Positions 1-64,000 of a stretch of 64,000 nt of DNA are shown here, piece after piece. The position numbers and the translations under genes are program-made. The notes under the pieces were generated by a model. That model did no database searches. It saw nothing but the letters and a program-made list of their open reading frames with translations, and was not told the origin of the DNA. The DNA comes from Cyclobacterium xiamenense (GTDB lineage: Bacteria > Bacteroidota > Bacteroidia > Cytophagales > Cyclobacteriaceae): positions 1 through 64,000 of the forward strand of contig NZ_WIOK01000003.1 in assembly GCF_009467825.1 (NCBI RefSeq). The letters are read 5' to 3'. Each line of letters begins with the position of its first letter. The stretch's first letter is position 1.

Positions 1-1
1 A

Positions 2-310
2 CCGACCACCATCAACTCCATGGCCCTCTCCATCTGGCAAAACGGCGGTGCGCGGTTTTTCCCCCCCAGTCAGGTGCAGCTGTGGACCCGGGATAGCCCC
101 GACCAAAACTGGAAGCTGGCAAAAACCTACCAGCCCAGCCCCCTGGCCAAAGACGACCCCTCCCTACTGCGGCAGTTTGAAATTCCCTTCTCCGCCAAAG
201 ACGTTCGCCACCTCAAGCTACTGGCCAAACCCGTCGAGCGCATGCCCGCATGGCACGGTGCCGCCGGCAGCAAAGCCTGGCTCATGGTAGACGAAATCGT
301 GATCAACTAG
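2..310 (+). CDS. C-terminal end of a probable GH20 beta-N-acetylhexosaminidase (5' end outside window)
   Basis: The reading frame is open from the first bases of the window, so only about the last 102 residues are visible. They form a beta-rich module with an aromatic-rich middle (QLWTRD) and a C-terminal stretch KAWLMVDEIVIN, which is how the F5/8-type or discoidin-like C-terminal module of Bacteroidota family 20 hexosaminidases usually ends. Such enzymes are exported and release terminal GlcNAc or GalNAc from glycans. The catalytic barrel is not in the window, so the GH20 assignment rests on the tail alone; another carbohydrate-active enzyme with the same module is possible. A bidirectional terminator follows 30 bases after the stop. 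Confidence 0.55.
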   Translation, partial: PTTINSMALSIWQNGGARFFPPSQVQLWTRDSPDQNWKLAKTYQPSPLAKDDPSLLRQFEIPFSAKDVRHLKLLAKPVERMPAWHGAAGSKAWLMVDEIVIN

Positions 311-340
311 CATTCGAACCGAATACGATACGGTCAATAA

Positions 341-370
341 AAAAGGGGCGATTTACAAATCGCCCCTTTT
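341..370. terminator. Bidirectional intrinsic terminator between the hexosaminidase and prfB
   Basis: A perfect inverted repeat with arms AAAAGGGGCGATTT (341-354) and its complement (357-370) sits between two convergent genes. The GC core is flanked by A and T tracts on the two sides, so it can stop transcription from either direction. The innermost pairs must open because only two bases separate the arms. Confidence 0.85.
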
Positions 371-385
371 TACTACAAACCCATT

Positions 386-1493
386 TTATAGGGTATTATC
401 GGATGCTTCCTCCTCACTTTGAGCAAGGAGAAAGGCTTTGATAAAATCATTCAGTCCTCCATCCAGTACCGTCTGCACATCGGATGTCTCGTGGCCCGTT
501 CGGGCATCTTTTACCAGCTTGTAGGGATGCAAAACGTAGTTTCGTATTTGCGAACCAAAGTCAATTTTCATTTTTCCTGACTCTACCTTGGCCCGTTCTT
601 CGTTGCGCTTGTCCATTTCCAGCTGGTATAGGCGGGACTTCAGCATTTGCATCGCTTTCTCCCGGTTTGCGAGCTGGGAGCGTTCCACCTGGCATACTAC
701 CACTATTCCCGTAGGTTTATGGGTCAATTGCACCTTGGTTTCTACCTTGTTTACGTTCTGCCCACCGGCTCCTCCGGAGCGAGAGGTGTGAAATTCCACA
801 TCGGCCGGATTGATCTCTATGGTAATGGTATCGTCAACCACCGGGTAGACGTACACCGATGCAAAAGAGGTATGCCGTCTACCGCCACTGTCAAAGGGAG
901 AAATCCGCACCAATCGGTGCACACCGCTTTCGGATTTTAAAAAGCCATAGGCAAGTGGTCCCTCAAACTCAAGCGTAGCCGATTTGATACCCGCTACCTC
1001 GCCTTCCTGCATATCAACCTCCCGAACTTTATAGCCGTTTTTTTCACCCCACATGATGTACATGCGAAGCAAAATAGAAGCCCAGTCGTTACTTTCGGTT
1101 CCGCCTGCACCCGGATTGATTTCCAGCATGGCATTCAATTGATCCTCCTCTCCACTGAGCATCTTTTTCAATTCAAGATCCTCCACCTTCTGTAGCTGTT
1201 TCAGGTAATCCTTCTTTATTTCTTCCTCGGATACCTCCCCAGCCGTATAGAACTCCAACAAGACTTCCAGGTCCTGAACGGCCGCATCTACGGATTCATA
1301 CTGATTGGTCCAGGATTTCCGGGCCTGAATCTGCTTCATCATCTTTTCCGCTTCGTCGGGCTCGTTCCAAAAATCAGGTTGGGCAGAAATTGCCTCAAAT
1401 TCTTCTATTTCCTTTTTCTTCCGGTCGTAGTCAAAGGTACCTCCTCAAGGCCGAAACGCGGGCCTTCAAGTCTTTCAACTGGTCTGATGTCAT
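386..1493 (-). CDS. prfB: Peptide chain release factor 2, with programmed +1 frameshift
   Basis: RF2 recognises UGA and UAA and triggers peptidyl-tRNA hydrolysis. The gene is read as 20 codons from ATG 1493-1491, up to CTT TGA (1436-1431); after a +1 shift on CTT, translation resumes at GAC (1432-1430) and gives about 368 residues, the normal RF2 length. A Shine-Dalgarno-like AGGAGGT lies just upstream of CTTTGAC, as in the classical prfB autoregulatory site: low RF2 gives slow UGA decoding and more shifting. The RF2-specific SPF anticodon-like tripeptide is near residues 198-200 and the catalytic GGQ near 243-245. An annotation starting at the internal ATG at 1342 would lose the first 50 residues. 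It is the last gene of a leftward series and ends at the terminator at 341-370. Confidence 0.96.
1429..1446 (-). promoter_or_regulatory. prfB programmed frameshift site (SD-like element plus CTTTGAC)
   Basis: On the minus strand the sequence reads AGGAGGTACCTTTGAC. It combines a strong internal Shine-Dalgarno-like element, a short spacer and the slippery CTT followed by the UGA stop. Both the zero-frame N-terminal peptide and the shifted frame are open and match RF2, which fixes the site. Confidence 0.93.
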
Positions 1494-1574
1494 AATTGCT
1501 TCTATTTTTTGGTTAAAATTACACGCAAATTTGGTCATTTACACCCAGAATACCTACTTGGGATTCGAATGAAC

Positions 1575-2099
1575 CTACTTTTCGCCGGAAGTTTCCAGGA
1601 GAATGGTTTGTATTTTATTTCTACCTTTTAGCTTAAACCGTTTGTACCGCAAGGGCTGAAAGAGCAAACCCGCTCCCAATAAACCTCCCGCCGTGGTAAG
1701 GGTTTCGGAAGAATAGCTAAGCCGCCCCTCCGAGTACAGGCTATTGATTCCACCAGCGAGCAGCAGCATACCTCCAGCGGCCATGGAAAGAAAACTCACA
1801 TTGGCCAGGGTGCGGTTTCGTTCGTCTTTGTTCCGAATATCGACGGCTTCTATCTGTTCCAAGGACAATACATTCTCCTCCAGAATAAGGATATCCTGGC
1901 CAATTTCGCGGATGTTGTCCCGAATGTAGTAGTCCAGGCCCTTCTGCAGGTAAACCAACTCATCCCCTACTTCATATACCAGGCGAGTCTTTTCGTTGGC
2001 ACCCCGCTGCAGGATCAGGTAATTTTGGCCATAGGCCACTTCCCCTCCCAGGAAACCTGACAGTATAAACGCTAGCAAAACCTGAAGTCGTCCGGGCAT
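1575..2099 (-). CDS. Secreted or membrane-associated protein of unknown function
   Basis: 174 residues. Residues 1-24 look like a Sec signal peptide (hydrophobic run followed by AYGQ). Residues 25-95 are charged with alternating hydrophobics. There are two hydrophobic stretches near 105-122 (MAAGGMLLLAGG) and 137-150 (TTAGGLLGAGLLF), and a basic tail. I recognise no domain. It lies 24 bases downstream of ilvE and upstream of prfB on the same strand, so it is probably co-transcribed, but that context gives no functional hint. It could be a small cell-envelope protein with a two-helix membrane hairpin. Confidence 0.7.
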   Translation of the reverse strand: MPGRLQVLLAFILSGFLGGEVAYGQNYLILQRGANEKTRLVYEVGDELVYLQKGLDYYIRDNIREIGQDILILEENVLSLEQIEAVDIRNKDERNRTLANVSFLSMAAGGMLLLAGGINSLYSEGRLSYSSETLTTAGGLLGAGLLFQPLRYKRFKLKGRNKIQTILLETSGEK

Positions 2100-2123
2100 G
2101 TGGTGTGTGATTGGACGCGCTTT

Positions 2124-3191
2124 TCAGAATTTCATAATCCAGCCACGCTCATCCGCTACCTTGCCGTATTTGATGTCATCGAGCGTTTTCAAAATTCGGT
2201 CGGAAAAAGCGTTGGTCGATTTTTCAGGCAATAAATAGTCTTTCCCATGAATGTTAATGAGGTGGATAAAAGCTACCGTTGCGGCCGTACCGGTACCAAA
2301 CGCTTCCTCCAGCGTACCGGAAAGCAGGGATTCTTCCAGCTCACTGACGGGTAGAAACCGCTCTTCGACCGGAAATCCCATTTCCCTGGCCAGTATCAGC
2401 ACGCTATCCCGGGTGATTCCCTTCAGGATGGTACCGGTCGTGGTGGGGGCCGTAATCAGGGTACCATTGATTACAAACATGACGTTCATGGTACCACTCT
2501 CTTCAATGTATTGATGGGTTTTACCGTCGGTCCAGAGCAATTGGTCGTACCCCTCTTTCTGGGCTTTAAGTGCAGGAAAAAGGGAGCCTGCGTAATTCCC
2601 AGCCGCCTTGGCCGAGCCGGTACCGCCTTCGATGGCCCGGGCATACTGGGTTTCCACTTTTACCGCTACCGGTTTGGCATAATACTTTCCGACTGGCGAG
2701 GTGAGAATCATGAAGGTGTATTTTCTCGACGGACGAATACCCAGGTAATCATCCGCAGCAAAGATAAAGGGGCGTATGTACAGGGAACAGCCAGGTTGCC
2801 TGGGTACCCATTCCCGGTCTACCTCCAGCAACTTTCGCATGCCTTCCATGAAAACCTCCTCGGGAACTTCCGGAATGCACATCCGAGCCGCCGATTCGTT
2901 TAAGCGGCGTTGATTTGCGTCTCCCCGAAACACGAGCAACTCTCCGGCTTCGTTTCGGTACGCTTTCAGTCCTTCAAAAACCGACTGCCCATAGTGAAGG
3001 GTGGCATTTGCCGGATTGATCTGCATAGGGCCGTAGGGCTCTACCCGCAGATTTTGCCAGGCCCCATCCTCGTATTCGGCCACAAACATGTGATCACTGA
3101 TGATTTGACCAAAAGCCAACGCATCAAAATTGGTGCTTTCCAACCGGGACTGGCTGGCTTTCGTAACTCGAATCGTTAATGTCTTATTCAT
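2124..3191 (-). CDS. ilvE: Branched-chain amino acid aminotransferase
   Basis: 355-residue fold-type IV PLP enzyme that interconverts leucine, isoleucine and valine with their 2-oxo acids using glutamate/2-oxoglutarate. The PLP lysine is K195 in GSAKAAGNYAGS; the EESGTMN motif (about 230-236) and GTGTAA near the C-terminus bind the cofactor phosphate. The length and sequence fit the eukaryote-like large BCAT group (IlvE2) common in Bacteroidota. It begins 6 bases after the stop of the cobalamin adenosyltransferase gene, so the two are one transcription unit. leuA is 12 kb away in the opposite orientation. Confidence 0.94.
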   Translation of the reverse strand: MNKTLTIRVTKASQSRLESTNFDALAFGQIISDHMFVAEYEDGAWQNLRVEPYGPMQINPANATLHYGQSVFEGLKAYRNEAGELLVFRGDANQRRLNESAARMCIPEVPEEVFMEGMRKLLEVDREWVPRQPGCSLYIRPFIFAADDYLGIRPSRKYTFMILTSPVGKYYAKPVAVKVETQYARAIEGGTGSAKAAGNYAGSLFPALKAQKEGYDQLLWTDGKTHQYIEESGTMNVMFVINGTLITAPTTTGTILKGITRDSVLILAREMGFPVEERFLPVSELEESLLSGTLEEAFGTGTAATVAFIHLINIHGKDYLLPEKSTNAFSDRILKTLDDIKYGKVADERGWIMKF

Positions 3192-3197
3192 AATCTT

Positions 3198-3746
3198 CTA
3201 CTTCTCTGGCCGCCAGGTGACTTCGTTTACTGCTAATTCCTTTGCGAGTTGCCTGCCCAAAACAAAAAGGTAATCCGATAGTCGGTTTACGTACTCGGTA
3301 ATCAACGGATCTACGGGCGATGAATCGGCCAATAACACGATGGACCGCTCCGCCCTTCGGCAAACAGTCCGGGCGATGTGGGCATAGGAAACCACCGGGT
3401 GCCCGCCCGGTATGATAAAGTTCTTCAACTCTGGCAAGCCGGATTCCATGGCATCGATTTCTCCTTCCAGAAACGTAACATCCTCCTTTTTTAAGGTCGG
3501 TAGCTTAAGGGTTTTGAATTCCGGATCAGTAGCAAGCAAAGCACCGATGACGAACAGTCGATCCTGTATGGCATAGAGTTTTTCGGTTCGCTTTTGGTTG
3601 ACCTCCTGATCTCTCAAAAGTCCCATCTGCGCGTTTAGCTCGTCGATGGTGCCGTAAGCGTCGATACGTAGATGGGATTTATGCACCCGTGTACCGCCCA
3701 GAAGCGAGGTTTCTCCTTTATCTCCAGTTTTGGTATATATCTTCAT
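3198..3746 (-). CDS. Cob(I)alamin adenosyltransferase, PduO type
   Basis: 182 residues. The enzyme transfers the adenosyl group of ATP to cob(I)alamin to form coenzyme B12. The family's N-terminal TKTGDKGETSLLGG ATP-binding segment (residues 5-18), the YGTIDELNA motif (about 31-39) and the conserved C-terminal VCRRAERSIV helix are all present, and the length is typical. It lies between an ABC ATPase and ilvE in a tightly packed leftward operon. No cobalamin biosynthesis genes are adjacent, so it probably activates salvaged cobalamin. Confidence 0.93.
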   Translation of the reverse strand: MKIYTKTGDKGETSLLGGTRVHKSHLRIDAYGTIDELNAQMGLLRDQEVNQKRTEKLYAIQDRLFVIGALLATDPEFKTLKLPTLKKEDVTFLEGEIDAMESGLPELKNFIIPGGHPVVSYAHIARTVCRRAERSIVLLADSSPVDPLITEYVNRLSDYLFVLGRQLAKELAVNEVTWRPEK

Positions 3747-3766
3747 GTGATTTCCATGGAAATGGA

Positions 3767-4483
3767 TTAAACTGCTGACTTGTCGACGACGGTGGGATTG
3801 GGATTGACTTCGTCTGATTCCACCAAGCCATCTCGCAACCGGATTACCCGATGCGAATAATGCGCAATGTCGTCTTCGTGGGTGACCATGATGATGGTAT
3901 TTCCTTTCTGGTGCAATTCATGAAAAAGATCCATGATATCGTAGGAGGTTTTGGAATCCAGGTTTCCTGTGGGCTCATCGGCCAAAATAATACTCGGATT
4001 GTTGACCAATGCCCGGGCAATGGCTACCCGCTGCCGCTGCCCACCGGAAAGTTCGTTGGGTTTGTGATGGATACGATCGTCCAGACCTACACTCTTTAAC
4101 GCCAGAAATGCTTTTTCATCCCGGTCCTTTTTATTAAAACCAGCATAAATCAAGGGCAATGCTACGTTATCCAGGCAAGTTGCACGGGGCAACAGGTTAA
4201 AGGTCTGGAAAACAAATCCGATTTCTTTGTTTCGAATTTCTGCCAGCTCGTTTTCACTCATGTCACTTACATCTTTTCCATTCAAAACGTATTGCCCGAA
4301 AGTAGGCGTGTCCAGGCACCCAATGATGTTCATCAACGTGGATTTCCCGGATCCGGAAGGCCCCATAAACGCTACGTACTCTCCCCTGTTCACTTCAATG
4401 CTTACCGACTTTAATGCATGCACTTCCTCAGCACCCATTCGGTAAACTTTTTGCAATTCCTTGGTTCTAATGATTTCTGGCAT
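3767..4483 (-). CDS. ABC transporter ATP-binding protein, MacB/LolD family
   Basis: 238 residues from ATG 4483; a longer start would use TTG at 4492, so the ATG is preferred. Walker [10 protein letters not shown] (about 41-49), a Q-loop, signature [14 protein letters not shown], Walker [14 protein letters not shown] and the H-loop histidine in MVTHEDD are complete. The sequence resembles ATPases that pair with FtsX-like (MacB-type) permeases for lipoprotein release or export of small molecules. No permease is next to it, so its partner must be encoded elsewhere, unless the membrane TPR protein upstream (4567-7350) cooperates, for which there is no direct evidence. Confidence 0.92.
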
Positions 4484-4566
4484 ACTGCACAATGAATTAT
4501 AAAACGTGAAGATAGGGGATTATGGATAAAAATAGGAATTCCGTTGGTTAAATTATATTAATGGAA

Positions 4567-7350
4567 CTAAAGGTGTTCCAACTGCAACCTGGTGAGTTCT
4601 TCCTGTCCTATCCAGCCTGCCATGATGGCAAGGTTGCTGCTGGCATATTGATCCAATCCAATAATTCTACAGTATCGTACCAATTCAATCCAAAGCTTGG
4701 GGTCTTTGTTAAATTGACTGGCTTCCTGAAGGTGCCGGTACCGATCCTCCTCGTCCGTCAGGCTATCCAGACCAGCTAAGACCAGCGGAGTGAGGTAGGC
4801 ATTTGCCGAGGACACAGCCTGCCATTGCTGACTTTCCGGTTGGGAATCACCCAGGATGTTTTTTACATAATCCGCTAAAAATGATTTCTCTTCCTCCGAA
4901 AGGAATTGGGATTCACCGGCAACGGCAAGCAATGCCGCTCGATCCAACTCGTTCAACCAGTGTCCTTTCCGAAGCAAAATTTCCCGCGCCAAATACTGCC
5001 TAAAAACTTCATTTTCCAGCTTTTCCATCGCTGGCATCAATTCAGCACCCAACATTTTCGGTAATTCGGCCCGAAGCCGGAAAAACGTGACTGTCTCGTT
5101 CGGTAACAGCTTTCCTTCCGAATCAAACGCCATCCATTCGGGAAAAGCCAGCTGCTGGGTACCGGCAATAAACCTTGCTTCCTCTTCCATGCCCCCAAAA
5201 TACAGGAAAGGCAGGTGTGCCGACGTAAACTGGGCATAGCCTTTAAGCGCCGCCTGCTTCCATTCAATGGCCGCTTTTTCAAAATCGCCCTCTCTGGAAA
5301 GCACCCATCCGGCAAAGGCATGGTAATATCCGGCATTTCCGGAAAACCGGAAGGCCATACCGTTCAACCGCTTCACTAATTCGTTTATCGCTCCTGCCCG
5401 AAACTCCAGAAGCAGGCGGGACTCCCGAATGCTTTCTTCTTCTGAAAGGGTTAAGGACTCGCCTTCCTGCAGACCTTCGATGCGATCCCGGATTTCCTCT
5501 TCCGAACCGGCCACAATGCCCGCTGTCAACTGATTGCGCAACAAGGCGCGGTTGACCAGATTTCCTGCCTGTGTAAGCGTATCCAGGGAAACCCTTTCCG
5601 GAGCTGGGATTCCTCTCATGTTGAACGAAGCTAGTAGATTGATTTGTTGCTTTAGGGAATACGTAGAAAAGTCGTCAATCCCGTCGAGTTGATTCTCCTT
5701 GATTTCCAGGGCCAAGAGATTGAGCGCTTGGACGGGTCCCCCTCCTTCCATCGCTCTTAGCACGGCCAATGCATCCTGGGGCCGGTTTATCCGATGGTAA
5801 ATAAGGGCCAGGTTTGTTGACAGGTAGGGATTTCCCGGGTACCGGCGCAGGCCTTGCTCCAGGTAAAAAATGGCATCGTTGGTACGCTCACGCTTTTCCA
5901 GAAGCTGGCCGAGCAACACGATATCCACCACCCTGGGGTTTTCTTCAAAGCTCCGTACCATCGTATTCAACGCCAAGGTGGGTTGGTTTTGCTCCAGGTA
6001 CAGGTGAGCAGCTGCCAGGAGGGCTTTGTCGTTTCTTCGGTACTGCTCAAAAGCATTCTCGTACAAGGCAGTGGCCTCCACCGGACGCTTGCTAGCGTAG
6101 TAATAGTCCGCCGACAGTTGGGTTGATGCCGTGCTAAACTGCACGGCTATGATCCCATCGGCATATACCAGGAATATCAACAAACTCATTGCCCCACCCA
6201 GACGAAGGTGAAAAAAAGGGAAAAACGGCGGCTTATACACGATTTTGTCGATCTCCTTTCCGCTGTTGATAATCCCGGAAAAGTTTACCCATACGTAGAG
6301 AAAAAACAAAAGCCCAAACCCCAGCTGACTGTAGACGAAGAGGTGATTCAAGAAATCGATCATCGGGGTATTTGCGGTAGCCATTCCCTTGAAAAGTACC
6401 AATAGGCAGATCGAAAAACCGATTAGGTAATACAGCTTACCCACCCAGGGCGGACCGAAAAGCTGCGGACTGTTTCGAATTTTATGCAAGACGACGGGGT
6501 AGCCCACAGCGCCGACCACAAGCAACACGAGTTGGAAGGGTGGCAGTGCCCAGTCGTTTAGACTACCGGTCAGGTCCAGTAGCATCAGCCCCATCAGTAG
6601 CAGGTATAGGCTGGAGATAACCCCAAAATGCCAGGCAATTTTGATCCCAACACCGGTATTCAAACGGGCCAGAAACAGGTAGACACCAGTAAGAAAGACA
6701 TTGCCCGTATACACCAAAAATCCGCCAGCGATAACCAGTGCCATCAGGGTGCCGTTTTCTGAAAACAGCAACGTAGGGTTGGGAACGGCAGAAAAATAAA
6801 TCAATACCCCCAGGCAGATTGCCCCCAGTCCGACGGTAACGATGGCCCGCCTCCCGGCAGCCATTGATTCACCGAAAAAATGGATCAGGGCTGCAGGCAA
6901 CAGCAAGAAAAGCAGGACCAGAATTAATCCCCACTTACTCCCCACACTACCGATATTGAGTCCATTTACCCCACTGACCGTCAGCAAAAGAATCAGCAAT
7001 CCGGCGCCTACCAAAAACGTGTTTCGCTTCAGAAAAGTAAGCAACCAAACACCTACCAGGAGAAGCACCCAGAAAAGTAATCCCAACAGCTGCGTGGCAA
7101 CGGGAAAAGACAGCGGAGCTTCCGATACATATTGCTCTAGTAAAAGCAGGTTCTGTGTGTTGAGATACAGGTAATCCACTCCAGAAAAAAACTGATCCAG
7201 CGGCACCACGATGCGCTCAAAGCCCGTACGTATTGCAAGCGGAAGTGAACTGAGTTCTGCAAAATACAGCACCAAAATCCCCAAACCTGCCCCGAAAAGG
7301 ATAAAAAAAACAGGATATTGAATGACTTTTACCCAGGCATCCCTATGCAT
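4567..7350 (-). CDS. Large polytopic membrane protein with C-terminal TPR region
   Basis: 927 residues. The first roughly 420 contain about ten hydrophobic segments, beginning with VFFILFGAGLGILVLYF near residue 15, with short polar loops. From about residue 440 it is soluble and helical with TPR-like units (for example AAHLYLEQNQPTLALNTM and LALIYHRINRPQDALAVL). The start overlaps the gatC stop by one base (TAATG), so it is translationally coupled to gatC. This gatC-linked architecture is found in Bacteroidota but its role is not known to me. The fused TPR part suggests a scaffold for an envelope complex. It has no recognised transporter motif. Confidence 0.8.
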   Translation of the reverse strand: MHRDAWVKVIQYPVFFILFGAGLGILVLYFAELSSLPLAIRTGFERIVVPLDQFFSGVDYLYLNTQNLLLLEQYVSEAPLSFPVATQLLGLLFWVLLLVGVWLLTFLKRNTFLVGAGLLILLLTVSGVNGLNIGSVGSKWGLILVLLFLLLPAALIHFFGESMAAGRRAIVTVGLGAICLGVLIYFSAVPNPTLLFSENGTLMALVIAGGFLVYTGNVFLTGVYLFLARLNTGVGIKIAWHFGVISSLYLLLMGLMLLDLTGSLNDWALPPFQLVLLVVGAVGYPVVLHKIRNSPQLFGPPWVGKLYYLIGFSICLLVLFKGMATANTPMIDFLNHLFVYSQLGFGLLFFLYVWVNFSGIINSGKEIDKIVYKPPFFPFFHLRLGGAMSLLIFLVYADGIIAVQFSTASTQLSADYYYASKRPVEATALYENAFEQYRRNDKALLAAAHLYLEQNQPTLALNTMVRSFEENPRVVDIVLLGQLLEKRERTNDAIFYLEQGLRRYPGNPYLSTNLALIYHRINRPQDALAVLRAMEGGGPVQALNLLALEIKENQLDGIDDFSTYSLKQQINLLASFNMRGIPAPERVSLDTLTQAGNLVNRALLRNQLTAGIVAGSEEEIRDRIEGLQEGESLTLSEEESIRESRLLLEFRAGAINELVKRLNGMAFRFSGNAGYYHAFAGWVLSREGDFEKAAIEWKQAALKGYAQFTSAHLPFLYFGGMEEEARFIAGTQQLAFPEWMAFDSEGKLLPNETVTFFRLRAELPKMLGAELMPAMEKLENEVFRQYLAREILLRKGHWLNELDRAALLAVAGESQFLSEEEKSFLADYVKNILGDSQPESQQWQAVSSANAYLTPLVLAGLDSLTDEEDRYRHLQEASQFNKDPKLWIELVRYCRIIGLDQYASSNLAIMAGWIGQEELTRLQLEHL

Positions 7351-7637
7351 TATTCCATTACCTTCGGAACACGAAAATAATCAGAGTCGCGTTGCGGTGC
7401 ATTTTTAAGGCCCTTTTCGTGGTCCAAATGCTCCCCAACTTTGTCTTCACGCATGACATTCACTTCCGAAGACATGGTAATCAGCGGCTCTACCTCTGAG
7501 GTATCCAGTTCGTTCAGCTTTTCTACCCAATCCAGAATCTGCGTCATATCCCGGGTCATTTTTTTCGCGCCACGCTCGTCAAACTCCAACCGGGCAAGGT
7601 GTGCGATTTTCTTCAAAGAATTAATATCTATCTTCAT
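7350..7637 (-). CDS. gatC: Aspartyl/glutamyl-tRNA amidotransferase subunit C
   Basis: 95 residues with the standard GatC pattern: N-terminal LKKIAHLARLEF helix, the MTQILDWVEKLNELDTS segment, EPL, and a C-terminal RVPKVME ending (FRVPKV is near-invariant). GatC stabilises GatA in the GatCAB complex, which amidates mischarged Glu-tRNA(Gln) or Asp-tRNA(Asn). gatA and gatB are not nearby. The start overlaps the plsC stop (ATGA at 7634-7637), and its own stop overlaps the next gene, so three genes are coupled. Confidence 0.95.
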   Translation of the reverse strand: MKIDINSLKKIAHLARLEFDERGAKKMTRDMTQILDWVEKLNELDTSEVEPLITMSSEVNVMREDKVGEHLDHEKGLKNAPQRDSDYFRVPKVME

Positions 7638-8392
7638 GTACGATGAATTTTATTAGTTACGGGAGCGTTGTCTTTCCACAATTGCTCCTGGATGATGTGG
7701 TAGCATTTTTCCTTCAAAACGGACACATCCTTTGCCCCCAAACCTTCCACCGATAGGGGAGGATGGACGACTACTTTCACCGGCTTGTAGCGCAGCAAAA
7801 ACCGGCCATCATCTGGCAAAATTAAGTGATTGTAGGATAAAGTGATAGGAATAATCGGAATTTGTTTATCCAACGCCACTTTAAACGCCCCATCCTTAAA
7901 TCGGGCCATGGCCGGAGGGCGCTCACTGGATATGCCCCCCTCAGGAAAAAAAACCACGCTACTCCCCTGCTCCAGTGCTTCTTTTGCTTTTTGAACGGAA
8001 ACCCCGCGACTCTTTAGGCTGTTTCTATCTACGGCAATGTGCAGGTGTTTAAACATGTATCCGAAAAGTGGTACCCGTGCCAGGGAACTCTTGCCAATAA
8101 AGACCAGGTCAAAGGGAATAAGACCCAACACCGGAATATCCAGGTAGGAGAAGTGGTTCGCCACGATCACATAGGGTGCATTCCCTTTGAAATGGTGTAG
8201 ATTCTCCATGCGTACCTTGAAGAATAGCATCCCAAAAAACACCTTGGACCAGATTCGGTTCATCCTCCTTCCGCGGGACTTTTCTCCGGAAACCTCAATG
8301 GTGTAGGCGAAGATCGGCAGCAAGGCCAGAAAGGTGAGAATAAACACGAGCGACCCGTAGAGGGAATACAGCCTTTGGACTATTTTCTTCAT
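7634..8392 (-). CDS. plsC: 1-acyl-sn-glycerol-3-phosphate acyltransferase
   Basis: 252 residues. PlsC adds the second acyl chain to lysophosphatidic acid at the inner membrane. The catalytic HX4D motif is NHFSYLD (H80, D85) and the substrate-binding FPEGGIS is at about 149-155. An N-terminal hydrophobic segment (about residues 12-32) anchors it in the membrane. It heads a coupled trio with gatC and the 927-aa membrane protein. Its specific acyl donor cannot be inferred. Confidence 0.92.
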   Translation of the reverse strand: MKKIVQRLYSLYGSLVFILTFLALLPIFAYTIEVSGEKSRGRRMNRIWSKVFFGMLFFKVRMENLHHFKGNAPYVIVANHFSYLDIPVLGLIPFDLVFIGKSSLARVPLFGYMFKHLHIAVDRNSLKSRGVSVQKAKEALEQGSSVVFFPEGGISSERPPAMARFKDGAFKVALDKQIPIIPITLSYNHLILPDDGRFLLRYKPVKVVVHPPLSVEGLGAKDVSVLKEKCYHIIQEQLWKDNAPVTNKIHRT

Positions 8393-8476
8393 TCGAAAGC
8401 GTTCTTTGGGTCCCGAAAATAAACAAAATTCAGGACCCAGACCCGATTTGGCCGGATTATCCTCCAGACTGCCGCT

Positions 8477-9844
8477 TTAAGCTTGGACTTTTTTTACCCG
8501 GATGGAGGTACCTTCGGTGCTGATTACCTGGATTTTTTCTCCCTTGTCAATAAACTCCCCACGGGAATAGGCATCGTACATCTCATCGTCTATGAGTACC
8601 TTACCACTAGGCATCAAGCGGGTATGCGAAATACCTTGTTTTCCAAGCAGGTCGTTACTATAAAACGAAGAGGTGTACCCGTCTGATTTTTGCTGGGTAC
8701 TCGCTAGGGAAATCTTACTGAAACTTTCCCATTGATTGACCTTCGGCGTTAGGGTGAAAATCAACACGGTAGCAACAATTGCCGCCAAAATCACCGTCAA
8801 GAGTGCTGTAAACAGCTTCCCGGAGCTAACGAAGGTAAAATCAAACTGATCGTTGGGAAGCATGCCCATGGTGAGACCCGCCAGAATACAGACAATCCCC
8901 AGAATGCCAAACACCCCGAAGCCGGGAATGACGAATATTTCCACGGCCAATAAAATAATACCCAGAATAAAAATGACCACTTCCAGATTGCTGGCCAGCC
9001 CGGTCAGGTAATAAGGAATGAAATAAAGCACCACCGCAATGCCACTGGCGGCCAGTGGAAAGCCGATACCCGGAGTCTGAATTTCAAAATAAATCCCCGC
9101 AAAAATAACCAAAATCAAAAAGCCACTCACTGCCGGATTCAGGAAAAAGGCAATGATGTCTTCGGCTACCGAGGGTGCATACCGATAGATTTCGTAATTT
9201 TCCAGTCCATTTCGTTCTATAATCTCTTCGATTGAAGCCACTTCCGCTTCACAAAAACCATTGGCGATGGCCTCGGATACGGAGAACGTGACCACCTCCC
9301 CTGCCTCCGATATGCCCTCCACCTCCAGGTCTTCGTCCACCATTGCTTCCGCAATCTGCGGATCCCTGCCCCGAGCCTCCGCGGTACTACGCATCATCGA
9401 CCGCATGTACGACTGGTATTTGTCCGGGGCTGCCTCGCCCCCACCTCCCATGACCACGGTGGCCGCACCAATGCTACCCCCTCTGGCCATGTAGATGCTA
9501 TCGCAGGCGATGGAAATCAACGCACCTGCCGAAGCGGCATCCTTGTCGATAAACGAGTGAATCGGCACCTTGGACTCCAAAAACAGCGTACGGATGTCGT
9601 CTGCATCGGTAACCGCGCCACCGTAGGTATCCATGTGTACAATGATCATCGCAGCATTTTTCTCAGCTGCTTCTTCAAGCGCTAGCCGTACCTTTCGGTT
9701 CATCCGGGGATCGATATCGCTTTTCATGTCAAAAACATATACGGTCTTGACCGAATCGGCTGTTACCTCGGTTTGCCCCCAGGCCGGTAGCAGGGACACG
9801 AAAAATGCGCTTGCGAAAAACAATAAACTAACTACGAATTTCAT
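8477..9844 (-). CDS. NfeD-family membrane-bound serine protease (ClpP-class)
   Basis: 455 residues with a signal peptide (1-23), an N-terminal ClpP/SppA-like protease domain and a C-terminal NfeD part. The likely nucleophile is S105 in KDAASAGALIS, preceded by the HMDTYGGAV segment that shapes the oxyanion site. Several TM segments follow (about 235-380, beginning near AFFLNPAVSGFLILVIF), then an OB-like NfeD C-terminal domain (about 385-455). Such proteases cleave membrane proteins such as stomatins, and NfeD often sits beside a stomatin/flotillin gene; none is adjacent here. It is transcribed divergently from the LysM gene. Confidence 0.9.
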   Translation of the reverse strand: MKFVVSLLFFASAFFVSLLPAWGQTEVTADSVKTVYVFDMKSDIDPRMNRKVRLALEEAAEKNAAMIIVHMDTYGGAVTDADDIRTLFLESKVPIHSFIDKDAASAGALISIACDSIYMARGGSIGAATVVMGGGGEAAPDKYQSYMRSMMRSTAEARGRDPQIAEAMVDEDLEVEGISEAGEVVTFSVSEAIANGFCEAEVASIEEIIERNGLENYEIYRYAPSVAEDIIAFFLNPAVSGFLILVIFAGIYFEIQTPGIGFPLAASGIAVVLYFIPYYLTGLASNLEVVIFILGIILLAVEIFVIPGFGVFGILGIVCILAGLTMGMLPNDQFDFTFVSSGKLFTALLTVILAAIVATVLIFTLTPKVNQWESFSKISLASTQQKSDGYTSSFYSNDLLGKQGISHTRLMPSGKVLIDDEMYDAYSRGEFIDKGEKIQVISTEGTSIRVKKVQA

Positions 9845-9991
9845 TTATTACCAGATTTAATAACTCCCGTTGAATATACCAATAAAAACCGTCATTGTTC
9901 CCATTGAACGAAAATGGTGTTGCAATTGATAAAATAAATATCAAATTTGCATGAACATTGGTAATTTCTTATCAGAAAACTGTTTTTAAAC

Positions 9992-11194
9992 ATGAAGTGC
10001 TGGATTTTGATTTTGGGGATAATCGGTATTGCAATCCCCGGCAAGGGAAGCGAACTGGCAGCGATTGATTCGGTGGGTATCGAGCGAGTTGGAGATAAAT
10101 CCTACATCATCCACGAGGTCGATCCCCAGGAGACCCTATTTGGAATTTCCCGACGCTACGGCACACCCGTGGGGGAAATCGTCCAAAGCAACGACAATCT
10201 GAAATCCGGCTTAAAAATTGGACAACGCATCCGAATACCGTTTGTGGAAAAGGAAGCCATCCCGGAAGGAGCCAAAGTTCACCAGGTACTCCCCGGAGAA
10301 ACGCTTTTTTCCATTGCCAAAACCTACCAGGCAACCGTCAATGAACTTATGGAATGGAACAACCTCCGGGGCACCGATATAAGTGTGAGGCAGTCGCTGC
10401 TTATCAAAGGCCTGGAAAAGAAAGAAGCACCGGTCGCCGAAGAAAAAATTGAGGAAACGGTAGAACTGGCGGATCAAACCGTGGCTGTTACCAACGAACA
10501 GGTGACGCCAGCTGCCGAAACCTCCGACAAAAACGTAAAAAAGAAAACCGAGAGGGAGGTCAAAGAACCGAATCGTTCGGAGCTACCCGAGGCAGCTAGC
10601 CCCGAGAGCAAACCTACTGTATCCAGTACTGGCAACTGGATTTCGCACGAGGTCGTGCAGGGAGAAACGCTCTTCGCTATTGCGAGAAAATACGATGCGA
10701 AGGTGGAAGATCTGATTCAGTGGAACGGCCTCTCTTCCAATAACCTACGAATCGGCCAAACCCTGAAAGTGGGCCGGGAAACCAATGCCCAAATCCCGGT
10801 CACTCAACTTCCCGGACCTTCCGAACCGACTGCCGAAGCTGCTCCAAGCAGCACCCGGTCCCCTTCGCAGCCTGCACCCGCACAACGGGGAACCAGCTCC
10901 TCTTCCAGCATCGACACCTCCACTGCCTTTAAAAACATTTCGGAAAACGGGCAGGCAGAAGTGATTGCTGGTACCGGCAACCACAAGAAATACCTGGTAC
11001 TCCACCGCAGCGCCCCCGTAGGGACAATCATGCGCATCCGCAACGAAGAAAATGACGTTACGGTATTTGCGCGAGTGGTAGGGGTGCTTCCGGATACGGG
11101 CGATAACAACAAACTCTTGATCAAGGTGTCCAAAGCAGCTTTCGATCAACTAAAAGCAGTCAATCCCCGGTTTCGGGTAGCCATCTCCTATTGA
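9992..11194 (+). CDS. Secreted triple-LysM protein with RlpA-like C-terminal domain
   Basis: 400 residues. A short signal peptide is followed by three LysM peptidoglycan-binding modules at about 39-83, 92-136 and 218-262, each with the usual GETLFxIxRxYxxxVxELxxWN pattern. Charged and Ser/Pro-rich linkers separate them. The last about 85 residues (GTGNHKKYLVLHRSAPVGT onward) resemble the double-psi beta-barrel of RlpA-like septal proteins. The protein probably binds or remodels peptidoglycan in the periplasm. Residues required for lytic transglycosylase activity cannot be confirmed, so it may only bind. Confidence 0.88.
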   Translation: MKCWILILGIIGIAIPGKGSELAAIDSVGIERVGDKSYIIHEVDPQETLFGISRRYGTPVGEIVQSNDNLKSGLKIGQRIRIPFVEKEAIPEGAKVHQVLPGETLFSIAKTYQATVNELMEWNNLRGTDISVRQSLLIKGLEKKEAPVAEEKIEETVELADQTVAVTNEQVTPAAETSDKNVKKKTEREVKEPNRSELPEAASPESKPTVSSTGNWISHEVVQGETLFAIARKYDAKVEDLIQWNGLSSNNLRIGQTLKVGRETNAQIPVTQLPGPSEPTAEAAPSSTRSPSQPAPAQRGTSSSSSIDTSTAFKNISENGQAEVIAGTGNHKKYLVLHRSAPVGTIMRIRNEENDVTVFARVVGVLPDTGDNNKLLIKVSKAAFDQLKAVNPRFRVAISY

Positions 11195-11375
11195 TGGATT
11201 TTGGAAAAACAACGGCTTTTTGGCCTTTTTTCCGGGAGATACCACGCCAGGTGCTAGTTTTTCCTGCTGAACCTCGACAAATCCCTCCCCTGGATTTCCG
11301 AAATGCACTGGTTCCGGATAAATGGTTAACTTGCGGGAATGGATTGAATAGGTATACACACAGGTTTGAAACACG

Positions 11376-12398
11376 ATGAACGTAAGAAAAAATAAACCCG
11401 TTATAGGCATAAGCATTGGCGACATCAATGGGATCGGAGCTGAGGTAACCATGAAGGCGCTGCAGGATAGCCGCCTGCAAAAGATGATCACCCCGGTTAT
11501 TTACGGTCATGGAAAAGCGATTACCTACTACCGGAAAATACTGGAAATGAACGACTTCAACTTCATGCAGGTGAGAAGTATTGAAGAAATTCACCACAAA
11601 AAAACCAACGTGATCAACGTGGTGCAGGAATCGCCCGAGGTAAGTCCCGGTATAGAAACGCGGGAGGCGGGAAGAATGGCCCTGGCCGCCCTGGATCAGG
11701 CGATCGTGGACCTAAAAGCCGGTCACCTGGATGCATTGGTCACCGCTCCTTTAAACAAAAACAATATCAACAGCGAGGAAACGCCGTTTATTGGACACAC
11801 GGAATACCTCACAGAGGCCTTTGAACTCGGAAAAAGCCTGATGTTTATGGTTTCGGAAGACATGCGTATCGGCCTTGTAACGGGACACCTTCCCCTGAGA
11901 GAAGTGGTTCATTCAATCAATTCGGACACGATCAAGGAAAAGTTAAAAATCATGCTCAAATCCCTGAAACAGGATTTTGGGATTGCAAAACCGAAAATAG
12001 CGGTATTAGGCGTCAACCCACATGCAGGCGAGGACGGGCTTTTGGGTTCCGAGGAGCAAGAAATCATCGAACCAGTGGTCAAGGAGTTTAAGGACAAAGG
12101 CAACCTGGTTTTTGGCCCCTATCCTGCAGATGGCTTTTTTGGCATGATGCACCAGAAGAAGTTTGATGGCGTGCTGGCCATGTACCACGATCAGGGTTTG
12201 GTGCCCTTCAAAACCGTATCGTTTGAATCGGGCGTCAACTTCACCGCAGGGCTGCCAATCATCCGAACTAGTCCGGACCACGGTACCGCTTACAACATCG
12301 CTGGAAAAAATTGCGCCGAAGCGGGTTCCATGCGCGCTGCCATCTACCTGGCTCACGACATCATTAAACGTAAACATGACTGGGCATCAGAGAATTAA
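11376..12398 (+). CDS. pdxA: 4-hydroxythreonine-4-phosphate dehydrogenase
   Basis: 340 residues. PdxA oxidises 4-phosphohydroxy-L-threonine with NAD in the DXP-dependent pyridoxal phosphate pathway. The N-terminal ISIGDINGIGAEV, the TAPLNKNNI substrate loop, GHTEYL and the metal-binding MYHDQGLVPFK are all seen. It is followed 66 bases later by DUF177 and rpmF, an order common in Bacteroidota; a promoter box before DUF177 suggests that those two also have their own transcript. Confidence 0.95.
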   Translation: MNVRKNKPVIGISIGDINGIGAEVTMKALQDSRLQKMITPVIYGHGKAITYYRKILEMNDFNFMQVRSIEEIHHKKTNVINVVQESPEVSPGIETREAGRMALAALDQAIVDLKAGHLDALVTAPLNKNNINSEETPFIGHTEYLTEAFELGKSLMFMVSEDMRIGLVTGHLPLREVVHSINSDTIKEKLKIMLKSLKQDFGIAKPKIAVLGVNPHAGEDGLLGSEEQEIIEPVVKEFKDKGNLVFGPYPADGFFGMMHQKKFDGVLAMYHDQGLVPFKTVSFESGVNFTAGLPIIRTSPDHGTAYNIAGKNCAEAGSMRAAIYLAHDIIKRKHDWASEN

Positions 12399-12439
12399 AA
12401 TAATTAGCCTCTACACTTTAGAAAACAAAAATTATTCCT

Positions 12440-12447
12440 TAAATTTG
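12440..12447 (+). promoter_or_regulatory. Bacteroidota-type -7 promoter box upstream of DUF177-rpmF
   Basis: TAAATTTG is an exact match to the TAnnTTTG -7 consensus used by the Bacteroidota primary sigma factor, 17 bases before the DUF177 start. A clear -33 TTG is missing at the expected distance (the region reads TTTAGAAAA), so the call depends mainly on the -7 element. Confidence 0.5.
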
Positions 12448-12464
12448 CGGTCTTAATTCGGAAA

Positions 12465-13016
12465 ATGAAATTCATAAGGAACTTCGATATTGACATCATC
12501 CGACTGAAAGAGGGGGAGCATTTATTCCACTTCGAAATAGGTGAGGAATTCTTGGCTCACTTTGAAGTGATCAAAGAGGTGGTCCATAAAGCTGCCATTC
12601 GAGTGGATGTAAAACTAGATAAACGTATCAATCTGATCGAAGCCGATTTTGACGTACAGGGTACGGTAGAGCTGACCTGCGACAGGAGTCTGGAAAAATT
12701 TAACCAGCCACTTGCGGTCCAACACAAAATTCTGTACAAATACGGAGAGGAAGAAAAAGAAATCAATGAGGAAGTTTTTTTGATTACCAAAGATACTCCG
12801 GCCATAAATGTGGCTCAGTTGATTTACGAGTTTATCCTTTTAGCCATTCCGGCCAAAAAAATCCATCCGGAGCACCGCATCGAGGGAGACGAGGAGGAAG
12901 AAGAGGACGGCTGGATTGTATACGAAGCAGGCGAAGAAAGAAACGAAGACGACACCAGTAATGCCGAACAGAATCCGTTCTGGGAAGCATTGAAAAATTT
13001 AAAAAATAACGAATAA
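12465..13016 (+). CDS. DUF177 / YceD-family protein
   Basis: 183 residues. The family's core includes a segment with TCDRSLEKFNQPL (about 71-83), where a conserved Cys is followed by a basic residue, and an acidic C-terminal half (EGDEEEEEDGW). YceD proteins are encoded next to rpmF in most bacteria and are linked to 23S rRNA handling or ribosome assembly. The gene stops 17 bases before rpmF, so they are one operon. There is no sign of truncation. Confidence 0.9.
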   Translation: MKFIRNFDIDIIRLKEGEHLFHFEIGEEFLAHFEVIKEVVHKAAIRVDVKLDKRINLIEADFDVQGTVELTCDRSLEKFNQPLAVQHKILYKYGEEEKEINEEVFLITKDTPAINVAQLIYEFILLAIPAKKIHPEHRIEGDEEEEEDGWIVYEAGEERNEDDTSNAEQNPFWEALKNLKNNE

Positions 13017-13033
13017 TCTAAAATCACATAGAT

Positions 13034-13225
13034 ATGGCACATCCTAAAAGGAAAATTTCCAAAACCAGAAGAGACAAGCGACGAACGCATTATAAATTAA
13101 ACGCGCCCGGTCTGGCACAGTGTCCTACCACCGGCGAATTTCACTTGCCTCACCGTGCCTTTTGGCTCGATGGCAAACTGTACTACAAAGGTCAGGTCAT
13201 CATCGAGAAGGAAGTCGTCGCCTAA
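13034..13225 (+). CDS. rpmF: 50S ribosomal protein L32
   Basis: 63 residues starting [17 protein letters not shown], the basic N-terminus of L32, followed by [15 protein letters not shown]. Only one Cys is left in place of the four-Cys zinc ribbon, so this is a zinc-independent (C-minus) L32 as in many Bacteroidota. It is the distal gene of the DUF177-rpmF unit and is followed by a strong terminator. Confidence 0.97.
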
Positions 13226-13250
13226 TTACCGGATACGTTCCTTTTTTAAG

Positions 13251-13288
13251 ACTGCCCGGGAAATTAACTTTCCGGGCAGTTTTTTTTA
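13251..13288. terminator. Intrinsic terminator after rpmF
   Basis: Arms ACTGCCCGGGAAA (13251 onward) and TTTCCGGGCAGT (ending 13280) form a GC-rich stem followed by eight T residues. It ends rpmF transcription and lies just downstream of the convergent gene at 13306-14871. Confidence 0.88.
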
Positions 13289-13305
13289 TCGTTCCTCACA
13301 GTCTC

Positions 13306-14871
13306 CTATTTTTCTTTTTCCAGCAAGGACTTTTCCAAAAACTTTTGCCGGATGATCTGCTGTACGGGACGGTTTTCGATTTTGCTCTCCAGCCAGGAAA
13401 TGATATCCAGGTATAAAAAGGCTCGTTTTTCGTACGGATGATGCTCGTATACAATTAGTTTCTCCCGGAGTTCAATAAACGCCGCTTTCAGTTCGTGGTC
13501 GTATATCCGGCTTAGGTTTCGGACAAAGCGGACCATTTCTTTTTGTACCTGATGCAAATCATCCATTTTGATCAAAAACCGGTACACGTTCCGAATCTGC
13601 CCATCCAATTTTTCGTCCTTGCCGGCCTCGTAGCTGGCTATCAACTTTAGGATGTGCGCAAAGCATTGCAAATCCTCCCGCAGGCCATCCTGATTGTTTT
13701 GGATCACCTGGTCCAGGTAGTAAATCGTCTTTTCGTTATCCCCGTGCCCAAAATACAAACAGGCTACTTTGTAATGCAAGACCATGAGGTGGTGCACATC
13801 CAACTTACTTCGAATGGGCTTCATGTCCTTCAGCAAGGCCGGTACCACCTGTTCTACCCCTCGGGTAAATTCCCCCTTCAAAAAATGAATGTTCACCAAA
13901 TTGGAATACAGGTATAAAAAGGCCAGGATTCGGCTATTGTCATCCATCACAAATGCACTGCTCTCAAGGCTTGCCTGAAACTCCTCCAAAACCTGGGAAA
14001 ACCGATCGTAATACCCAAGGTAAAAAAGGGTGTCCAGCAAGTAGTGGTAGGCTTTCAGGTAGTTTCCACTTGCCACGTTGATCATGTGTGGGGAGGCATG
14101 AAAGAGGTCTACCCAATGCTGTGCCGCGCGGTAGCATAGCGGAAAGTCCTGGATAATGTGAAAATACCATACCTGTGCCTGATACAGGTACATTTTCTCG
14201 TAGAAGCCCAGTGCCGCCAAGTCGAAAGCCGGCATGTTTTGTTTGTAAAACCGTTCCAGCATCAGCTGCCCTTCCCGATCCTTAATGTACCCGGTCTTGA
14301 GGTAGATCCCGTACAATTGGAGCGAAAGGCTGGAAAAGCGGTTTTTCAGATCCACGTTTTCCGAGAGGGCAGCAGACTCCCGACTGAGCACCTCTGCGCG
14401 GTTTCGTATACTGCGAGTGATGTGCTGGGATTCGATCACTTTTTCCATTTCCACCACCCGAAGCATCACCGTGTCCAGCCCATATTCCCTGGCCATTTGC
14501 TTCGCTTTGTCCAACACTTTAAGGCTTTGCATGTACAACCCCTTGTTAAATAAGATACGCCCAAAATCAATCTGTTCGTTGAGTTGCAACTCGATGTTCC
14601 GGTCGGCATACAACAAGCGCAGCGAGGTAAGCAATTGCTTGTACAGGTGCGCCTTCATGTTGGGCAACTGCTTTTTTGTAACCGGCACCTTTTCGAGCAA
14701 CTGCCGTTCGTCGTAGGTCTCCATTTTTTCCATGGCTTCAAAAAGTTGCAAAAATTTAGCTCCCTGATTGGAGGAAAGGCGCCTGGCAAAAAGTGTGAAA
14801 TTTCGCTTTTCAGAAGGTGCCAGGCTGGCAATCAGGTCAAATAAAGAATCTTTTCTAAAATTGGATATCAT
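13306..14871 (-). CDS. Helical-repeat protein of unknown function, Bacteroidota family
   Basis: 521 residues, nearly all predicted alpha-helical, without a signal peptide or membrane segment. The start SLFDLIASLAPSEKRNFTLFARRL resembles a conserved N-terminus I have seen in unannotated Bacteroidota proteins that continue with TPR-like helices. Repeating pairs such as GRILFNKGLYMQSLKVLDKAK and YKVACLYFGHGDNEKTIYYL support an alpha-solenoid. It is probably a cytoplasmic scaffold or adaptor. It stands alone, convergent with rpmF and divergent from leuA, so context does not help. Confidence 0.8.
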   Translation of the reverse strand: MISNFRKDSLFDLIASLAPSEKRNFTLFARRLSSNQGAKFLQLFEAMEKMETYDERQLLEKVPVTKKQLPNMKAHLYKQLLTSLRLLYADRNIELQLNEQIDFGRILFNKGLYMQSLKVLDKAKQMAREYGLDTVMLRVVEMEKVIESQHITRSIRNRAEVLSRESAALSENVDLKNRFSSLSLQLYGIYLKTGYIKDREGQLMLERFYKQNMPAFDLAALGFYEKMYLYQAQVWYFHIIQDFPLCYRAAQHWVDLFHASPHMINVASGNYLKAYHYLLDTLFYLGYYDRFSQVLEEFQASLESSAFVMDDNSRILAFLYLYSNLVNIHFLKGEFTRGVEQVVPALLKDMKPIRSKLDVHHLMVLHYKVACLYFGHGDNEKTIYYLDQVIQNNQDGLREDLQCFAHILKLIASYEAGKDEKLDGQIRNVYRFLIKMDDLHQVQKEMVRFVRNLSRIYDHELKAAFIELREKLIVYEHHPYEKRAFLYLDIISWLESKIENRPVQQIIRQKFLEKSLLEKEK

Positions 14872-15012
14872 GCATTTTTTAGTATAAAAACCTGTTTATT
14901 AATACTTTAAACTAATTTATTGTCATTCAGGTATCGGACATATAAAGTTAATTGAATTTATCGACCGATGCGAAGGTTTTACATTAGTTTCTTCTAAAAA
15001 AAACCAACCACC

Positions 15013-16185
15013 ATGGATGAGAATCACGTAATGATCTTTGACACCACGCTCAGGGACGGGGAGCAAGTTCCTGGGTGCAAATTGAATACGCCGCAGAAGA
15101 TCGAAATAGCCCGACACCTGGAAGCCTTGGGTGTGGATGTGATCGAAGCGGGATTTCCGATCTCCAGTCCCGGAGATTTCAAGTCCGTTGTAGAAATTTC
15201 AAAACACGTTACCGAGCCCATCGTCTGCGGACTTTCCCGCGGCGTAAAAAAAGATATCGAGACTGCTGCGGAGGCCTTAAAGTATGCCCGAAGACCCCGC
15301 ATCCATACCGGGATCGGCACCTCCGATTCGCACATCAAATACAAATTCAAAAGTAACCGGGAGCGCATCCTGGAATGGGCCGCTGAAGCGGTGGCCCATG
15401 CCAAAAAATTTGTGGAGGACGTGGAATTTTACGCCGAAGATGCTGGCCGTACCGACAACGAATACCTGGCGCGGGTGTGCGAAGCGGCAATAAAATCCGG
15501 CGCTACGGTGCTGAACATTCCCGATACCACCGGATACTGCCTGCCGGATGAATACGGCGCGAAGATAAAATACCTTGTGGACAACGTCAGGGGCATCGAA
15601 AACGTGGTAATCTCCGCTCACTGCCATAACGACCTGGGACTGGCCACGGCCAATTCCATTGCAGCCGTGATGAACGGGGCCAGGCAAATCGAATGTACCA
15701 TCAATGGCATTGGCGAGCGGGCCGGCAATACCGCGCTTGAAGAAGTCGTCATGATCATGAAGCAACACCCCCGATTGAATGTACACAACCGCATCAATGC
15801 CAAGCTTCTAAACCCCATTAGCCGGCTGGTTGCAGAACGCATGGGCATGCTGGTACAGCCCAACAAAGCCATTGTGGGTACCAACGCCTTTGCACATTCA
15901 TCGGGAATCCATCAGGATGGCGTGATCAAAAACCGGGAAACGTACGAAATAATCGACCCCATCGAGGTCGGTGTGGACGAATCCATGATTGTCCTGACCG
16001 CTCGGTCGGGTAGAGCGGCGCTTGCTTACCGTGCCCACAAAATCGGCTATCAGCTTACCAAACTGGACCTCGATAAGGTGTATAAGGTGTTTCTGGATCA
16101 TGCCGACCTGAAAAAGGAAATCCTGGACGAAGACATCCATTACATCATCGGCGAAGCTGGCATACAACAAAAACAGGAAGCATAG
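15013..16185 (+). CDS. leuA: 2-isopropylmalate synthase (or close homologue)
   Basis: 390 residues. It condenses acetyl-CoA with 2-oxoisovalerate, the first committed step of leucine synthesis. The metal-binding [12 protein letters not shown] (about 10-21) and [14 protein letters not shown] (about 202-215) and the family segment [13 protein letters not shown] are present. At 390 residues it lacks most of the roughly 120-residue C-terminal leucine-binding regulatory domain of 500-residue LeuA, so feedback inhibition by leucine may be absent or different. Homocitrate or citramalate synthases share the fold; the ESGFP-like substrate signature favours LeuA. No leuBCD genes are next to it. Confidence 0.85.
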
Positions 16186-16187
16186 AG

Positions 16188-16214
16188 AAAGGGGCGAGAC
16201 GGCCCCTTTTTTTA
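16188..16214 (+). terminator. Intrinsic terminator after leuA
   Basis: AAAGGGGC (16188-16195) pairs with GCCCCTTT (16202-16209) across a six-base loop and is followed by further T residues. It starts three bases after the leuA stop. Confidence 0.85.
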
Positions 16215-16341
16215 TTCCTGGATGGCTACCGGACCCGGACCATGCACAAAGGTGGCTAGCGACCGGGTCAAGCAAAAAAAACGGTTGCGTCCGAAGCGGT
16301 AAACCCGTAAATTACCCAATCAATAATAACTCCACTCCCCC

Positions 16342-17616
16342 ATGAAAACCTGGCTTGAAAAAATAAGCTCCTGGCTGAAGCATGTAGGCACCTTATTCCT
16401 TTTGCTCGCTGGCCTCCACACTGCTACCGCCCAACAATACGACCTGTTATTAAAAAACGGGCACGTCATTGATCCAAAAAATGGGATCGATGCGGTCATG
16501 GACGTTGCCATCAAGGGCGATGAGATCGCCCTGGTTCAGAAGAACATCGCGTCCGACCTGGCGGGGCAAGTCATCGATGTCAGTAGGCTGTATGTGTGTC
16601 CCGGTCTGGTGGATATTCATACACATAATTTTTACGGACTGGATCCCTACGGCCAATACAGCAATGGCTATAGCTCCATTCATCCGGATGGCTTCACCTT
16701 TCCATATGGCGTGACTACAGTCGTGGATACGGGCGGAGCCGGCTGGCGAAATTTCGTGCAGTTCAAGGAACAAGTGATCGATCGGGTTCAAACCCGGGTA
16801 CTGGCCATGCTAAATATTGTCGGCCATGGCATGAAGGGCTCCCCCTACGAACAAAACCTAAACGACATGGACCCCAAAATGACCGCTTTGGTCGCCCGGC
16901 AATTTCCCGAACACATCGTGGGCGTCAAGGTCGCGCATTATTCCGGGCACCAATGGGAGCAAATAGACCGCCTCGTGGAAGCAGGAGAACGGGCCAATAT
17001 TCCTGTAATGGTGGATTTTGGCGGTGCCAACCCTCCCCTGTCGCTGGAGACGCTGTTTATGGAAAAGCTTCGACCCGGTGATATCTACACCCATATCTTT
17101 GGAGGAGGAGGCTTTGGAAGAGAGGCCATCATCGACATGGGCGGCAACCTGCGCCCCTTCGTAAAAGCTGCTCAGGAGCGGGGAATTGTCTTCGATGTGG
17201 GGCATGGAGGCTCTAGCTTTGCTTTTAAACATGCTATTCCTGCCATGGAGCAAGGCATTCAACCGGACGTGATCAGTACCGACAGCCACATGAGCAGCAT
17301 CATGAGCGGCATGAAAAACATGAACAACATCATGTCGAAGTTCTTAAACATGGGCATGAGCCTGAACGACGTGATTGCGGCGTCTACCTGGATTCCAGCC
17401 CAGGTGATCAAACGGCCCGAGTTCGGACACCTGACGCCAGGGGCAGGAGCCGACATCGCTGTCCTCAACATTCTTGAGGGGAATTTCGGATTTACGGAAC
17501 GGACCGGAATGGGGAAAATGATGGGTAAACAAAAATTTGAGACCGAACTCACCATTCGTTCTGGAAAAGTGGTTTGGGACCTAAACGGCCTGACCGCTCC
17601 AATGTGGGACGAGTAG
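16342..17616 (+). CDS. Secreted amidohydrolase/deacetylase-family metallohydrolase
   Basis: 424 residues with an N-terminal signal peptide (about 1-30). The sequence DLLLKNGHVIDPKNGID and the metal ligands VDIHTH (H93, H95) identify the amidohydrolase superfamily. A likely carboxylated lysine lies in VGVKVAHYSGH and a metal aspartate in ISTDSHMSS. The closest group is the COG3964-like predicted deacetylase or dihydroorotase-like set. The substrate is unknown, perhaps an N-acyl amino acid or cyclic amide in the periplasm. It lies 16 bases upstream of a Tat-type phosphoesterase, so the two form an operon. Confidence 0.88.
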   Translation: MKTWLEKISSWLKHVGTLFLLLAGLHTATAQQYDLLLKNGHVIDPKNGIDAVMDVAIKGDEIALVQKNIASDLAGQVIDVSRLYVCPGLVDIHTHNFYGLDPYGQYSNGYSSIHPDGFTFPYGVTTVVDTGGAGWRNFVQFKEQVIDRVQTRVLAMLNIVGHGMKGSPYEQNLNDMDPKMTALVARQFPEHIVGVKVAHYSGHQWEQIDRLVEAGERANIPVMVDFGGANPPLSLETLFMEKLRPGDIYTHIFGGGGFGREAIIDMGGNLRPFVKAAQERGIVFDVGHGGSSFAFKHAIPAMEQGIQPDVISTDSHMSSIMSGMKNMNNIMSKFLNMGMSLNDVIAASTWIPAQVIKRPEFGHLTPGAGADIAVLNILEGNFGFTERTGMGKMMGKQKFETELTIRSGKVVWDLNGLTAPMWDE

Positions 17617-17632
17617 GCAAAACAACCTGTCC

Positions 17633-18670
17633 ATGAAAAGACGACATTTCTTTCAAAAAGCCGGGGCCCTTTCCGCAGGAATTGCACTGGGCCTGAGGCA
17701 AAACAGCCAGGCGTCCGAGTATGCTGCCAATTTCAACGAGCAGCCCTTTACGGTTGGGATAAATGATTACAAAGTCGACTACTACGTGCCCGGTCTTGAT
17801 CAGTCGTTGTCCATCCTGCACGTAACGGACACCCATCTTTGGCGCGACGACGACCGAGGACAGCCCTACCGCCAATTCAGCAAACGAATGGCCGCCGCGT
17901 ACAACGAAACCAGGCATTTCCTAACCGGGAAACCCACCAACCCGGAGGAAGCCTTTGAAGCCACGCTACTCGCGGCCAAAGAAGCCCAGGTGGATGCAAT
18001 CACCCTGACAGGGGATCTGTTTAGCTTTCCCTCCGAAGCAGCCATTGAATGGGCGTTGGAAAGGCTTGAGGCAGTAGGCATTCCGTACTTTTATTCCAGT
18101 GGAAATCACGATTGGCACTACGAAGGCATGGAAGGGAGCTTGCACGACCTGCGCGAGACCTGGATACAAAAACGGCTGTTACCCCTCTACCAAGGGAGAA
18201 ATCCACTGATGTATGCGGTGGAGGTAAAGGGCATCAACCTGGTCAACATCGATAACAGTTACTACGAAATTCTTCCCGAGCAACTCGCTTTTTTTCAGGA
18301 GCAGGTGCGCAAAGGGCTGCCCATGGCCTTGATGATGCACATTCCCCTGTATGCACCCGGCCGAACGCTAGGTTATGGATGCGGGCATCCGCAGTTTAAC
18401 GCGGCCAATGACCGAAACTACGAGTTGGAGCGGCGCCAACGCTGGCCCGAAGCCGGGCACAGCGAGACCACCATGGCATTTCACCAGGCTGTTTTTGAAG
18501 CGCCCAACCTACTTGGCGTATTTGCCGGGCACATCCACCGGCAAACGGTGGATTGGGTAAACGGCGTCCCTCAGTTTCTTACTCAGCCGAATGCCGCCGG
18601 AGGATACCTGGAAGTAAATATCCTACCCATGGATCCTGCGGATCGGACGAAATTTGCCCGGACCGTTTAG
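17633..18670 (+). CDS. Exported calcineurin-like metallophosphoesterase
   Basis: 345 residues. The N-terminus MKRRHFFQKAGALSAGIALG is a twin-arginine-like signal. All five metallophosphoesterase blocks are present: VTDTHLW (DxH), LTGDLF (GD), SGNHDWH (GNHD), MMHIPLY (H) and AGHIHRQ (GHxH), so a binuclear metal site is likely intact. The substrate cannot be predicted. It is co-transcribed with the secreted amidohydrolase upstream, suggesting a shared periplasmic salvage or degradation function. It converges with the ArsC-like gene 7 bases away. Confidence 0.9.
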   Translation: MKRRHFFQKAGALSAGIALGLRQNSQASEYAANFNEQPFTVGINDYKVDYYVPGLDQSLSILHVTDTHLWRDDDRGQPYRQFSKRMAAAYNETRHFLTGKPTNPEEAFEATLLAAKEAQVDAITLTGDLFSFPSEAAIEWALERLEAVGIPYFYSSGNHDWHYEGMEGSLHDLRETWIQKRLLPLYQGRNPLMYAVEVKGINLVNIDNSYYEILPEQLAFFQEQVRKGLPMALMMHIPLYAPGRTLGYGCGHPQFNAANDRNYELERRQRWPEAGHSETTMAFHQAVFEAPNLLGVFAGHIHRQTVDWVNGVPQFLTQPNAAGGYLEVNILPMDPADRTKFARTV

Positions 18671-18676
18671 GCCGCA

Positions 18677-19027
18677 TTAAAATTTTGCCTGGATTTTCGC
18701 TTCGTCGAGCCCGGCCAATAGACTGCCGTCTTCGAAAAGGATAATCGGCCGTTTGATCATGCTGCTTTTTTCTTGCAACAAGGGAATGGCCGACTCCTTG
18801 CTCTCCGTAGCAGACTTGGCTGCTTCGTCCAACTTGCGGTAGGTGGTGCCCCGCTTATTGACCACCTGCTCCAATCCCAACGCGTCGATGAACCTGCCAA
18901 GCAAATCGGCATCGGGCTGCTGTTTTTTGTAATCCACAAATTCGTAGGGCTTGCCTGCTTCTTCAAACAAGGCAAAGGTCTTCTTCATGGTGTTGCAATT
19001 CTTGATACCGTAAATTTTTGTACGCAT
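18677..19027 (-). CDS. ArsC/Spx-family thioredoxin-fold protein (YffB-like)
   Basis: 116 residues. The N-terminal KIYGIKNCNTMKKTFALFE matches the single-cysteine loop of the YffB subgroup, and the C-terminal MIKRPIILFEDG segment has the cis-proline typical of the family (KRP). True arsenate reductases carry further catalytic residues that I cannot confirm, so a glutathione-linked reductase of unknown substrate is more likely than an arsenic resistance protein. No ars genes are nearby. Confidence 0.88.
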   Translation of the reverse strand: MRTKIYGIKNCNTMKKTFALFEEAGKPYEFVDYKKQQPDADLLGRFIDALGLEQVVNKRGTTYRKLDEAAKSATESKESAIPLLQEKSSMIKRPIILFEDGSLLAGLDEAKIQAKF

Positions 19028-19133
19028 AATGTATTGCTATTTACTATGATTTGGTATAGTTATTTCCCTTTTTTGGAATATTTATTGAGGCTTGATTACT
19101 GAAACAAGTTTTAACCGATAAAAGAGTTGATTC

Positions 19134-19607
19134 ATGAATTATTCAAAAGTATCCAAAGTATCCCTTTTTTCCATGCTTTTGGGCATTTGTCTTGCCTTCG
19201 ACACGGTGGCCCAGCAACAAGTAAACGACAATTTTTCCGATGAAGACTACCAGAAATTTGTAGCCATCAACCAAAGCATGGTACCCATGCAGGCAGAAGT
19301 AGAGGCCAAAATGGTGGGGATCCTGGAGGAAAAAGGAATGGAGGTACCCCGATTTCAGGAGCTGATGCAAGCACAACGTCAGGGCAACATCATGGACGCC
19401 ACCGACGATCCCGATGAGATCACGATTTTTAATCAAGCCGGACAGGAGATTATGAAAATCCAACAGGAAAGTCAGCAGCAGTTACAAGATCACATCACCG
19501 ACAGCGGCATGGAAATTCAGAAATTCCAGGAAATGTCCATTGCCTATAATCAAAGTCCCAAGGTGAAAGAAAAAGTAGACGAACTGATGGCAAAACAAAA
19601 CCAGTAA
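19134..19607 (+). CDS. Secreted DUF4168 domain protein
   Basis: 157 residues. A signal peptide (about 1-26) precedes two similar helical stretches: FSDEDYQKFVAINQSMVP followed by a Met/Gln-rich helix, and a second half ending KVKEKVDELMAKQNQ, as expected for DUF4168. The function of the domain is unknown. It is a single-gene unit bounded downstream by a strong terminator. Confidence 0.85.
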   Translation: MNYSKVSKVSLFSMLLGICLAFDTVAQQQVNDNFSDEDYQKFVAINQSMVPMQAEVEAKMVGILEEKGMEVPRFQELMQAQRQGNIMDATDDPDEITIFNQAGQEIMKIQQESQQQLQDHITDSGMEIQKFQEMSIAYNQSPKVKEKVDELMAKQNQ

Positions 19608-19621
19608 TAAAAAAGCAAAAC

Positions 19622-19662
19622 CAATTAAAAAAGGGAGTGTAAATGCTCCCTTTTTTAATTGC
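19622..19662. terminator. Bidirectional intrinsic terminator after the DUF4168 gene
   Basis: AATTAAAAAAGGGAG and its complement CTCCCTTTTTTAATT form a 15-bp stem around a short loop, with A and T tracts on either side of the GC core. An apparent start for the next gene at 19643 lies inside this hairpin and is therefore not used. Confidence 0.85.
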
Positions 19663-19780
19663 ATTGATTTTTTTGCCAAAACCTCACTTTTTCTATTGGC
19701 CGGCACCGTTCGTCCCTCGGTTTTTACTTTCCTTCGCTTTTCCTCTGGGTATTTTTGGCTGGTTTTTCGTACATTTAACC

Positions 19781-22700
19781 ATGTTTGTCGCACCCATATT
19801 TCCGAAATACCTGCTAACCCTGTTAGCAGTTTTCCTCAGCCTATCCCTATCCTGGGGACAAGAAACCCGTATGGTCGAGGCGCCCGTTAGTTATACTACC
19901 TATCCCTATTCGGATCCAAGCCCGGTACCCTCCCTTGTGTACAAACCGGACATCTATCCCTATTTCCGGTTTGAAGGATACAGCGTCGATCCGGTAAAAA
20001 AAGAGTGGAATCGGGTCAGCCTGGAAAACGATTACCTTCGGATAACGGTGATGCCTGAAATCGGCGGCCGGGTATGGGGTGCTGTGGAAAAATCTACCGG
20101 CAAAGATTTTATTTACGAAAACGAAGTCGTTAAATTTCGAAACATTGCCATGCGCGGTCCCTGGACCTCCGGTGGGATCGAATTTAATTTTGGCATCATT
20201 GGCCACGCCCCCTCCACGGCCTCACCGGTGGATTACATTACCTACGAAAACGAGGACGGCAGCCTAACCTGCGTGGTGGGAACCATGGACCTGCCCTCCC
20301 GGACGCAATGGCGGGTAAAGATCAACTTACCCAAAGATAAAGCCTATTTTGAGACGGAAGGGATCTGGTACAACCCCGAACCCCTGCGGCAACCTTACTA
20401 CAACTGGATGACCGCAGCAGCTCATGTGGGAGACGATCAGGAATTCTTCTACCCCGGACACATCGCCCTGCAGCACAGCGGCGCCCTGATGGACTGGCCC
20501 GTTCAGGATGAAAGAAAGGTGAGCCTGTATGCCAACAATGCCTTTGGCTCCAGCAAGTCCCACCACATGGCAGGTTCCTTTCAAAACCACTTTGGTGGGT
20601 ATTTTCATGATCAGGGATACGGTTTTGGCCATTTTTCCAGTTACGACGACATGCCCGGCAAAAAATTATGGCTCTGGGCGCTGTCCCGCTCTGGCGGTAT
20701 TTGGGAAGACCTGCTGACCGATGAAAATGGGCAGTACATGGAATTTCAGGCAGGCCGGATGCTCAACCAATTTTCCCCTTCCAGCCGACAACCCAGCCCG
20801 CTGACCAAGGCCGGTTTTGCCCCCTATACCCTTGACCGGTGGACGGATTATTGGTTTCCTGTCAAGCAGATTGGTGGCATCAGTGCCGTTAGTAAGCAGG
20901 CAGTCTTTTTTGTCAAGGAGGAAAACCAAACCCTTACCATTGCCATCAATCCGCTTGAGCCGATTCAGGAAAACCTGCAGGTCTACATCAATGACCAGCC
21001 CGCCCAAATCCTTCCCCTGAGAGGAAAACCCATGGATGTCATTACCAAAGAGGTGGCCCTGGACGGTCCGATTCAAAAGCTGGAATTGGTTTTGGGCGCG
21101 GAAAAGGTCTATTCCTGGGCAACCGAAGACCCCATGAAATTGAGCCGATCCTTTGAGAAAGCCGGCGCGGCGCCCCTGTCAGCAACCGAAGCCTTGTATT
21201 ACAGCGCCCGACAAGATTATTACAGTCGGGCCTATCCCGAAGCCCAGGCCAAGTACGAGGAAATTCTCCGGCAAGAGCCCGGGCATCAGCAGGCCAACAT
21301 CGATTATGCCGAGCTGCTCTTTCGTTTTGGCCGGTACGAGCACGCATTGGCGCAAATCGCCCAGCCCCTGGCCACGGACTTCTTTGACCCCCAGGCAAAT
21401 TTTGTTGCCGGTAGTATTTACAGGGCAATGGACCGCCCCATCGATGCACTGGAAGCCTACGGATGGGCTTCGCGGTCCATGGAATTCCGCTCTTCCGCCT
21501 ATACGGCCATGGCGGAGATCCATCTCACTGAAAACAATCTGGAAAAAGCATCCGACTATGCCCGGAAAGCGCTGGATTTTAATGTGCATAACATTATGGC
21601 CTACCAGGTGCTGGCCGTCAAGCACCGGCTGGCGGGAGAGAAACAGCTTGCCGCTGCCGTCCTCGAGAAGCTGTGGGACATCGATCCCCTAAATCACTTT
21701 ATCCGGTTTGAACAATACCTGAACGACCCCAGGCCAGAAGCACTGGAAGCCTTCCATTCTCTGATTAACAATGAATTTCCCTATCAGACCCACCTGGAAC
21801 TGGCAGCTACCTATCTAAAATACAACCGCAAATCCGAGGCCTTGCAGGTCCTTACACAAAGTCCACCCCATGCCCTGGTAGATCTGTGGACGGCCTTTCT
21901 CGACGAGAACCAACAGGACTCGAGCCTGGATGCCCTGCTTGCCAAAGCCATTGCCTTTGTGCTGCCTTACCGGAGAGAAACGCTCGCTATGCTAAAGCAG
22001 GCCCGTGAGAAACGAAACCACTGGAAACTGGATTATTACCTGGCCTTAAACCAACTGGCTGTAAACGAAACAGCGCAGGCGGCCGCGCTTTTGTCCGGAA
22101 TTGGCGAAGCGGCAGACGATGCTGTCTTTTACCTAAATCGTGCCTTGCTGCTCGAGCAATTGGAAGGGAAAGACCCGCTGGCTGATCTGAAAAAAGCCTG
22201 GGAAATGGACACATCGCAGTGGAGACACTGGCAGCACCTGGCCCGGTATCGGGCCGAAAACGGACAGGAAAAAGAGGCGCTTTCCTTGCTGAAAGAAGCC
22301 ACGAGTAGGTTTTCGGGAAATTATGTACTGGAAATGGATTACATCCGGGTACTCAATAGCCTGGGCCAGTACAAAAAGGCAATGGCCCTTCTCGACAAAA
22401 TCCATGTACTTCCGTACGAAGGAGCCGGGGAAGGACGGGCGCTCTTTGAGACGGTTTACCTGAACGCAGCCTTGGAGGACATGCAGGCAAAACGCTGGAA
22501 GTCCGCCCGTACCAAACTGGAAAAATCCCTGGAATGGCCAGAAGATCTGGGTGTAGGAAAACCGTTCACCACGAACGAAACCGTGCAGGATTACTTGCTG
22601 GGACTGGTAGCCAAAGCCCAGAACCAGGAGGACCTGTTCCGCTCCCACATGCAACAAGTGGTAGCCGCTACGGCCGACATGTCCCTCAGTCGGCCCGAGC

Positions 22701-22912
22701 AGTTGCTGGGGTTATTTGCCCTGGAAGCCCTGGGGGAAAGCGAGGAAGCGTCCGCTCTTTGGGAAGAAATCCAGAGCGAGGGGGACGAAGAAACGGTCGG
22801 TTTTATCGACCGACTCTACGCGGATAGCGAACAGGCAATAGGGTCCAAATCGGGCAATCGCCGGGAAGCGCTCCTGGAAAAGGTAGCAGCAGTAAGGCGG
22901 GACCTGCGGTAA
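19781..22912 (+). CDS. Exported DUF5107 and TPR protein
   Basis: 1043 residues from ATG 19781. This start gives a clean signal peptide (hydrophobic core then LSWGQ), whereas the longer frame from 19643 begins inside a terminator hairpin. The first roughly 400 residues match the DUF5107 pattern: VMPEIGGRVWGAVEKSTGKDF, RGPWTSGGIEFNFG, and many aromatic residues, a fold related to galactose-mutarotase and glycoside hydrolase accessory domains. From about 470 to the C-terminus there are many TPR units. DUF5107/TPR proteins are linked to glycan metabolism in Bacteroidota, but no SusCD pair is near. The cellular role is unknown. Confidence 0.85.
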   Translation: MFVAPIFPKYLLTLLAVFLSLSLSWGQETRMVEAPVSYTTYPYSDPSPVPSLVYKPDIYPYFRFEGYSVDPVKKEWNRVSLENDYLRITVMPEIGGRVWGAVEKSTGKDFIYENEVVKFRNIAMRGPWTSGGIEFNFGIIGHAPSTASPVDYITYENEDGSLTCVVGTMDLPSRTQWRVKINLPKDKAYFETEGIWYNPEPLRQPYYNWMTAAAHVGDDQEFFYPGHIALQHSGALMDWPVQDERKVSLYANNAFGSSKSHHMAGSFQNHFGGYFHDQGYGFGHFSSYDDMPGKKLWLWALSRSGGIWEDLLTDENGQYMEFQAGRMLNQFSPSSRQPSPLTKAGFAPYTLDRWTDYWFPVKQIGGISAVSKQAVFFVKEENQTLTIAINPLEPIQENLQVYINDQPAQILPLRGKPMDVITKEVALDGPIQKLELVLGAEKVYSWATEDPMKLSRSFEKAGAAPLSATEALYYSARQDYYSRAYPEAQAKYEEILRQEPGHQQANIDYAELLFRFGRYEHALAQIAQPLATDFFDPQANFVAGSIYRAMDRPIDALEAYGWASRSMEFRSSAYTAMAEIHLTENNLEKASDYARKALDFNVHNIMAYQVLAVKHRLAGEKQLAAAVLEKLWDIDPLNHFIRFEQYLNDPRPEALEAFHSLINNEFPYQTHLELAATYLKYNRKSEALQVLTQSPPHALVDLWTAFLDENQQDSSLDALLAKAIAFVLPYRRETLAMLKQAREKRNHWKLDYYLALNQLAVNETAQAAALLSGIGEAADDAVFYLNRALLLEQLEGKDPLADLKKAWEMDTSQWRHWQHLARYRAENGQEKEALSLLKEATSRFSGNYVLEMDYIRVLNSLGQYKKAMALLDKIHVLPYEGAGEGRALFETVYLNAALEDMQAKRWKSARTKLEKSLEWPEDLGVGKPFTTNETVQDYLLGLVAKAQNQEDLFRSHMQQVVAATADMSLSRPEQLLGLFALEALGESEEASALWEEIQSEGDEETVGFIDRLYADSEQAIGSKSGNRREALLEKVAAVRRDLR

Positions 22913-23035
22913 GTTGCCGGCAATCGAATCCAGGGATCGGTAGAATAAACCGTAAAGGCCCTCGCCCGGTATACGATTATTTACCTGGCTTTCGGGAGGC
23001 CAACCTGTAGCCCCATGGGAAACATAGGGAACGGT

Positions 23036-23575
23036 TCATCTGTTTTCCGCCGCTTGTAGCTGCTTGAGAATTCGTCTGATTTTTACCTTAACCGAAGCGC
23101 TCACTTTTTCCAAGGAATCTTCGCAGAGCAAGCGAAATTCATTTTTTAGCTCGGGAAAACGTTTAACAATCTCAAAATAGGCCGCAAAGGCGGAGGCTTT
23201 GACAAACGGGCGATCAGACGACAAATGCTTTCGAACCACGGGCTCCAGACGCCCCGCCTGAGCTGCGGTCAGGGGTATTTGGGGAATCATTTGCAGCAGG
23301 TGGAGCCGACTTTCCCAAAAGCGAAGTCCTGCCAATTTTTTTACGAGTTGGTCGACCTGATCGGATGATACCATTTCACCCTGATCAATATGATGTTTCA
23401 GCACCCAACTGCTGGAAACCTCCACGGCCTCCTCTGTTTCCAAAAGGGCGAGGGTGGCCGGGATAAAAGACGGGTCGTCCCGATTTTCCTGGTATAAGTT
23501 TTTCAAGTGAGCCGTATGGGTCCCGTTCCATTGCATGAAGGCCGCTTTCAGCGTGTTTTCGTACGAATCTTCCAT
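23036..23575 (-). CDS. HEAT-repeat-like alpha-solenoid protein
   Basis: 179 residues from ATG 23575, five bases after the stop of the upstream gene. A longer start would need TTG at 23605 and would overlap that gene. The protein is helical with HEAT-like pairs, for example FWESRLHLLQMIPQIPL and RPFVKASAFAAYFEIVKRF, and ends KVKIRRILKQL. It has no signal or membrane segment and no catalytic motif. It is probably a partner of the adjacent 237-aa protein. An immunity or adaptor role is possible but unsupported. Confidence 0.75.
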   Translation of the reverse strand: MEDSYENTLKAAFMQWNGTHTAHLKNLYQENRDDPSFIPATLALLETEEAVEVSSSWVLKHHIDQGEMVSSDQVDQLVKKLAGLRFWESRLHLLQMIPQIPLTAAQAGRLEPVVRKHLSSDRPFVKASAFAAYFEIVKRFPELKNEFRLLCEDSLEKVSASVKVKIRRILKQLQAAENR

Positions 23576-23580
23576 GGACT

Positions 23581-24294
23581 TTACCTTCGGTGCCTTTCTT
23601 TCCAATCGTCCATTTCCCGAACTGTTTCCCCATCGCTAATTACACCGGTAATGAACTGTATATACAAGCAGTTCGCTGCAACCTCTTCATCGTCGGTTTT
23701 GGCCAGGATTTTTTGCAATACTTCTTCCAAACCACTTTCTATTTCATCGTCGTAAAAAGAATAATAATTTACCAATCCTTCCAGCGCTGCCGCGCACTCC
23801 CCCATGTTTTTGCTGCGGACGGAGGATAAAAAAGCTGGTTTCGCTTCCGGGATAGCATAGTAGGTGATCAAATCTGCCAGAATTTCCAAGGCCCCGGCCC
23901 TTCTTACCTCCGCTGCTTTACTACCATCGTTCGGTAGATCCAAGAATTTTAATGCCAGGCCCAACAACTGCGAACAAATCCTCCTATCCGATTCCGGATA
24001 ATGCGTATCTGCATGCAACGCGATCCACTCGTCCCCATCCAGATGCGTCTCTATCGACATGTGAAGCGGAATATCGCAAACCAACTGCCAAATCGTCTTC
24101 TCAAGAACACGTAGTTTTATATTCTTGCTCCCAGCCATTTTTACCAATGCTTCCCCTATTCGTGGCAGTTCTGCTTCCTGGTTTTTTCCGTTCAGTGATC
24201 TCGACAGATAGGGGTAGACAAATCTTCTATCCACTTCGGTTATTTCCCCAGCAACAAGCCGGTCAATGTACTGACTAAATTCGTTTCCGTTCAT
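23581..24294 (-). CDS. Cytoplasmic alpha-helical protein of unknown function
   Basis: 237 residues, mostly helical, with HEAT-like character (GALEILADLITYYAIPEAK, CAAALEGLVNYYSFYDDE) and no membrane segment. It has a clear ATG and lies directly upstream of the HEAT-like gene at 23036-23575. The two look like products of an operon, possibly paralogous solenoids. I recognise no named domain. Confidence 0.72.
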   Translation of the reverse strand: MNGNEFSQYIDRLVAGEITEVDRRFVYPYLSRSLNGKNQEAELPRIGEALVKMAGSKNIKLRVLEKTIWQLVCDIPLHMSIETHLDGDEWIALHADTHYPESDRRICSQLLGLALKFLDLPNDGSKAAEVRRAGALEILADLITYYAIPEAKPAFLSSVRSKNMGECAAALEGLVNYYSFYDDEIESGLEEVLQKILAKTDDEEVAANCLYIQFITGVISDGETVREMDDWKERHRR

Positions 24295-24366
24295 TTTTAT
24301 CGGTTATCCAGTTTACTTGCTTCCTGCGAGTCTATCCATGGAGTCATTACCGTCGACATAATTTCC

Positions 24367-24747
24367 TCAGGGCAAAGCCAGCACCAGACTGCTGATCAAC
24401 TGCAGCAGAACCACCGGCACCCAGATTCGTTCAATTTTACTGGGGGTGATGGCATTCATAACGGTTCCCAATGCAAAAAAAACCACCATTACCCAAATCC
24501 CTACCGAGGAAATGGATTGGAGCTCCGGAAACACCCGACCTGCCCTTACCCAGGCAATGACCAGCATTCCTCCCAAAATCACCGCGTTGACTATGGCCAC
24601 CAGCCTCATTTTCGGCGGGTATTTGCCGGGGTATTTGCCACCCATGGAGGCGGCACCCCAGGGCATGCTAGCCGCCAGGCCAAGCTGAAAAAGGATCACG
24701 ATTCCTGTAAGGGCAGTGAAAAGGATAAGGGATGCCGTTACTATCAT
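24367..24747 (-). CDS. Small four-helix membrane protein
   Basis: 126 residues with four hydrophobic stretches: about 3-25, 50-68, 78-98 and 107-125. A Gly/Pro/Lys-rich loop (GGKYPGKYPPKMR) lies between the first two. The family occurs as an unnamed integral membrane protein in many bacteria. It probably stands alone between the solenoid pair and the serine hydrolase; the function is unknown. Confidence 0.75.
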   Translation of the reverse strand: MIVTASLILFTALTGIVILFQLGLAASMPWGAASMGGKYPGKYPPKMRLVAIVNAVILGGMLVIAWVRAGRVFPELQSISSVGIWVMVVFFALGTVMNAITPSKIERIWVPVVLLQLISSLVLALP

Positions 24748-24841
24748 TGTTTTTCCTTCAATTTACTAAAAATCCATTTTCCCGGGTTGAAAACAGGTAA
24801 AAAATCCACATTCATCGAAACAAACCGCTTACGTTCTTCAA

Positions 24842-25873
24842 TCAGGTTCCGTATCGCTTGCGAAGGATTTTACCGATCCGATTGAAGGTGATTTCCGATA
24901 ATCCCCAGGTGTATCCGTCAAAATTCGTCGTATTTACCAACTGGATCACCACGGTATCGATATCCTTGTAGTACCGGGCAAAGCTCTGGTAACCGGGAAT
25001 CAGGCCGGTGTGCGCGTATACGTAAATGGAGGAATAGACTTCCTGTTCCTCCTCCGTCATCAGGGACCCGTCGTTTAGTGCCCGGAGGAAGGTACCCACA
25101 TCCCCGGCGCTCGCAATCATGGAGCCATAGTCTGTGGTTTTGATATCGTCCTCCACACCCACGTAATACCCACTCATCAGATCCTCCAGATTTATTTCTT
25201 CCAGGGAACCGAACGTATGCTTCAGCCCCAGGGGGAGGAAAATCTGTTCCTGCATGTAGCGAAATTTCCCATACCCCACCCGCCTTTCGATCAGCTGGGA
25301 AAGCAACAGGTAATTGGTATTCGAATAGGCGTAGGCAGCGCCCGGTTCAAAATCAGCCGGCATGTCGAGCACCCGTGCCAGGGCCTCTTCGTTGCTGCCG
25401 GGCGGATTGATCCAAAAATCGGGTGTATCCGTGAAATTGGGAATCCCACTCCTATGCTGCACGAGCATGCGGATGGTAATCTGTTCGGCATGTTCAATTC
25501 TCCCTGCCAACTCGGGGAAATAATCCACAAGTGTGTTGTCCAGGGATAGAAGCCCCGCACTGACCAGCTTTGCGATGAGCACGGCATCGTACAATTTGCC
25601 AATACTGGCAATTTTAAAGAGGGCATCGGGCCGGGCAGGTAGTTCCGCTTCGCGGTTGTGCCAGCCCGCGGCGTAAAACTCCGGTTCCGCTCCCTTTCGG
25701 TCCACATACACGAGAATGCCATCAAAATCGTGTTTCAGCGCAGCCTGTACTTCTTCCCCGACCGTATCCGGCATTGGCGCCAACCAGGCAAATAACAGCG
25801 TCCAGGGCACAAAGTACAGGGAAATCGGTGTCCCGATAAACAACAGGACTCGGGTGATTTGTTTCGCATTCAT
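24842..25873 (-). CDS. Beta-lactamase-fold serine hydrolase
   Basis: 343 residues from ATG 25873; a longer TTG start at 25894 is unlikely. An N-terminal hydrophobic segment acts as signal or anchor. The class C beta-lactamase/PBP catalytic motifs are all seen: SIGK (S90xxK93) in FKIASIGKLYD, YSN in AYAYSNTNYLL, and HTG in YAHTGLIPGY. Members act as D-aminopeptidases, esterases or peptidases; true beta-lactamase activity is unlikely on sequence alone. The neighbours give no substrate clue. Confidence 0.88.
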   Translation of the reverse strand: MNAKQITRVLLFIGTPISLYFVPWTLLFAWLAPMPDTVGEEVQAALKHDFDGILVYVDRKGAEPEFYAAGWHNREAELPARPDALFKIASIGKLYDAVLIAKLVSAGLLSLDNTLVDYFPELAGRIEHAEQITIRMLVQHRSGIPNFTDTPDFWINPPGSNEEALARVLDMPADFEPGAAYAYSNTNYLLLSQLIERRVGYGKFRYMQEQIFLPLGLKHTFGSLEEINLEDLMSGYYVGVEDDIKTTDYGSMIASAGDVGTFLRALNDGSLMTEEEQEVYSSIYVYAHTGLIPGYQSFARYYKDIDTVVIQLVNTTNFDGYTWGLSEITFNRIGKILRKRYGT

Positions 25874-25999
25874 CGTTTCAGCTTTCTGTTTCAATAACCC
25901 AACCTGACTGCTTTCAGGCGGGCTCGTTTGGGTTTTTCCTCGTTATCATCCTGGGCCCATGGCCCTGCTACCTCCCATTTTTTATAGCAGGCAACGTCA

Positions 26000-27118
26000 T
26001 TATCCGGGAATGGTACCTTCCGTTTCTATTGCCCGTTTGCCAGGCATCATGGCCCGGCTGGGTTGCTTCTTCATTCCAAACAAGGGACCGAGCAACCCAA
26101 TTCTGCGGATAAGTCCCTCGTAAAGAAGAAAACATCCGGCAAAGGTCAATCCGCAAATCGCGATAAATTTGACCCAGCTTGGAAGGGCCAGTGGCAAAAC
26201 CAGAGCAGCTACCGCATACAAGACCACCATGTGGAGGATATAGACCGGGTAGGCCGCCTGACTCAAGTACCTTAGCGATCTACTGGGTCGGTTCAGGTAG
26301 CAGTAGCCCAGACCAAAGATGCCAAAAATCCAGCAATTGGACTCCAGAGCCAAAGCATATCCGGGCAGCATGGTTTCAAAAAAGATGAGCCGGATCAGGA
26401 AAGAGGTCAAAGCCACTCCAAGGTATAGCCATTTCCATTGCCCTACCGTTTGCCAGAAAGCTTTTCCACTGTAGACGAATAGAAAGCCAAAGAAAAAGGC
26501 CAGAAATCCCAGGAAAAACCCATGCCAGGTCAAGGCATACATCTCAAATACGGCTGGTCGAAGAAGGAGCGCCTCCAGGACAAAAAAGACCGAAATGCCT
26601 AACAGGCCGATCGGATGGCCCGTGACAGCAGACAGTCCCTTCCTGAACACCCGTAGCGACTTTCTCTTCAGCAGAAAGAAAAGAGGTGTCAACACCAATA
26701 CATAGACAAAGATATTTCCCAGAAACCACAGGTGACCCGGATGCGGATAATACTGCAGCGGCAAGGTATAATGATACTGGAAAACAAAGACGTGCAGCGG
26801 CGCGATGGCAAACACACCAAACACAAAAGGTAGGAGAATTCTTTTCGAACGTTCTATTACCAATTGCCAGCCATTTCTTCTCCGGATAGCAAAATAGACA
26901 CCCATCCCGGACACGTAAAACAGGAAGGGTATGCGCCACACGTTCAACAGGGACATCGGTTTCCACAGCCCCTCCATCGGTTCGTTACTTCCGATAAACC
27001 CGATAAAGCTGGCCCAGGGCTGAAACACAATCGCTATGTGGTAAATCAGCAGCAAGGCGATGGCCACTACCCGCAGCCAATCAATATCGTATCTTCTTTC
27101 GGTTTCCATTTCCTTCAT
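26000..27118 (-). CDS. Acyltransferase family 3 membrane protein
   Basis: 372 residues with about ten transmembrane segments. The N-terminal YDIDWLRVVAIALLLIYH is the family's signature, where the Arg and His near the first helix are conserved. These proteins acylate sugars or other small molecules at the membrane, for example OpgC-like succinylation. Its acceptor is unknown. It is followed on the same strand by the serine hydrolase and preceded 8 bases away by the ankyrin lipoprotein gene. Confidence 0.9.
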   Translation of the reverse strand: MKEMETERRYDIDWLRVVAIALLLIYHIAIVFQPWASFIGFIGSNEPMEGLWKPMSLLNVWRIPFLFYVSGMGVYFAIRRRNGWQLVIERSKRILLPFVFGVFAIAPLHVFVFQYHYTLPLQYYPHPGHLWFLGNIFVYVLVLTPLFFLLKRKSLRVFRKGLSAVTGHPIGLLGISVFFVLEALLLRPAVFEMYALTWHGFFLGFLAFFFGFLFVYSGKAFWQTVGQWKWLYLGVALTSFLIRLIFFETMLPGYALALESNCWIFGIFGLGYCYLNRPSRSLRYLSQAAYPVYILHMVVLYAVAALVLPLALPSWVKFIAICGLTFAGCFLLYEGLIRRIGLLGPLFGMKKQPSRAMMPGKRAIETEGTIPG

Positions 27119-27125
27119 CCTATCG

Positions 27126-27686
27126 TTATTGTAGCATCATGGCAACGACGGGCCGGGTCCTTTCCAGTTCCCTTAGGTCCAATTGCAAGCCCAAGGGGCC
27201 CAATTGCGTTTGCATCAGTTCATATACCGGCTTGACGGCTTCAAACGGCCCCATGACGGTCTCCCTTGGCGTAGCTCCGTATTCGTTTCGAAGGGATGTA
27301 TCTGCTTCCGCATCCAGCAATGTCTGAACCGTTTCCACACGGCAGAAAAAAGCAGCCACATGCAGGGCCGTGGACCCATCGTTATTTCTTGCCGATAAGT
27401 CCGCACCCGCGTCAATCAATTGCCGGGCGATTTCGGTTTTTCCAAAGGTGATCGCGGAGATAAGGGGCGTGGCTCCACCCATCGGTTCCTTTTTATTGAT
27501 ATCCGAACCTGCGTCAATGTGCTGCCTAACGACAGCTACATTTCCTTCCAGTACTGCGGCATGGATATCCATATCCGGTATTTCTATCCCATTTTCATTT
27601 TTCCTTTCAGCGGATGGGGAACAGCCGAACGACAAAGCGAGTACTAAGCCCATACAGACAAACGCATTGATTCTTTTCGTTTTCAT
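27126..27686 (-). CDS. Ankyrin-repeat lipoprotein
   Basis: 186 residues. A signal peptide ends in LALSFGC, a lipobox, so the protein is probably lipidated. Three ankyrin repeats follow from about residue 40 (NVAVVRQHIDAGSDINKKE, GKTEIARQLIDAGADLSARN, VETVQTLLDAEADTSLRN). The repeats suggest a protein-binding role in the periplasm or at the outer membrane. It is separated by 7 bases from the acyltransferase start, so the two are probably one transcript. Confidence 0.88.
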   Translation of the reverse strand: MKTKRINAFVCMGLVLALSFGCSPSAERKNENGIEIPDMDIHAAVLEGNVAVVRQHIDAGSDINKKEPMGGATPLISAITFGKTEIARQLIDAGADLSARNNDGSTALHVAAFFCRVETVQTLLDAEADTSLRNEYGATPRETVMGPFEAVKPVYELMQTQLGPLGLQLDLRELERTRPVVAMMLQ

Positions 27687-27917
27687 TGACTTGTATTTTT
27701 TTGGTTGAAATCTTACTTGCTACAAAGCTCGTCGAAGTGTCGAAAGCCGGTGTAAGCGGCATGTTGCCAAAAGCATTAAATTTGCAGCGCGCATAAAAAT
27801 TATGGTGCAAGAATATAAATTATGACGCATCAGCGCGTTTTCCGGAAAGGAAAGGGCTGCTTTCCATCCCTGCGTATTGTCGGAATTATTTGTAAATTCG
27901 TTCGTTAAAGCATCCTC

Positions 27918-29966
27918 ATGTCCGACCTATCCATTTCCGGTGAAGCATTTATCGATGCCGTAGAGGCCATTGTCCTGGACAATGTTTCGCGGGAAGACTT
28001 CGGGGTGTCTGAACTGGCGGAAGCGATGCACATGAGCCGATCCAACCTGCTCCGGAAAATCAAGAAATACACCCATCTTTCCGCCAGTCAGTACATCCGG
28101 CAGGTGCGTTTGAAAAAGGGAATGGAATTACTGAACCAAACTTCGTTAACCGTTTCAGAGATTTCCTTTGAGGTAGGCTTTGGCAGCACTTCCTATTTTA
28201 TCAAATGCTTTCGGGAACAGTACGGCCATGCGCCCGGTGAAGCCAGAAAAGCGGGTCGGAAAGTCCCTGCCCGCTTGCCGATCCTAAAAAAATACCGGAT
28301 GCCTTTTTTGGCAGCCTTAGTGGTCCTGGCGCTTGCCGGAGCCTTTTTTTTGGTGAAAAACGGGCTGCTGTACAGCGAGAAGCCGCTGGAGAAGTCGATA
28401 GCCGTCTTGCCCTTTAAAAACGAAAGCAGCGATTCCTCCAACCTGTATTTTGTCAATGGGTTGATGGAATCCGCCTTGAGTAAACTACAAAAGATCGAAG
28501 ACTTGCGGGTGGTGAGTCGAACCTCGGTGGAACAGTTCCGGAACACCGACCTGCCGGTTCCGCAAATCGCCGAAACCCTTCAGGTCAGCTATATCCTGGA
28601 AGGTAGCGGGCAGCGGATTGGGGATCGGATAGTACTAACCGTTCAATTGGTGGAGGCGGAAACCGATCAACCGGTTTGGGCGGGACAATACAACCGGCAA
28701 GTGGGGGACATTTTTGCCTTGCAAAACGAAATTGCCGGCGAAATCACCGATGCCATCAAGGTAGTGGTGACGCCTGCAGAACTAGAACGTATCGAGAAGC
28801 AGCCAACAGACAACCTCCTCGCCTACGAATATTACTTGCAGGCCTTGGACCGGATGTACGAACAAAACCGGGAGGGGCTACTTGCGGCCATTCCCCTGCT
28901 CGAGAAGGCAACGGAGGAAGACCCGGAGTTCGCATTGGCTTACGCCAACCTGGCCATTGCGTACTATTACCTCGACATCTATCAGATCGAGAAACAGTAC
29001 ACGGATCGCATCAACAACTACGCCGACAAGGCGCTCTTGTATGACTCTAAATCTGCCGAAAGCCTGATCGCCAAAGCACTTTACTACCTGCATACAAAGG
29101 AGTTTCGTCTGGCCCTGCCTCACCTGGAAAAAGCATTGGAATACAATCCCAACTCCTCTTCCGTAATACAGTTGCTTGCGGACTTTTACGCTCGCATTAC
29201 GCCCAATACTGCCCGGTATCTGGAATACGCCCTGAAAGGCGTTCAATTGGACGTCGGCGGACAAGACTCGGTCACAAAAAGCTATACCTACCTGCACCTA
29301 AGCAATGCGCTTATTCAAACCGGCTTTGTAGACGAATCCATCCGGTATATCAACCGCTCGTTGGCATTTAATCCGGACAACGAATACGCCCCCTTCCTGC
29401 ATGCCTATATTCTGTATGCCAAAGATCGGAACATGGAGCGCACCACGGACAGGCTTTTGCAGGAATGGCAACGAGATAGCAGTAGGCTGGACATCCTTCA
29501 GGAAGTGGCCAAAATGCATTATTTTCAGGAAGACTATGCCAACGCCTTTGTCTATTACGAGCAGTTTGTTACCGAAAGGGAAAGACAAGGACTGGGCATT
29601 TACCCCCAGGAGGATATCAAAATCGGGACGGTGTACGAGAAAATGGGCTACCCCGAGCGTGCGGGGGAGTTTTTCGATGCCTATGCCCGATACTGTGAGG
29701 AGGACCAATCCATTTACAAAAGCGCCAGCATGGCTGTATTGCACGCACGTGAAGGCAAAATAGAAGAGGCCATGGAGCAATTACGCATTTTTTCCAACCA
29801 GGACAATTACCAATATTGGATCCTTTTATTTTTCGAAAAAGATCCGATCATCGCCCCCCTAAAGGATCATCCGGAATTTGAGACCCGGATGCAGCGGATA
29901 CAGAGTCGATTTTGGGAAAACCATGCAACACTCAAAAAATCACTGGATGCCAAAGGATTGATTTGA
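27918..29966 (+). CDS. AraC-type HTH / TM / TolB-like / TPR regulator
   Basis: 682 residues. An AraC-type double HTH occupies about residues 12-110 (VSELAEAMHMSRSNLLRKIKK and VSEISFEVGFGSTSYFIKCF). A single TM segment follows near 133-152. A FlgO/TolB-like domain covers about 160-290 (KSIAVLPFKNESSDSSN; ADRIVLTVQLVEAET-like), then many TPR units reach the C-terminus. Putting the DNA-binding domain at the N-terminus before the TM segment suggests cytoplasmic DNA binding with a periplasmic sensor. The gene is monocistronic and divergent from the ankyrin gene. A second regulator with these parts in the reverse order is at 44238-46025. Confidence 0.85.
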   Translation: MSDLSISGEAFIDAVEAIVLDNVSREDFGVSELAEAMHMSRSNLLRKIKKYTHLSASQYIRQVRLKKGMELLNQTSLTVSEISFEVGFGSTSYFIKCFREQYGHAPGEARKAGRKVPARLPILKKYRMPFLAALVVLALAGAFFLVKNGLLYSEKPLEKSIAVLPFKNESSDSSNLYFVNGLMESALSKLQKIEDLRVVSRTSVEQFRNTDLPVPQIAETLQVSYILEGSGQRIGDRIVLTVQLVEAETDQPVWAGQYNRQVGDIFALQNEIAGEITDAIKVVVTPAELERIEKQPTDNLLAYEYYLQALDRMYEQNREGLLAAIPLLEKATEEDPEFALAYANLAIAYYYLDIYQIEKQYTDRINNYADKALLYDSKSAESLIAKALYYLHTKEFRLALPHLEKALEYNPNSSSVIQLLADFYARITPNTARYLEYALKGVQLDVGGQDSVTKSYTYLHLSNALIQTGFVDESIRYINRSLAFNPDNEYAPFLHAYILYAKDRNMERTTDRLLQEWQRDSSRLDILQEVAKMHYFQEDYANAFVYYEQFVTERERQGLGIYPQEDIKIGTVYEKMGYPERAGEFFDAYARYCEEDQSIYKSASMAVLHAREGKIEEAMEQLRIFSNQDNYQYWILLFFEKDPIIAPLKDHPEFETRMQRIQSRFWENHATLKKSLDAKGLI

Positions 29967-29989
29967 TGGCAGGCGTGTTTTAGTTTTTT

Positions 29990-30457
29990 TTAGCCCCATA
30001 TCTCCGGACGACTGATTTTCATCGTTCGTAAATACGAAAGGAACTGTCCTGCGTGTACCGATTCGTGGTAACCAATCCGTAGTAGATAGGCTCCAAGAAT
30101 TTTTTCCTCACCATTTCCAGGGTGAACGATTTTGGTTTCGGTTAATTCCGTATCCGAAAATTGGCCAACCGTTTTTAAAAACGCATTTCTATGGGGTTCG
30201 GCAAATTCAAGTTCATCGGCAACGCTGCCAAATGGTCGATTTTTCCAGGGTGTTTGGTAGTTTATCATACACTCATTTCTGATGATACGATTCCATCCAT
30301 AATCGGCTTCCAACACGTGCCTAACCATTTCTAGGGCAGTCATGGCTTTCTCGTCGGGTTTCCAATGATAATGGCTCTCCGGAAGACCATTCCAAAGCTT
30401 AATGCTTCGTTTCCTTATTTCTGTAAAATGTAACAATATCAGTTCAGATTGAGTCAT
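29990..30457 (-). CDS. DinB-family metal-dependent protein
   Basis: 155 residues from ATG 30457; the longer frame needs TTG at 30508. The DinB four-helix pattern is clear: TALEMVRHVLEADYGW holds the first His, and GYHESVHAGQFLSYLR the other two. Members of the superfamily act as metal-dependent thiol transferases or hydrolases of varied substrates. There is no neighbour hint, so the reaction is unknown. Confidence 0.88.
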   Translation of the reverse strand: MTQSELILLHFTEIRKRSIKLWNGLPESHYHWKPDEKAMTALEMVRHVLEADYGWNRIIRNECMINYQTPWKNRPFGSVADELEFAEPHRNAFLKTVGQFSDTELTETKIVHPGNGEEKILGAYLLRIGYHESVHAGQFLSYLRTMKISRPEIWG

Positions 30458-30570
30458 TTTCTTCGTTTTCGGGAATGCCGTTTCGCAGTACAGCCACGTC
30501 CTACGCAAGAATCATCGCTTTGGTTGGTGCGGTCGGCGTATGGGGACATGATTTTTTATAAAGGAAACAT

Positions 30571-31344
30571 CTAGTCCATGAATGATTTGAAGTAAAGGAG
30601 GTTTACTTCATAGATAGTTCGTGGTATTACTCCTAGTTCAACTTTTTCAAACATTTCAACAAGCTTTTGCCCATCAACAAGTTCAATTTGGGGTGCACCA
30701 TCACGATTGGCTTCTTTGATTGAGTCATTTGAGAACGTTCCAGTTGTCAAAATGATGCCTTTTTCAGCTCTTCCAATCATGGCATTTCTGAAATCCCCCA
30801 CCTGAGCTATTGAAACGGTTCCTTTGTATCGTTTACATTGAAATAGTACTTTGAAACTGACAAAGGGGTTAATTTCGAGCGTTCCATAACCGTCTATTCC
30901 CCCGTCGTGAGAAGCACCTGTAACCACCACGTTCTCAAATCCATGTTCTCGTAGTAACTCACGACAAACCTTTTCGAAACCAGATGGACTCAATTGTTGT
31001 AATACTTCAAGAAGTTCGGGTGAAGATTCCTTTTCGTATTCTTCAGGTGTATTTCCTTCCTGATCTTCAATAACTTTTGATCGTCCCTTTTCTTCTCTTG
31101 CCTTTCTGTGAAAATCCACCCATTTTAGGAAGAAATTCCTGGCTTCTTGCTCAGTAAGTATTGTCTTCTTCCCTTTATCGGTTAATTTCCAAGTTCCGTG
31201 TTTTGAGGAGTCTAACAACCCTTCCCACACTAAATACTGGCGAGCCCAGGCAACTTGGTTGTGAAATTTGTTTCCACCAGATTTCAGGGTTTCATCAAGT
31301 ACTTCGTCTGATAAGTTAAGGGTCACCGTCTTAAAGGACCCCAT
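30571..31344 (-). CDS. Mrr-family restriction endonuclease-like protein
   Basis: 257 residues. The N-terminal half looks like a winged-helix DNA-recognition region (GLLDSSKHGTWKLTDKGK). The C-terminal domain from about residue 118 carries the PD-(D/E)xK core: D151 in GGIDGYG and QCKRYKG with Q169 and K171, the type IV Mrr pattern. Such enzymes cut methylated or otherwise foreign DNA. It stands alone with no methyltransferase, as expected for type IV. It is AT-richer than the housekeeping genes of the window, consistent with acquisition. Confidence 0.88.
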   Translation of the reverse strand: MGSFKTVTLNLSDEVLDETLKSGGNKFHNQVAWARQYLVWEGLLDSSKHGTWKLTDKGKKTILTEQEARNFFLKWVDFHRKAREEKGRSKVIEDQEGNTPEEYEKESSPELLEVLQQLSPSGFEKVCRELLREHGFENVVVTGASHDGGIDGYGTLEINPFVSFKVLFQCKRYKGTVSIAQVGDFRNAMIGRAEKGIILTTGTFSNDSIKEANRDGAPQIELVDGQKLVEMFEKVELGVIPRTIYEVNLLYFKSFMD

Positions 31345-31582
31345 CGGTCAACGAAAAACGTAAATTCAGTAACTCTTTCAATCAGCCTACGCCAAGAAAT
31401 CAGAGACAGGAAAACCCGTAGTAATCCAAGTAACCAGCAACCCTTCAATTATTCGTTGGAGTTTGCCCTGAGCACGCCGAAGGTTTCAACGGTCACGGTT
31501 AACAACAGTTGGTATTCAGGTATTGAATTAAGTTACTTTTTCAATTACCAATTGTTTGTTAACCGATGTTACCCTTTGCTTT

Positions 31583-31951
31583 TTACTTCGACAGCTGATA
31601 ATTATTCACAAGCACTGAGGCGGAAATATGTAAAATCCGTTCCAATTCTCGAATCATATCTACTGTCAATTTTTTCTTTTTGTTTAAGATTTCCGAAACC
31701 CTGCTTTTTCCACCAATAATACCTACTAAATCTTTTTGTTTAAGATTCATTTCCTCCATTCTTATTTTTATTGCTTCAATTGGATCTGGAGCTTCAATTG
31801 GATAATGTTGGTTTTCGTAATTCTCGATTAGGAGTGATAAGATTTCCGCTTCGTCTCCTTCTTTTGAATTTGAGTCGGCATCAAAAATTACTTCTAATCT
31901 CTCTAAAGCTTGTTCGTAATCTTTTTCTGTCTTTATAGGCTTTATTTTCAT
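31583..31951 (-). CDS. higA: HigA-type antitoxin with Xre-like HTH
   Basis: 122 residues. The C-terminal half contains an Xre-like HTH (LKQKDLVGIIGGKSRVSEILNKKKKLTVDMIRELER spans it in total), and the N-terminal half is acidic. It neutralises the toxin of the upstream gene, which ends 11 bases before it, and probably represses the operon. Toxin-first order is typical of HigBA. An inverted repeat at 32291-32307 is a likely operator. Confidence 0.88.
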   Translation of the reverse strand: MKIKPIKTEKDYEQALERLEVIFDADSNSKEGDEAEILSLLIENYENQHYPIEAPDPIEAIKIRMEEMNLKQKDLVGIIGGKSRVSEILNKKKKLTVDMIRELERILHISASVLVNNYQLSK

Positions 31952-31962
31952 AGTCGTTTGTT

Positions 31963-32259
31963 TTAAATCGTATCAGCATTTATTTTATCATACTCGGCGT
32001 GAGTTCCCACAAATCTTATAAACGCCCATTGTCTGTCAAAGTTAAACTTAACAATCAGTCGATAGGAATTTCCTTTTATATTAAAAACTACTCTACTATC
32101 TTTTAGAATACTTGCATTTATGTACGTTTCTTTAATATCGTTTGGTGACTTCCAATTTGATGATTTCACGGTTTCATACCAGGTTTTCAAATATTGCTCG
32201 GAATCGGAATGTTTCTCCCAAAATTCACGTAGAGTTCTTTTTGCAATTATTCTTTTCAT
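31963..32259 (-). CDS. higB: HigB-type mRNA interferase toxin
   Basis: 98 residues of the RelE/HigB fold, starting IAKRTLREFWEKHSDSEQYL and ending in FIRFVGTHAEYDKI, the pattern of HigB toxins that cut mRNA at the ribosome. The nearby HTH antitoxin gene confirms the pairing. The gene is about 36% GC by eye and sits in an AT-rich patch, a sign of horizontal acquisition. Confidence 0.88.
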   Translation of the reverse strand: MKRIIAKRTLREFWEKHSDSEQYLKTWYETVKSSNWKSPNDIKETYINASILKDSRVVFNIKGNSYRLIVKFNFDRQWAFIRFVGTHAEYDKINADTI

Positions 32260-32275
32260 AGATTGATTTCTACGA

Positions 32276-32307
32276 CAAAGATAATTAAACGTTCTCTATT
32301 TTAGAAC
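32276..32307 (-). promoter_or_regulatory. higBA promoter box with overlapping candidate operator
   Basis: On the minus strand TATCTTTG (32283-32276) matches the TAnnTTTG -7 box. Immediately upstream lies the inverted repeat GTTCT-N7-AGAAC (32291-32307). A HigA dimer bound there would cover the -10 to -33 interval and block transcription. A good -33 TTG is not obvious. Confidence 0.5.
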
Positions 32308-32562
32308 ATTTGTTGTCAGTTCTTCTTTTGTGAAAATAAAGGGTAACAACCGGATACAGCCATGTTTCAGTAGGGAATTGCGTGCATAGGTACGATACCC
32401 GACGTATCTCAACCGGTTTGAAATTGTCAAATTAAGAAACTCGGAGGCAAAAGCCAGCAGTCCGGTCGCCTTTTGAAAAGAAAATAGGAAACCAAAGGTA
32501 CCAAGTCTCCAAAAGGAACCCTTCTCACTGGCTCTTTATCCATGCAGCCAACACGGTCCCTC
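32308..32562. other. Intergenic stretch before the penicillin acylase
   Basis: Together with the higBA promoter this makes a gap of about 300 bases. I see no open frame with coding character, no RNA gene and no strong hairpin. Confidence 0.5.
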
Positions 32563-34950
32563 TTAGTTCTCTGGTGTCAGAACCGTTCTATCCACTGCCG
32601 CGGAATCGATTTTTTCCCGGGAATAGTACAGGGGAAAGTACGCGTCCCTGGCCCAGGCTTCGAATAAATTGTCGTAAAAGGGACTGTCGGGATCGCCGGA
32701 CTGCCCGGGGGCATTGGTTGCCTGACTGGCGTCCCAATCGCCCGTATTCACAATGATCCGAAAGGATGCACCCGAACTCTGCCGGTTATTGCCCCCCGTG
32801 GAGCCGGGCGTATAGGCATTGCCGCCCCGCGGCAGCGGACCGAGGTTCAGTTGGACATTCACTTCCTCGGTACCCAGCATTCCCAGGCTGTGCACCAGGT
32901 AGGCATGCTTGAACCGCTCCTGCCCGTACTGCCAGTTGTCCCGGTTCTTGCCCAGATTTTCCTCCAGGTAGGCCAGCCCCTGCCCAAAGGCATCGGCCAG
33001 CAGGCGGTCCCTGCCGGCCTCCGGATCGGGCCCAAAGCGTTCGTCCGGGGTAGCGATCCAGTCCATGATTTTCTTCAATTGGATCCGGCCAATGGTCTCT
33101 CTTCCGGCCTCCGGCACAAAGCGTTCGCTGGCCAGGCGCAGCAGCGCATTTTCAAAGGCCACGTAGATGGCGGCCGGAATGGAATTCGGGTCCAGCCTAT
33201 GGTCCCAGCCCCGGAGCCGGTCCCGGTCCTCCGCGGCCTTACCGAAAAGGGGAAGATCCAGTAGGTAGGGTACCAGCACCCGGGCGGGAATGCTCTGGTA
33301 GTCTACCTGCAGGGCTTTCATGTCTTCCATATTCAGGGCATTGTTCGCTTCCAGTACTTCCTCCACCCGGTCGCCGCGAAAGGGGTCCGACCAGGAATAG
33401 CCGATCGCTTCCCAATGGGTATAGTCGGCAGGGGTCACGTTCTGGTTAGCGGAAGCAAAGTAGCCTTCCGGGGGATTGACGGTATGGGGCTTTTCGGGGA
33501 TGGGCAGGTAGCCCTCCCACTCGTAGCGCCCGTCTCCGGGCACGGGCACCAGGCCGCTGAAATTCCGGCGAATGGGCGCAATGCCCACGGCCTGCCAGCC
33601 AATGGTACCGTCCTTGTCTGCCCAAACCATGTTCTCACCCGGAATATGACTGTAGGCACAGGCCTCCCGAAACTCTTCCCAGCTTTTTGCCTGGTCCATG
33701 CGCAGGGAGGCCAGGTAGGGAGCCCCTCCGGGTTCCAGCCAGGCACAGCGTACCGCATAGGCCCTATGATGCACGGAATCTACATAGGTCACCGGTCCGT
33801 GACGGGTGTAGCGCAGGCTAACTTCCTGATCCTCTTGGCCCTTTACTGAGATGGTCTCGGTAAGGATCTCCATGTCTTCCCAGGCCCCATCGTAGCGGTA
33901 TTGGTTGGGATTATCGGGATTCAGCTCGTACACGTACAGGTCCTCTCCGTCCGTCCGGAACACGGTCAGCCCCCAGGCCCCGTAGCCGTTATGGCCGATG
34001 GAGATGCCGGGGATCTCGGGTTCCCCTCCCCCGATTACATCCCATCCGGGGGCATTCAGATGCACCATGTAGCGCAGCGAGGGGACGGCAATGGTTCGGT
34101 GCGGATCGTTGGCCATGTAGGGATGCCCGGTGGCCGTACGCGAACCGTCCACCACCCAATTGTTGCTGCCCAGGGAAAAAGGCGCTTCCTCTGCGGTCGG
34201 TGCGGTTTCAGCTGCATCTCCGATCGCCGGATTGCGGAATTCGGGCAGGATATCCCCGGGTTTGAAGGCAAGGGGTTTTCGGTAGGCATTGTACAAGCCG
34301 AGAATATCGTCAAACAGCAATTCGGGCTCGATCTGCGGATCCAGGGCAAGATCGGGCTCTTTGGGATGAAACCACTTCAGTTCTTTGACCTGCGCTTCAC
34401 CCAGGCGCGCCACGGCCCGCCCCAGGTCCAGTTCCTCGTTGATATTGCCCAGCAGCCCCTGGTGCCGGGAAATCACCACCTCGGGGGTCCATTTTTCCGG
34501 CAGGATACCCAGCATTTGGAACGGCAGGGGAAGCCGGTCGGGCGTAGACCGGATTTCTTCGATGTAGGCATTGACGCCCTCCGTGTAAGCGGTGATGATC
34601 GCCTCTCCTTCGGGATGGTAGTGATTCATCTCCTCCCGCATGTCTCCGCGAAACCGAAACAGCCGGGTGCCGATGTCCCGCTGCAATTCGGCCGCTCCCA
34701 GGATATCGGCTACCGTGCCGGTGGCCTGTCGCCTCCAGATCTCAAATTGGAAAAGGCGGTCCTTGGCAGCGGCATAGCCCTGCGCAAAAAACAAATCGTG
34801 TTGGTTGTTGGCATAGATGTGGTTGACACCCCATTGGTCGCGGACGATTTCTACGGGTTCCTGCAGGCCGGGAAGGGAGATCCCTTCGGTAGGCTTTGAT
34901 TGGCAGGCCCATAGCAGGGGCAGGAAGAAGGCAAGGACAAGGACTCTCAT
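32563..34950 (-). CDS. Penicillin acylase-family lipoprotein (Ntn hydrolase)
   Basis: 795 residues from ATG 34950. This start gives a lipoprotein signal with lipobox LLWAC (C16); a frame open 174 bases further has no signal and is not used. Ntn amidases cleave themselves before a Ser nucleophile, here S262 in SLGSNNWVV, following an alpha chain that begins EPVEIVRDQWGVNHIYA and preceding the beta chain GHPYMANDPH. Relatives hydrolyse penicillin G or acyl-homoserine lactones (quorum quenching). The substrate cannot be told from sequence. The gene is notably GC-rich, unlike the flanking AT-rich nuclease genes. Confidence 0.92.
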   Translation of the reverse strand: MRVLVLAFFLPLLWACQSKPTEGISLPGLQEPVEIVRDQWGVNHIYANNQHDLFFAQGYAAAKDRLFQFEIWRRQATGTVADILGAAELQRDIGTRLFRFRGDMREEMNHYHPEGEAIITAYTEGVNAYIEEIRSTPDRLPLPFQMLGILPEKWTPEVVISRHQGLLGNINEELDLGRAVARLGEAQVKELKWFHPKEPDLALDPQIEPELLFDDILGLYNAYRKPLAFKPGDILPEFRNPAIGDAAETAPTAEEAPFSLGSNNWVVDGSRTATGHPYMANDPHRTIAVPSLRYMVHLNAPGWDVIGGGEPEIPGISIGHNGYGAWGLTVFRTDGEDLYVYELNPDNPNQYRYDGAWEDMEILTETISVKGQEDQEVSLRYTRHGPVTYVDSVHHRAYAVRCAWLEPGGAPYLASLRMDQAKSWEEFREACAYSHIPGENMVWADKDGTIGWQAVGIAPIRRNFSGLVPVPGDGRYEWEGYLPIPEKPHTVNPPEGYFASANQNVTPADYTHWEAIGYSWSDPFRGDRVEEVLEANNALNMEDMKALQVDYQSIPARVLVPYLLDLPLFGKAAEDRDRLRGWDHRLDPNSIPAAIYVAFENALLRLASERFVPEAGRETIGRIQLKKIMDWIATPDERFGPDPEAGRDRLLADAFGQGLAYLEENLGKNRDNWQYGQERFKHAYLVHSLGMLGTEEVNVQLNLGPLPRGGNAYTPGSTGGNNRQSSGASFRIIVNTGDWDASQATNAPGQSGDPDSPFYDNLFEAWARDAYFPLYYSREKIDSAAVDRTVLTPEN

Positions 34951-35287
34951 GAGTTTTCTGGTTGGTGCGGTGAACGAAAGAGGGGAAAAACAAGCGAACA
35001 GGGACGCCTGACCAAGCCCTCCCGCAAAGGACTGTCCTTTGGCGGGGATCGACCGGAATACTTCTTCTGCGCCAAAGGGAGCCCATCCCCAGGGCAAGAA
35101 ACTTCGGGAGGAAGGGCCACCCATTTTTCCCTGCCTTCAATATACGGCAAAAATACGGATTGCCGCAATGGGGGATTTACAGCATAATTCCAGAGCGCTG
35201 CATACGAACAGCAAAATAAGGTAGCGCGTTCGCACCTTTTTTAATAGCCGGCCGGCTGCGGGAACGGGGTGGCGGATTAAAAAAGGA

Positions 35288-35866
35288 CTAGCTCCCCGGT
35301 AACTTTTCACTCCTGGCAGCCAGCTGGGTGAGTTGCTCGATTCTTTTTTGCCTGGTTTTCTCGGTCCGGGCCAGTTTGAGCCATCTCAGTACAAACCGTT
35401 TGCTGGAGGGATTGATTCCATTAAAAAAGGCGGTCGCCCCCGAGTAGGTCGCGAGCGCATCGGACAGATCTTTGGGAACCATCAATTGATCTACGTCCTC
35501 CATAAAATCCCAAAGTCCGTTTGCTGTGGCGCGTTCAATGGCTTTCAAACCCGATTCGTGCATGTTCCCTGCCGCGATAAGTCTCGCTGCCCGCTCTTTG
35601 TAGGTTGCCGCCCAATGTTCCGCCTTGCGTTTTGCAATCAATTGCATGGTCCGCTCCTCGTCCAGCTTGCGCCGGATGCCATCAATCCATCCAAAACAAA
35701 GCAGCTCATCGAGCACCTCCTCTCTTGAAACGTAGCGTTGCGGGTCGCTTTTCTTCCAGGTGACAAGCCAAATACTCTCCTGTTGCCGGTGATGCTGCAG
35801 GAGCCAGGACCGGAGTTCTTCCGCAGAAGAAACCTCCACTTTTTCGAAATTTTCGGTTTTTGTCAT
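35288..35866 (-). CDS. YdeI/OmpD-associated family protein
   Basis: 192 residues from ATG 35866; the longer version would use GTG at 35887. The family segments are clear: WLVTWKKSDPQRYVSREEVLDELLCFGWIDG spans the core motif, RKLDEERTMQLIAKRK follows, and a C-terminal helix ends near RLTQLAARS-like residues. Proteins of this group have been linked to resistance to antimicrobial peptides or bacteriocins in some species. The mechanism is unknown. It is transcribed alone. Confidence 0.88.
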   Translation of the reverse strand: MTKTENFEKVEVSSAEELRSWLLQHHRQQESIWLVTWKKSDPQRYVSREEVLDELLCFGWIDGIRRKLDEERTMQLIAKRKAEHWAATYKERAARLIAAGNMHESGLKAIERATANGLWDFMEDVDQLMVPKDLSDALATYSGATAFFNGINPSSKRFVLRWLKLARTEKTRQKRIEQLTQLAARSEKLPGS

Positions 35867-35994
35867 TTTCTTTTTGTGCAAATCCACACCTGTTTACAAT
35901 CGGTAGGTCAGGCAAGACGTGAAATTCTAGGCATTAGTAATTCAATCTCTCCCACCAGATGGCATCTGCATCCATTAAATTCAGCAGTAATACT

Positions 35995-36699
35995 TTAAAA
36001 TTCGAGAGTGACAGGCAAATGATCGCTGAAATAAAGCCACTGCGATTGTTCTCCTACCGAAATCACTGATTTGTTTGTTAGGAAACCCTTGGATAAGTAA
36101 AAATAGTCTATATGGTAGGGCTTATCGGTATTTCGTTGTAGAAAAAATGTCGGTTTTTTTTCGTTTCCCGGTGGTTCTTTCGTCAATTGGTGATAAGCAC
36201 TGACTACTCCGATCGCTTCCAGTTGATTAGAGCAATCCGAGTGGTTCCACCATCGATCCCATTTATCCCAAATCACATTGCTGTTAAAATCGCCTGCAAT
36301 AATGATGTTCTCGAATTTATCCTTATTGATTTGAAGGTATTTCCAGAATTGCCCGATGTATCCGAATGTTGGTGAGTTGTTATAATGTGTCCAAACGGCC
36401 AGTAGCTGAATTTCTTTATTCACCAAACAAGGAAGGAAGTGTTTTACCAAGTGATCTTCATATTGATCGCTCCAATTCAACGGTTCGAGCGTATAGGAAT
36501 GAGAAGCAAAAATTCCAATTCCCTTGTTTTTATTTTCGCCAGCCCACAGGTGGTTCTCAGACCATTTACGGTAAAACTTGTCGTTAGACCGCAACGGGTC
36601 CTCGCATTCTTGTATCAGGTAAATGTCGGCATCCAGGGTTGAAATCTCATGGAATTTCTTTCTCAATGCGCCATTGCAATTCCATGTCACCAATTTCAT
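35995..36699 (-). CDS. Endonuclease/exonuclease/phosphatase-family protein
   Basis: 234 residues of the EEP fold. Metal and catalytic residues are seen as WNCNGALRKKF (N near the start), LIQECED (E about 31), AGDFNSN (D, N) and FSDHLPVTLEF (D, H at the C-terminus). The family includes AP endonucleases, DNases and phosphatases; this short, signal-less member is likely a nuclease or phosphodiesterase. It lies 20 bases after a GIY-YIG gene on the same strand, so the two probably form an operon. AT-rich. Confidence 0.88.
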   Translation of the reverse strand: MKLVTWNCNGALRKKFHEISTLDADIYLIQECEDPLRSNDKFYRKWSENHLWAGENKNKGIGIFASHSYTLEPLNWSDQYEDHLVKHFLPCLVNKEIQLLAVWTHYNNSPTFGYIGQFWKYLQINKDKFENIIIAGDFNSNVIWDKWDRWWNHSDCSNQLEAIGVVSAYHQLTKEPPGNEKKPTFFLQRNTDKPYHIDYFYLSKGFLTNKSVISVGEQSQWLYFSDHLPVTLEF

Positions 36700-36718
36700 T
36701 TAGAAAACGTTTTTAGTT

Positions 36719-37579
36719 TTAGGTGGCTTTATTGGATTCAAATTCTTTTAATGTAATTCCGCTGTTCAATTTCCACTCCGTAAGTCCATTTGCATTTCTT
36801 CCCATTACCATCACTGCAGCGGTTGATGGACTAGAAAAAACGTAATCTTCTGAAAACTCAAGCCAGTTTTCGTTTCTTACCAATATACCGTTTTCGATGA
36901 GCTGCTCACGCAGTCTCTTGAAATTGTCCGTCATGGAAGGTACAATTGAATTTGCTGCTTTCGAACCCAGAAAGACTACAAAGCCATCCGATGTGGGTTC
37001 TCCTTTCGCATCCGCTCCCCTGGCTGCTTTGATGAAAAAGGTCTCTGATGCCTCCTGTTTAGGGGTTTTGAGTTCTCTTTTGACCTCGAACACCTTGTGC
37101 CCGAGCGTATTGATAAGCGTTTTGATATTCTCTATGAACTCCTCCATTTCCGCCCTATCTGATTCAGCAATGGAGGATTGTGTGGGTATTGTGGCATTTT
37201 CAATATGGTATCTGTTTACAATCTTCGCCAATTCAAAAAGCCTGTTTTCAAGGTACTTTATATGGGCTTTATTCAAATTTTCATCCTTACTAATAAACAC
37301 AATAGCTTCGTTCCAAAAGTCCTTCTGAGTTAGGTGCTGGATCAGTCGTTTGAAAACCGTTTCTGCTTCACCGATATATACCAGATCTTTACCGGTCTCA
37401 TCTTTACCAAAAAGCAAATAAATGCCAGGGTTGAGCAGGTCGGGTCTATCCGAGCAATCCTTAATTTTGATTCGTGGAATTTTATATGCCTTTCCTGTCC
37501 AATTTGAAAGTTCACACGTCATTCTGCCGTTAGGTTCTCCGTCGATTAGAAAAAGCTCAATGGTTTTACCAAATTTCAT
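36719..37579 (-). CDS. GIY-YIG nuclease-domain protein with DUF4357
   Basis: 286 residues from ATG 37579; a TTG start at 37585 is less likely. The GIY-YIG core appears as PGIYLLFGKDE and DLVYIGEAETVFKRLIQH (about 50-82), with a conserved Arg in FKRL. The C-terminal about 120 residues (FFIKAARGADAKGEPTSDGF, and AVMVMGRNANGLTEWK) match DUF4357. This two-domain arrangement is widespread in defence islands but biochemically uncharacterised as far as I know. It precedes the EEP nuclease in an AT-rich operon. Confidence 0.88.
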   Translation of the reverse strand: MKFGKTIELFLIDGEPNGRMTCELSNWTGKAYKIPRIKIKDCSDRPDLLNPGIYLLFGKDETGKDLVYIGEAETVFKRLIQHLTQKDFWNEAIVFISKDENLNKAHIKYLENRLFELAKIVNRYHIENATIPTQSSIAESDRAEMEEFIENIKTLINTLGHKVFEVKRELKTPKQEASETFFIKAARGADAKGEPTSDGFVVFLGSKAANSIVPSMTDNFKRLREQLIENGILVRNENWLEFSEDYVFSSPSTAAVMVMGRNANGLTEWKLNSGITLKEFESNKAT

Positions 37580-38020
37580 AGTCAATTATCAACGTGTATA
37601 TCAAAAACCTTGGTTCAAGAATCATTGGGTTAGCTAATTTCTTATATGTAATTCCAGTCCTAAATTAATCATTTCGCACGAGAATTCTATTTACGTACTC
37701 CATTCTGTTCTCTCAATAGCTTTTAAAGCCGCTTCGTACAACCGGTTCGTTGCAGGATTCGGGGGTTAATCTGACGGCCGATTGCTCCATCCCCAAAATA
37801 CCGGACAGCCCTGGCAGTAACGGTGCGGGGGAAAGAAGCAGGTACCGCTGCACCGGCTGCTGTTTCCGGAATCCGTTTTTGGTGAACTGCCTCTAGCTGT
37901 TGCTTCGGTTGCTAGCTCCCCACTCTCTTCTCCTCTGCGGGTGCACGGAGCGTATCGAAGGAATGGCGCTTATTATGGACCGCATCCTGCCAGCCGCAGC
38001 AAAGAGCAGTAGCTGGCGGT
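37580..38020. other. Intergenic region of about 440 bases
   Basis: No convincing coding frame. Short open frames here have mixed, low-complexity content. No hairpin, tRNA or repeat stands out. It separates the AT-rich nuclease genes from the next gene, so it may be a junction of an inserted segment. Confidence 0.5.
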
Positions 38021-38482
38021 TTACTCCCTATCGAATTCGAATTGCCTGCCTTCTTCTTCTGCCCTCTTATCCATCCCGGTGCCGATGGCCATCCCGATAA
38101 CCATGCCGATGGGGAGTCCGATCGCTAGGAAAGCCATGTTGCCAAGGCTGGACCCCAATGTAAGCCCCATGGGCAGCCCGAATAAGACCATTCCAAGTGC
38201 CAGCCACTTATTGCGGTAATGGTTTTTCGGGACCAGGTGGTGTTTCTGTTCCATTCGCTGGATGAGGTAAATTTGAAGTTTTTTACTTGCTTTTTGCCAA
38301 TTCCGACCGGTGTCCGACACCGCGTTCATCCGATCAATTTCATCGTTTATTTCGACGATGGTTTCATCGGGCAATTCCTTTGCACGCAATGCCAACAGCA
38401 GTTTATCGAGGCGAGCGTACGCCGCATGGGTTTTCCTGTTTTCGGCAATGGCGGTTCGTTTTTTAAGGGTTTTTATTTCCAT
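38021..38482 (-). CDS. Small two-TM protein of unknown function
   Basis: 153 residues. Residues 1-90 are soluble and charged (coiled-coil-like heptads around 10-60), followed by two Gly-rich TM segments (about 95-117, LALGMVLFGLPMGLTLGSSLG; and 120-138, FLAIGLPIGMVIGMAIG) and an acidic C-terminus. The Gly-rich helices may form a hairpin like those of glycine-zipper proteins. No family recognised. Confidence 0.72.
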   Translation of the reverse strand: MEIKTLKKRTAIAENRKTHAAYARLDKLLLALRAKELPDETIVEINDEIDRMNAVSDTGRNWQKASKKLQIYLIQRMEQKHHLVPKNHYRNKWLALGMVLFGLPMGLTLGSSLGNMAFLAIGLPIGMVIGMAIGTGMDKRAEEEGRQFEFDRE

Positions 38483-38517
38483 GGTTTTCTCTCGTAAAAT
38501 TCGGGGAAGCGCAGGTC

Positions 38518-38760
38518 TTAACAGGCGAACAGCATGTGCTCAAACCTGAAGCGGTCGCCTACCCCGGTTTTTCGTGAATGGGCTAGCATTTGCTCCCAAA
38601 AGTGCTCCTTTCCGACTTCGTCGATTGCCTTTTTCGGATTTTCAATCCAATAGAACGACCGGTTTCGAACAAAATTCGGTACACCATCGCCAGGGCAATC
38701 CCTGCATTCCCAAAAAGAACAGCGACCCGCAGCAGATTCGGGGAGCAGCTGCCAGGAAGC
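38518..38760 (-). other. Coding-like frame without a good start, between CDF gene and 38021 gene
   Basis: Between the CDF gene and the two-TM gene, one minus-strand frame stays open for about 80 codons up to TAA at 38518-38520 and has protein-like content (RNRSFYWIENPKKAIDEV, then GVGDRFRFEHMLFAC). No ATG is placed at its head, and it overlaps the CDF end when extended. It may be the 3' remnant of a lost gene or an unstarted small gene. I cannot name it. Confidence 0.25.
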
Positions 38761-38762
38761 AA

Positions 38763-39653
38763 TCAGGTCGTATCCCTGTACAGTTCACAGGTATTGGAAT
38801 CCAATTCCAGCTGTAGGGTATGGTGATGAAAATCGTAGCCCTTCAAGGCCTCCCGTGCGCGCTGTCGTACCTGATCTACTTTGCCGTATTCCGAAATATT
38901 CTCCAATACAAGATGGGTCGTGAATACATGGCGGGTACCATCGAGGGACCAGACATGCATGTGATGAATCGATTGCACGTGCGGCAGGGCCTGAAGTTTT
39001 GACCGGATCTCTTCCAGGTCGATTTTTCGAGGAACGCCTTGCAGCAGCAAATAAAGCGTCTCCCATAACCTGCGACCCACTCCATACAAGATAAAAAGGG
39101 TGACGCCGATTGACAGCGCGGGATCCAGAAAATACCAATCTTTAAATTGCAGGACAATGGAGACAATCAGCACGGCCAGCCAGCCCAATATATCTTCCAG
39201 CAAATGCCAGCTAATGACCTTTTCGTTTAGGGAGCTTGCTCCCCGGATTCGCCAGGCTGCGTAACCGTTGGCCGCCAGACCAATCACCGCTATCCCCATC
39301 ATCCACAAGGACTGTACCGGTTCGGGATGCTGCAACCTTTCCACCGCTTCCAGGAGTATGTACACCGAACCACCGATCAACACCAGCGCATTTACCAAAG
39401 CTCCCAGCAAGCGAAAGCGTGCATACCCAAAGCTAAAGGTATCCGTTGCCCCTTTTCGCGAGGCCTTATTTTCGAGATACCATGCCAGCCCCAGGGAAAG
39501 AGCGTCTCCGAAATCGTGCAAAGCATCTGAAATAATGGCAATGCTATTCGTAAGAAACCCACCGGCAATTTCCAGACAGGTAAAGGCAAGGTTTATAAAA
39601 AAGGCGATTTTCAGGTTTTTCGTTCCCCCTGAATGTTCATGCGAATGGGCCAT
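38763..39653 (-). CDS. Cation diffusion facilitator metal exporter
   Basis: 296 residues. The His-rich N-terminus (MAHSHEHSGG) and six TM helices precede a C-terminal cytoplasmic ferredoxin-like domain. The tetrahedral metal site pairs are seen as ISDALHDFGDALSL in TM2 and in TM5 (HLLEDILGW). It is a proton-antiporter that exports zinc, cadmium or similar divalent ions. The second half contains HVFTTHLVLEN and HHHTLQLEL, the cytoplasmic domain with further His. A 7-bp inverted repeat lies just upstream and could be a metalloregulator site. Confidence 0.93.
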   Translation of the reverse strand: MAHSHEHSGGTKNLKIAFFINLAFTCLEIAGGFLTNSIAIISDALHDFGDALSLGLAWYLENKASRKGATDTFSFGYARFRLLGALVNALVLIGGSVYILLEAVERLQHPEPVQSLWMMGIAVIGLAANGYAAWRIRGASSLNEKVISWHLLEDILGWLAVLIVSIVLQFKDWYFLDPALSIGVTLFILYGVGRRLWETLYLLLQGVPRKIDLEEIRSKLQALPHVQSIHHMHVWSLDGTRHVFTTHLVLENISEYGKVDQVRQRAREALKGYDFHHHTLQLELDSNTCELYRDTT

Positions 39654-39682
39654 TGCTTACTTTTCTCTGGTTGAAATCCATC

Positions 39683-39705
39683 TAACACCCTTATGGTGTT
39701 AACAC
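39683..39705. promoter_or_regulatory. Inverted repeats upstream of the CDF gene
   Basis: TAACACC (39683-39689) and GGTGTTA (39695-39701) flank a five-base loop, and the adjacent GTGTTAACAC (39696-39705) is itself a 10-bp palindrome. They sit about 30-50 bases before the CDF start codon, in the position of an operator or 5' leader hairpin. No adjacent regulator gene is present. Confidence 0.35.
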
Positions 39706-39867
39706 GGCAGCCATAACTCTCTGTAAAAACAGGTCCCAGTCGCCCTGGGCATAGTGGTCTGCTACGAAGGCTACACCATAAATACCGGTACGAAGCCTAT
39801 CCGCACAGGAAGGAAATGGTGTAGGTCACGGCCGCGCTACCTCTTTGCCAAAACACACTCGCCGGGC

Positions 39868-41301
39868 TCACCGTTCCCGCAGCAAATACTCCCCGTAGCG
39901 CAGGACCGAGGGTAGCAGGTTCTTTCGGTTCCGGGCACGATCGGTAAAGCCCTCCAACTGTTCCCGGGAAATGTGGCGCCCGCCTACCCAAACCCCCAGC
40001 GGTTTCCGAAGCGTGTTTGGATCTTTTAGCGGATTGCCTTCCACCAATACCAGGTTGGCCTTCTTGCCCACCTCCACCGTGCCGGTATTGGCCAGAAAGT
40101 CATGGGTTTTTGCCGGATTGACGGTGGCGGTTTGTAGCGCCTCAAAAGCACTCAGGCCGGCTTCCCGGTAAAAGGCCAGCTCCTGATGCATCGAGACACC
40201 GGCCGGAGTGATGCCAATGCCGGCATCGGTACCGGCGACCAGGTTGACACCCGCCTCCTGCAATTTGCGAACGGCAAGCAGGTGAAAGCGGTGCTGCGCC
40301 AAAATCTTGCCTGCCAGCAGGGAATCGCCCGTTGCTGCCCCTGCCCACCGTTGGTACTGGGCCTCGCTATCCACCATCCGGATGAGTGGATTCATGAAAT
40401 TCAGTTCGGGGGCCTCCAGTATCCGTGCTTCGGTCAGCAGGCGGTAAATATTGAAATACACGACCAGCGTGGGACAGTGTGCGGCCGAGGGAAAGGAGGC
40501 GTAGTCTGCCACTACCCGGTCCAAACCGGCGGTATCCAATTGGTAGTTCAGGGCCTGCTGCACGATGTCTTCTGTATGTTCCACGCTGACAATCTCCTCC
40601 CGCAGGTGTGCCGCATAGGGAAGGGCCGCCGAGGGATGGGCGGCGATGTCCAACTCCTGCAATCGGCACTCCTCCAAAATGGCCTCAAAAAGCTCCGGCG
40701 TCAGTCCATTGTAGGTTTTGATAAAATCATAGCCCCGGGCCTTGTAGCTTGCCACCTTTTCCCGGGCCTGCGCTACAGAAACAAGTTGCAGGTTATCGTC
40801 TCCCGCGTAATCAGACCCGGTCAGCTTGGGGCCGGAGGTATAGAAGTCCGGCGCCAGCAATTCGCCCTGGCTTATGGATTCCTTCAGGCGCAGGTGCATG
40901 GGCTGCCCCCAAAGGTTTCGGACGGAGGTTATCCCGTTCGCCAGGTACAATCCCAATTCCTGGGCATCCCAGACGTGCACGTGCATGTCCGTCATACCGG
41001 GCATCAGGTACCCCTGTTCCCCGTCGATAACCGGGATCCCGGGCGCTTCCAGATCGGGAGCGATCGCGGCGATCTGCCCCTCCCGGACCAGCACCCGTTG
41101 GTCGGTGACTACCGTATCGGACGTCATGGGTACGATTTGTACGTTTTTGATGAGGTAATCGCGCTGCTGCCAGGCGGCATGCTCCGTTATTTTCAGGTAG
41201 GAAAGGCTGCGTTGCTCCAGCAGGATCGCCGCCAGCAGCGTCAGTAAAACGACCTGCAGCAACCCAAACGCGATCCAGCTTACTTTTTTGACTCGTTTCA
41301 T
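39868..41301 (-). CDS. Imidazolonepropionase-like amidohydrolase
   Basis: 477 residues from ATG 41301, chosen because it overlaps the upstream stop as ATGA. An N-terminal signal anchor (about 5-27) precedes the amidohydrolase core: MHVHVWD (HxH), FIKTYNGL (bridging Lys), IAAHPSA and VEHTEDI (metal His), and GTDAGIG (metal Asp). These Xaa-Pro-dipeptidase/imidazolonepropionase-related enzymes are exported and act on unknown amides. The upstream genes are two DUF4386 membrane proteins in the same operon. Confidence 0.88.
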   Translation of the reverse strand: MKRVKKVSWIAFGLLQVVLLTLLAAILLEQRSLSYLKITEHAAWQQRDYLIKNVQIVPMTSDTVVTDQRVLVREGQIAAIAPDLEAPGIPVIDGEQGYLMPGMTDMHVHVWDAQELGLYLANGITSVRNLWGQPMHLRLKESISQGELLAPDFYTSGPKLTGSDYAGDDNLQLVSVAQAREKVASYKARGYDFIKTYNGLTPELFEAILEECRLQELDIAAHPSAALPYAAHLREEIVSVEHTEDIVQQALNYQLDTAGLDRVVADYASFPSAAHCPTLVVYFNIYRLLTEARILEAPELNFMNPLIRMVDSEAQYQRWAGAATGDSLLAGKILAQHRFHLLAVRKLQEAGVNLVAGTDAGIGITPAGVSMHQELAFYREAGLSAFEALQTATVNPAKTHDFLANTGTVEVGKKANLVLVEGNPLKDPNTLRKPLGVWVGGRHISREQLEGFTDRARNRKNLLPSVLRYGEYLLRER

Positions 41302-41990
41302 GACAGGCTGGCAACTGGTTGAGAAAAACGCCGACCGACACCTCGGTAAAGCAGCCAAAAAGCAAAGCCAATCTCGGAAAGCGCCATGGGTACGCTCGCC
41401 ACCGTTTCAATCATTGAAATGGACTCCGCATGGCTGGAAAAGACCATTCTGGCCAGGTGAATACCGATATAGCAACTACCTGCCACCAGCAATAACCCCC
41501 CAAAATAAGAGGGCACGAACCGCGCGCGGAGGGTTAGGTAACCCAGCCCGAGCAGGTGAAACCCAAACAGGATCAATCCCTGGGACCAAACCGTTTCAAA
41601 ACGCTGCAGCGCCAGCAGTACTTCGGCAGGAGGGGCAGCTGTTTCCACAAGGGCGAGCGCCTCCACCAAATGGGCAACTGCCGCCAGCAATACGAACGCA
41701 TACACCACCCGGATCAGGGCAGTGAGCGCCGAAAGGCGGGGATGGACTTCCCTCAGAAATCCATGCAAGCTGCCTGCTACCAGTAGGTCCAACAACACAA
41801 TCGCTCCCCAGGCCCCAATTCCGTAGCGGAAAAGCAAAGCCGAGGACTGCAGGTTGCCATAGGTTTCCTCCGGACTGCCTGAATCGATCAGGCCCCCGTA
41901 TACATGCCCGTAGGCGAAGCCCGCTGCCAGGGCCATGGCGATCAGTGACAGCCCGGATAAACGAGCCATATTTCGTTTAGTTCGATTCAT
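41298..41990 (-). CDS. DUF4386 membrane protein, second copy
   Basis: 230 residues with about six TM helices. It begins MNRTKRNMARLSGLSLI, followed by ALAAGFAYGHVYGGL, and continues with the DUF4386 pattern (FETVWSQGLILFGFHLLGLGYL). It overlaps the next gene by ATGA, so translation is coupled. It is paralogous to the gene directly upstream. Function unknown. Confidence 0.85.
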   Translation of the reverse strand: MNRTKRNMARLSGLSLIAMALAAGFAYGHVYGGLIDSGSPEETYGNLQSSALLFRYGIGAWGAIVLLDLLVAGSLHGFLREVHPRLSALTALIRVVYAFVLLAAVAHLVEALALVETAAPPAEVLLALQRFETVWSQGLILFGFHLLGLGYLTLRARFVPSYFGGLLLVAGSCYIGIHLARMVFSSHAESISMIETVASVPMALSEIGFAFWLLYRGVGRRFSQPVASLS

Positions 41991-42699
41991 CCGCTTTCAA
42001 TGTACTGGTAAAAAAACCTTTTTTCAACAAATACCCGGTAAGGGTGACTTCTCCCAGGATGGCCGTTACTCCCACCAGGGCGGCCAGCCAGATTTCGTTA
42101 CCGGGAGCTAGAAAATTGCCAAGCGATTCCATTTCGTAACCAATGCCTGCCAACATCATCAGGAGCCCCAACCAGCCGGGCAGGGAAGATCGGTACAGCA
42201 GGAGACCCAGAAGCAGACAGTGAAGGCCAAAAAACGTCCCGGCGATCAGGTAACCGACCCGATGGGCCTCCATAAAGAGTAGACTCATCGATTGAAGTTG
42301 CGGTGCGTCAAATCCTGTGAGGAAATCCGGTGCCAAAGCGGTCTGTAAGGCCAGGTAATGATTGAGCAAATTCAAGCTACCTATCGCCGGATGAGCCAGT
42401 AGCCGCAACACCATTGCCGTCAGCGCCAGCGTCTGCCCATAGGCACGAAACAACTTGAACAACAATATCGAAATGATCGCATCCAATAGAAAAGCCACCA
42501 GATCGAATACCAATCCCAGGCGAAACAAGCCTTCCTCGCCCGAGATATTCAGGGAGGTGGCCACCGCATCATCCGAAACGATCAAACTACTCCGGATGTA
42601 CCCTTGACTGAAGCCAGCCAAAACGATTACCAAAAGGTACATGAGGCCCGTTTGCCTCATGTACACCTTTCTTTCCGATCGTTCATCTAGTGGATTCAT
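41977..42699 (-). CDS. DUF4386 membrane protein, first copy
   Basis: 240 residues from ATG 42699; the longer form would start at GTG 42750 and is less likely. The sequence begins MNPLDERSERKVYMRQTG and has about six TM helices with SLNLLNHYLAL and the family's C-terminal GWLGLLMMLAGIGYEMESL. The stop overlaps the start region of the second DUF4386 gene (14 bases). A DUF6567 gene ends 22 bases away on the same strand. Function of the domain is unknown. Confidence 0.85.
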   Translation of the reverse strand: MNPLDERSERKVYMRQTGLMYLLVIVLAGFSQGYIRSSLIVSDDAVATSLNISGEEGLFRLGLVFDLVAFLLDAIISILLFKLFRAYGQTLALTAMVLRLLAHPAIGSLNLLNHYLALQTALAPDFLTGFDAPQLQSMSLLFMEAHRVGYLIAGTFFGLHCLLLGLLLYRSSLPGWLGLLMMLAGIGYEMESLGNFLAPGNEIWLAALVGVTAILGEVTLTGYLLKKGFFTSTLKADESN

Positions 42700-42721
42700 A
42701 GCGAAATATCCGTATCCACGT

Positions 42722-43093
42722 TTACTTGGTGAATTCCACCACCGTCCCACTCACGGTCAGGGTGCGCTTGTAGTAAAAGGGAGGTACCCCACCCACATGT
42801 TCTTCGGTAAGGATATTGGTAAGGGTACGGCTACCGGATGTCAAATCTGCCTCCTTCAGCATGGCCGCATAGGCTTCGTTGTAGAGGTTTTTCCGATTCG
42901 TCCCGCCAAAAATCAATACGTAGTCGACCGATGCCGATCCTTTTACCTGTCCCAGTACCTCAAAATTTTTGCTGCCCAGGTATACTTCGGTGCTGTTTTG
43001 GTTTTGGTTTAAAATCCAGGCCTGATTGACGCCACAAGATCCCAGCCCGATAACTACCATCAGGGCAATAACTGCAATTCGTACGTTTTTCAT
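42722..43093 (-). CDS. DUF6567-family lipoprotein, copy A
   Basis: 123 residues. The signal peptide ends in a lipobox (IGLGSC), followed by VNQAWILNQNQN, the start of the mature domain. The rest is beta-rich with VDYVLIFGGTNRKNLYNEAY. It overlaps the stop of the upstream alcohol dehydrogenase gene by ATGA. A close relative is at 55560-55931 (about 30 differences over 123 positions by eye). The lipid anchor suggests an outer-membrane-associated protein; the function of DUF6567 is unknown. Confidence 0.82.
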   Translation of the reverse strand: MKNVRIAVIALMVVIGLGSCGVNQAWILNQNQNSTEVYLGSKNFEVLGQVKGSASVDYVLIFGGTNRKNLYNEAYAAMLKEADLTSGSRTLTNILTEEHVGGVPPFYYKRTLTVSGTVVEFTK

Positions 43094-44130
43094 GTTGTTT
43101 GTTGTTTAAGCTTTGAAATGGATTGAAAGGATGTAAAATCCTCTGAGTTGATAATAATGATGTTTCCTTTTTTGTGACCGGAGTCGATGTATTGGTGTGC
43201 TTCGGAAAGCCTTGCAAGCGGGTATTGCCGGTCGATCACGGTCCGTAACTTGCCCGCTTGCTGCAGCTCCAGCACCTCCGCCAAGAGCATGCGAAGCTGA
43301 TCTTCGGAAAGCAAGCCGGTCGCTGCAAAGACGGCTTTTTTGGACGAAAAGAACCGGGTAAACAGCATTTGCGCCAGCAGCGAGAATTTGAGTACGGGGG
43401 AATAGTAGGTGCCTTGTTTTTTCAATACCCGTTTGCATTCGGTAAAGGAGCGTTTGCCCAGGGTATCGAAGATGAGGTCGTAGCGGTTGTCACCTCGTGT
43501 AAAATCTTCCTTTGTGTAGTCCAGCACACGACGGGCACCCAGGGATTTTACCAGGCCCGCGTTCTTGCCGCTGCATACCCCCGTGACTTCCGCGCCGAGG
43601 TGCCGGGCAATCTGTACAGCGGCCGTACCCAGGCTTCCGGAGGCGCCATTGATCAGAACCTGATCTCCCGGTTTTACCCGACCGAGACACTTTAGGTAAT
43701 TATAGGACGTCAGGTGGCCATCGCAGAAGGTGGCTGCCTCGGAAAAACCCAGTGTTTCCGGTAGGGGCAGTACGACGCAGTTGGCCTTTAGGGTCAGGTA
43801 TTCCGCATTGGCACCAAATCCAAGGGTGGTCTCACCAAAAACCCGGTCCCCGACCTGGAAGTTGCGGACTTCGGCTCCTATTCCTGCAATGTATCCGGCA
43901 AATCCGGTGCCCGGTATGGAGTTTTTTGGTTTTAATAGCCCCAGAAAAAGACGTGCAAACCAGGGCTTCCCGCTTCGCATCATGCCGTCGGCTGTTGTAG
44001 CCGAGGAGGCGATCACTTTCACCAACACTTCATCCGGGGCAGGCCGGGGCTTGCTAACCTGCTGCAATTTCAGGACGGATGCAGGGCCGTATCCGGTCGC
44101 CCGGATGGCTTCCATTTTTTCGTTGTTCAT
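43090..44130 (-). CDS. Zinc-less medium-chain (quinone oxidoreductase-like) dehydrogenase
   Basis: 346 residues from ATG 44130. The GroES-like N-terminal domain and a Rossmann domain with the NADPH-binding NGASGSLGTAAVQIARH (about 150) are clear. The structural zinc cysteines of alcohol dehydrogenases are absent, so it resembles quinone reductase or NAD(P)-dependent enoyl reductases of the MDR superfamily. It is downstream of the AraC-type regulator and coupled to the DUF6567 gene. Reaction unknown. Confidence 0.9.
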   Translation of the reverse strand: MNNEKMEAIRATGYGPASVLKLQQVSKPRPAPDEVLVKVIASSATTADGMMRSGKPWFARLFLGLLKPKNSIPGTGFAGYIAGIGAEVRNFQVGDRVFGETTLGFGANAEYLTLKANCVVLPLPETLGFSEAATFCDGHLTSYNYLKCLGRVKPGDQVLINGASGSLGTAAVQIARHLGAEVTGVCSGKNAGLVKSLGARRVLDYTKEDFTRGDNRYDLIFDTLGKRSFTECKRVLKKQGTYYSPVLKFSLLAQMLFTRFFSSKKAVFAATGLLSEDQLRMLLAEVLELQQAGKLRTVIDRQYPLARLSEAHQYIDSGHKKGNIIIINSEDFTSFQSISKLKQQTT

Positions 44131-44237
44131 GACGTTACCTTGTTGATTCGGAACAAAGTTGCGCCAGGGAAGCATGACAAAAGTTCGGGAAAAGGAAAAA
44201 GAGGTTCGGAATTATAATCCGGAACCAATTAATCGGA

Positions 44238-46025
44238 TTAATGCCTGTTTTTCTGAAATTCTTTGGGGGTCAGGCCGGTCTCTTTTTTGAATACGGTATT
44301 GAAAACCGTTTTGGAATTGAAACCACTTTCGTAGGCCAGGCCGATCAGCGAAATGTTTGCATTGCCGGAGTCTGTTAGCAATTTTTTGAAATGCGCCACC
44401 CGGAAGCCGTTGATATAGGTGTTGAAGTTTTTGCCCAGCTTTTCATTCAGTAGCCAGGACAGCTGGTTGGGGTGCATTTCCAGTTGGTTGGCAAGGGACC
44501 GAAGGGAAAGGGAAGGATCAAGAAAGGGGCTCTCTGTTTCCATAAATCCCTCTAATATCCGGAGGTATTCAGTTGCTTCAGCTTCGTCAAGTACTGCACT
44601 ATTGCGCTTAACAGCCCTGATTGAAGGATTCGAAAGGAGGTAAATTCGCTTCTCGTAGTCCTCATATTCGAGGTTGTGCCGCAGAGGAGCTGCAAGCGGA
44701 TCACCAAAAGCAAGCAAAAGAACGGAAGACCGGTGTTTAAATAATTTTTCCAATACGGAAAATGCCTTTTTGTCTTCGTTTAGCGCAGCATACACTAGAA
44801 ACAGATAGGCATGCGCCTGAAAGGAAGTATCCCGGGATGCATTCCCCTCCAACTCGTCCAGAAGGGCAGGATATTTTTCCGCGGCTCCTTGCATGACCCA
44901 AAGCAGGCAGGCCAACCCCAACTTTTCATCCGGCATGATCCCCTCCGCCGGACTGCCAAAAATCAGCCTTTCTGCCCGCTCAAAGGCACCACTTTTAAGG
45001 AGCACATAAATCAGCGTGATGAGTGCCGGTAGGTTTTTGTCGTTTGCTTCCAATAGCTGCTCGAGTAATACTTCTGCCTGATCAAGGGAATGAGAACGGT
45101 ACAAAAAATACGCCTGATAAAATTTTGTTTCTGGGTTCAGCGGGTCGATGGAGCGGGCGTAGCTCAAATGTTCCTCTGCCTTCTTCAAATCGTCCTTCAG
45201 CATAAACAGAAACGCCAGAAACTGATGGCCCTCCGCATAGGTCGGTTTGCTGGCAATGGCCTGTTGACCAAACCGCATGGCGCCGGCAAAGTCTGCCTCG
45301 GTAAAAAAGGCCTGATTGGCAAGCAGGTAGTTGAGTACTGCGTTACGGGGATCGATTTCGGTGGCGCGCTGCATGGATTCCATCGCCTTTTTCCAAGCTA
45401 ATTCGCGCGGAGCAAAGCCGGCCACTGCCAAAAAACTATAGGCATCGGCAAGACCGGTGTGTGCGTCGATCAGGCCCGGGTCAATCTGGAGGGCCTTTTC
45501 AAAATACCCGATGGCCTGGTTGGCGTGTTCGGGATTCCACTTGTTAAAAAGTGATTTCCCCTGTAGGTAGTACCGGTAGGCCTCCACCTTCCCGGTGGGG
45601 GCCTGGACCAGTTGATCGGCAATATCCAGATGCCCAAAGTGTTCGCGCAGCTTGTCGGCAATCCGAAGGCTGATTTCATCTTGAATGGCAAAAATGTCTT
45701 CCAACTTTCTGTCCCAGCTTTCGGACCAGAAATGGGAGTCGTCCGACACCTGTATTAACTGAGCGGTGATGCGCAAGCGGTCGCCACTTACCCGCAGGCT
45801 TCCTTCGAGTAGGTTGGCCACATCCAGTTCACGGCCTATTTCTGCCAGCGGCCGGTTTTGCCCTTTAAAGTAGAAACTAGAGGTCCGCGAGGTCACTTTC
45901 AGCTGTTCGATTTTAGCCAGTGCATGGATGATTTCCTCCGTAATACCGTCGCAAAGATAGTCGTTCTCTTTTCCGGGACTCATGTTGACAAAAGGCAACA
46001 CAGCAATGGATTTTGGATGGGTCAT
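44238..46025 (-). CDS. TolB-like / TPR / C-terminal AraC-type regulator
   Basis: 595 residues. The N-terminus is a FlgO/TolB-like domain (MTHPKSIAVLPFVNMSPGK; about 1-130), with no signal or TM segment. A long TPR region (about 145-440) follows, and an AraC-type double HTH closes the C-terminus (from about 485, RSLANQLEMHPNQLSWLLNEKLG). It is probably a cytoplasmic one-component transcription factor sensing through TPRs. Compared with 27918-29966 the domain order is inverted and the TM segment is missing. The downstream MDR dehydrogenase gene, 107 bases away on the same strand, is a candidate target. Confidence 0.86.
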   Translation of the reverse strand: MTHPKSIAVLPFVNMSPGKENDYLCDGITEEIIHALAKIEQLKVTSRTSSFYFKGQNRPLAEIGRELDVANLLEGSLRVSGDRLRITAQLIQVSDDSHFWSESWDRKLEDIFAIQDEISLRIADKLREHFGHLDIADQLVQAPTGKVEAYRYYLQGKSLFNKWNPEHANQAIGYFEKALQIDPGLIDAHTGLADAYSFLAVAGFAPRELAWKKAMESMQRATEIDPRNAVLNYLLANQAFFTEADFAGAMRFGQQAIASKPTYAEGHQFLAFLFMLKDDLKKAEEHLSYARSIDPLNPETKFYQAYFLYRSHSLDQAEVLLEQLLEANDKNLPALITLIYVLLKSGAFERAERLIFGSPAEGIMPDEKLGLACLLWVMQGAAEKYPALLDELEGNASRDTSFQAHAYLFLVYAALNEDKKAFSVLEKLFKHRSSVLLLAFGDPLAAPLRHNLEYEDYEKRIYLLSNPSIRAVKRNSAVLDEAEATEYLRILEGFMETESPFLDPSLSLRSLANQLEMHPNQLSWLLNEKLGKNFNTYINGFRVAHFKKLLTDSGNANISLIGLAYESGFNSKTVFNTVFKKETGLTPKEFQKNRH

Positions 46026-46330
46026 CGTTCGGTTTCGTTGCGCTGGCAGGCGTACGGTTGGAAATTTGCAAATGAGTGGTCGAAGTTATTGATTTTTTTT
46101 GAAAAGGCGGCGATCTGGCCAGGTTGGCGCGGACCAGGCCTGCTTAAAAAAGGCTATCTCAATGCCCTTAATTCATGCTGCTGGTGTCGTTTTATTGCGT
46201 ACGTGCCAGATTCAAATACCCTGAACAGTGAGAGGAAACCAAAGCCGCTATGGTAGCTGGCACGCCCAAGAAAGACCAAAGCTTCAGCTCAATTCTTTTG
46301 GATCAGCTATAGCTACCCAAGTGGGGCAGG
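46026..46330. other. Intergenic region upstream of the TolB/TPR/AraC gene
   Basis: About 300 bases between convergently placed minus-strand genes. It probably holds the promoter of the regulator. I see no open frame with coding character and no strong repeat. Confidence 0.5.
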
Positions 46331-46639
46331 TCAAACGTGGCATGGATTGTACTTGTTTTTCAAGAAATCTGTCACCTTCATTTCGAACTCCAGGTAGGGC
46401 GGAAAAATCGTACTTATCAAACCTATCAGTGCTGATATAAAAATGTTTGGGCAACAGGCATCAACGATCATTTCGTTTTCCCGAAGGGTTATCTGGGCGC
46501 CAACCAAGGCCGACTTTCGTACGATGATACTTTTTTGAGGTTTCGAGTCAAAAAGGTAAACGGAGTGATTGGGGAATCGGCGCTTCAAAACCGCAATTAA
46601 TTCGTCAAAGGTCGGTAATCGTGTTCCCTGAACAATCAT
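46331..46639 (-). CDS. Small protein of unknown function, conserved in Bacteroidota
   Basis: 102 residues. The sequence begins MIVQGTRLPTFDELIAVL and has RRFPNHSVYLFDSKPQKSIIVRKS, then FPPYLEFEMKVTDFLKNKYN near the C-terminus. I have the impression of a recurrent unannotated Bacteroidota family with this pattern. A hydrophobic stretch (about 68-82) is too short for a confident TM helix. Monocistronic. Function unknown. Confidence 0.6.
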   Translation of the reverse strand: MIVQGTRLPTFDELIAVLKRRFPNHSVYLFDSKPQKSIIVRKSALVGAQITLRENEMIVDACCPNIFISALIGLISTIFPPYLEFEMKVTDFLKNKYNPCHV

Positions 46640-46943
46640 CGTTTTTCCGGTTCGTAAGCATCTAATATACGGATAAATAGTAAAGTAATTGGGTTTAGTT
46701 TGTATGAAATACCCCTAAGCCCAATTTAAAGCTACGTTTTAGTAGGCGAGTGGCACGGATTCCCACGATGTCCATCGAATTTTGTTCTTAAAAAAGTCAT
46801 TTTGGAGAAATTAGCCGGGCTCGCCGGACTTTTCTTTTCAGCCACCCTGTCATAAAATCGTAGATGAATTATGGGATACATCCTGATTATGCTGCGTAAT
46901 GCCTGAATCAAAAGACCGACGTTAGGTCATCGGGTCTGCTTAC
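46640..46943. other. AT-rich intergenic region with an imperfect inverted repeat
   Basis: About 300 bases without a gene. Arms AATTGGGTTTAG (46687-46698) and CTAAGCCCAATT (46715-46726) pair over 12 positions with one G-T wobble. It could be an operator or transcript hairpin of the adjacent genes. Nothing else is visible. Confidence 0.4.
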
Positions 46944-47402
46944 TTATTTTAAAAACCTTCTTCTGTTACCTCTGCTTGCGTTTGCACCTTTTACATTGCC
47001 GCCTCCCCAGGTAAGGCCGGATTTTCTTTCCCGAAAGGGGGAATTGTTCATGCCCCAACCTTTGAACTTTGATTTTTCACCCGTTAGGCGCTCAATTTTT
47101 GCCGGAGTATCTTGGTAGGTTTTTATTATTCGGTCTATTCTCTTCGCATACCAATACCGGTCTACCATGATGAGCGGAACACATACCAGGGCTAACAACA
47201 GGACTCCTATCACTAGCAATACGGCCGCAAATGGAACAGCCGCAATCCATCCAATGAGACCAATGATCAGCAACAAGCCGCCTAGAATACCGGAACTGTA
47301 GATTATCGTTTTCGTCTGCATCAATGTTTGGTAGGAGCTGCCAAGACCGATTTCGTAGCGCCTGTCGGCAGAAGCTCGCATTTGTCTGGCGGATGGACTC
47401 AT
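46944..47402 (-). CDS. Small two-TM protein of unknown function
   Basis: 152 residues from ATG 47402 (MSPSARQM); the frame could also start at ATG 47321 (MQTKTIIYSS), and a longer version would use TTG at 47417. Two TM segments lie near residues 36-52 and 54-75 (GILGGLLLIIGLIGWIAAV; FAAVLLVIGVLLLALVCVPL). The basic C-terminus contains GMNNSPFRERKSGLTWGGG. It follows the hydratase gene on the same strand. The family is unknown to me. Confidence 0.65.
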   Translation of the reverse strand: MSPSARQMRASADRRYEIGLGSSYQTLMQTKTIIYSSGILGGLLLIIGLIGWIAAVPFAAVLLVIGVLLLALVCVPLIMVDRYWYAKRIDRIIKTYQDTPAKIERLTGEKSKFKGWGMNNSPFRERKSGLTWGGGNVKGANASRGNRRRFLK

Positions 47403-47420
47403 GCCATCAGGCGCCAACGC

Positions 47421-48200
47421 TTAATCTTTTGTAAAATAGGTAGATAGACTGCCTACCCTATCGATTTCGATCGTTACCTCTGTACGCTGTGTAATAGGGA
47501 TCAGCTCGACCGGGGAACCCGGAATAACGAGACTGCCTTTTGCCAAATACGTTCCTCTCTCGGTCAATGAATTGACCAGCCATCTCAGTGAATGTAGCGG
47601 CCCACCCATAATTTCGCTTGCGGGGGCAGACGCGACTAATTTTTTGTTTTTATACACGCTAAATGCCTCTTCATAAAAGCGTAGTTTCTGAGGAGCTGTT
47701 TTTTGGCTCCCGATAAGTAGCCCCGTATGAATGCCGCCGGAACAGATTAGCTCCTGAATCGTTGGAGGCGTAATCCAGAAGTTGAATTCATGAAGTTCGA
47801 TTCCTGGACTCACATAGGCTATTGCTTCGACGAGTGCTGCATCTGTAAGATTTTTACCCTGGAGGTCTTTTCCAAGTTTTAGAACCATCTCCGGTTCTAT
47901 GGCACAGGTAATGTAGTTACTACAGTCAACTAGTCCCTTATTTTCGGTGACATGCGGGTAAAACATCCTCCCATAAATCGGTTCGGTCAAACCAAACTGT
48001 TTCCGGATCGCAGCACTGGTACAGCCGACTTTGAATCCGCATGCCTTTTCGCCGGAAGCCATTCTTTTTTTTGTCACCAGCTCTTGGACACGATAGGCTT
48101 GATCGATGGAAAGTTGGCTTACAACGCGACTACTTCCCTTCCATTTTTTTTCGTAAAAGGAATCGTAAAACCAGCGCGCAATACTTTCCTCGTATTCCAT
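47421..48200 (-). CDS. 2-keto-4-pentenoate hydratase / FAH-fold protein
   Basis: 259 residues. The fumarylacetoacetate hydrolase fold is marked by YRVQELVTKKRMASGEK, the metal-binding IEPEMVLKLGKDL (E-x-E region), and PGIELHEFNFW. Enzymes of this group hydrate 2-oxopent-4-enoates in aromatic catabolism. No meta-cleavage genes are near, so it may instead be an oxaloacetate decarboxylase or similar. The AT-rich composition matches its neighbours. Confidence 0.85.
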   Translation of the reverse strand: MEYEESIARWFYDSFYEKKWKGSSRVVSQLSIDQAYRVQELVTKKRMASGEKACGFKVGCTSAAIRKQFGLTEPIYGRMFYPHVTENKGLVDCSNYITCAIEPEMVLKLGKDLQGKNLTDAALVEAIAYVSPGIELHEFNFWITPPTIQELICSGGIHTGLLIGSQKTAPQKLRFYEEAFSVYKNKKLVASAPASEIMGGPLHSLRWLVNSLTERGTYLAKGSLVIPGSPVELIPITQRTEVTIEIDRVGSLSTYFTKD

Positions 48201-48322
48201 GAGAAGATACGTTTTTTAAATTTTACCGCAAAGCAATTACCCAATTATACACAATATCCGGAAAAAGAAGTCGCTGATTGCAAGATTGTGTGCGTTTGTT
48301 CACCGTTCGTCCGTTTCCCTTT

Positions 48323-48772
48323 TCATCCGCTTTTACCTTCATAGAGGGTAGCAGCCAGCTTTTCCCGGTACTTTTTCTCCAGCGCCCGTGCAAAGGCAGC
48401 ACCATCGTTCCGCAGCTGCTGCATGGACTCTCCCTCGACAATGTTCGGGTGAATATCCCGCAGGTGACTATCACTCCAGGTAGCTAGCGCTACCAGGATG
48501 GGAGTCAATGCCAATCCCTTATCGGTCAGCAAATAGAGATTGGTCTTTTTGTTATTCGGGCGTTTCGCCTTGGTGACGATACCCAATTCTTCCAGGATTT
48601 TCAGCTTGGCCGAAAGAATATTGGTAGCGATGGCTTCTTCACTTTCCGTGAAGTCCTTAAACGTCTCTTTGCCCTCGATGAGCATTTGTTTTACAATCAC
48701 CAATATCCACTTATCTCCCAAAACATCAAGGGCGGAAGTAAAGGGGCAATTGCATCTGAATTCCTGTCGCAT
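48323..48772 (-). CDS. HxlR-family transcriptional regulator
   Basis: 149 residues. The HxlR winged helix is clear: CPFTSALDVLGDKWILVIVKQML (about 10-32), the LSAKLKILEELGIV recognition region and the RPNNKKTNLYLLTDKG wing. Two Cys near the N-terminus (C8 and C10) suggest a redox- or electrophile-responsive type. It is transcribed divergently from the NTF2-like lipoprotein gene; a shared palindromic promoter region (48849-48875) makes autoregulation and control of that gene likely. Confidence 0.9.
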   Translation of the reverse strand: MRQEFRCNCPFTSALDVLGDKWILVIVKQMLIEGKETFKDFTESEEAIATNILSAKLKILEELGIVTKAKRPNNKKTNLYLLTDKGLALTPILVALATWSDSHLRDIHPNIVEGESMQQLRNDGAAFARALEKKYREKLAATLYEGKSG

Positions 48773-48827
48773 GGGGAAGGGAGTTAATTAATATTACTTG
48801 CAAAATGAAATTAATTTGATTTATTGC

Positions 48828-48875
48828 TTGCATTTTAAAAGTTATATTTTACTTTTGCTTGCGAAACAAAAGTAA
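48828..48875. promoter_or_regulatory. Divergent promoters within a palindrome, HxlR / NTF2-like gene
   Basis: TTG (48828-48830) - 19 bases - TACTTTTG (48850-48857) is a complete Bacteroidota-type promoter toward the NTF2-like gene. The mirror TACTTTTG on the minus strand is at 48874-48867, with a TTG complement (CAA, 48894-48896) also 19 bases away, toward the HxlR gene. The two -7 boxes are arms of a perfect 9-bp inverted repeat TTACTTTTG-N9-CAAAAGTAA (48849-48857, 48867-48875), a ready operator for the dimeric HxlR protein. Confidence 0.6.
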
Positions 48876-48901
48876 TAATTAATTATCAACGCACAAAATC
48901 A

Positions 48902-49792
48902 ATGAAAAAATCAATCGGCGTACTGCTGCTGTCAGGTATTCTCGCTTCCTGCGGCAGCAATCCATCCAAATCGATCAGCGAGGACGATTCCATAACTACT
49001 TCAACCATGACTAACAAAGAGATTGTAGGCACTTTCTTGGGTGCTGTTTTGACTGGTGACACCACAACCATGCATGAATTGGCCAACGCGGATTACATCC
49101 AGCACAACCCATTTATCCCGACCGGCTTGGCGCCCTTTATCGGAATGCTGCCCGTATTGCAGGAACACGGGACAACCGCTGAAAACATTCGGATGTTTCA
49201 GGATGGACAGTATGTATTTATGCACAATATCTGGCGAAACGCGGTACCTTTTGGGGCAAACGAGATGGTGTCGTTTGATATTATTCGCCTGGACGATAAC
49301 GGAAAAGTAGCCGAACATTGGGATGCCATGACCCCGGTGGTGAAAGAAACGGCAAGCGGAAGGACGCAGACTGACGGTCCAACGACCGCAGAAGATTTGG
49401 CCAAGACGGAGGAAAACAAAGCCATCGCCAAAGCCATGGTGGAGGATATTCTAATGGGTAAAAACCCAAACAAAATCACCGATTACATCAGTGCGGAGCA
49501 ATACGACCAACACAATCCCGGTATAACCGATGGATTGGACGGTATCCTGGAAGCCGTCGCCTACCTTACTTCCCAAAACAACATGTTCCAATACACAAAA
49601 ATACATAAGGTATTGGGTGAAGGTAATTTTGTACTAACCGTAAGCGAGGGGATATGGAACGGAACCACCAACGTCTTTTACGATTTACTACGCTTTGAAA
49701 ACGGAAAAGCCGTGGAACATTGGGACGTGATTCAGCCCATTCCTACCGAAGGACTGGCGAACGACAATGGAATGTTCGGATTTGACCAGTAG
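48902..49792 (+). CDS. Lipoprotein with two NTF2/SnoaL-like domains
   Basis: 296 residues. A lipobox (LASC, near residue 16) follows the signal peptide. The mature protein has two copies of an NTF2-like cone fold, about 40-165 and 180-290, each with a conserved IQHNP or DQHNPGI His region (ADYIQHNPFIPTG; AEQYDQHNPGITDG) and a long helix. SnoaL-like pockets bind small hydrophobic ligands or catalyse isomerisation. It is probably under control of the divergent HxlR regulator, possibly responding to a reactive compound. Confidence 0.87.
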   Translation: MKKSIGVLLLSGILASCGSNPSKSISEDDSITTSTMTNKEIVGTFLGAVLTGDTTTMHELANADYIQHNPFIPTGLAPFIGMLPVLQEHGTTAENIRMFQDGQYVFMHNIWRNAVPFGANEMVSFDIIRLDDNGKVAEHWDAMTPVVKETASGRTQTDGPTTAEDLAKTEENKAIAKAMVEDILMGKNPNKITDYISAEQYDQHNPGITDGLDGILEAVAYLTSQNNMFQYTKIHKVLGEGNFVLTVSEGIWNGTTNVFYDLLRFENGKAVEHWDVIQPIPTEGLANDNGMFGFDQ

Positions 49793-50143
49793 AACAGGGT
49801 AAGACAATGACCGATCTGCAGGTTTCAACGGTAGGGCGGATCTTGTCCATTCTTCCCCTCAGGCTCCACGGACTTGACGTGCTGTTCCCGAGGAAGGCCC
49901 GATGGATTACGAACCGGGTATTGCCTTTTTGGGGCGTAAAAGCCCAAGCAGCAAAGGCCGCACGAACGAAAGACAAGCAAGGCCGGGGGCCAGGGGCTTT
50001 GTGGCGGTTGCCGTAGGGGCAATTTATCGCATGGGTCTGGAGCTTACCGCCCGCCAGGCCTTGCACTTGGTTTTCGGAGCCGTTACCATTCTCAATTATC
50101 CGGCATGAACCTAATCACATTTTAACCAATAAAAACCATCCAA
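49793..50143. other. Intergenic region of about 350 bases between NTF2-like and SDR genes
   Basis: No ORF with convincing protein character is present. A short frame ending at 50108 (GARGFVAVAVGAIYRMG) has a hydrophobic, membrane-like look and could be the tail of a decayed small membrane protein, but nothing supports a start. Confidence 0.4.
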
Positions 50144-51013
50144 ATGAAGACAATCATCATCACCGGTAGCAGTAACGGCTTTGGCTTACAGGCCGCAAAG
50201 GATTTTGCCGATAAGGGCTACCAGGTATTTGCCACCATGCGAAACCCAGACGGGAAAAACGCGGCAAAAAAATCCGAACTCTTAGCCCATTCCTCTCGCA
50301 TCCATGTGGTAGATATGGACGTGGCGGAGGAAATGTCCGTACAGCTGGCCATGGAAAACATCCTCTCGGCAACAGACACGATCGATATCTTGCTCAACAA
50401 TGCGGGCATCATGTATCTCGGCATTACCGAGGCATTTAGTGTGGCTCAGGCTCGTTTCCAAATGGAGACCAATTATTTCGGTGCGATCAGAACCATGCAA
50501 GCAGTACTTCCCACGATGCGAAAGGCCGGTTCGGGCTTAATCATCAACACGTCTTCGCTGGTAGGGCGCATATCGCCACCGTTTTTCGGAACATACACCG
50601 CTACCAAACACGCCCTGGAAGGGTATTCCCAAGCCCTGCGATACGAGGTTTCGCCCTTTGGGATCGATGTGGTGCTGGTCGAACCCGGCCCCTTTGGGAC
50701 AGGATTATTGGGTTCAGGTCAGGCTCCGGACCACGAAGGCGTGTTGGAAACCTATGGAGAACTTGCCGGTGTTCCTGGGGCGATGGGTGAAAACTTTACA
50801 CAACTGCTGCAGAGCGAAGCGGCACCCGACCCCCAGTGGGTGGTGGATGCCTATTTGAATCTGGCGGAAATGGCTTTTGGCAAGAGGCCCACCCGTACCG
50901 TGGTGGGGATCACCTGGGGGGTGGATAAAATCAATGAATTGACCCAGCCCCTTCAGGACCAGTTGCTCACAGAAATGCAATTGGACGCCATCCTTGGTGG
51001 AGCCTCTGCCTGA
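50144..51013 (+). CDS. Short-chain dehydrogenase/reductase
   Basis: 289 residues. The cofactor-binding TGSSNGFG (residues 7-14), NNAGIMYLG, and the catalytic S-Y-K set (INTSSLVGR, YTATKHALEGYS) are complete, so a classical SDR. The substrate is unknown. It lies on the same strand as the NTF2-like lipoprotein gene but 350 bases away, so joint regulation by HxlR is possible only if transcription reads through. Confidence 0.9.
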   Translation: MKTIIITGSSNGFGLQAAKDFADKGYQVFATMRNPDGKNAAKKSELLAHSSRIHVVDMDVAEEMSVQLAMENILSATDTIDILLNNAGIMYLGITEAFSVAQARFQMETNYFGAIRTMQAVLPTMRKAGSGLIINTSSLVGRISPPFFGTYTATKHALEGYSQALRYEVSPFGIDVVLVEPGPFGTGLLGSGQAPDHEGVLETYGELAGVPGAMGENFTQLLQSEAAPDPQWVVDAYLNLAEMAFGKRPTRTVVGITWGVDKINELTQPLQDQLLTEMQLDAILGGASA

Positions 51014-51123
51014 CCGATCATCGGTCAACACATTCATCCCATCACAAGGGCTTCGGCTCTTGTGATTTTTTTTGTGGTTCCCGTTAACCAATTGGTCTGG
51101 CAACCTGCCCTTGCGCACGGCTC

Positions 51124-52251
51124 CTAATGCGCCAAAAACGGAAGGCCAAATTTCGCCCCCAATTCCTGGCACGATTTTTTGAAATAGGATTGCCATACAG
51201 AAAAAGCAGGTCGTTCCTCTCCATTTTCATCGAGCAGACCCGTATCCCTCCATAGCTGTCCGATATCCCTTACTTCATCGGGAAAGGTTTCCCAAAGCGC
51301 ATCGAAATCCCGATGCGCCCACCAGATGATAAATTCGTAGCCCTGGGAGTCGGCATTTTCAAGGACTGTTTCCAGGTAAGCGCGTTGCTCGTTTTCGGTT
51401 CCCTCAATAGAGACGTTGAGGTTTGGAATCAGCAGGTTTTGCGCAATATGTGCCGTTTCCACCAATGCAATTGGGGCGATCGCCTGCTTGTGTAAAAACT
51501 CCAGCGCCCGCTGAAAGTCGGTATTTGTACGCAAATTTTTCAAAAATGGGTAAAAACTAACTGCCACAAAGTCATTCTGATTTATGTGGTTCATGATGTC
51601 CTCAACATGGCTTTGCGGATCAGAAACGTCTGCCTCGTAAAGATTATGCAGCGATATGGATTCGGATATTTTCAATGCAGGGTACAACTGCCTAATCCTG
51701 GATTTAACATCCGTGATTAGGTTTCTATAGGCATCCCATTTTTCCGGAGATCTCAGTTTCAATTCGTTGACTTCAATACCAATGACCAAATAATCTGGTT
51801 TAAACTCGCGAACCAAATAGCGGATATGTTTGAAATATCCCTCTTTTATCGCGGAATCATCCAGGCGGGCGTAGGCGGGCGTTGCGCCGCTAAAATCAGC
51901 AGCAAGTTCCGATCTGTTTGCGTCTAATACGCTGACGGAAAGCAACTATTGCTTTCCGGAGATTTTTCGATTTACCCTTCCGGAGATTTCGTTTATAAAT
52001 GCTACCGGTAACGGCTGCTCATTTATCCAGGCATTCCAAGGGATCGCGGTATCCAGGTGTTCCGCGTAGATATCCGCATTGGCTGCGATAAACGAATACG
52101 TATCGGTTACATCTTGCGACCGGGGGCCAAAACTCCAGGTAGTAAAGCCCATGTCAAACTTTCTGCCCTTTTCCAGGTCAACCGTCGGTTCGTTCTCCGA
52201 GCAGTTACTCAGTAGTAATAGCGGCAGGATAGCAAATAGGTTCGTTCTCAT
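51124..52251 (-). pseudogene. GH53-like TIM-barrel glycosidase, interrupted by in-frame TAG
   Basis: The frame from ATG 52251 encodes a signal or lipoprotein-like N-terminus (LLLLSNC) and a barrel start (FDMGFTTWSFGPRSQDV), then meets TAG at 51948-51946 and continues in the same frame without further stops to 51124, for about 376 residues in all. The downstream half carries candidate catalytic acids in VIGIEVNEL and PIALVETAHIA, the spacing of the acid/base and nucleophile in GH53 (arabinogalactan endo-1,4-galactanase)-like enzymes. The stop is therefore a lesion, a sequencing error or a recoded codon. It lies exactly in the loop of a perfect 10-bp hairpin. GH53 is inferred; another clan A glycosidase is possible. 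Confidence 0.7.
51936..51958 (-). repeat. Perfect 10-bp hairpin with the in-frame TAG as its loop
   Basis: CGGAAAGCAA and its reverse complement TTGCTTTCCG flank the three bases TAG at 51946-51948. The stem is perfect and the loop equals the premature stop codon. Confidence 0.9.
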
Positions 52252-52524
52252 CGGTTTGTTTCATCTCGCTCATACTTGCATTAATCTATATTTGGAACGT
52301 ACGTTCTATAAACAAACAATGGCTTATCGTTCTCAAATAAACCTATTCCCACAAAACCGCTCGGATCCGTTGCTACCCTTCAAGAACCTACCCAAGAGCA
52401 CCCCCCGTATAAGTCAAAATTTTTTTACGCCTGCTACGAGAGGTTCCTACTGGGCCTGAGATATTAAATTCCCCGATACCTGTTGCGAGGGCTTTGAATC
52501 ACCTATTCCGCAGGGTTGGCCAAA

Positions 52525-53481
52525 CTATTTCGCCGCATCCCTCCCTTTTTTTATCAAAGCCTTTTTTGCCTGGACGACATCCACCATGTCCAAAAACCGA
52601 TTTTCGGAGTCAAGCTCCGGAATGAGTTGCTCGTTACTAAGGAGTATTTTTTCTGCCAGGTATTCCGTTGAGGCAGTTTCCACACTTCGAAGGACATCCG
52701 TCCGTATCCACTCTCCGCAGATCTCTCTAAGTTCGTTGATATCCAGAAATCGGGCCTTTTCCAGCGTCGTCTGGTCTTTCAGGAGCGCCCATCCTTTTTC
52801 TATTTCCTGGGCTGCATGCGGGTCCACCCCAGGCCCTGCTTGTTGGGGATATTCTTTCTGAATACCTTTTAAAAAATGCTGGACCAGTTGGGTGATCTTC
52901 CAGGAATCGGCCTGCTTCAAACAGGTATCCCCTTCTGGACAAACTGCCAACAAGGCCTCCGAATAGGCCCTGCACAGCTCCGGAAAACGATCCGACAGCT
53001 GCATCCGCAAGCTGCTGGAATCCACGTAACCGATAAATTTTTTGTGTAGGGAATCATGGGAGTCGACAAACACCCAGTAGTGAATCCCTCTTGCCTTTGA
53101 CAAGATTGTAGAGAAAATGTACAATCGCGATGTAAGCCAGGCCTTTCCTCCGTAGAGGTCAATGCTTGCATAATCGTAGCTGCCTTCTTTACTGAACTGG
53201 TCCATCAGGTCCATGACACCGCTGGAAAAGTCATCGGACTTTACGCCGGTCCGAATGTCCCCTACGTATTCATTGCTCCAAGAGGAGGAAAATTCTTTTG
53301 CCGTTTCAAATTCTAATTCGATACCCATTGCGCCGATTTTGGTGGTCCGCTCCACCAATTGGGGGATGTATTTTCTCAAAAAGAACAAGATAAGCAATAC
53401 GGTAATGGGCCAAACCAATTCCTGAAGCAATGGAATCCAGGTATCCAGGGAGCTTAAAGGTGTCATTTTGGAAGCGTACAT
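52525..53481 (-). CDS. Membrane-anchored protein of an unrecognised family
   Basis: 318 residues. One TM helix lies near the N-terminus (about 13-38, LVWPITVLLILFFLRKYI), then a cytoplasmic domain of about 270 residues. The middle contains YDYASIDLYGGKAWLTSRLYIFSTILSKARGIHYWVFVDSH, with GKAWLTSRLYIFS as its best-marked motif. The C-terminal 100 residues are helical. I have seen related motifs in unannotated membrane proteins of other bacteria, but I know of no function. It stands alone, with a sulfonate-type or defence role purely speculative. Confidence 0.75.
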   Translation of the reverse strand: MYASKMTPLSSLDTWIPLLQELVWPITVLLILFFLRKYIPQLVERTTKIGAMGIELEFETAKEFSSSWSNEYVGDIRTGVKSDDFSSGVMDLMDQFSKEGSYDYASIDLYGGKAWLTSRLYIFSTILSKARGIHYWVFVDSHDSLHKKFIGYVDSSSLRMQLSDRFPELCRAYSEALLAVCPEGDTCLKQADSWKITQLVQHFLKGIQKEYPQQAGPGVDPHAAQEIEKGWALLKDQTTLEKARFLDINELREICGEWIRTDVLRSVETASTEYLAEKILLSNEQLIPELDSENRFLDMVDVVQAKKALIKKGRDAAK

Positions 53482-54041
53482 TGCCTTTATTTTTGTGCAA
53501 CAGACAATTTACGCAAGAAAAATTAAATATTTCGAGGTACTCGCTGATAGAGAAGTACATTTCAATCATTTGTTTTGGTTTTCAGGCTCATAGGGCTAAA
53601 AAGAGTCAGCTGCAGTGTCAATTACTAGCCTGTTGGCACCTATACCAGCCTAAATCTGGAGCCAAACGACCGTGTGATTTTTGAAATCACCTGGATTCAA
53701 GAGAAATCCGGATGATTGGGATTAATCTGGTAGTTAAACCCCTGTGGAAAGATGCAAGAGGGCACCTTCTATAGGGCAGATTGGCAATCAGGGGAATAGG
53801 TAGGGGAAATGAATTTATGTCAGTTTCCCTCCCGCAAATTTATTCTTATTTTATGGTTGAAAAAAACACGGTACCGGACATGAACAAACTACTACCGTCC
53901 GACCTCCACCGAGTGTATTGCCATTTACATCCCTAAATCTCCTGAATAAGGAATTTTAGAAGCCTCTATGTTAAAGCGGAGAAGCCATCAATAGAAACAG
54001 GTGCTTTTGATTCCAAATTAAATGCAATTGCTCCTGATCCA
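53482..54041. other. Gene-poor region of about 560 bases
   Basis: No coding frame of convincing quality. A short plus-strand frame starting near 53853 (MVEKNTVPDMNKLLPSDL) ends after 28 codons and may be a remnant, but I cannot name it. Nothing else repetitive is seen. Confidence 0.45.
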
Positions 54042-54087
54042 ACATTAAAAAAACCAGTCCCTTTTGGAGACTGGTTTTTTTAGTGTT
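54042..54087. terminator. Bidirectional terminator after the DsrE gene
   Basis: ACATTAAAAAAACCAGTC and GACTGGTTTTTTTAGTGT form a stem of about 18 bp with a 9-base loop and A/T tracts at both ends. It lies 13 bases downstream of the DsrE stop. Confidence 0.8.
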
Positions 54088-54099
54088 CACGGAAGGCCA

Positions 54100-54540
54100 T
54101 CAGAGGGTGATGGACCTGTACCCTAACTCCTGCAACCCAAACATATAGATCAATCCATTGTCCGTAATGGGAGTCTCATCCGGCAACCGTGTTTTATCTA
54201 CTCCAAATTGCTGAATAGATAGCCCGCAGACCAGAATCTTCAAACCATGGTCAGCCACTGAATTTTGAATCAGTTCCTGTAATTCTGCATCCTCAGAAAT
54301 CTCCTTCACCAGCATACCACAGGCTACGATTTGAAAATCTATTTCTTCACTTTCTGATTTGAATACAATACCGGTTTTTATTCCGGCCTTCAAATGTTGG
54401 GCTTTCTGAACCAACATGGCATACTTGCCATCCTTCCGGATAGCATGCTCGGTTTCCCTGACAGCCTAAGCCGTTTGTGCATTAGACAGACTCAGGCCGA
54501 GGGTCAGCAAAGCGATACATGTGATCAATGATATTTTCAT
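54100..54540 (-). pseudogene. DsrE-family periplasmic protein, interrupted by in-frame TAG
   Basis: An ATG at 54540 opens a signal peptide (MKISLITCIALLTLGLSLSN-AQ). After ALA-like cleavage and QTA there is TAG, and the same frame continues AVRETEHAIRKDGKYAMLV and then the DsrE body to 54100. The body has VACGMLVKE, LVCGLSIQQF and the end GLIYMFGLQELGYRSITL, the conserved Bacteroidota DsrE pattern; its full length would be about 146 residues. Only the part from internal ATG 54417 (105 residues) is open, and it lacks the signal. The next upstream gene is DoxX, a common partner. Either a nonsense mutation or a readthrough stop. Confidence 0.75.
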
Positions 54541-54547
54541 TATTTCT

Positions 54548-54955
54548 TTATTTATTATAAATACTGTAAACTTTTGGATCATTTATGATGAAAAACAACA
54601 AGCCTCCAAAAATGGCCATGTTTTTCCACAATGGCCCGTGAATCCAACCATTGCCTAGCTGTACGGTAATCGTAATTGGAATCAGGACCAAAAATAAAAC
54701 AAGCGCTGCCCAGCGTGGGAAAAGCCCCAGTAGGAAAGCCAACCCGCCAATTAATAACACGTAACCCGTTCCTATTCCTAATAGGTACGGATCACCAAAA
54801 AAAGCGGCAAATGAATTAAAAGCAGCCGACTGAATGCGCTGTGCGACCTGTTCCGGATTGGTCAGGTGAGCAATTCCAGCCATTATAAATATCCCGCTAA
54901 GCATAATTCGGAACAGGAGTACGGAAATCCCACTCACCACAATTGATTTGTTCAT
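54548..54955 (-). CDS. DoxX-family membrane protein
   Basis: 135 residues with four TM helices, including the FRIMLSGIFIMAGIAHLTNPE segment typical of DoxX and the RWAALVLFLVLIPITI motif. The family is related to a terminal quinol oxidase/thiosulfate:quinone oxidoreductase subunit and is often found near sulfur-handling proteins. Its gene ends 7 bases upstream of the DsrE start, so the two are co-transcribed. Function here is presumably redox-linked. Confidence 0.88.
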   Translation of the reverse strand: MNKSIVVSGISVLLFRIMLSGIFIMAGIAHLTNPEQVAQRIQSAAFNSFAAFFGDPYLLGIGTGYVLLIGGLAFLLGLFPRWAALVLFLVLIPITITVQLGNGWIHGPLWKNMAIFGGLLFFIINDPKVYSIYNK

Positions 54956-55011
54956 TGTTTAATAGTTTCTTTGTTTGATATAAAATCACCTATTCATTCA
55001 GGAAGGTGGTA

Positions 55012-55353
55012 TCAAATCAGAAATTGTTGATAAAAAAGATAGGTGGGAATTTTTTCTTTTTGATGATCATAAAAATGGAATAAAAGGTTGGTTTTAAGGC
55101 CGGCTAAAATAGGTGCTTCATTCGAAAAATGGCGAAAATTAGCGATATCAATTTGTTTTTCTTCCTTTTTATGCTCCTTTTCCAGCTTAAAAAAAGTCAA
55201 ACATGCATTTCCATTCTGCTTTTGAGTAGGTTGATCGGTAGTATTCGCAAATGATATTTGCGAAAATTCTCTCGTTATTGAACAGGGAATAACTATTAAT
55301 GCTACCAGCGCAAAAACAATTATTTTCCTGTATCCAACTAGAGAGAAAATCAT
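55012..55353 (-). CDS. Small exported protein of unknown function
   Basis: 113 residues. The first 30 residues are hydrophobic (VFALVALIVIPCSI), likely a signal or an anchor. The rest is polar and charged, with a C-terminal aromatic-rich end (YDHQKEKIPTYLFYQQFLI) of a type I associate with short exported Bacteroidota proteins. It lies 56 bases upstream of DoxX on the same strand. Function unknown. Confidence 0.65.
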   Translation of the reverse strand: MIFSLVGYRKIIVFALVALIVIPCSITREFSQISFANTTDQPTQKQNGNACLTFFKLEKEHKKEEKQIDIANFRHFSNEAPILAGLKTNLLFHFYDHQKEKIPTYLFYQQFLI

Positions 55354-55559
55354 AACCGGAGAATTGTCTTAATTTAAATACGGTGTACGGTAAAACAGGC
55401 ATCCTGGTTATTACTTGTTTCCCATCCGTACAAAACTACCAAAAAAAGGCATCGAAGAACCAGTACAACTACCAGCAGAATTTGTAAAAAGACATCCGGA
55501 GGCTTATGCCCCCGGAAACTTTCTTAGTGCTACTTCTGCTTTCGTTGGGAAGGAAAGGA

Positions 55560-55931
55560 TTACTTGGTAAACTCTACCACCGTCGCACTTACCGTGATGG
55601 TTCGTTTGTAGTAAAATGGGGGCACTCCACCTATTTGCTCTTCGGTTAGAATATTGGTAAGGGTTCGCGATCCGCGGTTCAGATCGGCCTCTTCAATCAT
55701 GGCGGAGTATGCTTCGTTAAACAAATTCCTTCGATTCTTTCCCCCGAAAATGAGTACGTAGTCTACCTCGGCAGCTCCCTTTACCTGACCCAGTACCTGA
55801 AAGTTATTGCTTCCAAGATTTACCTGGGTGTTGTTTTGATTCTGGTTGAGTATCCAGGCCTGATTGACTCCACAGGAGCCCAAACCAAAGATAAGAGCCA
55901 AGCCAAAAATAGCGGTTCTCGTTTTTTTCAT
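55560..55931 (-). CDS. DUF6567-family lipoprotein, copy B
   Basis: 123 residues. As in copy A at 42722-43093, the lipobox is FGLGSC and the mature protein begins VNQAWILNQNQN, and the two C-termini share PPFYYKRT-TVS-TVVEFTK. The two copies are far more similar in the second half than at the signal peptide. It stands alone, bounded by non-coding DNA, whereas copy A is part of an operon. Duplicate copies may be functionally redundant. Confidence 0.82.
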   Translation of the reverse strand: MKKTRTAIFGLALIFGLGSCGVNQAWILNQNQNNTQVNLGSNNFQVLGQVKGAAEVDYVLIFGGKNRRNLFNEAYSAMIEEADLNRGSRTLTNILTEEQIGGVPPFYYKRTITVSATVVEFTK

Positions 55932-56048
55932 CGTGAATGGTAGTTATAGGTTGTAAAAATAGTGTGAGAAATAAATGATTTGTTGACTGCAACCGGTGTT
56001 TTATACTCCTCACCATTGGTGACAGTCACCAGGCTGTCCGCAACCCAC

Positions 56049-56951
56049 CTACTCTTCTTTCACGTATTTCCGCCAATTGTGTTGTTCTTTGAACCCCAAA
56101 ACTTCGCGAATTTTTCGATTGGAAAACAAGGCTTCATGTTCCTGCAATTCCCGCGTAACCGGCACCCCCGGAAAAAACCGTTCAGCCAATTCCTTGCTGG
56201 GTATAATTGCCCCATTATGGTCGTTCCCGGCATTGAATACCTGATACCCCAGTCCATCTTTTTGCACGCACAAATCCACAATCTGTCCCAGGTCACGTGC
56301 GTCTATGTAGCAAAAGGCGTTTCGACGTCGTACTTCGGGATGCTTGAAATAGTACGGAAACAGCTCCCGGTATTCGTGGGGCTCGATCACATTTCCTATT
56401 CGGAGGGCGTAGATATCCACACCTGACCTTCGCTGGAAGGCGCGGGCCGTTTTTTCATTGACCACCTTGGATAGCCCGTAACTATCCATGGGATCCACGT
56501 CGTAGTCTTCCTCCAGGGGTAGGGAGTGGGGGTCGGTGGGTCCATCGGAAAAACAAACACCATAGGTAGTCTCTGAGGAGGCGATGATTATCTTTTTGAT
56601 ACCCAGCTTCACCGCCGCTTCGATCACGTTATAGGTGCCCAGGGTATTGACCCGAAAGGTTTCATTATCCGGGTTGATTAGAATACGAGGCACCGCCGCA
56701 AAATGGACCACCGCATCAAATGGAGGAACACCGCCGCCCGGTTCCAATTCGTCCAAGCCCGCATAGGAGCTCATGGCATTAAACATTTGGCCGGAATCGG
56801 TGATGTCGGCGATAAGGTTGTCTACGCCGAGGTGATCCAACGGCTTCAGGTCCACGTTCATCACCCGATATCCCTGATCAAGCAGGTAGGGAATGACGTG
56901 TTTTCCAGCTTTTCCCGATCCTCCGGTGAAAACTAGTCGTTTTTTTCTCAT
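56049..56951 (-). CDS. NAD-dependent epimerase/dehydratase (extended SDR)
   Basis: 300 residues. Rossmann motif TGGSGKAGKH (about 9-18), the catalytic YGLSKVVNE (YxxxK) and the substrate-binding ALRIGNVIEP are intact, and the size fits the GalE/UDP-sugar epimerase group. The sugar is not evident. A broken second copy of its 5' end lies at 58400-58569. A sulfotransferase-like gene is directly upstream, so a modified polysaccharide or glycolipid is plausible. Confidence 0.9.
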   Translation of the reverse strand: MRKKRLVFTGGSGKAGKHVIPYLLDQGYRVMNVDLKPLDHLGVDNLIADITDSGQMFNAMSSYAGLDELEPGGGVPPFDAVVHFAAVPRILINPDNETFRVNTLGTYNVIEAAVKLGIKKIIIASSETTYGVCFSDGPTDPHSLPLEEDYDVDPMDSYGLSKVVNEKTARAFQRRSGVDIYALRIGNVIEPHEYRELFPYYFKHPEVRRRNAFCYIDARDLGQIVDLCVQKDGLGYQVFNAGNDHNGAIIPSKELAERFFPGVPVTRELQEHEALFSNRKIREVLGFKEQHNWRKYVKEE

Positions 56952-57240
56952 GGTTTTTTTCGTTCAGTAATCTATTTTTCTCTGTAACTTGCTGCTTTTT
57001 GCCAATCCGGAAACATTTTCTCTCGGACGTTAAAAGGGAGGCCATACGCACCAACTCACTACTCCAAGAATACGCAAATTTCGCCAACTACCCAACCTGT
57101 CTGCTTTCCTGCGTATGTACATATTCGTGCCAATTTTCCAAAAGGGTAAGGAAGTTGGGGCAGTCCAGCTAGACTGTAGGATTGCAGTACGGACCGTTCC
57201 CGAATAAAAAACCGGAAGCCCTATTGCCATTTCGTGCTTG
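56952..57240. other. Intergenic region of 289 bases
   Basis: No coding frame with protein-like content. It contains the 5' flank of the epimerase gene and the 3' flank of the sulfotransferase-like gene. No hairpin of note. Confidence 0.5.
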
Positions 57241-58002
57241 TTACCTGCCGGTTACCTTTGTCTTGATGTCCCGAAGAAATCCATAGATGCCAGGTAGTCG
57301 CTTTTTTGCAGTTAACTGGAACACAAATAACAGCCAAATCAGCATAACTTTTGCGTAGATCGGTTTCAGGTAGGTAACGAAAAGCGGCTTTTCACTGACC
57401 GGTTCCTTGATTTCACAATCTGGCAACTCCTTTAGTGCATGGGAAAACTCCCCATACATGTGTGTTATTTTTCGTTTTGTATCGTCCGAAACGGTTCCAA
57501 CCGAGGATCTCTCTCGTTTTGGAGGGAAACCCTTAAGGTGCTCTCTGGGGATATCCAGAAAATCAAAAAGCGTAGGCAAGACATCGTATAGGTTTTCGTA
57601 CCGTATAAAGATTGTCGGATGCGTCAGGTAATGTTTGTACCAATTGTTAAAGTGATCCTCAAATAAAAATCGATCAATGCCCTCGGAAACATAGGCTTCC
57701 AGCGACATCTCAAGCGGTATTGGTTTGAGATTTTTAGTAGTGAGTCGTAGAAGTTTCGTGGATTGCCTGTGGTGAAAATTTCTTCGAAACAACGAAATCG
57801 TAGCCATCTCGGGGTCTCCGAAAATATAAACAAATTTCAGGTTCTTATTTACACTAATCGGCGGTATAGGAAAATGCTTGGCGCCGTCTTCATCGTAAAA
57901 TCGATTTATCTTTTTGAAATTACTTAAATACTCCATTAAAAAGGTAGTTCCAACTCCCCCGTACGAACAAACTACAACTTCTGTATGCTTCGGTATAATC
58001 AT
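57241..58002 (-). CDS. Sulfotransferase-like P-loop protein
   Basis: 253 residues. The N-terminal VVVCSYGGVGTTFLMEYL is a P-loop-like PAPS site, where TTF replaces the usual xKTGTT-type sequence. KFVYIFGDPEMATISLFRRN and FIRYENLYDVL match the second half of carbohydrate-type sulfotransferases. The protein ends in a TM helix (about 225-240, VMLIWLLFVFQL), so it may be membrane-tethered. Whether the P-loop binds PAPS is uncertain. AT-rich. Its role beside an epimerase is likely polysaccharide sulfation. Confidence 0.72.
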   Translation of the reverse strand: MIIPKHTEVVVCSYGGVGTTFLMEYLSNFKKINRFYDEDGAKHFPIPPISVNKNLKFVYIFGDPEMATISLFRRNFHHRQSTKLLRLTTKNLKPIPLEMSLEAYVSEGIDRFLFEDHFNNWYKHYLTHPTIFIRYENLYDVLPTLFDFLDIPREHLKGFPPKRERSSVGTVSDDTKRKITHMYGEFSHALKELPDCEIKEPVSEKPLFVTYLKPIYAKVMLIWLLFVFQLTAKKRLPGIYGFLRDIKTKVTGR

Positions 58003-58399
58003 TACAAATCTGGTTTTTGCTCCTTTCCCGCGATATTTCTATCAGCACAAAGACAAATCGTGGATTTCAAGCGAGTAAAAAAAGTTCTATACCTGTTCAG
58101 AACATTTGGCCTAAGCCAACACAAGGGTAACAATTTTGACAGCTAATTCAAAATTGTTACCCTTGGGTTTTTAAAAAATTACCCAGTAATTTCGTCACCT
58201 GGTAGATGAATAATGCCAATACCTAAACGGAAAAAAGATCTTTTTAGAGATTACCGGGATAATTTAGTAACATATAGTTCATTCATCACCAATCTATTGG
58301 CGTCAACTGTTAAAAGCACCTGCGCTCGTTACTGGGCAAAGGATAAAACAGGGTTTTTTGCTGCAAAGACGCCAGGTACGCGCCTTGCGTTCGCCTGGG
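58003..58399. other. Gene-poor stretch with a long hairpin
   Basis: About 400 bases upstream of the sulfotransferase-like gene, without a convincing gene. A plus-strand 63-codon frame at 58213 has no credible content. It holds the 18-bp hairpin at 58122-58165. Confidence 0.5.
58122..58165. terminator. Strong 18-bp hairpin, probable terminator
   Basis: CAAGGGTAACAATTTTGA (58122-58139) and its exact complement TCAAAATTGTTACCCTTG (58148-58165) enclose an eight-base loop, and GGTTTTTTAA follows. On the plus strand it looks like a terminator, though no plus-strand gene precedes it; a repeat remnant is also possible. Confidence 0.55.
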
Positions 58400-58569
58400 A
58401 TTAAACATTTGGCAGGAAGCGGTGCAGCCGGCGATAAACATGCCTACTCCAGGGTGATTCCGAAGCTTGAGGCGATTGTTCATCACCCGATATCCCCGAC
58501 CGCGCAGGCAGCGGATGAGGCAGATTCCCGCTTTTCCCGATCCTGCGACGAAAAATCATTTTTCGTCAT
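58400..58569 (-). pseudogene. Decayed 5' fragment of an NAD-dependent epimerase gene
   Basis: Minus-strand translation here gives VAGSGKAGICLIRCLRGRG, YRVMN, and SCQMFN at the end, aligning to the first 60 residues of the intact epimerase (RLVFTGGSGKAGKHVIPYLL, YRVMN, SGQMFN at 56951 downward). The match covers only the 5' end; the ATG (58569-58567) is out of frame with the matching segment, so it is a frameshifted truncated copy. It lies 1.6 kb upstream of the intact gene in the same orientation. Confidence 0.7.
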
Positions 58570-58647
58570 TTGGTTTCGTTGGTCGTGTTCCATCCAAATC
58601 AGTTGGATCCGATGTCCACGGTCGTATTTGCCAGCGGATTTCATCTT

Positions 58648-59060
58648 TCAACCTATTTCATTACCGCTATGATTCTTCCTGTCGCCCTGTTCTGTTAGGT
58701 AACAGACAAATCGCTCCACATCGCTCACAAAATTGCACGCCTTTGCCAGATGTCCCTCGGGCCAGTTTGCCTGCGACAGCATGTCATCCCCACCAGGTAA
58801 AGCCCGCCTCGCTTTACCATTCCCGGTATTTCGTCCAAAAGCAGGTATTTACCATGCCAGGTATCGGCGAATATAAAGTCAAATTTTCGATCGAGGTGCT
58901 CCTTCTCCCACAGGGTACCATCGGAAAGAACTAATGCTAGCCGTTCGTCCGCTCCCAGGTATTTTTGCACAATACCCAAAAAGACTGCGTCATTATCGAT
59001 GGATGTCAACCTAGAACCGTTATCCATGCCGTCAAGAATCCACGTAATAGTTTGACTCAC
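58648..59060 (-). pseudogene. SAM-dependent methyltransferase, 5'-truncated and frameshifted
   Basis: From ATG 59060, which overlaps the ATPase stop as ATGA, the protein reads SQTITWILDGMDNGSRLTSID and continues through FDFIFADTWHGKYL and GGLYLVG, as in class I O-methyltransferases. The motif I segment (EIGTGxG type, about 60 residues) that should precede it is missing. In GGGG at 58788-58791 one G is absent: adding it restores GDDMLSQANWPEGHL and a frame open to 58648, where a natural stop lies. The present frame gives an unlikely Cys/Arg-rich tail ending at 58725. It is a remnant, or the indel is a homopolymer sequencing error. Confidence 0.7.
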
Positions 59061-60139
59061 TTCCGAAAGCCAATGCTGCTTTTTTTCGCTTGTTGAAAGC
59101 TCTTTTTCTGATAGTTGAATATATCTGCCAGCGTCATGGGCGTGTTGGTAGATTCGTAGTTCATCTGGCTGAGCAGCTTATTGGCTTTCTCCGGAACCAA
59201 TGGCTGGAATTCATAGTAGGCAATCATCCGGCCTTTTCTAAGCAGGGCTTTGTCAATTTTATCGATGCTGGTATTAAAAGTACAAATGATTTTAAAGTTC
59301 AAATAGTCACTAAACAGCCCGTCTGTTAATTGCAGGATCGTAGATACCACCGAGGTTTCGTTCACCTGTTCCCGGCTCGTCAGTACTTTTTCTGCATCTT
59401 CAATAATTAAAACCGCATTTTGGTTTTTGAGAAGAAAGGAAACAAAGTTAGGGTGTAGCAACTCGTTGATAAACTCATTTTGAATAAAGATAAACGTCTT
59501 TTTGACGTGCTTGCAAATCAGATTTTTTATGTAGGAAGTTTTACCAGCTCCCGGGACCCCGTGCAGCAAAATTAATCCCGCTTTGTCCGATTCCAATGCG
59601 TCCTCGATAAGCGCGTTAATTTCAACGAAATCATCGTTGTACAGCTTTTGAATGTCGCACGCAAAGTGGTCTGTTTTTATTCCCTCCGTGAAAAATCCAT
59701 TCTCATTTCTTGACAATACCTTAAAGTCTGGGCTCCGATCCAGGCCAAACGTCGTTCTTAATTTATGGTTCGTTGCAAGTACCCACTGCTCCAGCTGTAG
59801 GTCCGAAACGTCGTACAGAAAATCGACCTCCAATTTATCGAATTCCAATGCCAGCCAGATGAGTAATTTGCTGACCTTGCTTTTCAAAAGGTATTTGTAG
59901 GGAAAATCTCCGCTAGTGTCGGCTTCTTTGGTATCTCCGGTATGCCAATGTTTAAAAACCACATGCATCTCCTGCGAGTCCAGGTCGATTGTTTCCAGCA
60001 CTTTTTCCATAGTTGCCCGTTCCATCTTAAGCCTCGTATTAAAATAGAGACTGGAGGGCAATTGATCAAAGCACACGGCAAAATAGGCGTAATTTTCAAT
60101 TTCATTGTATGCGTCGAATGCATCGATTAATTCAGCCAT
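59057..60139 (-). CDS. AAA-family ATPase, BCS1-like
   Basis: 360 residues. The N-terminal 180 residues are of an unrecognised helical type (Met-rich and charged). The ATPase core has Walker A GVPGAGKT (194-201), Walker B AVLIIEDAEK (about 241-250), a sensor-like CTFNTSID and KGRMIAYYEF (arginine finger region). It is soluble and probably cytoplasmic. ATPases of this layout have been reported in defence or protein-remodelling contexts; here only the broken methyltransferase follows. It lies 180 bases downstream of hemL. Confidence 0.85.
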   Translation of the reverse strand: MAELIDAFDAYNEIENYAYFAVCFDQLPSSLYFNTRLKMERATMEKVLETIDLDSQEMHVVFKHWHTGDTKEADTSGDFPYKYLLKSKVSKLLIWLALEFDKLEVDFLYDVSDLQLEQWVLATNHKLRTTFGLDRSPDFKVLSRNENGFFTEGIKTDHFACDIQKLYNDDFVEINALIEDALESDKAGLILLHGVPGAGKTSYIKNLICKHVKKTFIFIQNEFINELLHPNFVSFLLKNQNAVLIIEDAEKVLTSREQVNETSVVSTILQLTDGLFSDYLNFKIICTFNTSIDKIDKALLRKGRMIAYYEFQPLVPEKANKLLSQMNYESTNTPMTLADIFNYQKKSFQQAKKSSIGFRK

Positions 60140-60319
60140 TTTCCCTTCTGTTGGTTAGAAATACATGTATTCACTAGTAGTAATGCCGCTACCCGTAAAA
60201 AAACGGTTGGTATTTTTTTACATTTTCCCAACCCCGCTTTCGGCCAGTATTCCAACCGGCTTTCACTGAAAACCCCTGCAAAAAAAATCGTTGCCATTTC
60301 CAAAGGCATTCCTTTCTTC
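60140..60319. other. Intergenic region between hemL and the AAA ATPase
   Basis: A 180-base AT-rich gap without a gene. I see no clear terminator for hemL or promoter box that would fix the start of the AAA transcript. Confidence 0.4.
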
Positions 60320-61612
60320 TTACAGACTCCTTAACGCATTTTCATTGGCATCCAAAATTTTGTCCAGGTGCTCCTGTTCCAGGGCGGTGGATAAAAACAA
60401 GCTTTCATACTGAGAGGGGGCCAGATATACACCCTGCTTCAACATGGCGTTAAAATACCGTCCAAACAACGCCGTATCACAAGTCTGCGCATCGTCAAAG
60501 TGCTTTACCTGGCGGTCGGTAAAAAACAGGCTATACATGCTCCCGATGGCATTGGTGGTGTAGGGAAGCCCCAGTCGATCCAGGCTGGCGTGAATCCCTT
60601 CCACCAGGGTTTCCCCGATTGTTTTCAGCTGGGTATAGACGGCAGGATGGTGTTTGAGGTGCTGCAGCATGGCCAATCCGGCGGCCATGGCAATGGGGTT
60701 TCCGGACAGGGTGCCCGCCTGGTAAACCGGGCCTTGTGGAGAAACGAAATCCATGATCTCCTTGCGCCCTCCATAGGCGCCAACCGGCATTCCCCCGCCA
60801 ATGATTTTTCCCAGAGTGGTCATGTCCGGGGTGACACCCAGCAGTTCCTGTGCCCCTCCCGGAGCTAGCCGAAAGCCGGTCATTACCTCATCAAATATCA
60901 GCACGATACCCTCTTCGTCGCATATTTTTCGCAAGCCTTCCAAAAATCCAGGTTCCGGCAATACGCAACCCATATTTCCAGCCACAGGCTCCAGGATCAT
61001 GGCGGCAATTTCGTCCTTGTTGGCCTCTACCAATAGTCGTACCTTTTCCAGGTCGTTGTAGGGCGCCAACAAGGTGTCCCGGGCAGTTCCTTTGGTCACT
61101 CCGGGAGAATCCGGATTTCCCATGGTAATGGCACCTGAACCGGCTGAAATCAGAAAACTGTCTCCATGTCCGTGGTAGTTGCCTTCGAACTTGATAAATT
61201 TTTCTTTACCGGTGTATCCCCGTGCCAGGCGGATGGCAGACATGGTCGCTTCCGTACCGCTATTGACCATGCGAACCTTCTCCACCGAGGGCACCATGCT
61301 TGCGATCAACTCGGCAATTTCCACCTCCCGGGCGGTGGGCGCACCGAAAGAGGTCCCTCCTTCCATGGCTTTGATCACCGCCTCCTTGACCTCGGGATGG
61401 TTGTGACCCAGGACCATGGGACCCCAGCTATTGATTAATTCGATGTATTGGTTTCCATCCGCGTCATAAATGTAGGGTCCCTCGGCTCTGGCGATAAACA
61501 GCGGGTTGCCCCCCACCGCCTTAAACGCCCTGACGGGAGAATTTACTCCTCCGGGTATGGTTTGTTTTGCTTGTTCGAAAAGGCGTTTGCTGTTTTCTGT
61601 AATCATCGGCAT
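60320..61612 (-). CDS. hemL: Glutamate-1-semialdehyde 2,1-aminomutase
   Basis: 430 residues, fold-type I PLP enzyme that converts glutamate-1-semialdehyde into 5-aminolevulinate in the C5 pathway of tetrapyrrole synthesis. The PLP lysine is in TLGKIIGGGMPVGAYGG (about 270), preceded by EVMTGFRLA, and N-terminal PGGVNSPVRAF is present. The length is normal. Its start is immediately after the stop of the periplasmic-binding-like gene (no gap), so the pair is translationally coupled. hemA is not in the window. Confidence 0.96.
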   Translation of the reverse strand: MPMITENSKRLFEQAKQTIPGGVNSPVRAFKAVGGNPLFIARAEGPYIYDADGNQYIELINSWGPMVLGHNHPEVKEAVIKAMEGGTSFGAPTAREVEIAELIASMVPSVEKVRMVNSGTEATMSAIRLARGYTGKEKFIKFEGNYHGHGDSFLISAGSGAITMGNPDSPGVTKGTARDTLLAPYNDLEKVRLLVEANKDEIAAMILEPVAGNMGCVLPEPGFLEGLRKICDEEGIVLIFDEVMTGFRLAPGGAQELLGVTPDMTTLGKIIGGGMPVGAYGGRKEIMDFVSPQGPVYQAGTLSGNPIAMAAGLAMLQHLKHHPAVYTQLKTIGETLVEGIHASLDRLGLPYTTNAIGSMYSLFFTDRQVKHFDDAQTCDTALFGRYFNAMLKQGVYLAPSQYESLFLSTALEQEHLDKILDANENALRSL

Positions 61613-63271
61613 TTATTCTTCTTCAATGGTCAATACTCCTTCTTCCAGCCTCAAAATGGGCACGTAATTATTGTACTTAACATTTGAAAAATCAAACCCA
61701 AATGTCAAATTTCCCTCCTGAAAGCCCTTGCGGTTGAGATTTTCCTGAAAGTCAAAACCGGACGCAGCATTGATCACCCGGGAGACCATGTCGGTCAAAT
61801 CATACCCCATGTATACAAAGGAAGAAGGATATTCGTTAAATTTTTCCAGAAATCGCTCCCGAAATTCGGTCAGCTTTTCGTCCGTAAAATCCACTGTATT
61901 GTTACCGACAAAATGAAAATTTTGGGACTCCATCATTTCATAATTGGCAAAATTAAAATACAACCAACTTTCCATGACCACCACAGGGATGCCCGATTCC
62001 AGGGATTCCACCAGGGCAAATGTGGGAGAAGCGATATTTGGATCATCGGAAAAAATAACGATTACGTCCACCGACGCCCCCTCTTCGTTTCCCAGGCCCA
62101 GACTCTCAAAAAATTCCCGGGTTTCCCGGGTACTCAGCTTTTGGCTATTGACGATCTCCAGGCCACTTCTTCTGGCCATTTCCGTAAACATGCCGGCAAG
62201 TTGCTCGTCCCTACTGGCACCCGAATACGCCAAAGCGACGCGGTTGCCTTCAAACCTGCGGCAATAATCGATTACCTTTTGGCTGAGTGCTTGCACGGAT
62301 GGGCGAAACAGATAGGAATACCTGAAATCCCGGATATTATCGTCGATGTTTGACAAGGGATTGATTTGAGGAATCTCGTAGATTTGGGCAAACGCGGCAA
62401 CTTCCGCGGTCTCTTCCGGATAAATGGGCCCTAGAATCACATCAGCTTTTCGTAAAAAAGGGTCCCTAAGAATCTGTGATACTTTTTCGGCGCTTCGTTC
62501 GGTGTCAAAGGTCTGGAAATTTACAGCCACTCCCCTGGCCTTTGCCTCTTCGAAGGCCATCATAATCCCCTGATACAGTTGCAAGACAAAATTATTTTTC
62601 TGGAGACTGTTCACCCCGGAGCCTCCGTCGTAATTAAACGGCAATACCACCGCCACATCCAACACTTCATCCGGAGCTATTTTGTCGCCATTCCCCATCT
62701 GGGTATAGGCAGCGTTTCTGATTTCCTGATAAATCTCTTGCTCACTACTGGAGAGGGAACGTTGGGATTCCAACTTTTCCTTCAACGCCATGACCAGCCC
62801 CAGGTTTTCTGGATAGGCGGCGTATTGCAAGCTGAGTAAACTGGAGGAGCTGATCTTCAGGAATTCATAACTTGCCTCATGGGCCTCCCTTTTTAGGGAT
62901 TCGTCACGAATGGCATCGACCTGCCGCAAGGCTTCCGAAGGAGCCGATAGCTGAAAATGGGTCAGCGCCAGCAGGTACCGGGCCTCATCGGCTCGCTCCC
63001 ATGCGCTGCGCTCGAGCAATTCTGCCAGAACGTTTTTTGCCAATTCGTACTGCCGGTTTTCATAGGCCGCCCGGGCAAAATGGTACCGCGCATATCCGGA
63101 AAGATTGCCGTACCGCTCTTCGTCCAGATACGGGCGGAGGAGCTCCATGGCTTCGTCATGCGTCCCCTGGTCAATCAGGCGTATGGCCCGCTGGTAATTG
63201 GTGGTATCCTCCTGAGCAATCAGGCTAGCCAACGGAAATAGGAGACAGGCAACGAACAGGAATAATTTCAT
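61613..63271 (-). CDS. Periplasmic-binding-protein-like protein with N-terminal TPR
   Basis: 552 residues from ATG 63271. A signal peptide (MKLFLFVACLLFPLASLIAQ) is given by this start; the longer frame to 63523 has no signal and overlaps a promoter region. Residues about 30-200 contain TPR-like units (YARYHFARAAYENRQYELAK), and the C-terminal about 350 form a type I periplasmic binding domain (VVLPFNYDGG, GPIYPEETAEVA, YMGYDLTDM). In Bacteroidota a related PBP1 protein with LysM repeats often precedes guaA. Here it lacks the LysM part. It is joined to hemL. Ligand unknown. Confidence 0.85.
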   Translation of the reverse strand: MKLFLFVACLLFPLASLIAQEDTTNYQRAIRLIDQGTHDEAMELLRPYLDEERYGNLSGYARYHFARAAYENRQYELAKNVLAELLERSAWERADEARYLLALTHFQLSAPSEALRQVDAIRDESLKREAHEASYEFLKISSSSLLSLQYAAYPENLGLVMALKEKLESQRSLSSSEQEIYQEIRNAAYTQMGNGDKIAPDEVLDVAVVLPFNYDGGSGVNSLQKNNFVLQLYQGIMMAFEEAKARGVAVNFQTFDTERSAEKVSQILRDPFLRKADVILGPIYPEETAEVAAFAQIYEIPQINPLSNIDDNIRDFRYSYLFRPSVQALSQKVIDYCRRFEGNRVALAYSGASRDEQLAGMFTEMARRSGLEIVNSQKLSTRETREFFESLGLGNEEGASVDVIVIFSDDPNIASPTFALVESLESGIPVVVMESWLYFNFANYEMMESQNFHFVGNNTVDFTDEKLTEFRERFLEKFNEYPSSFVYMGYDLTDMVSRVINAASGFDFQENLNRKGFQEGNLTFGFDFSNVKYNNYVPILRLEEGVLTIEEE

Positions 63272-63380
63272 AGATGGGAATCGTTTAGTTACAGGAGGGT
63301 CAAACTTCATACCTGATTTTGCAAAAAAACCACTTGAATCACACACGCACGAATTTAACGGTTTTTGAGGCAATTTTTCA

Positions 63381-63409
63381 TAAAAAAACCTGATATCTTC
63401 ATCAGGTTT
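63381..63409 (-). terminator. Intrinsic terminator after guaA
   Basis: On the minus strand AAACCTGAT-N6-ATCAGGTTT forms a 9-bp stem (63386-63394 and 63401-63409) followed by a run of T (complement of 63381-63387). It separates guaA from the periplasmic-binding gene. Confidence 0.75.
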
Positions 63410-63422
63410 GCATTCGGGCAAC

Positions 63423-64000
63423 TTATTCCCATTCGATGGTCGCAGGTGGCTTGGAACTGATATCGTAGACCACCCGGTTGACGCCTTTGACTTTATTGAT
63501 GATGTCGTTGGAAACTTTGCCAAGAAAATCGTACGGGAGATGAATCCAGTCGGCAGTCATGCCGTCAATAGAAGATACAGCCCGAAGGGCGATGACGCGT
63601 TCGTAGGTACGTTCGTCACCCATCACACCCACCGACTGTATGGGCAGCAGGATTGCTCCAGCCTGCCAAACCTGGTCGTACAGACCGGCATCTTTCAGTC
63701 CCTGGATGAAAATATGGTCTACTTCCTGCAGCGTTTGTACCTTTTCCGGGGTGACGTCCCCCAGGATTCGTATCCCGAGACCCGGCCCGGGAAAGGGGTG
63801 CCGGCCAATAATCGTTTCGGGAATGTCCAGTGCCCTTCCTACTTCCCGAACACCGTCCTTAAATAGTGTTTTGAGGGGTTCTACCACTTTCAGTTTCATA
63901 AAATCGGGCAACCCTCCCACGTTGTGGTGGGATTTGATGGTAGCCGAGGGGCCATTTACGGACACCGACTCGATCACATCCGGGTAGATGGTGCCTTGTC
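63423..64000 (-). CDS. guaA: GMP synthase (glutamine-hydrolysing), 3' part
   Basis: The C-terminal about 192 residues are present and the frame continues across the end of the window, so the N-terminal glutaminase part is outside. Visible residues include [29 protein letters not shown], the dimerisation and ATP-pyrophosphatase C-terminal domain [13 protein letters not shown] and the end [16 protein letters not shown], all strongly conserved in GuaA. It converts XMP to GMP. The gene ends with a clear intrinsic terminator. Confidence 0.97.

Follow-up and report, generated by a model that had tools for sequence, protein, structure and literature searches.

A GH53-like lipoprotein gene of Cyclobacterium xiamenense is interrupted by an in-frame TAG that makes up the entire 3-base loop of a perfect 10-bp inverted repeat, and the best single account of this stop, which we hold to be somewhat likelier to be right than wrong, is that a template switch inverted the loop, so that a former leucine codon now reads as a stop. 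The window, i.e., the whole stretch of 64,000 nucleotides that was analysed, corresponds to positions 1-64000 of contig C40, in a draft genome of 5.78 Mb (97 contigs, rated 99.99% complete and 0.51% contaminated). Judged by its sequence, the gene is nonsense-broken, with a presumed loss of function. The features on which the argument turns are the following:

47313-52543: stretch of about 5.2 kb holding the broken gene, absent from the sister genomes G003, G006, and G004
52251-51124, minus strand: broken GH53-like lipoprotein gene, 376 codons including the internal and the terminal TAG
52251-51946, minus strand: upstream fragment, the first 101 codons with a lipoprotein-type signal, without a Pfam match of its own (Pfam search)
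51958-51949, minus strand: left arm of the perfect inverted repeat, CGGAAAGCAA (read directly from the sequence)
51948-51946, minus strand: loop, consisting of the in-frame TAG; 58 of 74 homologues have Leu here (sequence and homologue alignment)
51945-51936, minus strand: right arm, TTGCTTTCCG; codons 103-107 identical to the homologue L081 at 15 of 15 bases (sequence and comparison)
51945-51124, minus strand: downstream fragment, with the Glyco_hydro_53 match and the conserved Glu-containing stretches IEVNE and VETAH (Pfam search and alignment)

The frame runs from an ATG at 52251-52249 to a terminal TAG at 51126-51124, and its downstream half matches Glyco_hydro_53 (PF07745) weakly and partially, at 28.3 bits against a cut-off of 24 (E 1.1e-6). 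A profile built from 14 relatives matches solved endo-1,4-beta-galactanases, the best being PDB 7osk (E 2.4e-5), which likens the protein to the GH53 endo-beta-1,4-galactanases. However, although intact relatives score 29.1 and 27.2 bits against the same family, the nearest one (L081, also intact) reaches only 17.5 bits, under the cut-off, and we therefore regard the group as divergent, GH53-like, and placed at the edge of the family, with beta-1,4-galactanase activity as a family-based prediction. IEVNE and VETAH, which are probably the catalytic stretches from what is known of the clan, are both encoded past the internal TAG, so that a product terminating there would be without either. The gene differs at four of the 71 residues conserved in at least 95% of sequences, a fraction that places it 10th among 62 sequences, and hence gives no sign of excess or prolonged decay.

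The codon at the stop position was compared across 88 homologue loci, reduced to 74 distinct ones after the removal of 14 duplicates. All 74 have a sense codon there, encoding mostly Leu (58) and otherwise Phe (6), Val (5), or Ile (5), and the leucine codons are TTA (20), TTG (11), CTT (9), CTA (7, including the homologue L082), CTG (7), and CTC (4). A single frame spans the site in each of the 27 homologues checked for it (two of them frameshifted near the 3' end), which rules out two separate genes. The original prediction of a lesion within one enzyme frame is thus borne out, no homologue stopping at this point, as is its description of the TAG as the loop of a perfect 10-bp repeat at 51936-51958. 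Four further distinct homologues are broken: a frameshift disrupts each of L013, L109, and L025 (identical with L127), and an unrelated TAG disrupts L082 (see below); some of these come from metagenome assemblies, where errors are possible.

The nearest homologues are L081, from Ulvibacterium marinum, and L082, from an uncultured member of the Flavobacteriaceae, which read TTA and CTA at the site, respectively, and beside which the gene falls in a tree with moderate support (86/83). The closest homologues, which are at most 73% identical and none of which has identical arms, do not allow the ancestral codon to be reconstructed. No relative closer for this purpose was found in overlapping samples comprising 12 genomes of the same genus (its own included), 390 from the same family, 395 from the same class, and 35 from the family of L035. 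Counting its own genome each time, the gene was detected in 6 of the 99 relatives searched, in 38 of the 390 family genomes, and in 16 of the 395 class genomes, some of these matches being weak; it was detected in none of the 11 congeners. When 84,980 species were scanned by alignment, 50 loci emerged, and a single-protein scan of genome contigs found no relative.

In place of the 5.2 kb stretch, the three sister genomes carry 0.8-0.93 kb of other DNA, between flanks that match at 83-90%. The gene was likely gained from elsewhere, to judge from this comparison, the alternative being a loss in the sisters. The stretch also contains a 259-aa ORF without a Pfam match, an HxlR regulator, a SnoaL-like protein, and a short-chain dehydrogenase. 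Elsewhere in the window there are two related small lipoprotein-like genes (42722-43053 and 55560-55931), and the sister genomes have both as a pair.

Across the 291,926 bases of the contig, no hairpin other than CGGAAAGCAA-TAG-TTGCTTTCCG combines arms of at least 10 bases with a loop of 3, and five Markov-1 simulations of equal length yielded none each. Either strand adopts this hairpin when folded as single-stranded DNA, at -10.5 and -10.9 kcal/mol, and none of 200 shuffles per strand was as stable. An exact 12-base direct repeat, AAATCTCCGGAA, lies at 51989-51978 and 51965-51954, its copies 24 bases apart, upstream of the left arm and overlapping it.

Under the preferred reading, the GH53-like gene would have been acquired first, and replication would then have switched strands across the palindrome (codons 98-106) and back again, so that the 3-base loop ended up inverted, a coding-strand CTA (Leu) became TAG, and the gene was inactivated. 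CTA and TAG are reverse complements of each other, and the left arm together with the stop (C-GGA-AAG-CAA-TAG) is the exact reverse complement of CTA followed by the right arm (CTA-TTG-CTT-TCC-G). A single switch could thus write all 13 bases, and may in the same event have brought the left arm into line with the right. Two homologues, L098 and L116, read CAA-CTA-TTG at the site. Because the loop bases have no counterpart in the arms, TAG cannot arise from one arm serving as template for the other; of the strand-switching previously proposed for this site, the switch itself is favoured by our analysis, whereas plain correction of a quasi-palindrome falls short, being unable to write a 3-base loop.

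The differences around the stop are also unevenly distributed. Codons 100-102 differ from L081 and from L082 at six of nine bases, and 4.7% and 4.3% of three-codon windows, respectively, are as extreme, while codons 103-107 show zero and one difference in 15 bases from the same two relatives. The left arm is thus unlike both nearest relatives and the right arm the same or one base off, a pattern compatible with change in either direction; against the next four relatives, codons 100-102 are unexceptional, with 15-37% of windows as extreme.

Similar events are known from other systems. In Saccharomyces cerevisiae, Abraham and Hazkani-Covo (2021; PMC8604942) describe ten coding-sequence spacer inversions, with arms only above 9 bp and spacers of 2-5 bases, which they ascribe to intermolecular template switching; two of them (PIM1 and YBZ1) have the same 10/3 geometry, and the spacers of SPO75 and YBZ1 flip-flop between two amino acids. 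The likeness lies in the perfect 10-bp arms, in the 3-base spacer within a coding sequence, and in a spacer that reverse-complements a plausible parental codon. However, the yeast parental forms are present in sister strains and the changes tabulated in that study are replacements, with no stop among them, whereas here the organism is a bacterium, the outcome a stop, and the parental codon a presumed one. In Escherichia coli, thyA and lacZ reporters record template switching at quasipalindromes, where a strand switch at inverted repeats gives clustered changes and perfected arms (PMC7202029), as could be the case here. Unlike the event we propose, quasipalindrome correction as described there fixes the arms and alone cannot write an unpaired loop, and the perfect arms seen here could be either original or corrected. 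As far as titles and the openings of abstracts in the open-licence literature go, no bacterial loop inversion creating a stop was found.

The strongest competitor, which we consider a serious possibility but clearly the less probable one, is that the palindrome already existed by codon symmetry and that an ordinary T-to-A substitution changed a central leucine TTG into TAG. The left arm encodes Gly-Lys-Gln and the right arm Leu-Leu-Ser, residues whose codons can be mutually reverse-complementary, so the hairpin is far less surprising here than it would be in arbitrary DNA. Given Ser-Gly-Lys-Gln / Leu-Leu-Ser(-Val) and the codon usage of the contig, the probability of the 10-bp palindrome is about 8.2e-4, against 9.5e-7 for random letters, i.e., the encoded residues raise it some 860-fold. 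In 60 homologues, related to one another, the site is self-complementary at 3.6 of 10 positions compared with 2.7 for other codons. Taken together, the favoured palindrome and the self-complementary homologue sites suggest that the hairpin may well predate the stop. The earlier remark that simple random nonsense is not expected to strike the centre of a hairpin is therefore sound in general but overstated for this gene, in which conserved residues favour the palindrome.

The starting codon also speaks for a substitution and weighs against the inversion. TTG is the second commonest leucine codon of the contig, 2.8 times as frequent as CTA (23.9% vs. 8.5%), it is found at the site in 11 homologues vs. 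7 for CTA, and L081 has TTA. Moreover, L082 (L082:3665-4744) acquired its own TAG independently, at a Glu codon and with no notable hairpin (best arm 5). Nevertheless, a point mutation leaves the position of the stop at the very centre of the hairpin as a coincidence, and the cluster of left-arm differences next to an unchanged right arm without explanation.

A comparison of hairpin loops also covered stretches of four genomes within the genus, its final version being stricter than the earlier ones. For arms of at least 8 bases there were 91 loop comparisons, ten of them with two or more changes, and two of these ten were exact reverse complements (TGGC/GCCA and ATTT/AAAT), whereas arms of only 6-7 bases yielded none in 129 and random blocks 2 in 618 (one-sided Fisher p 0.0009 with both controls pooled, in a six-pair comparison that was post hoc and in which genome pairs are not independent). 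Both candidate orthologous inversions come from one pair of sister species, G003 and G006. The first, in an intergenic-looking position of G003 (C44, around 92896; index 159795 of the joined stretch), reads GAATAGGT-TGGC-ACCTATTC vs. GAATAGAT-GCCA-ACCAATTC in G006, with all four loop bases inverted within an 820-base alignment otherwise 94.5% identical, and has changed arms too. In comparisons with the genome of the window itself (18, arms of at least 8), none of the four multi-change loops was a reverse complement, and an earlier comparison of hairpin loops likewise gave no inversion. A second contig pair (G003:C11 and G006:C11) added almost no comparable hairpins. Within the genus, point changes in conserved hairpin loops outnumber inversions, which favours the substitution; the enrichment among multi-change loops, for its part, would lend mild support to loop inversion.

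Two other cases were set aside. An apparent inversion AAAA/TTTT was dropped, as it belongs to a dispersed repeat that is missing from the actual orthologous position in G006, and a GGC/GCC single-change case was left uncounted, being indistinguishable from a point change. The dispersed repeat (G003:C44:23874) carries a TCCCCCTCCTG hairpin whose loop differs between two copies (AAAA vs. TTTT), these being members of a repeat family and not orthologues.

The reverse complements of all three stop codons are sense codons (TTA, CTA, and TCA), so that any such codon placed in a hairpin loop could be toggled. As a variant of loop inversion, and counted within it, the loop could act as a reversible codon-sized switch, flipped by repeated template switching with no recombinase: cells with CTA would encode Leu and make the full enzyme, and cells with TAG would be off. 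We consider this improbable.

Hairpins are error-prone in sequencing and amplification. A sequencing or assembly error at this one could have produced the TAG, the call resting on a draft assembly of 97 contigs, but such an error would need to create a perfect palindrome and an in-frame stop with no frameshift, in a 292 kb contig of an assembly with the completeness and contamination given above, and we find it very unlikely. Most doubtful of all is the structured or programmed readthrough once offered as an alternative, by which the full enzyme would still be made: the frame past the TAG is indeed intact, and the few changes at highly conserved residues amount to no excess decay, but none of the 74 homologues has a stop at the site, the 10-bp stem is absent from the minimum-energy RNA fold of one 100-nt stretch around the stop, known readthrough-stimulating structures are located downstream of the stop, and TAG is an ordinary stop here, ending 39 of the 174 contig ORFs of at least 200 codons and the broken gene too, a usage that, with no CUA anticodon among the 36 tRNA genes found (150 of 263 candidates scored; an incomplete set, as no Ile tRNA was found), also led us to reject TAG recoding.

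Were the point mutation the true origin of the stop, this would be an ordinary pseudogene. Most likely, however, we are seeing a known kind of mutation, a copying slip that flips a loop, with an unusual outcome, the conversion of a leucine codon into a stop. If loop inversion is the correct reading, a bacterial gene would have been broken in one step by inverting a single codon in a hairpin loop, an event that would be missed by pipelines scoring three adjacent changes as separate substitutions. Reversion would also be possible, with the hairpin determining how often it occurs, and some apparent pseudogenes would then be off states. Conserved residues with mirror-image codons, such as Gly-Lys-Gln and Leu-Leu-Ser, would then create mutable palindromes inside genes.
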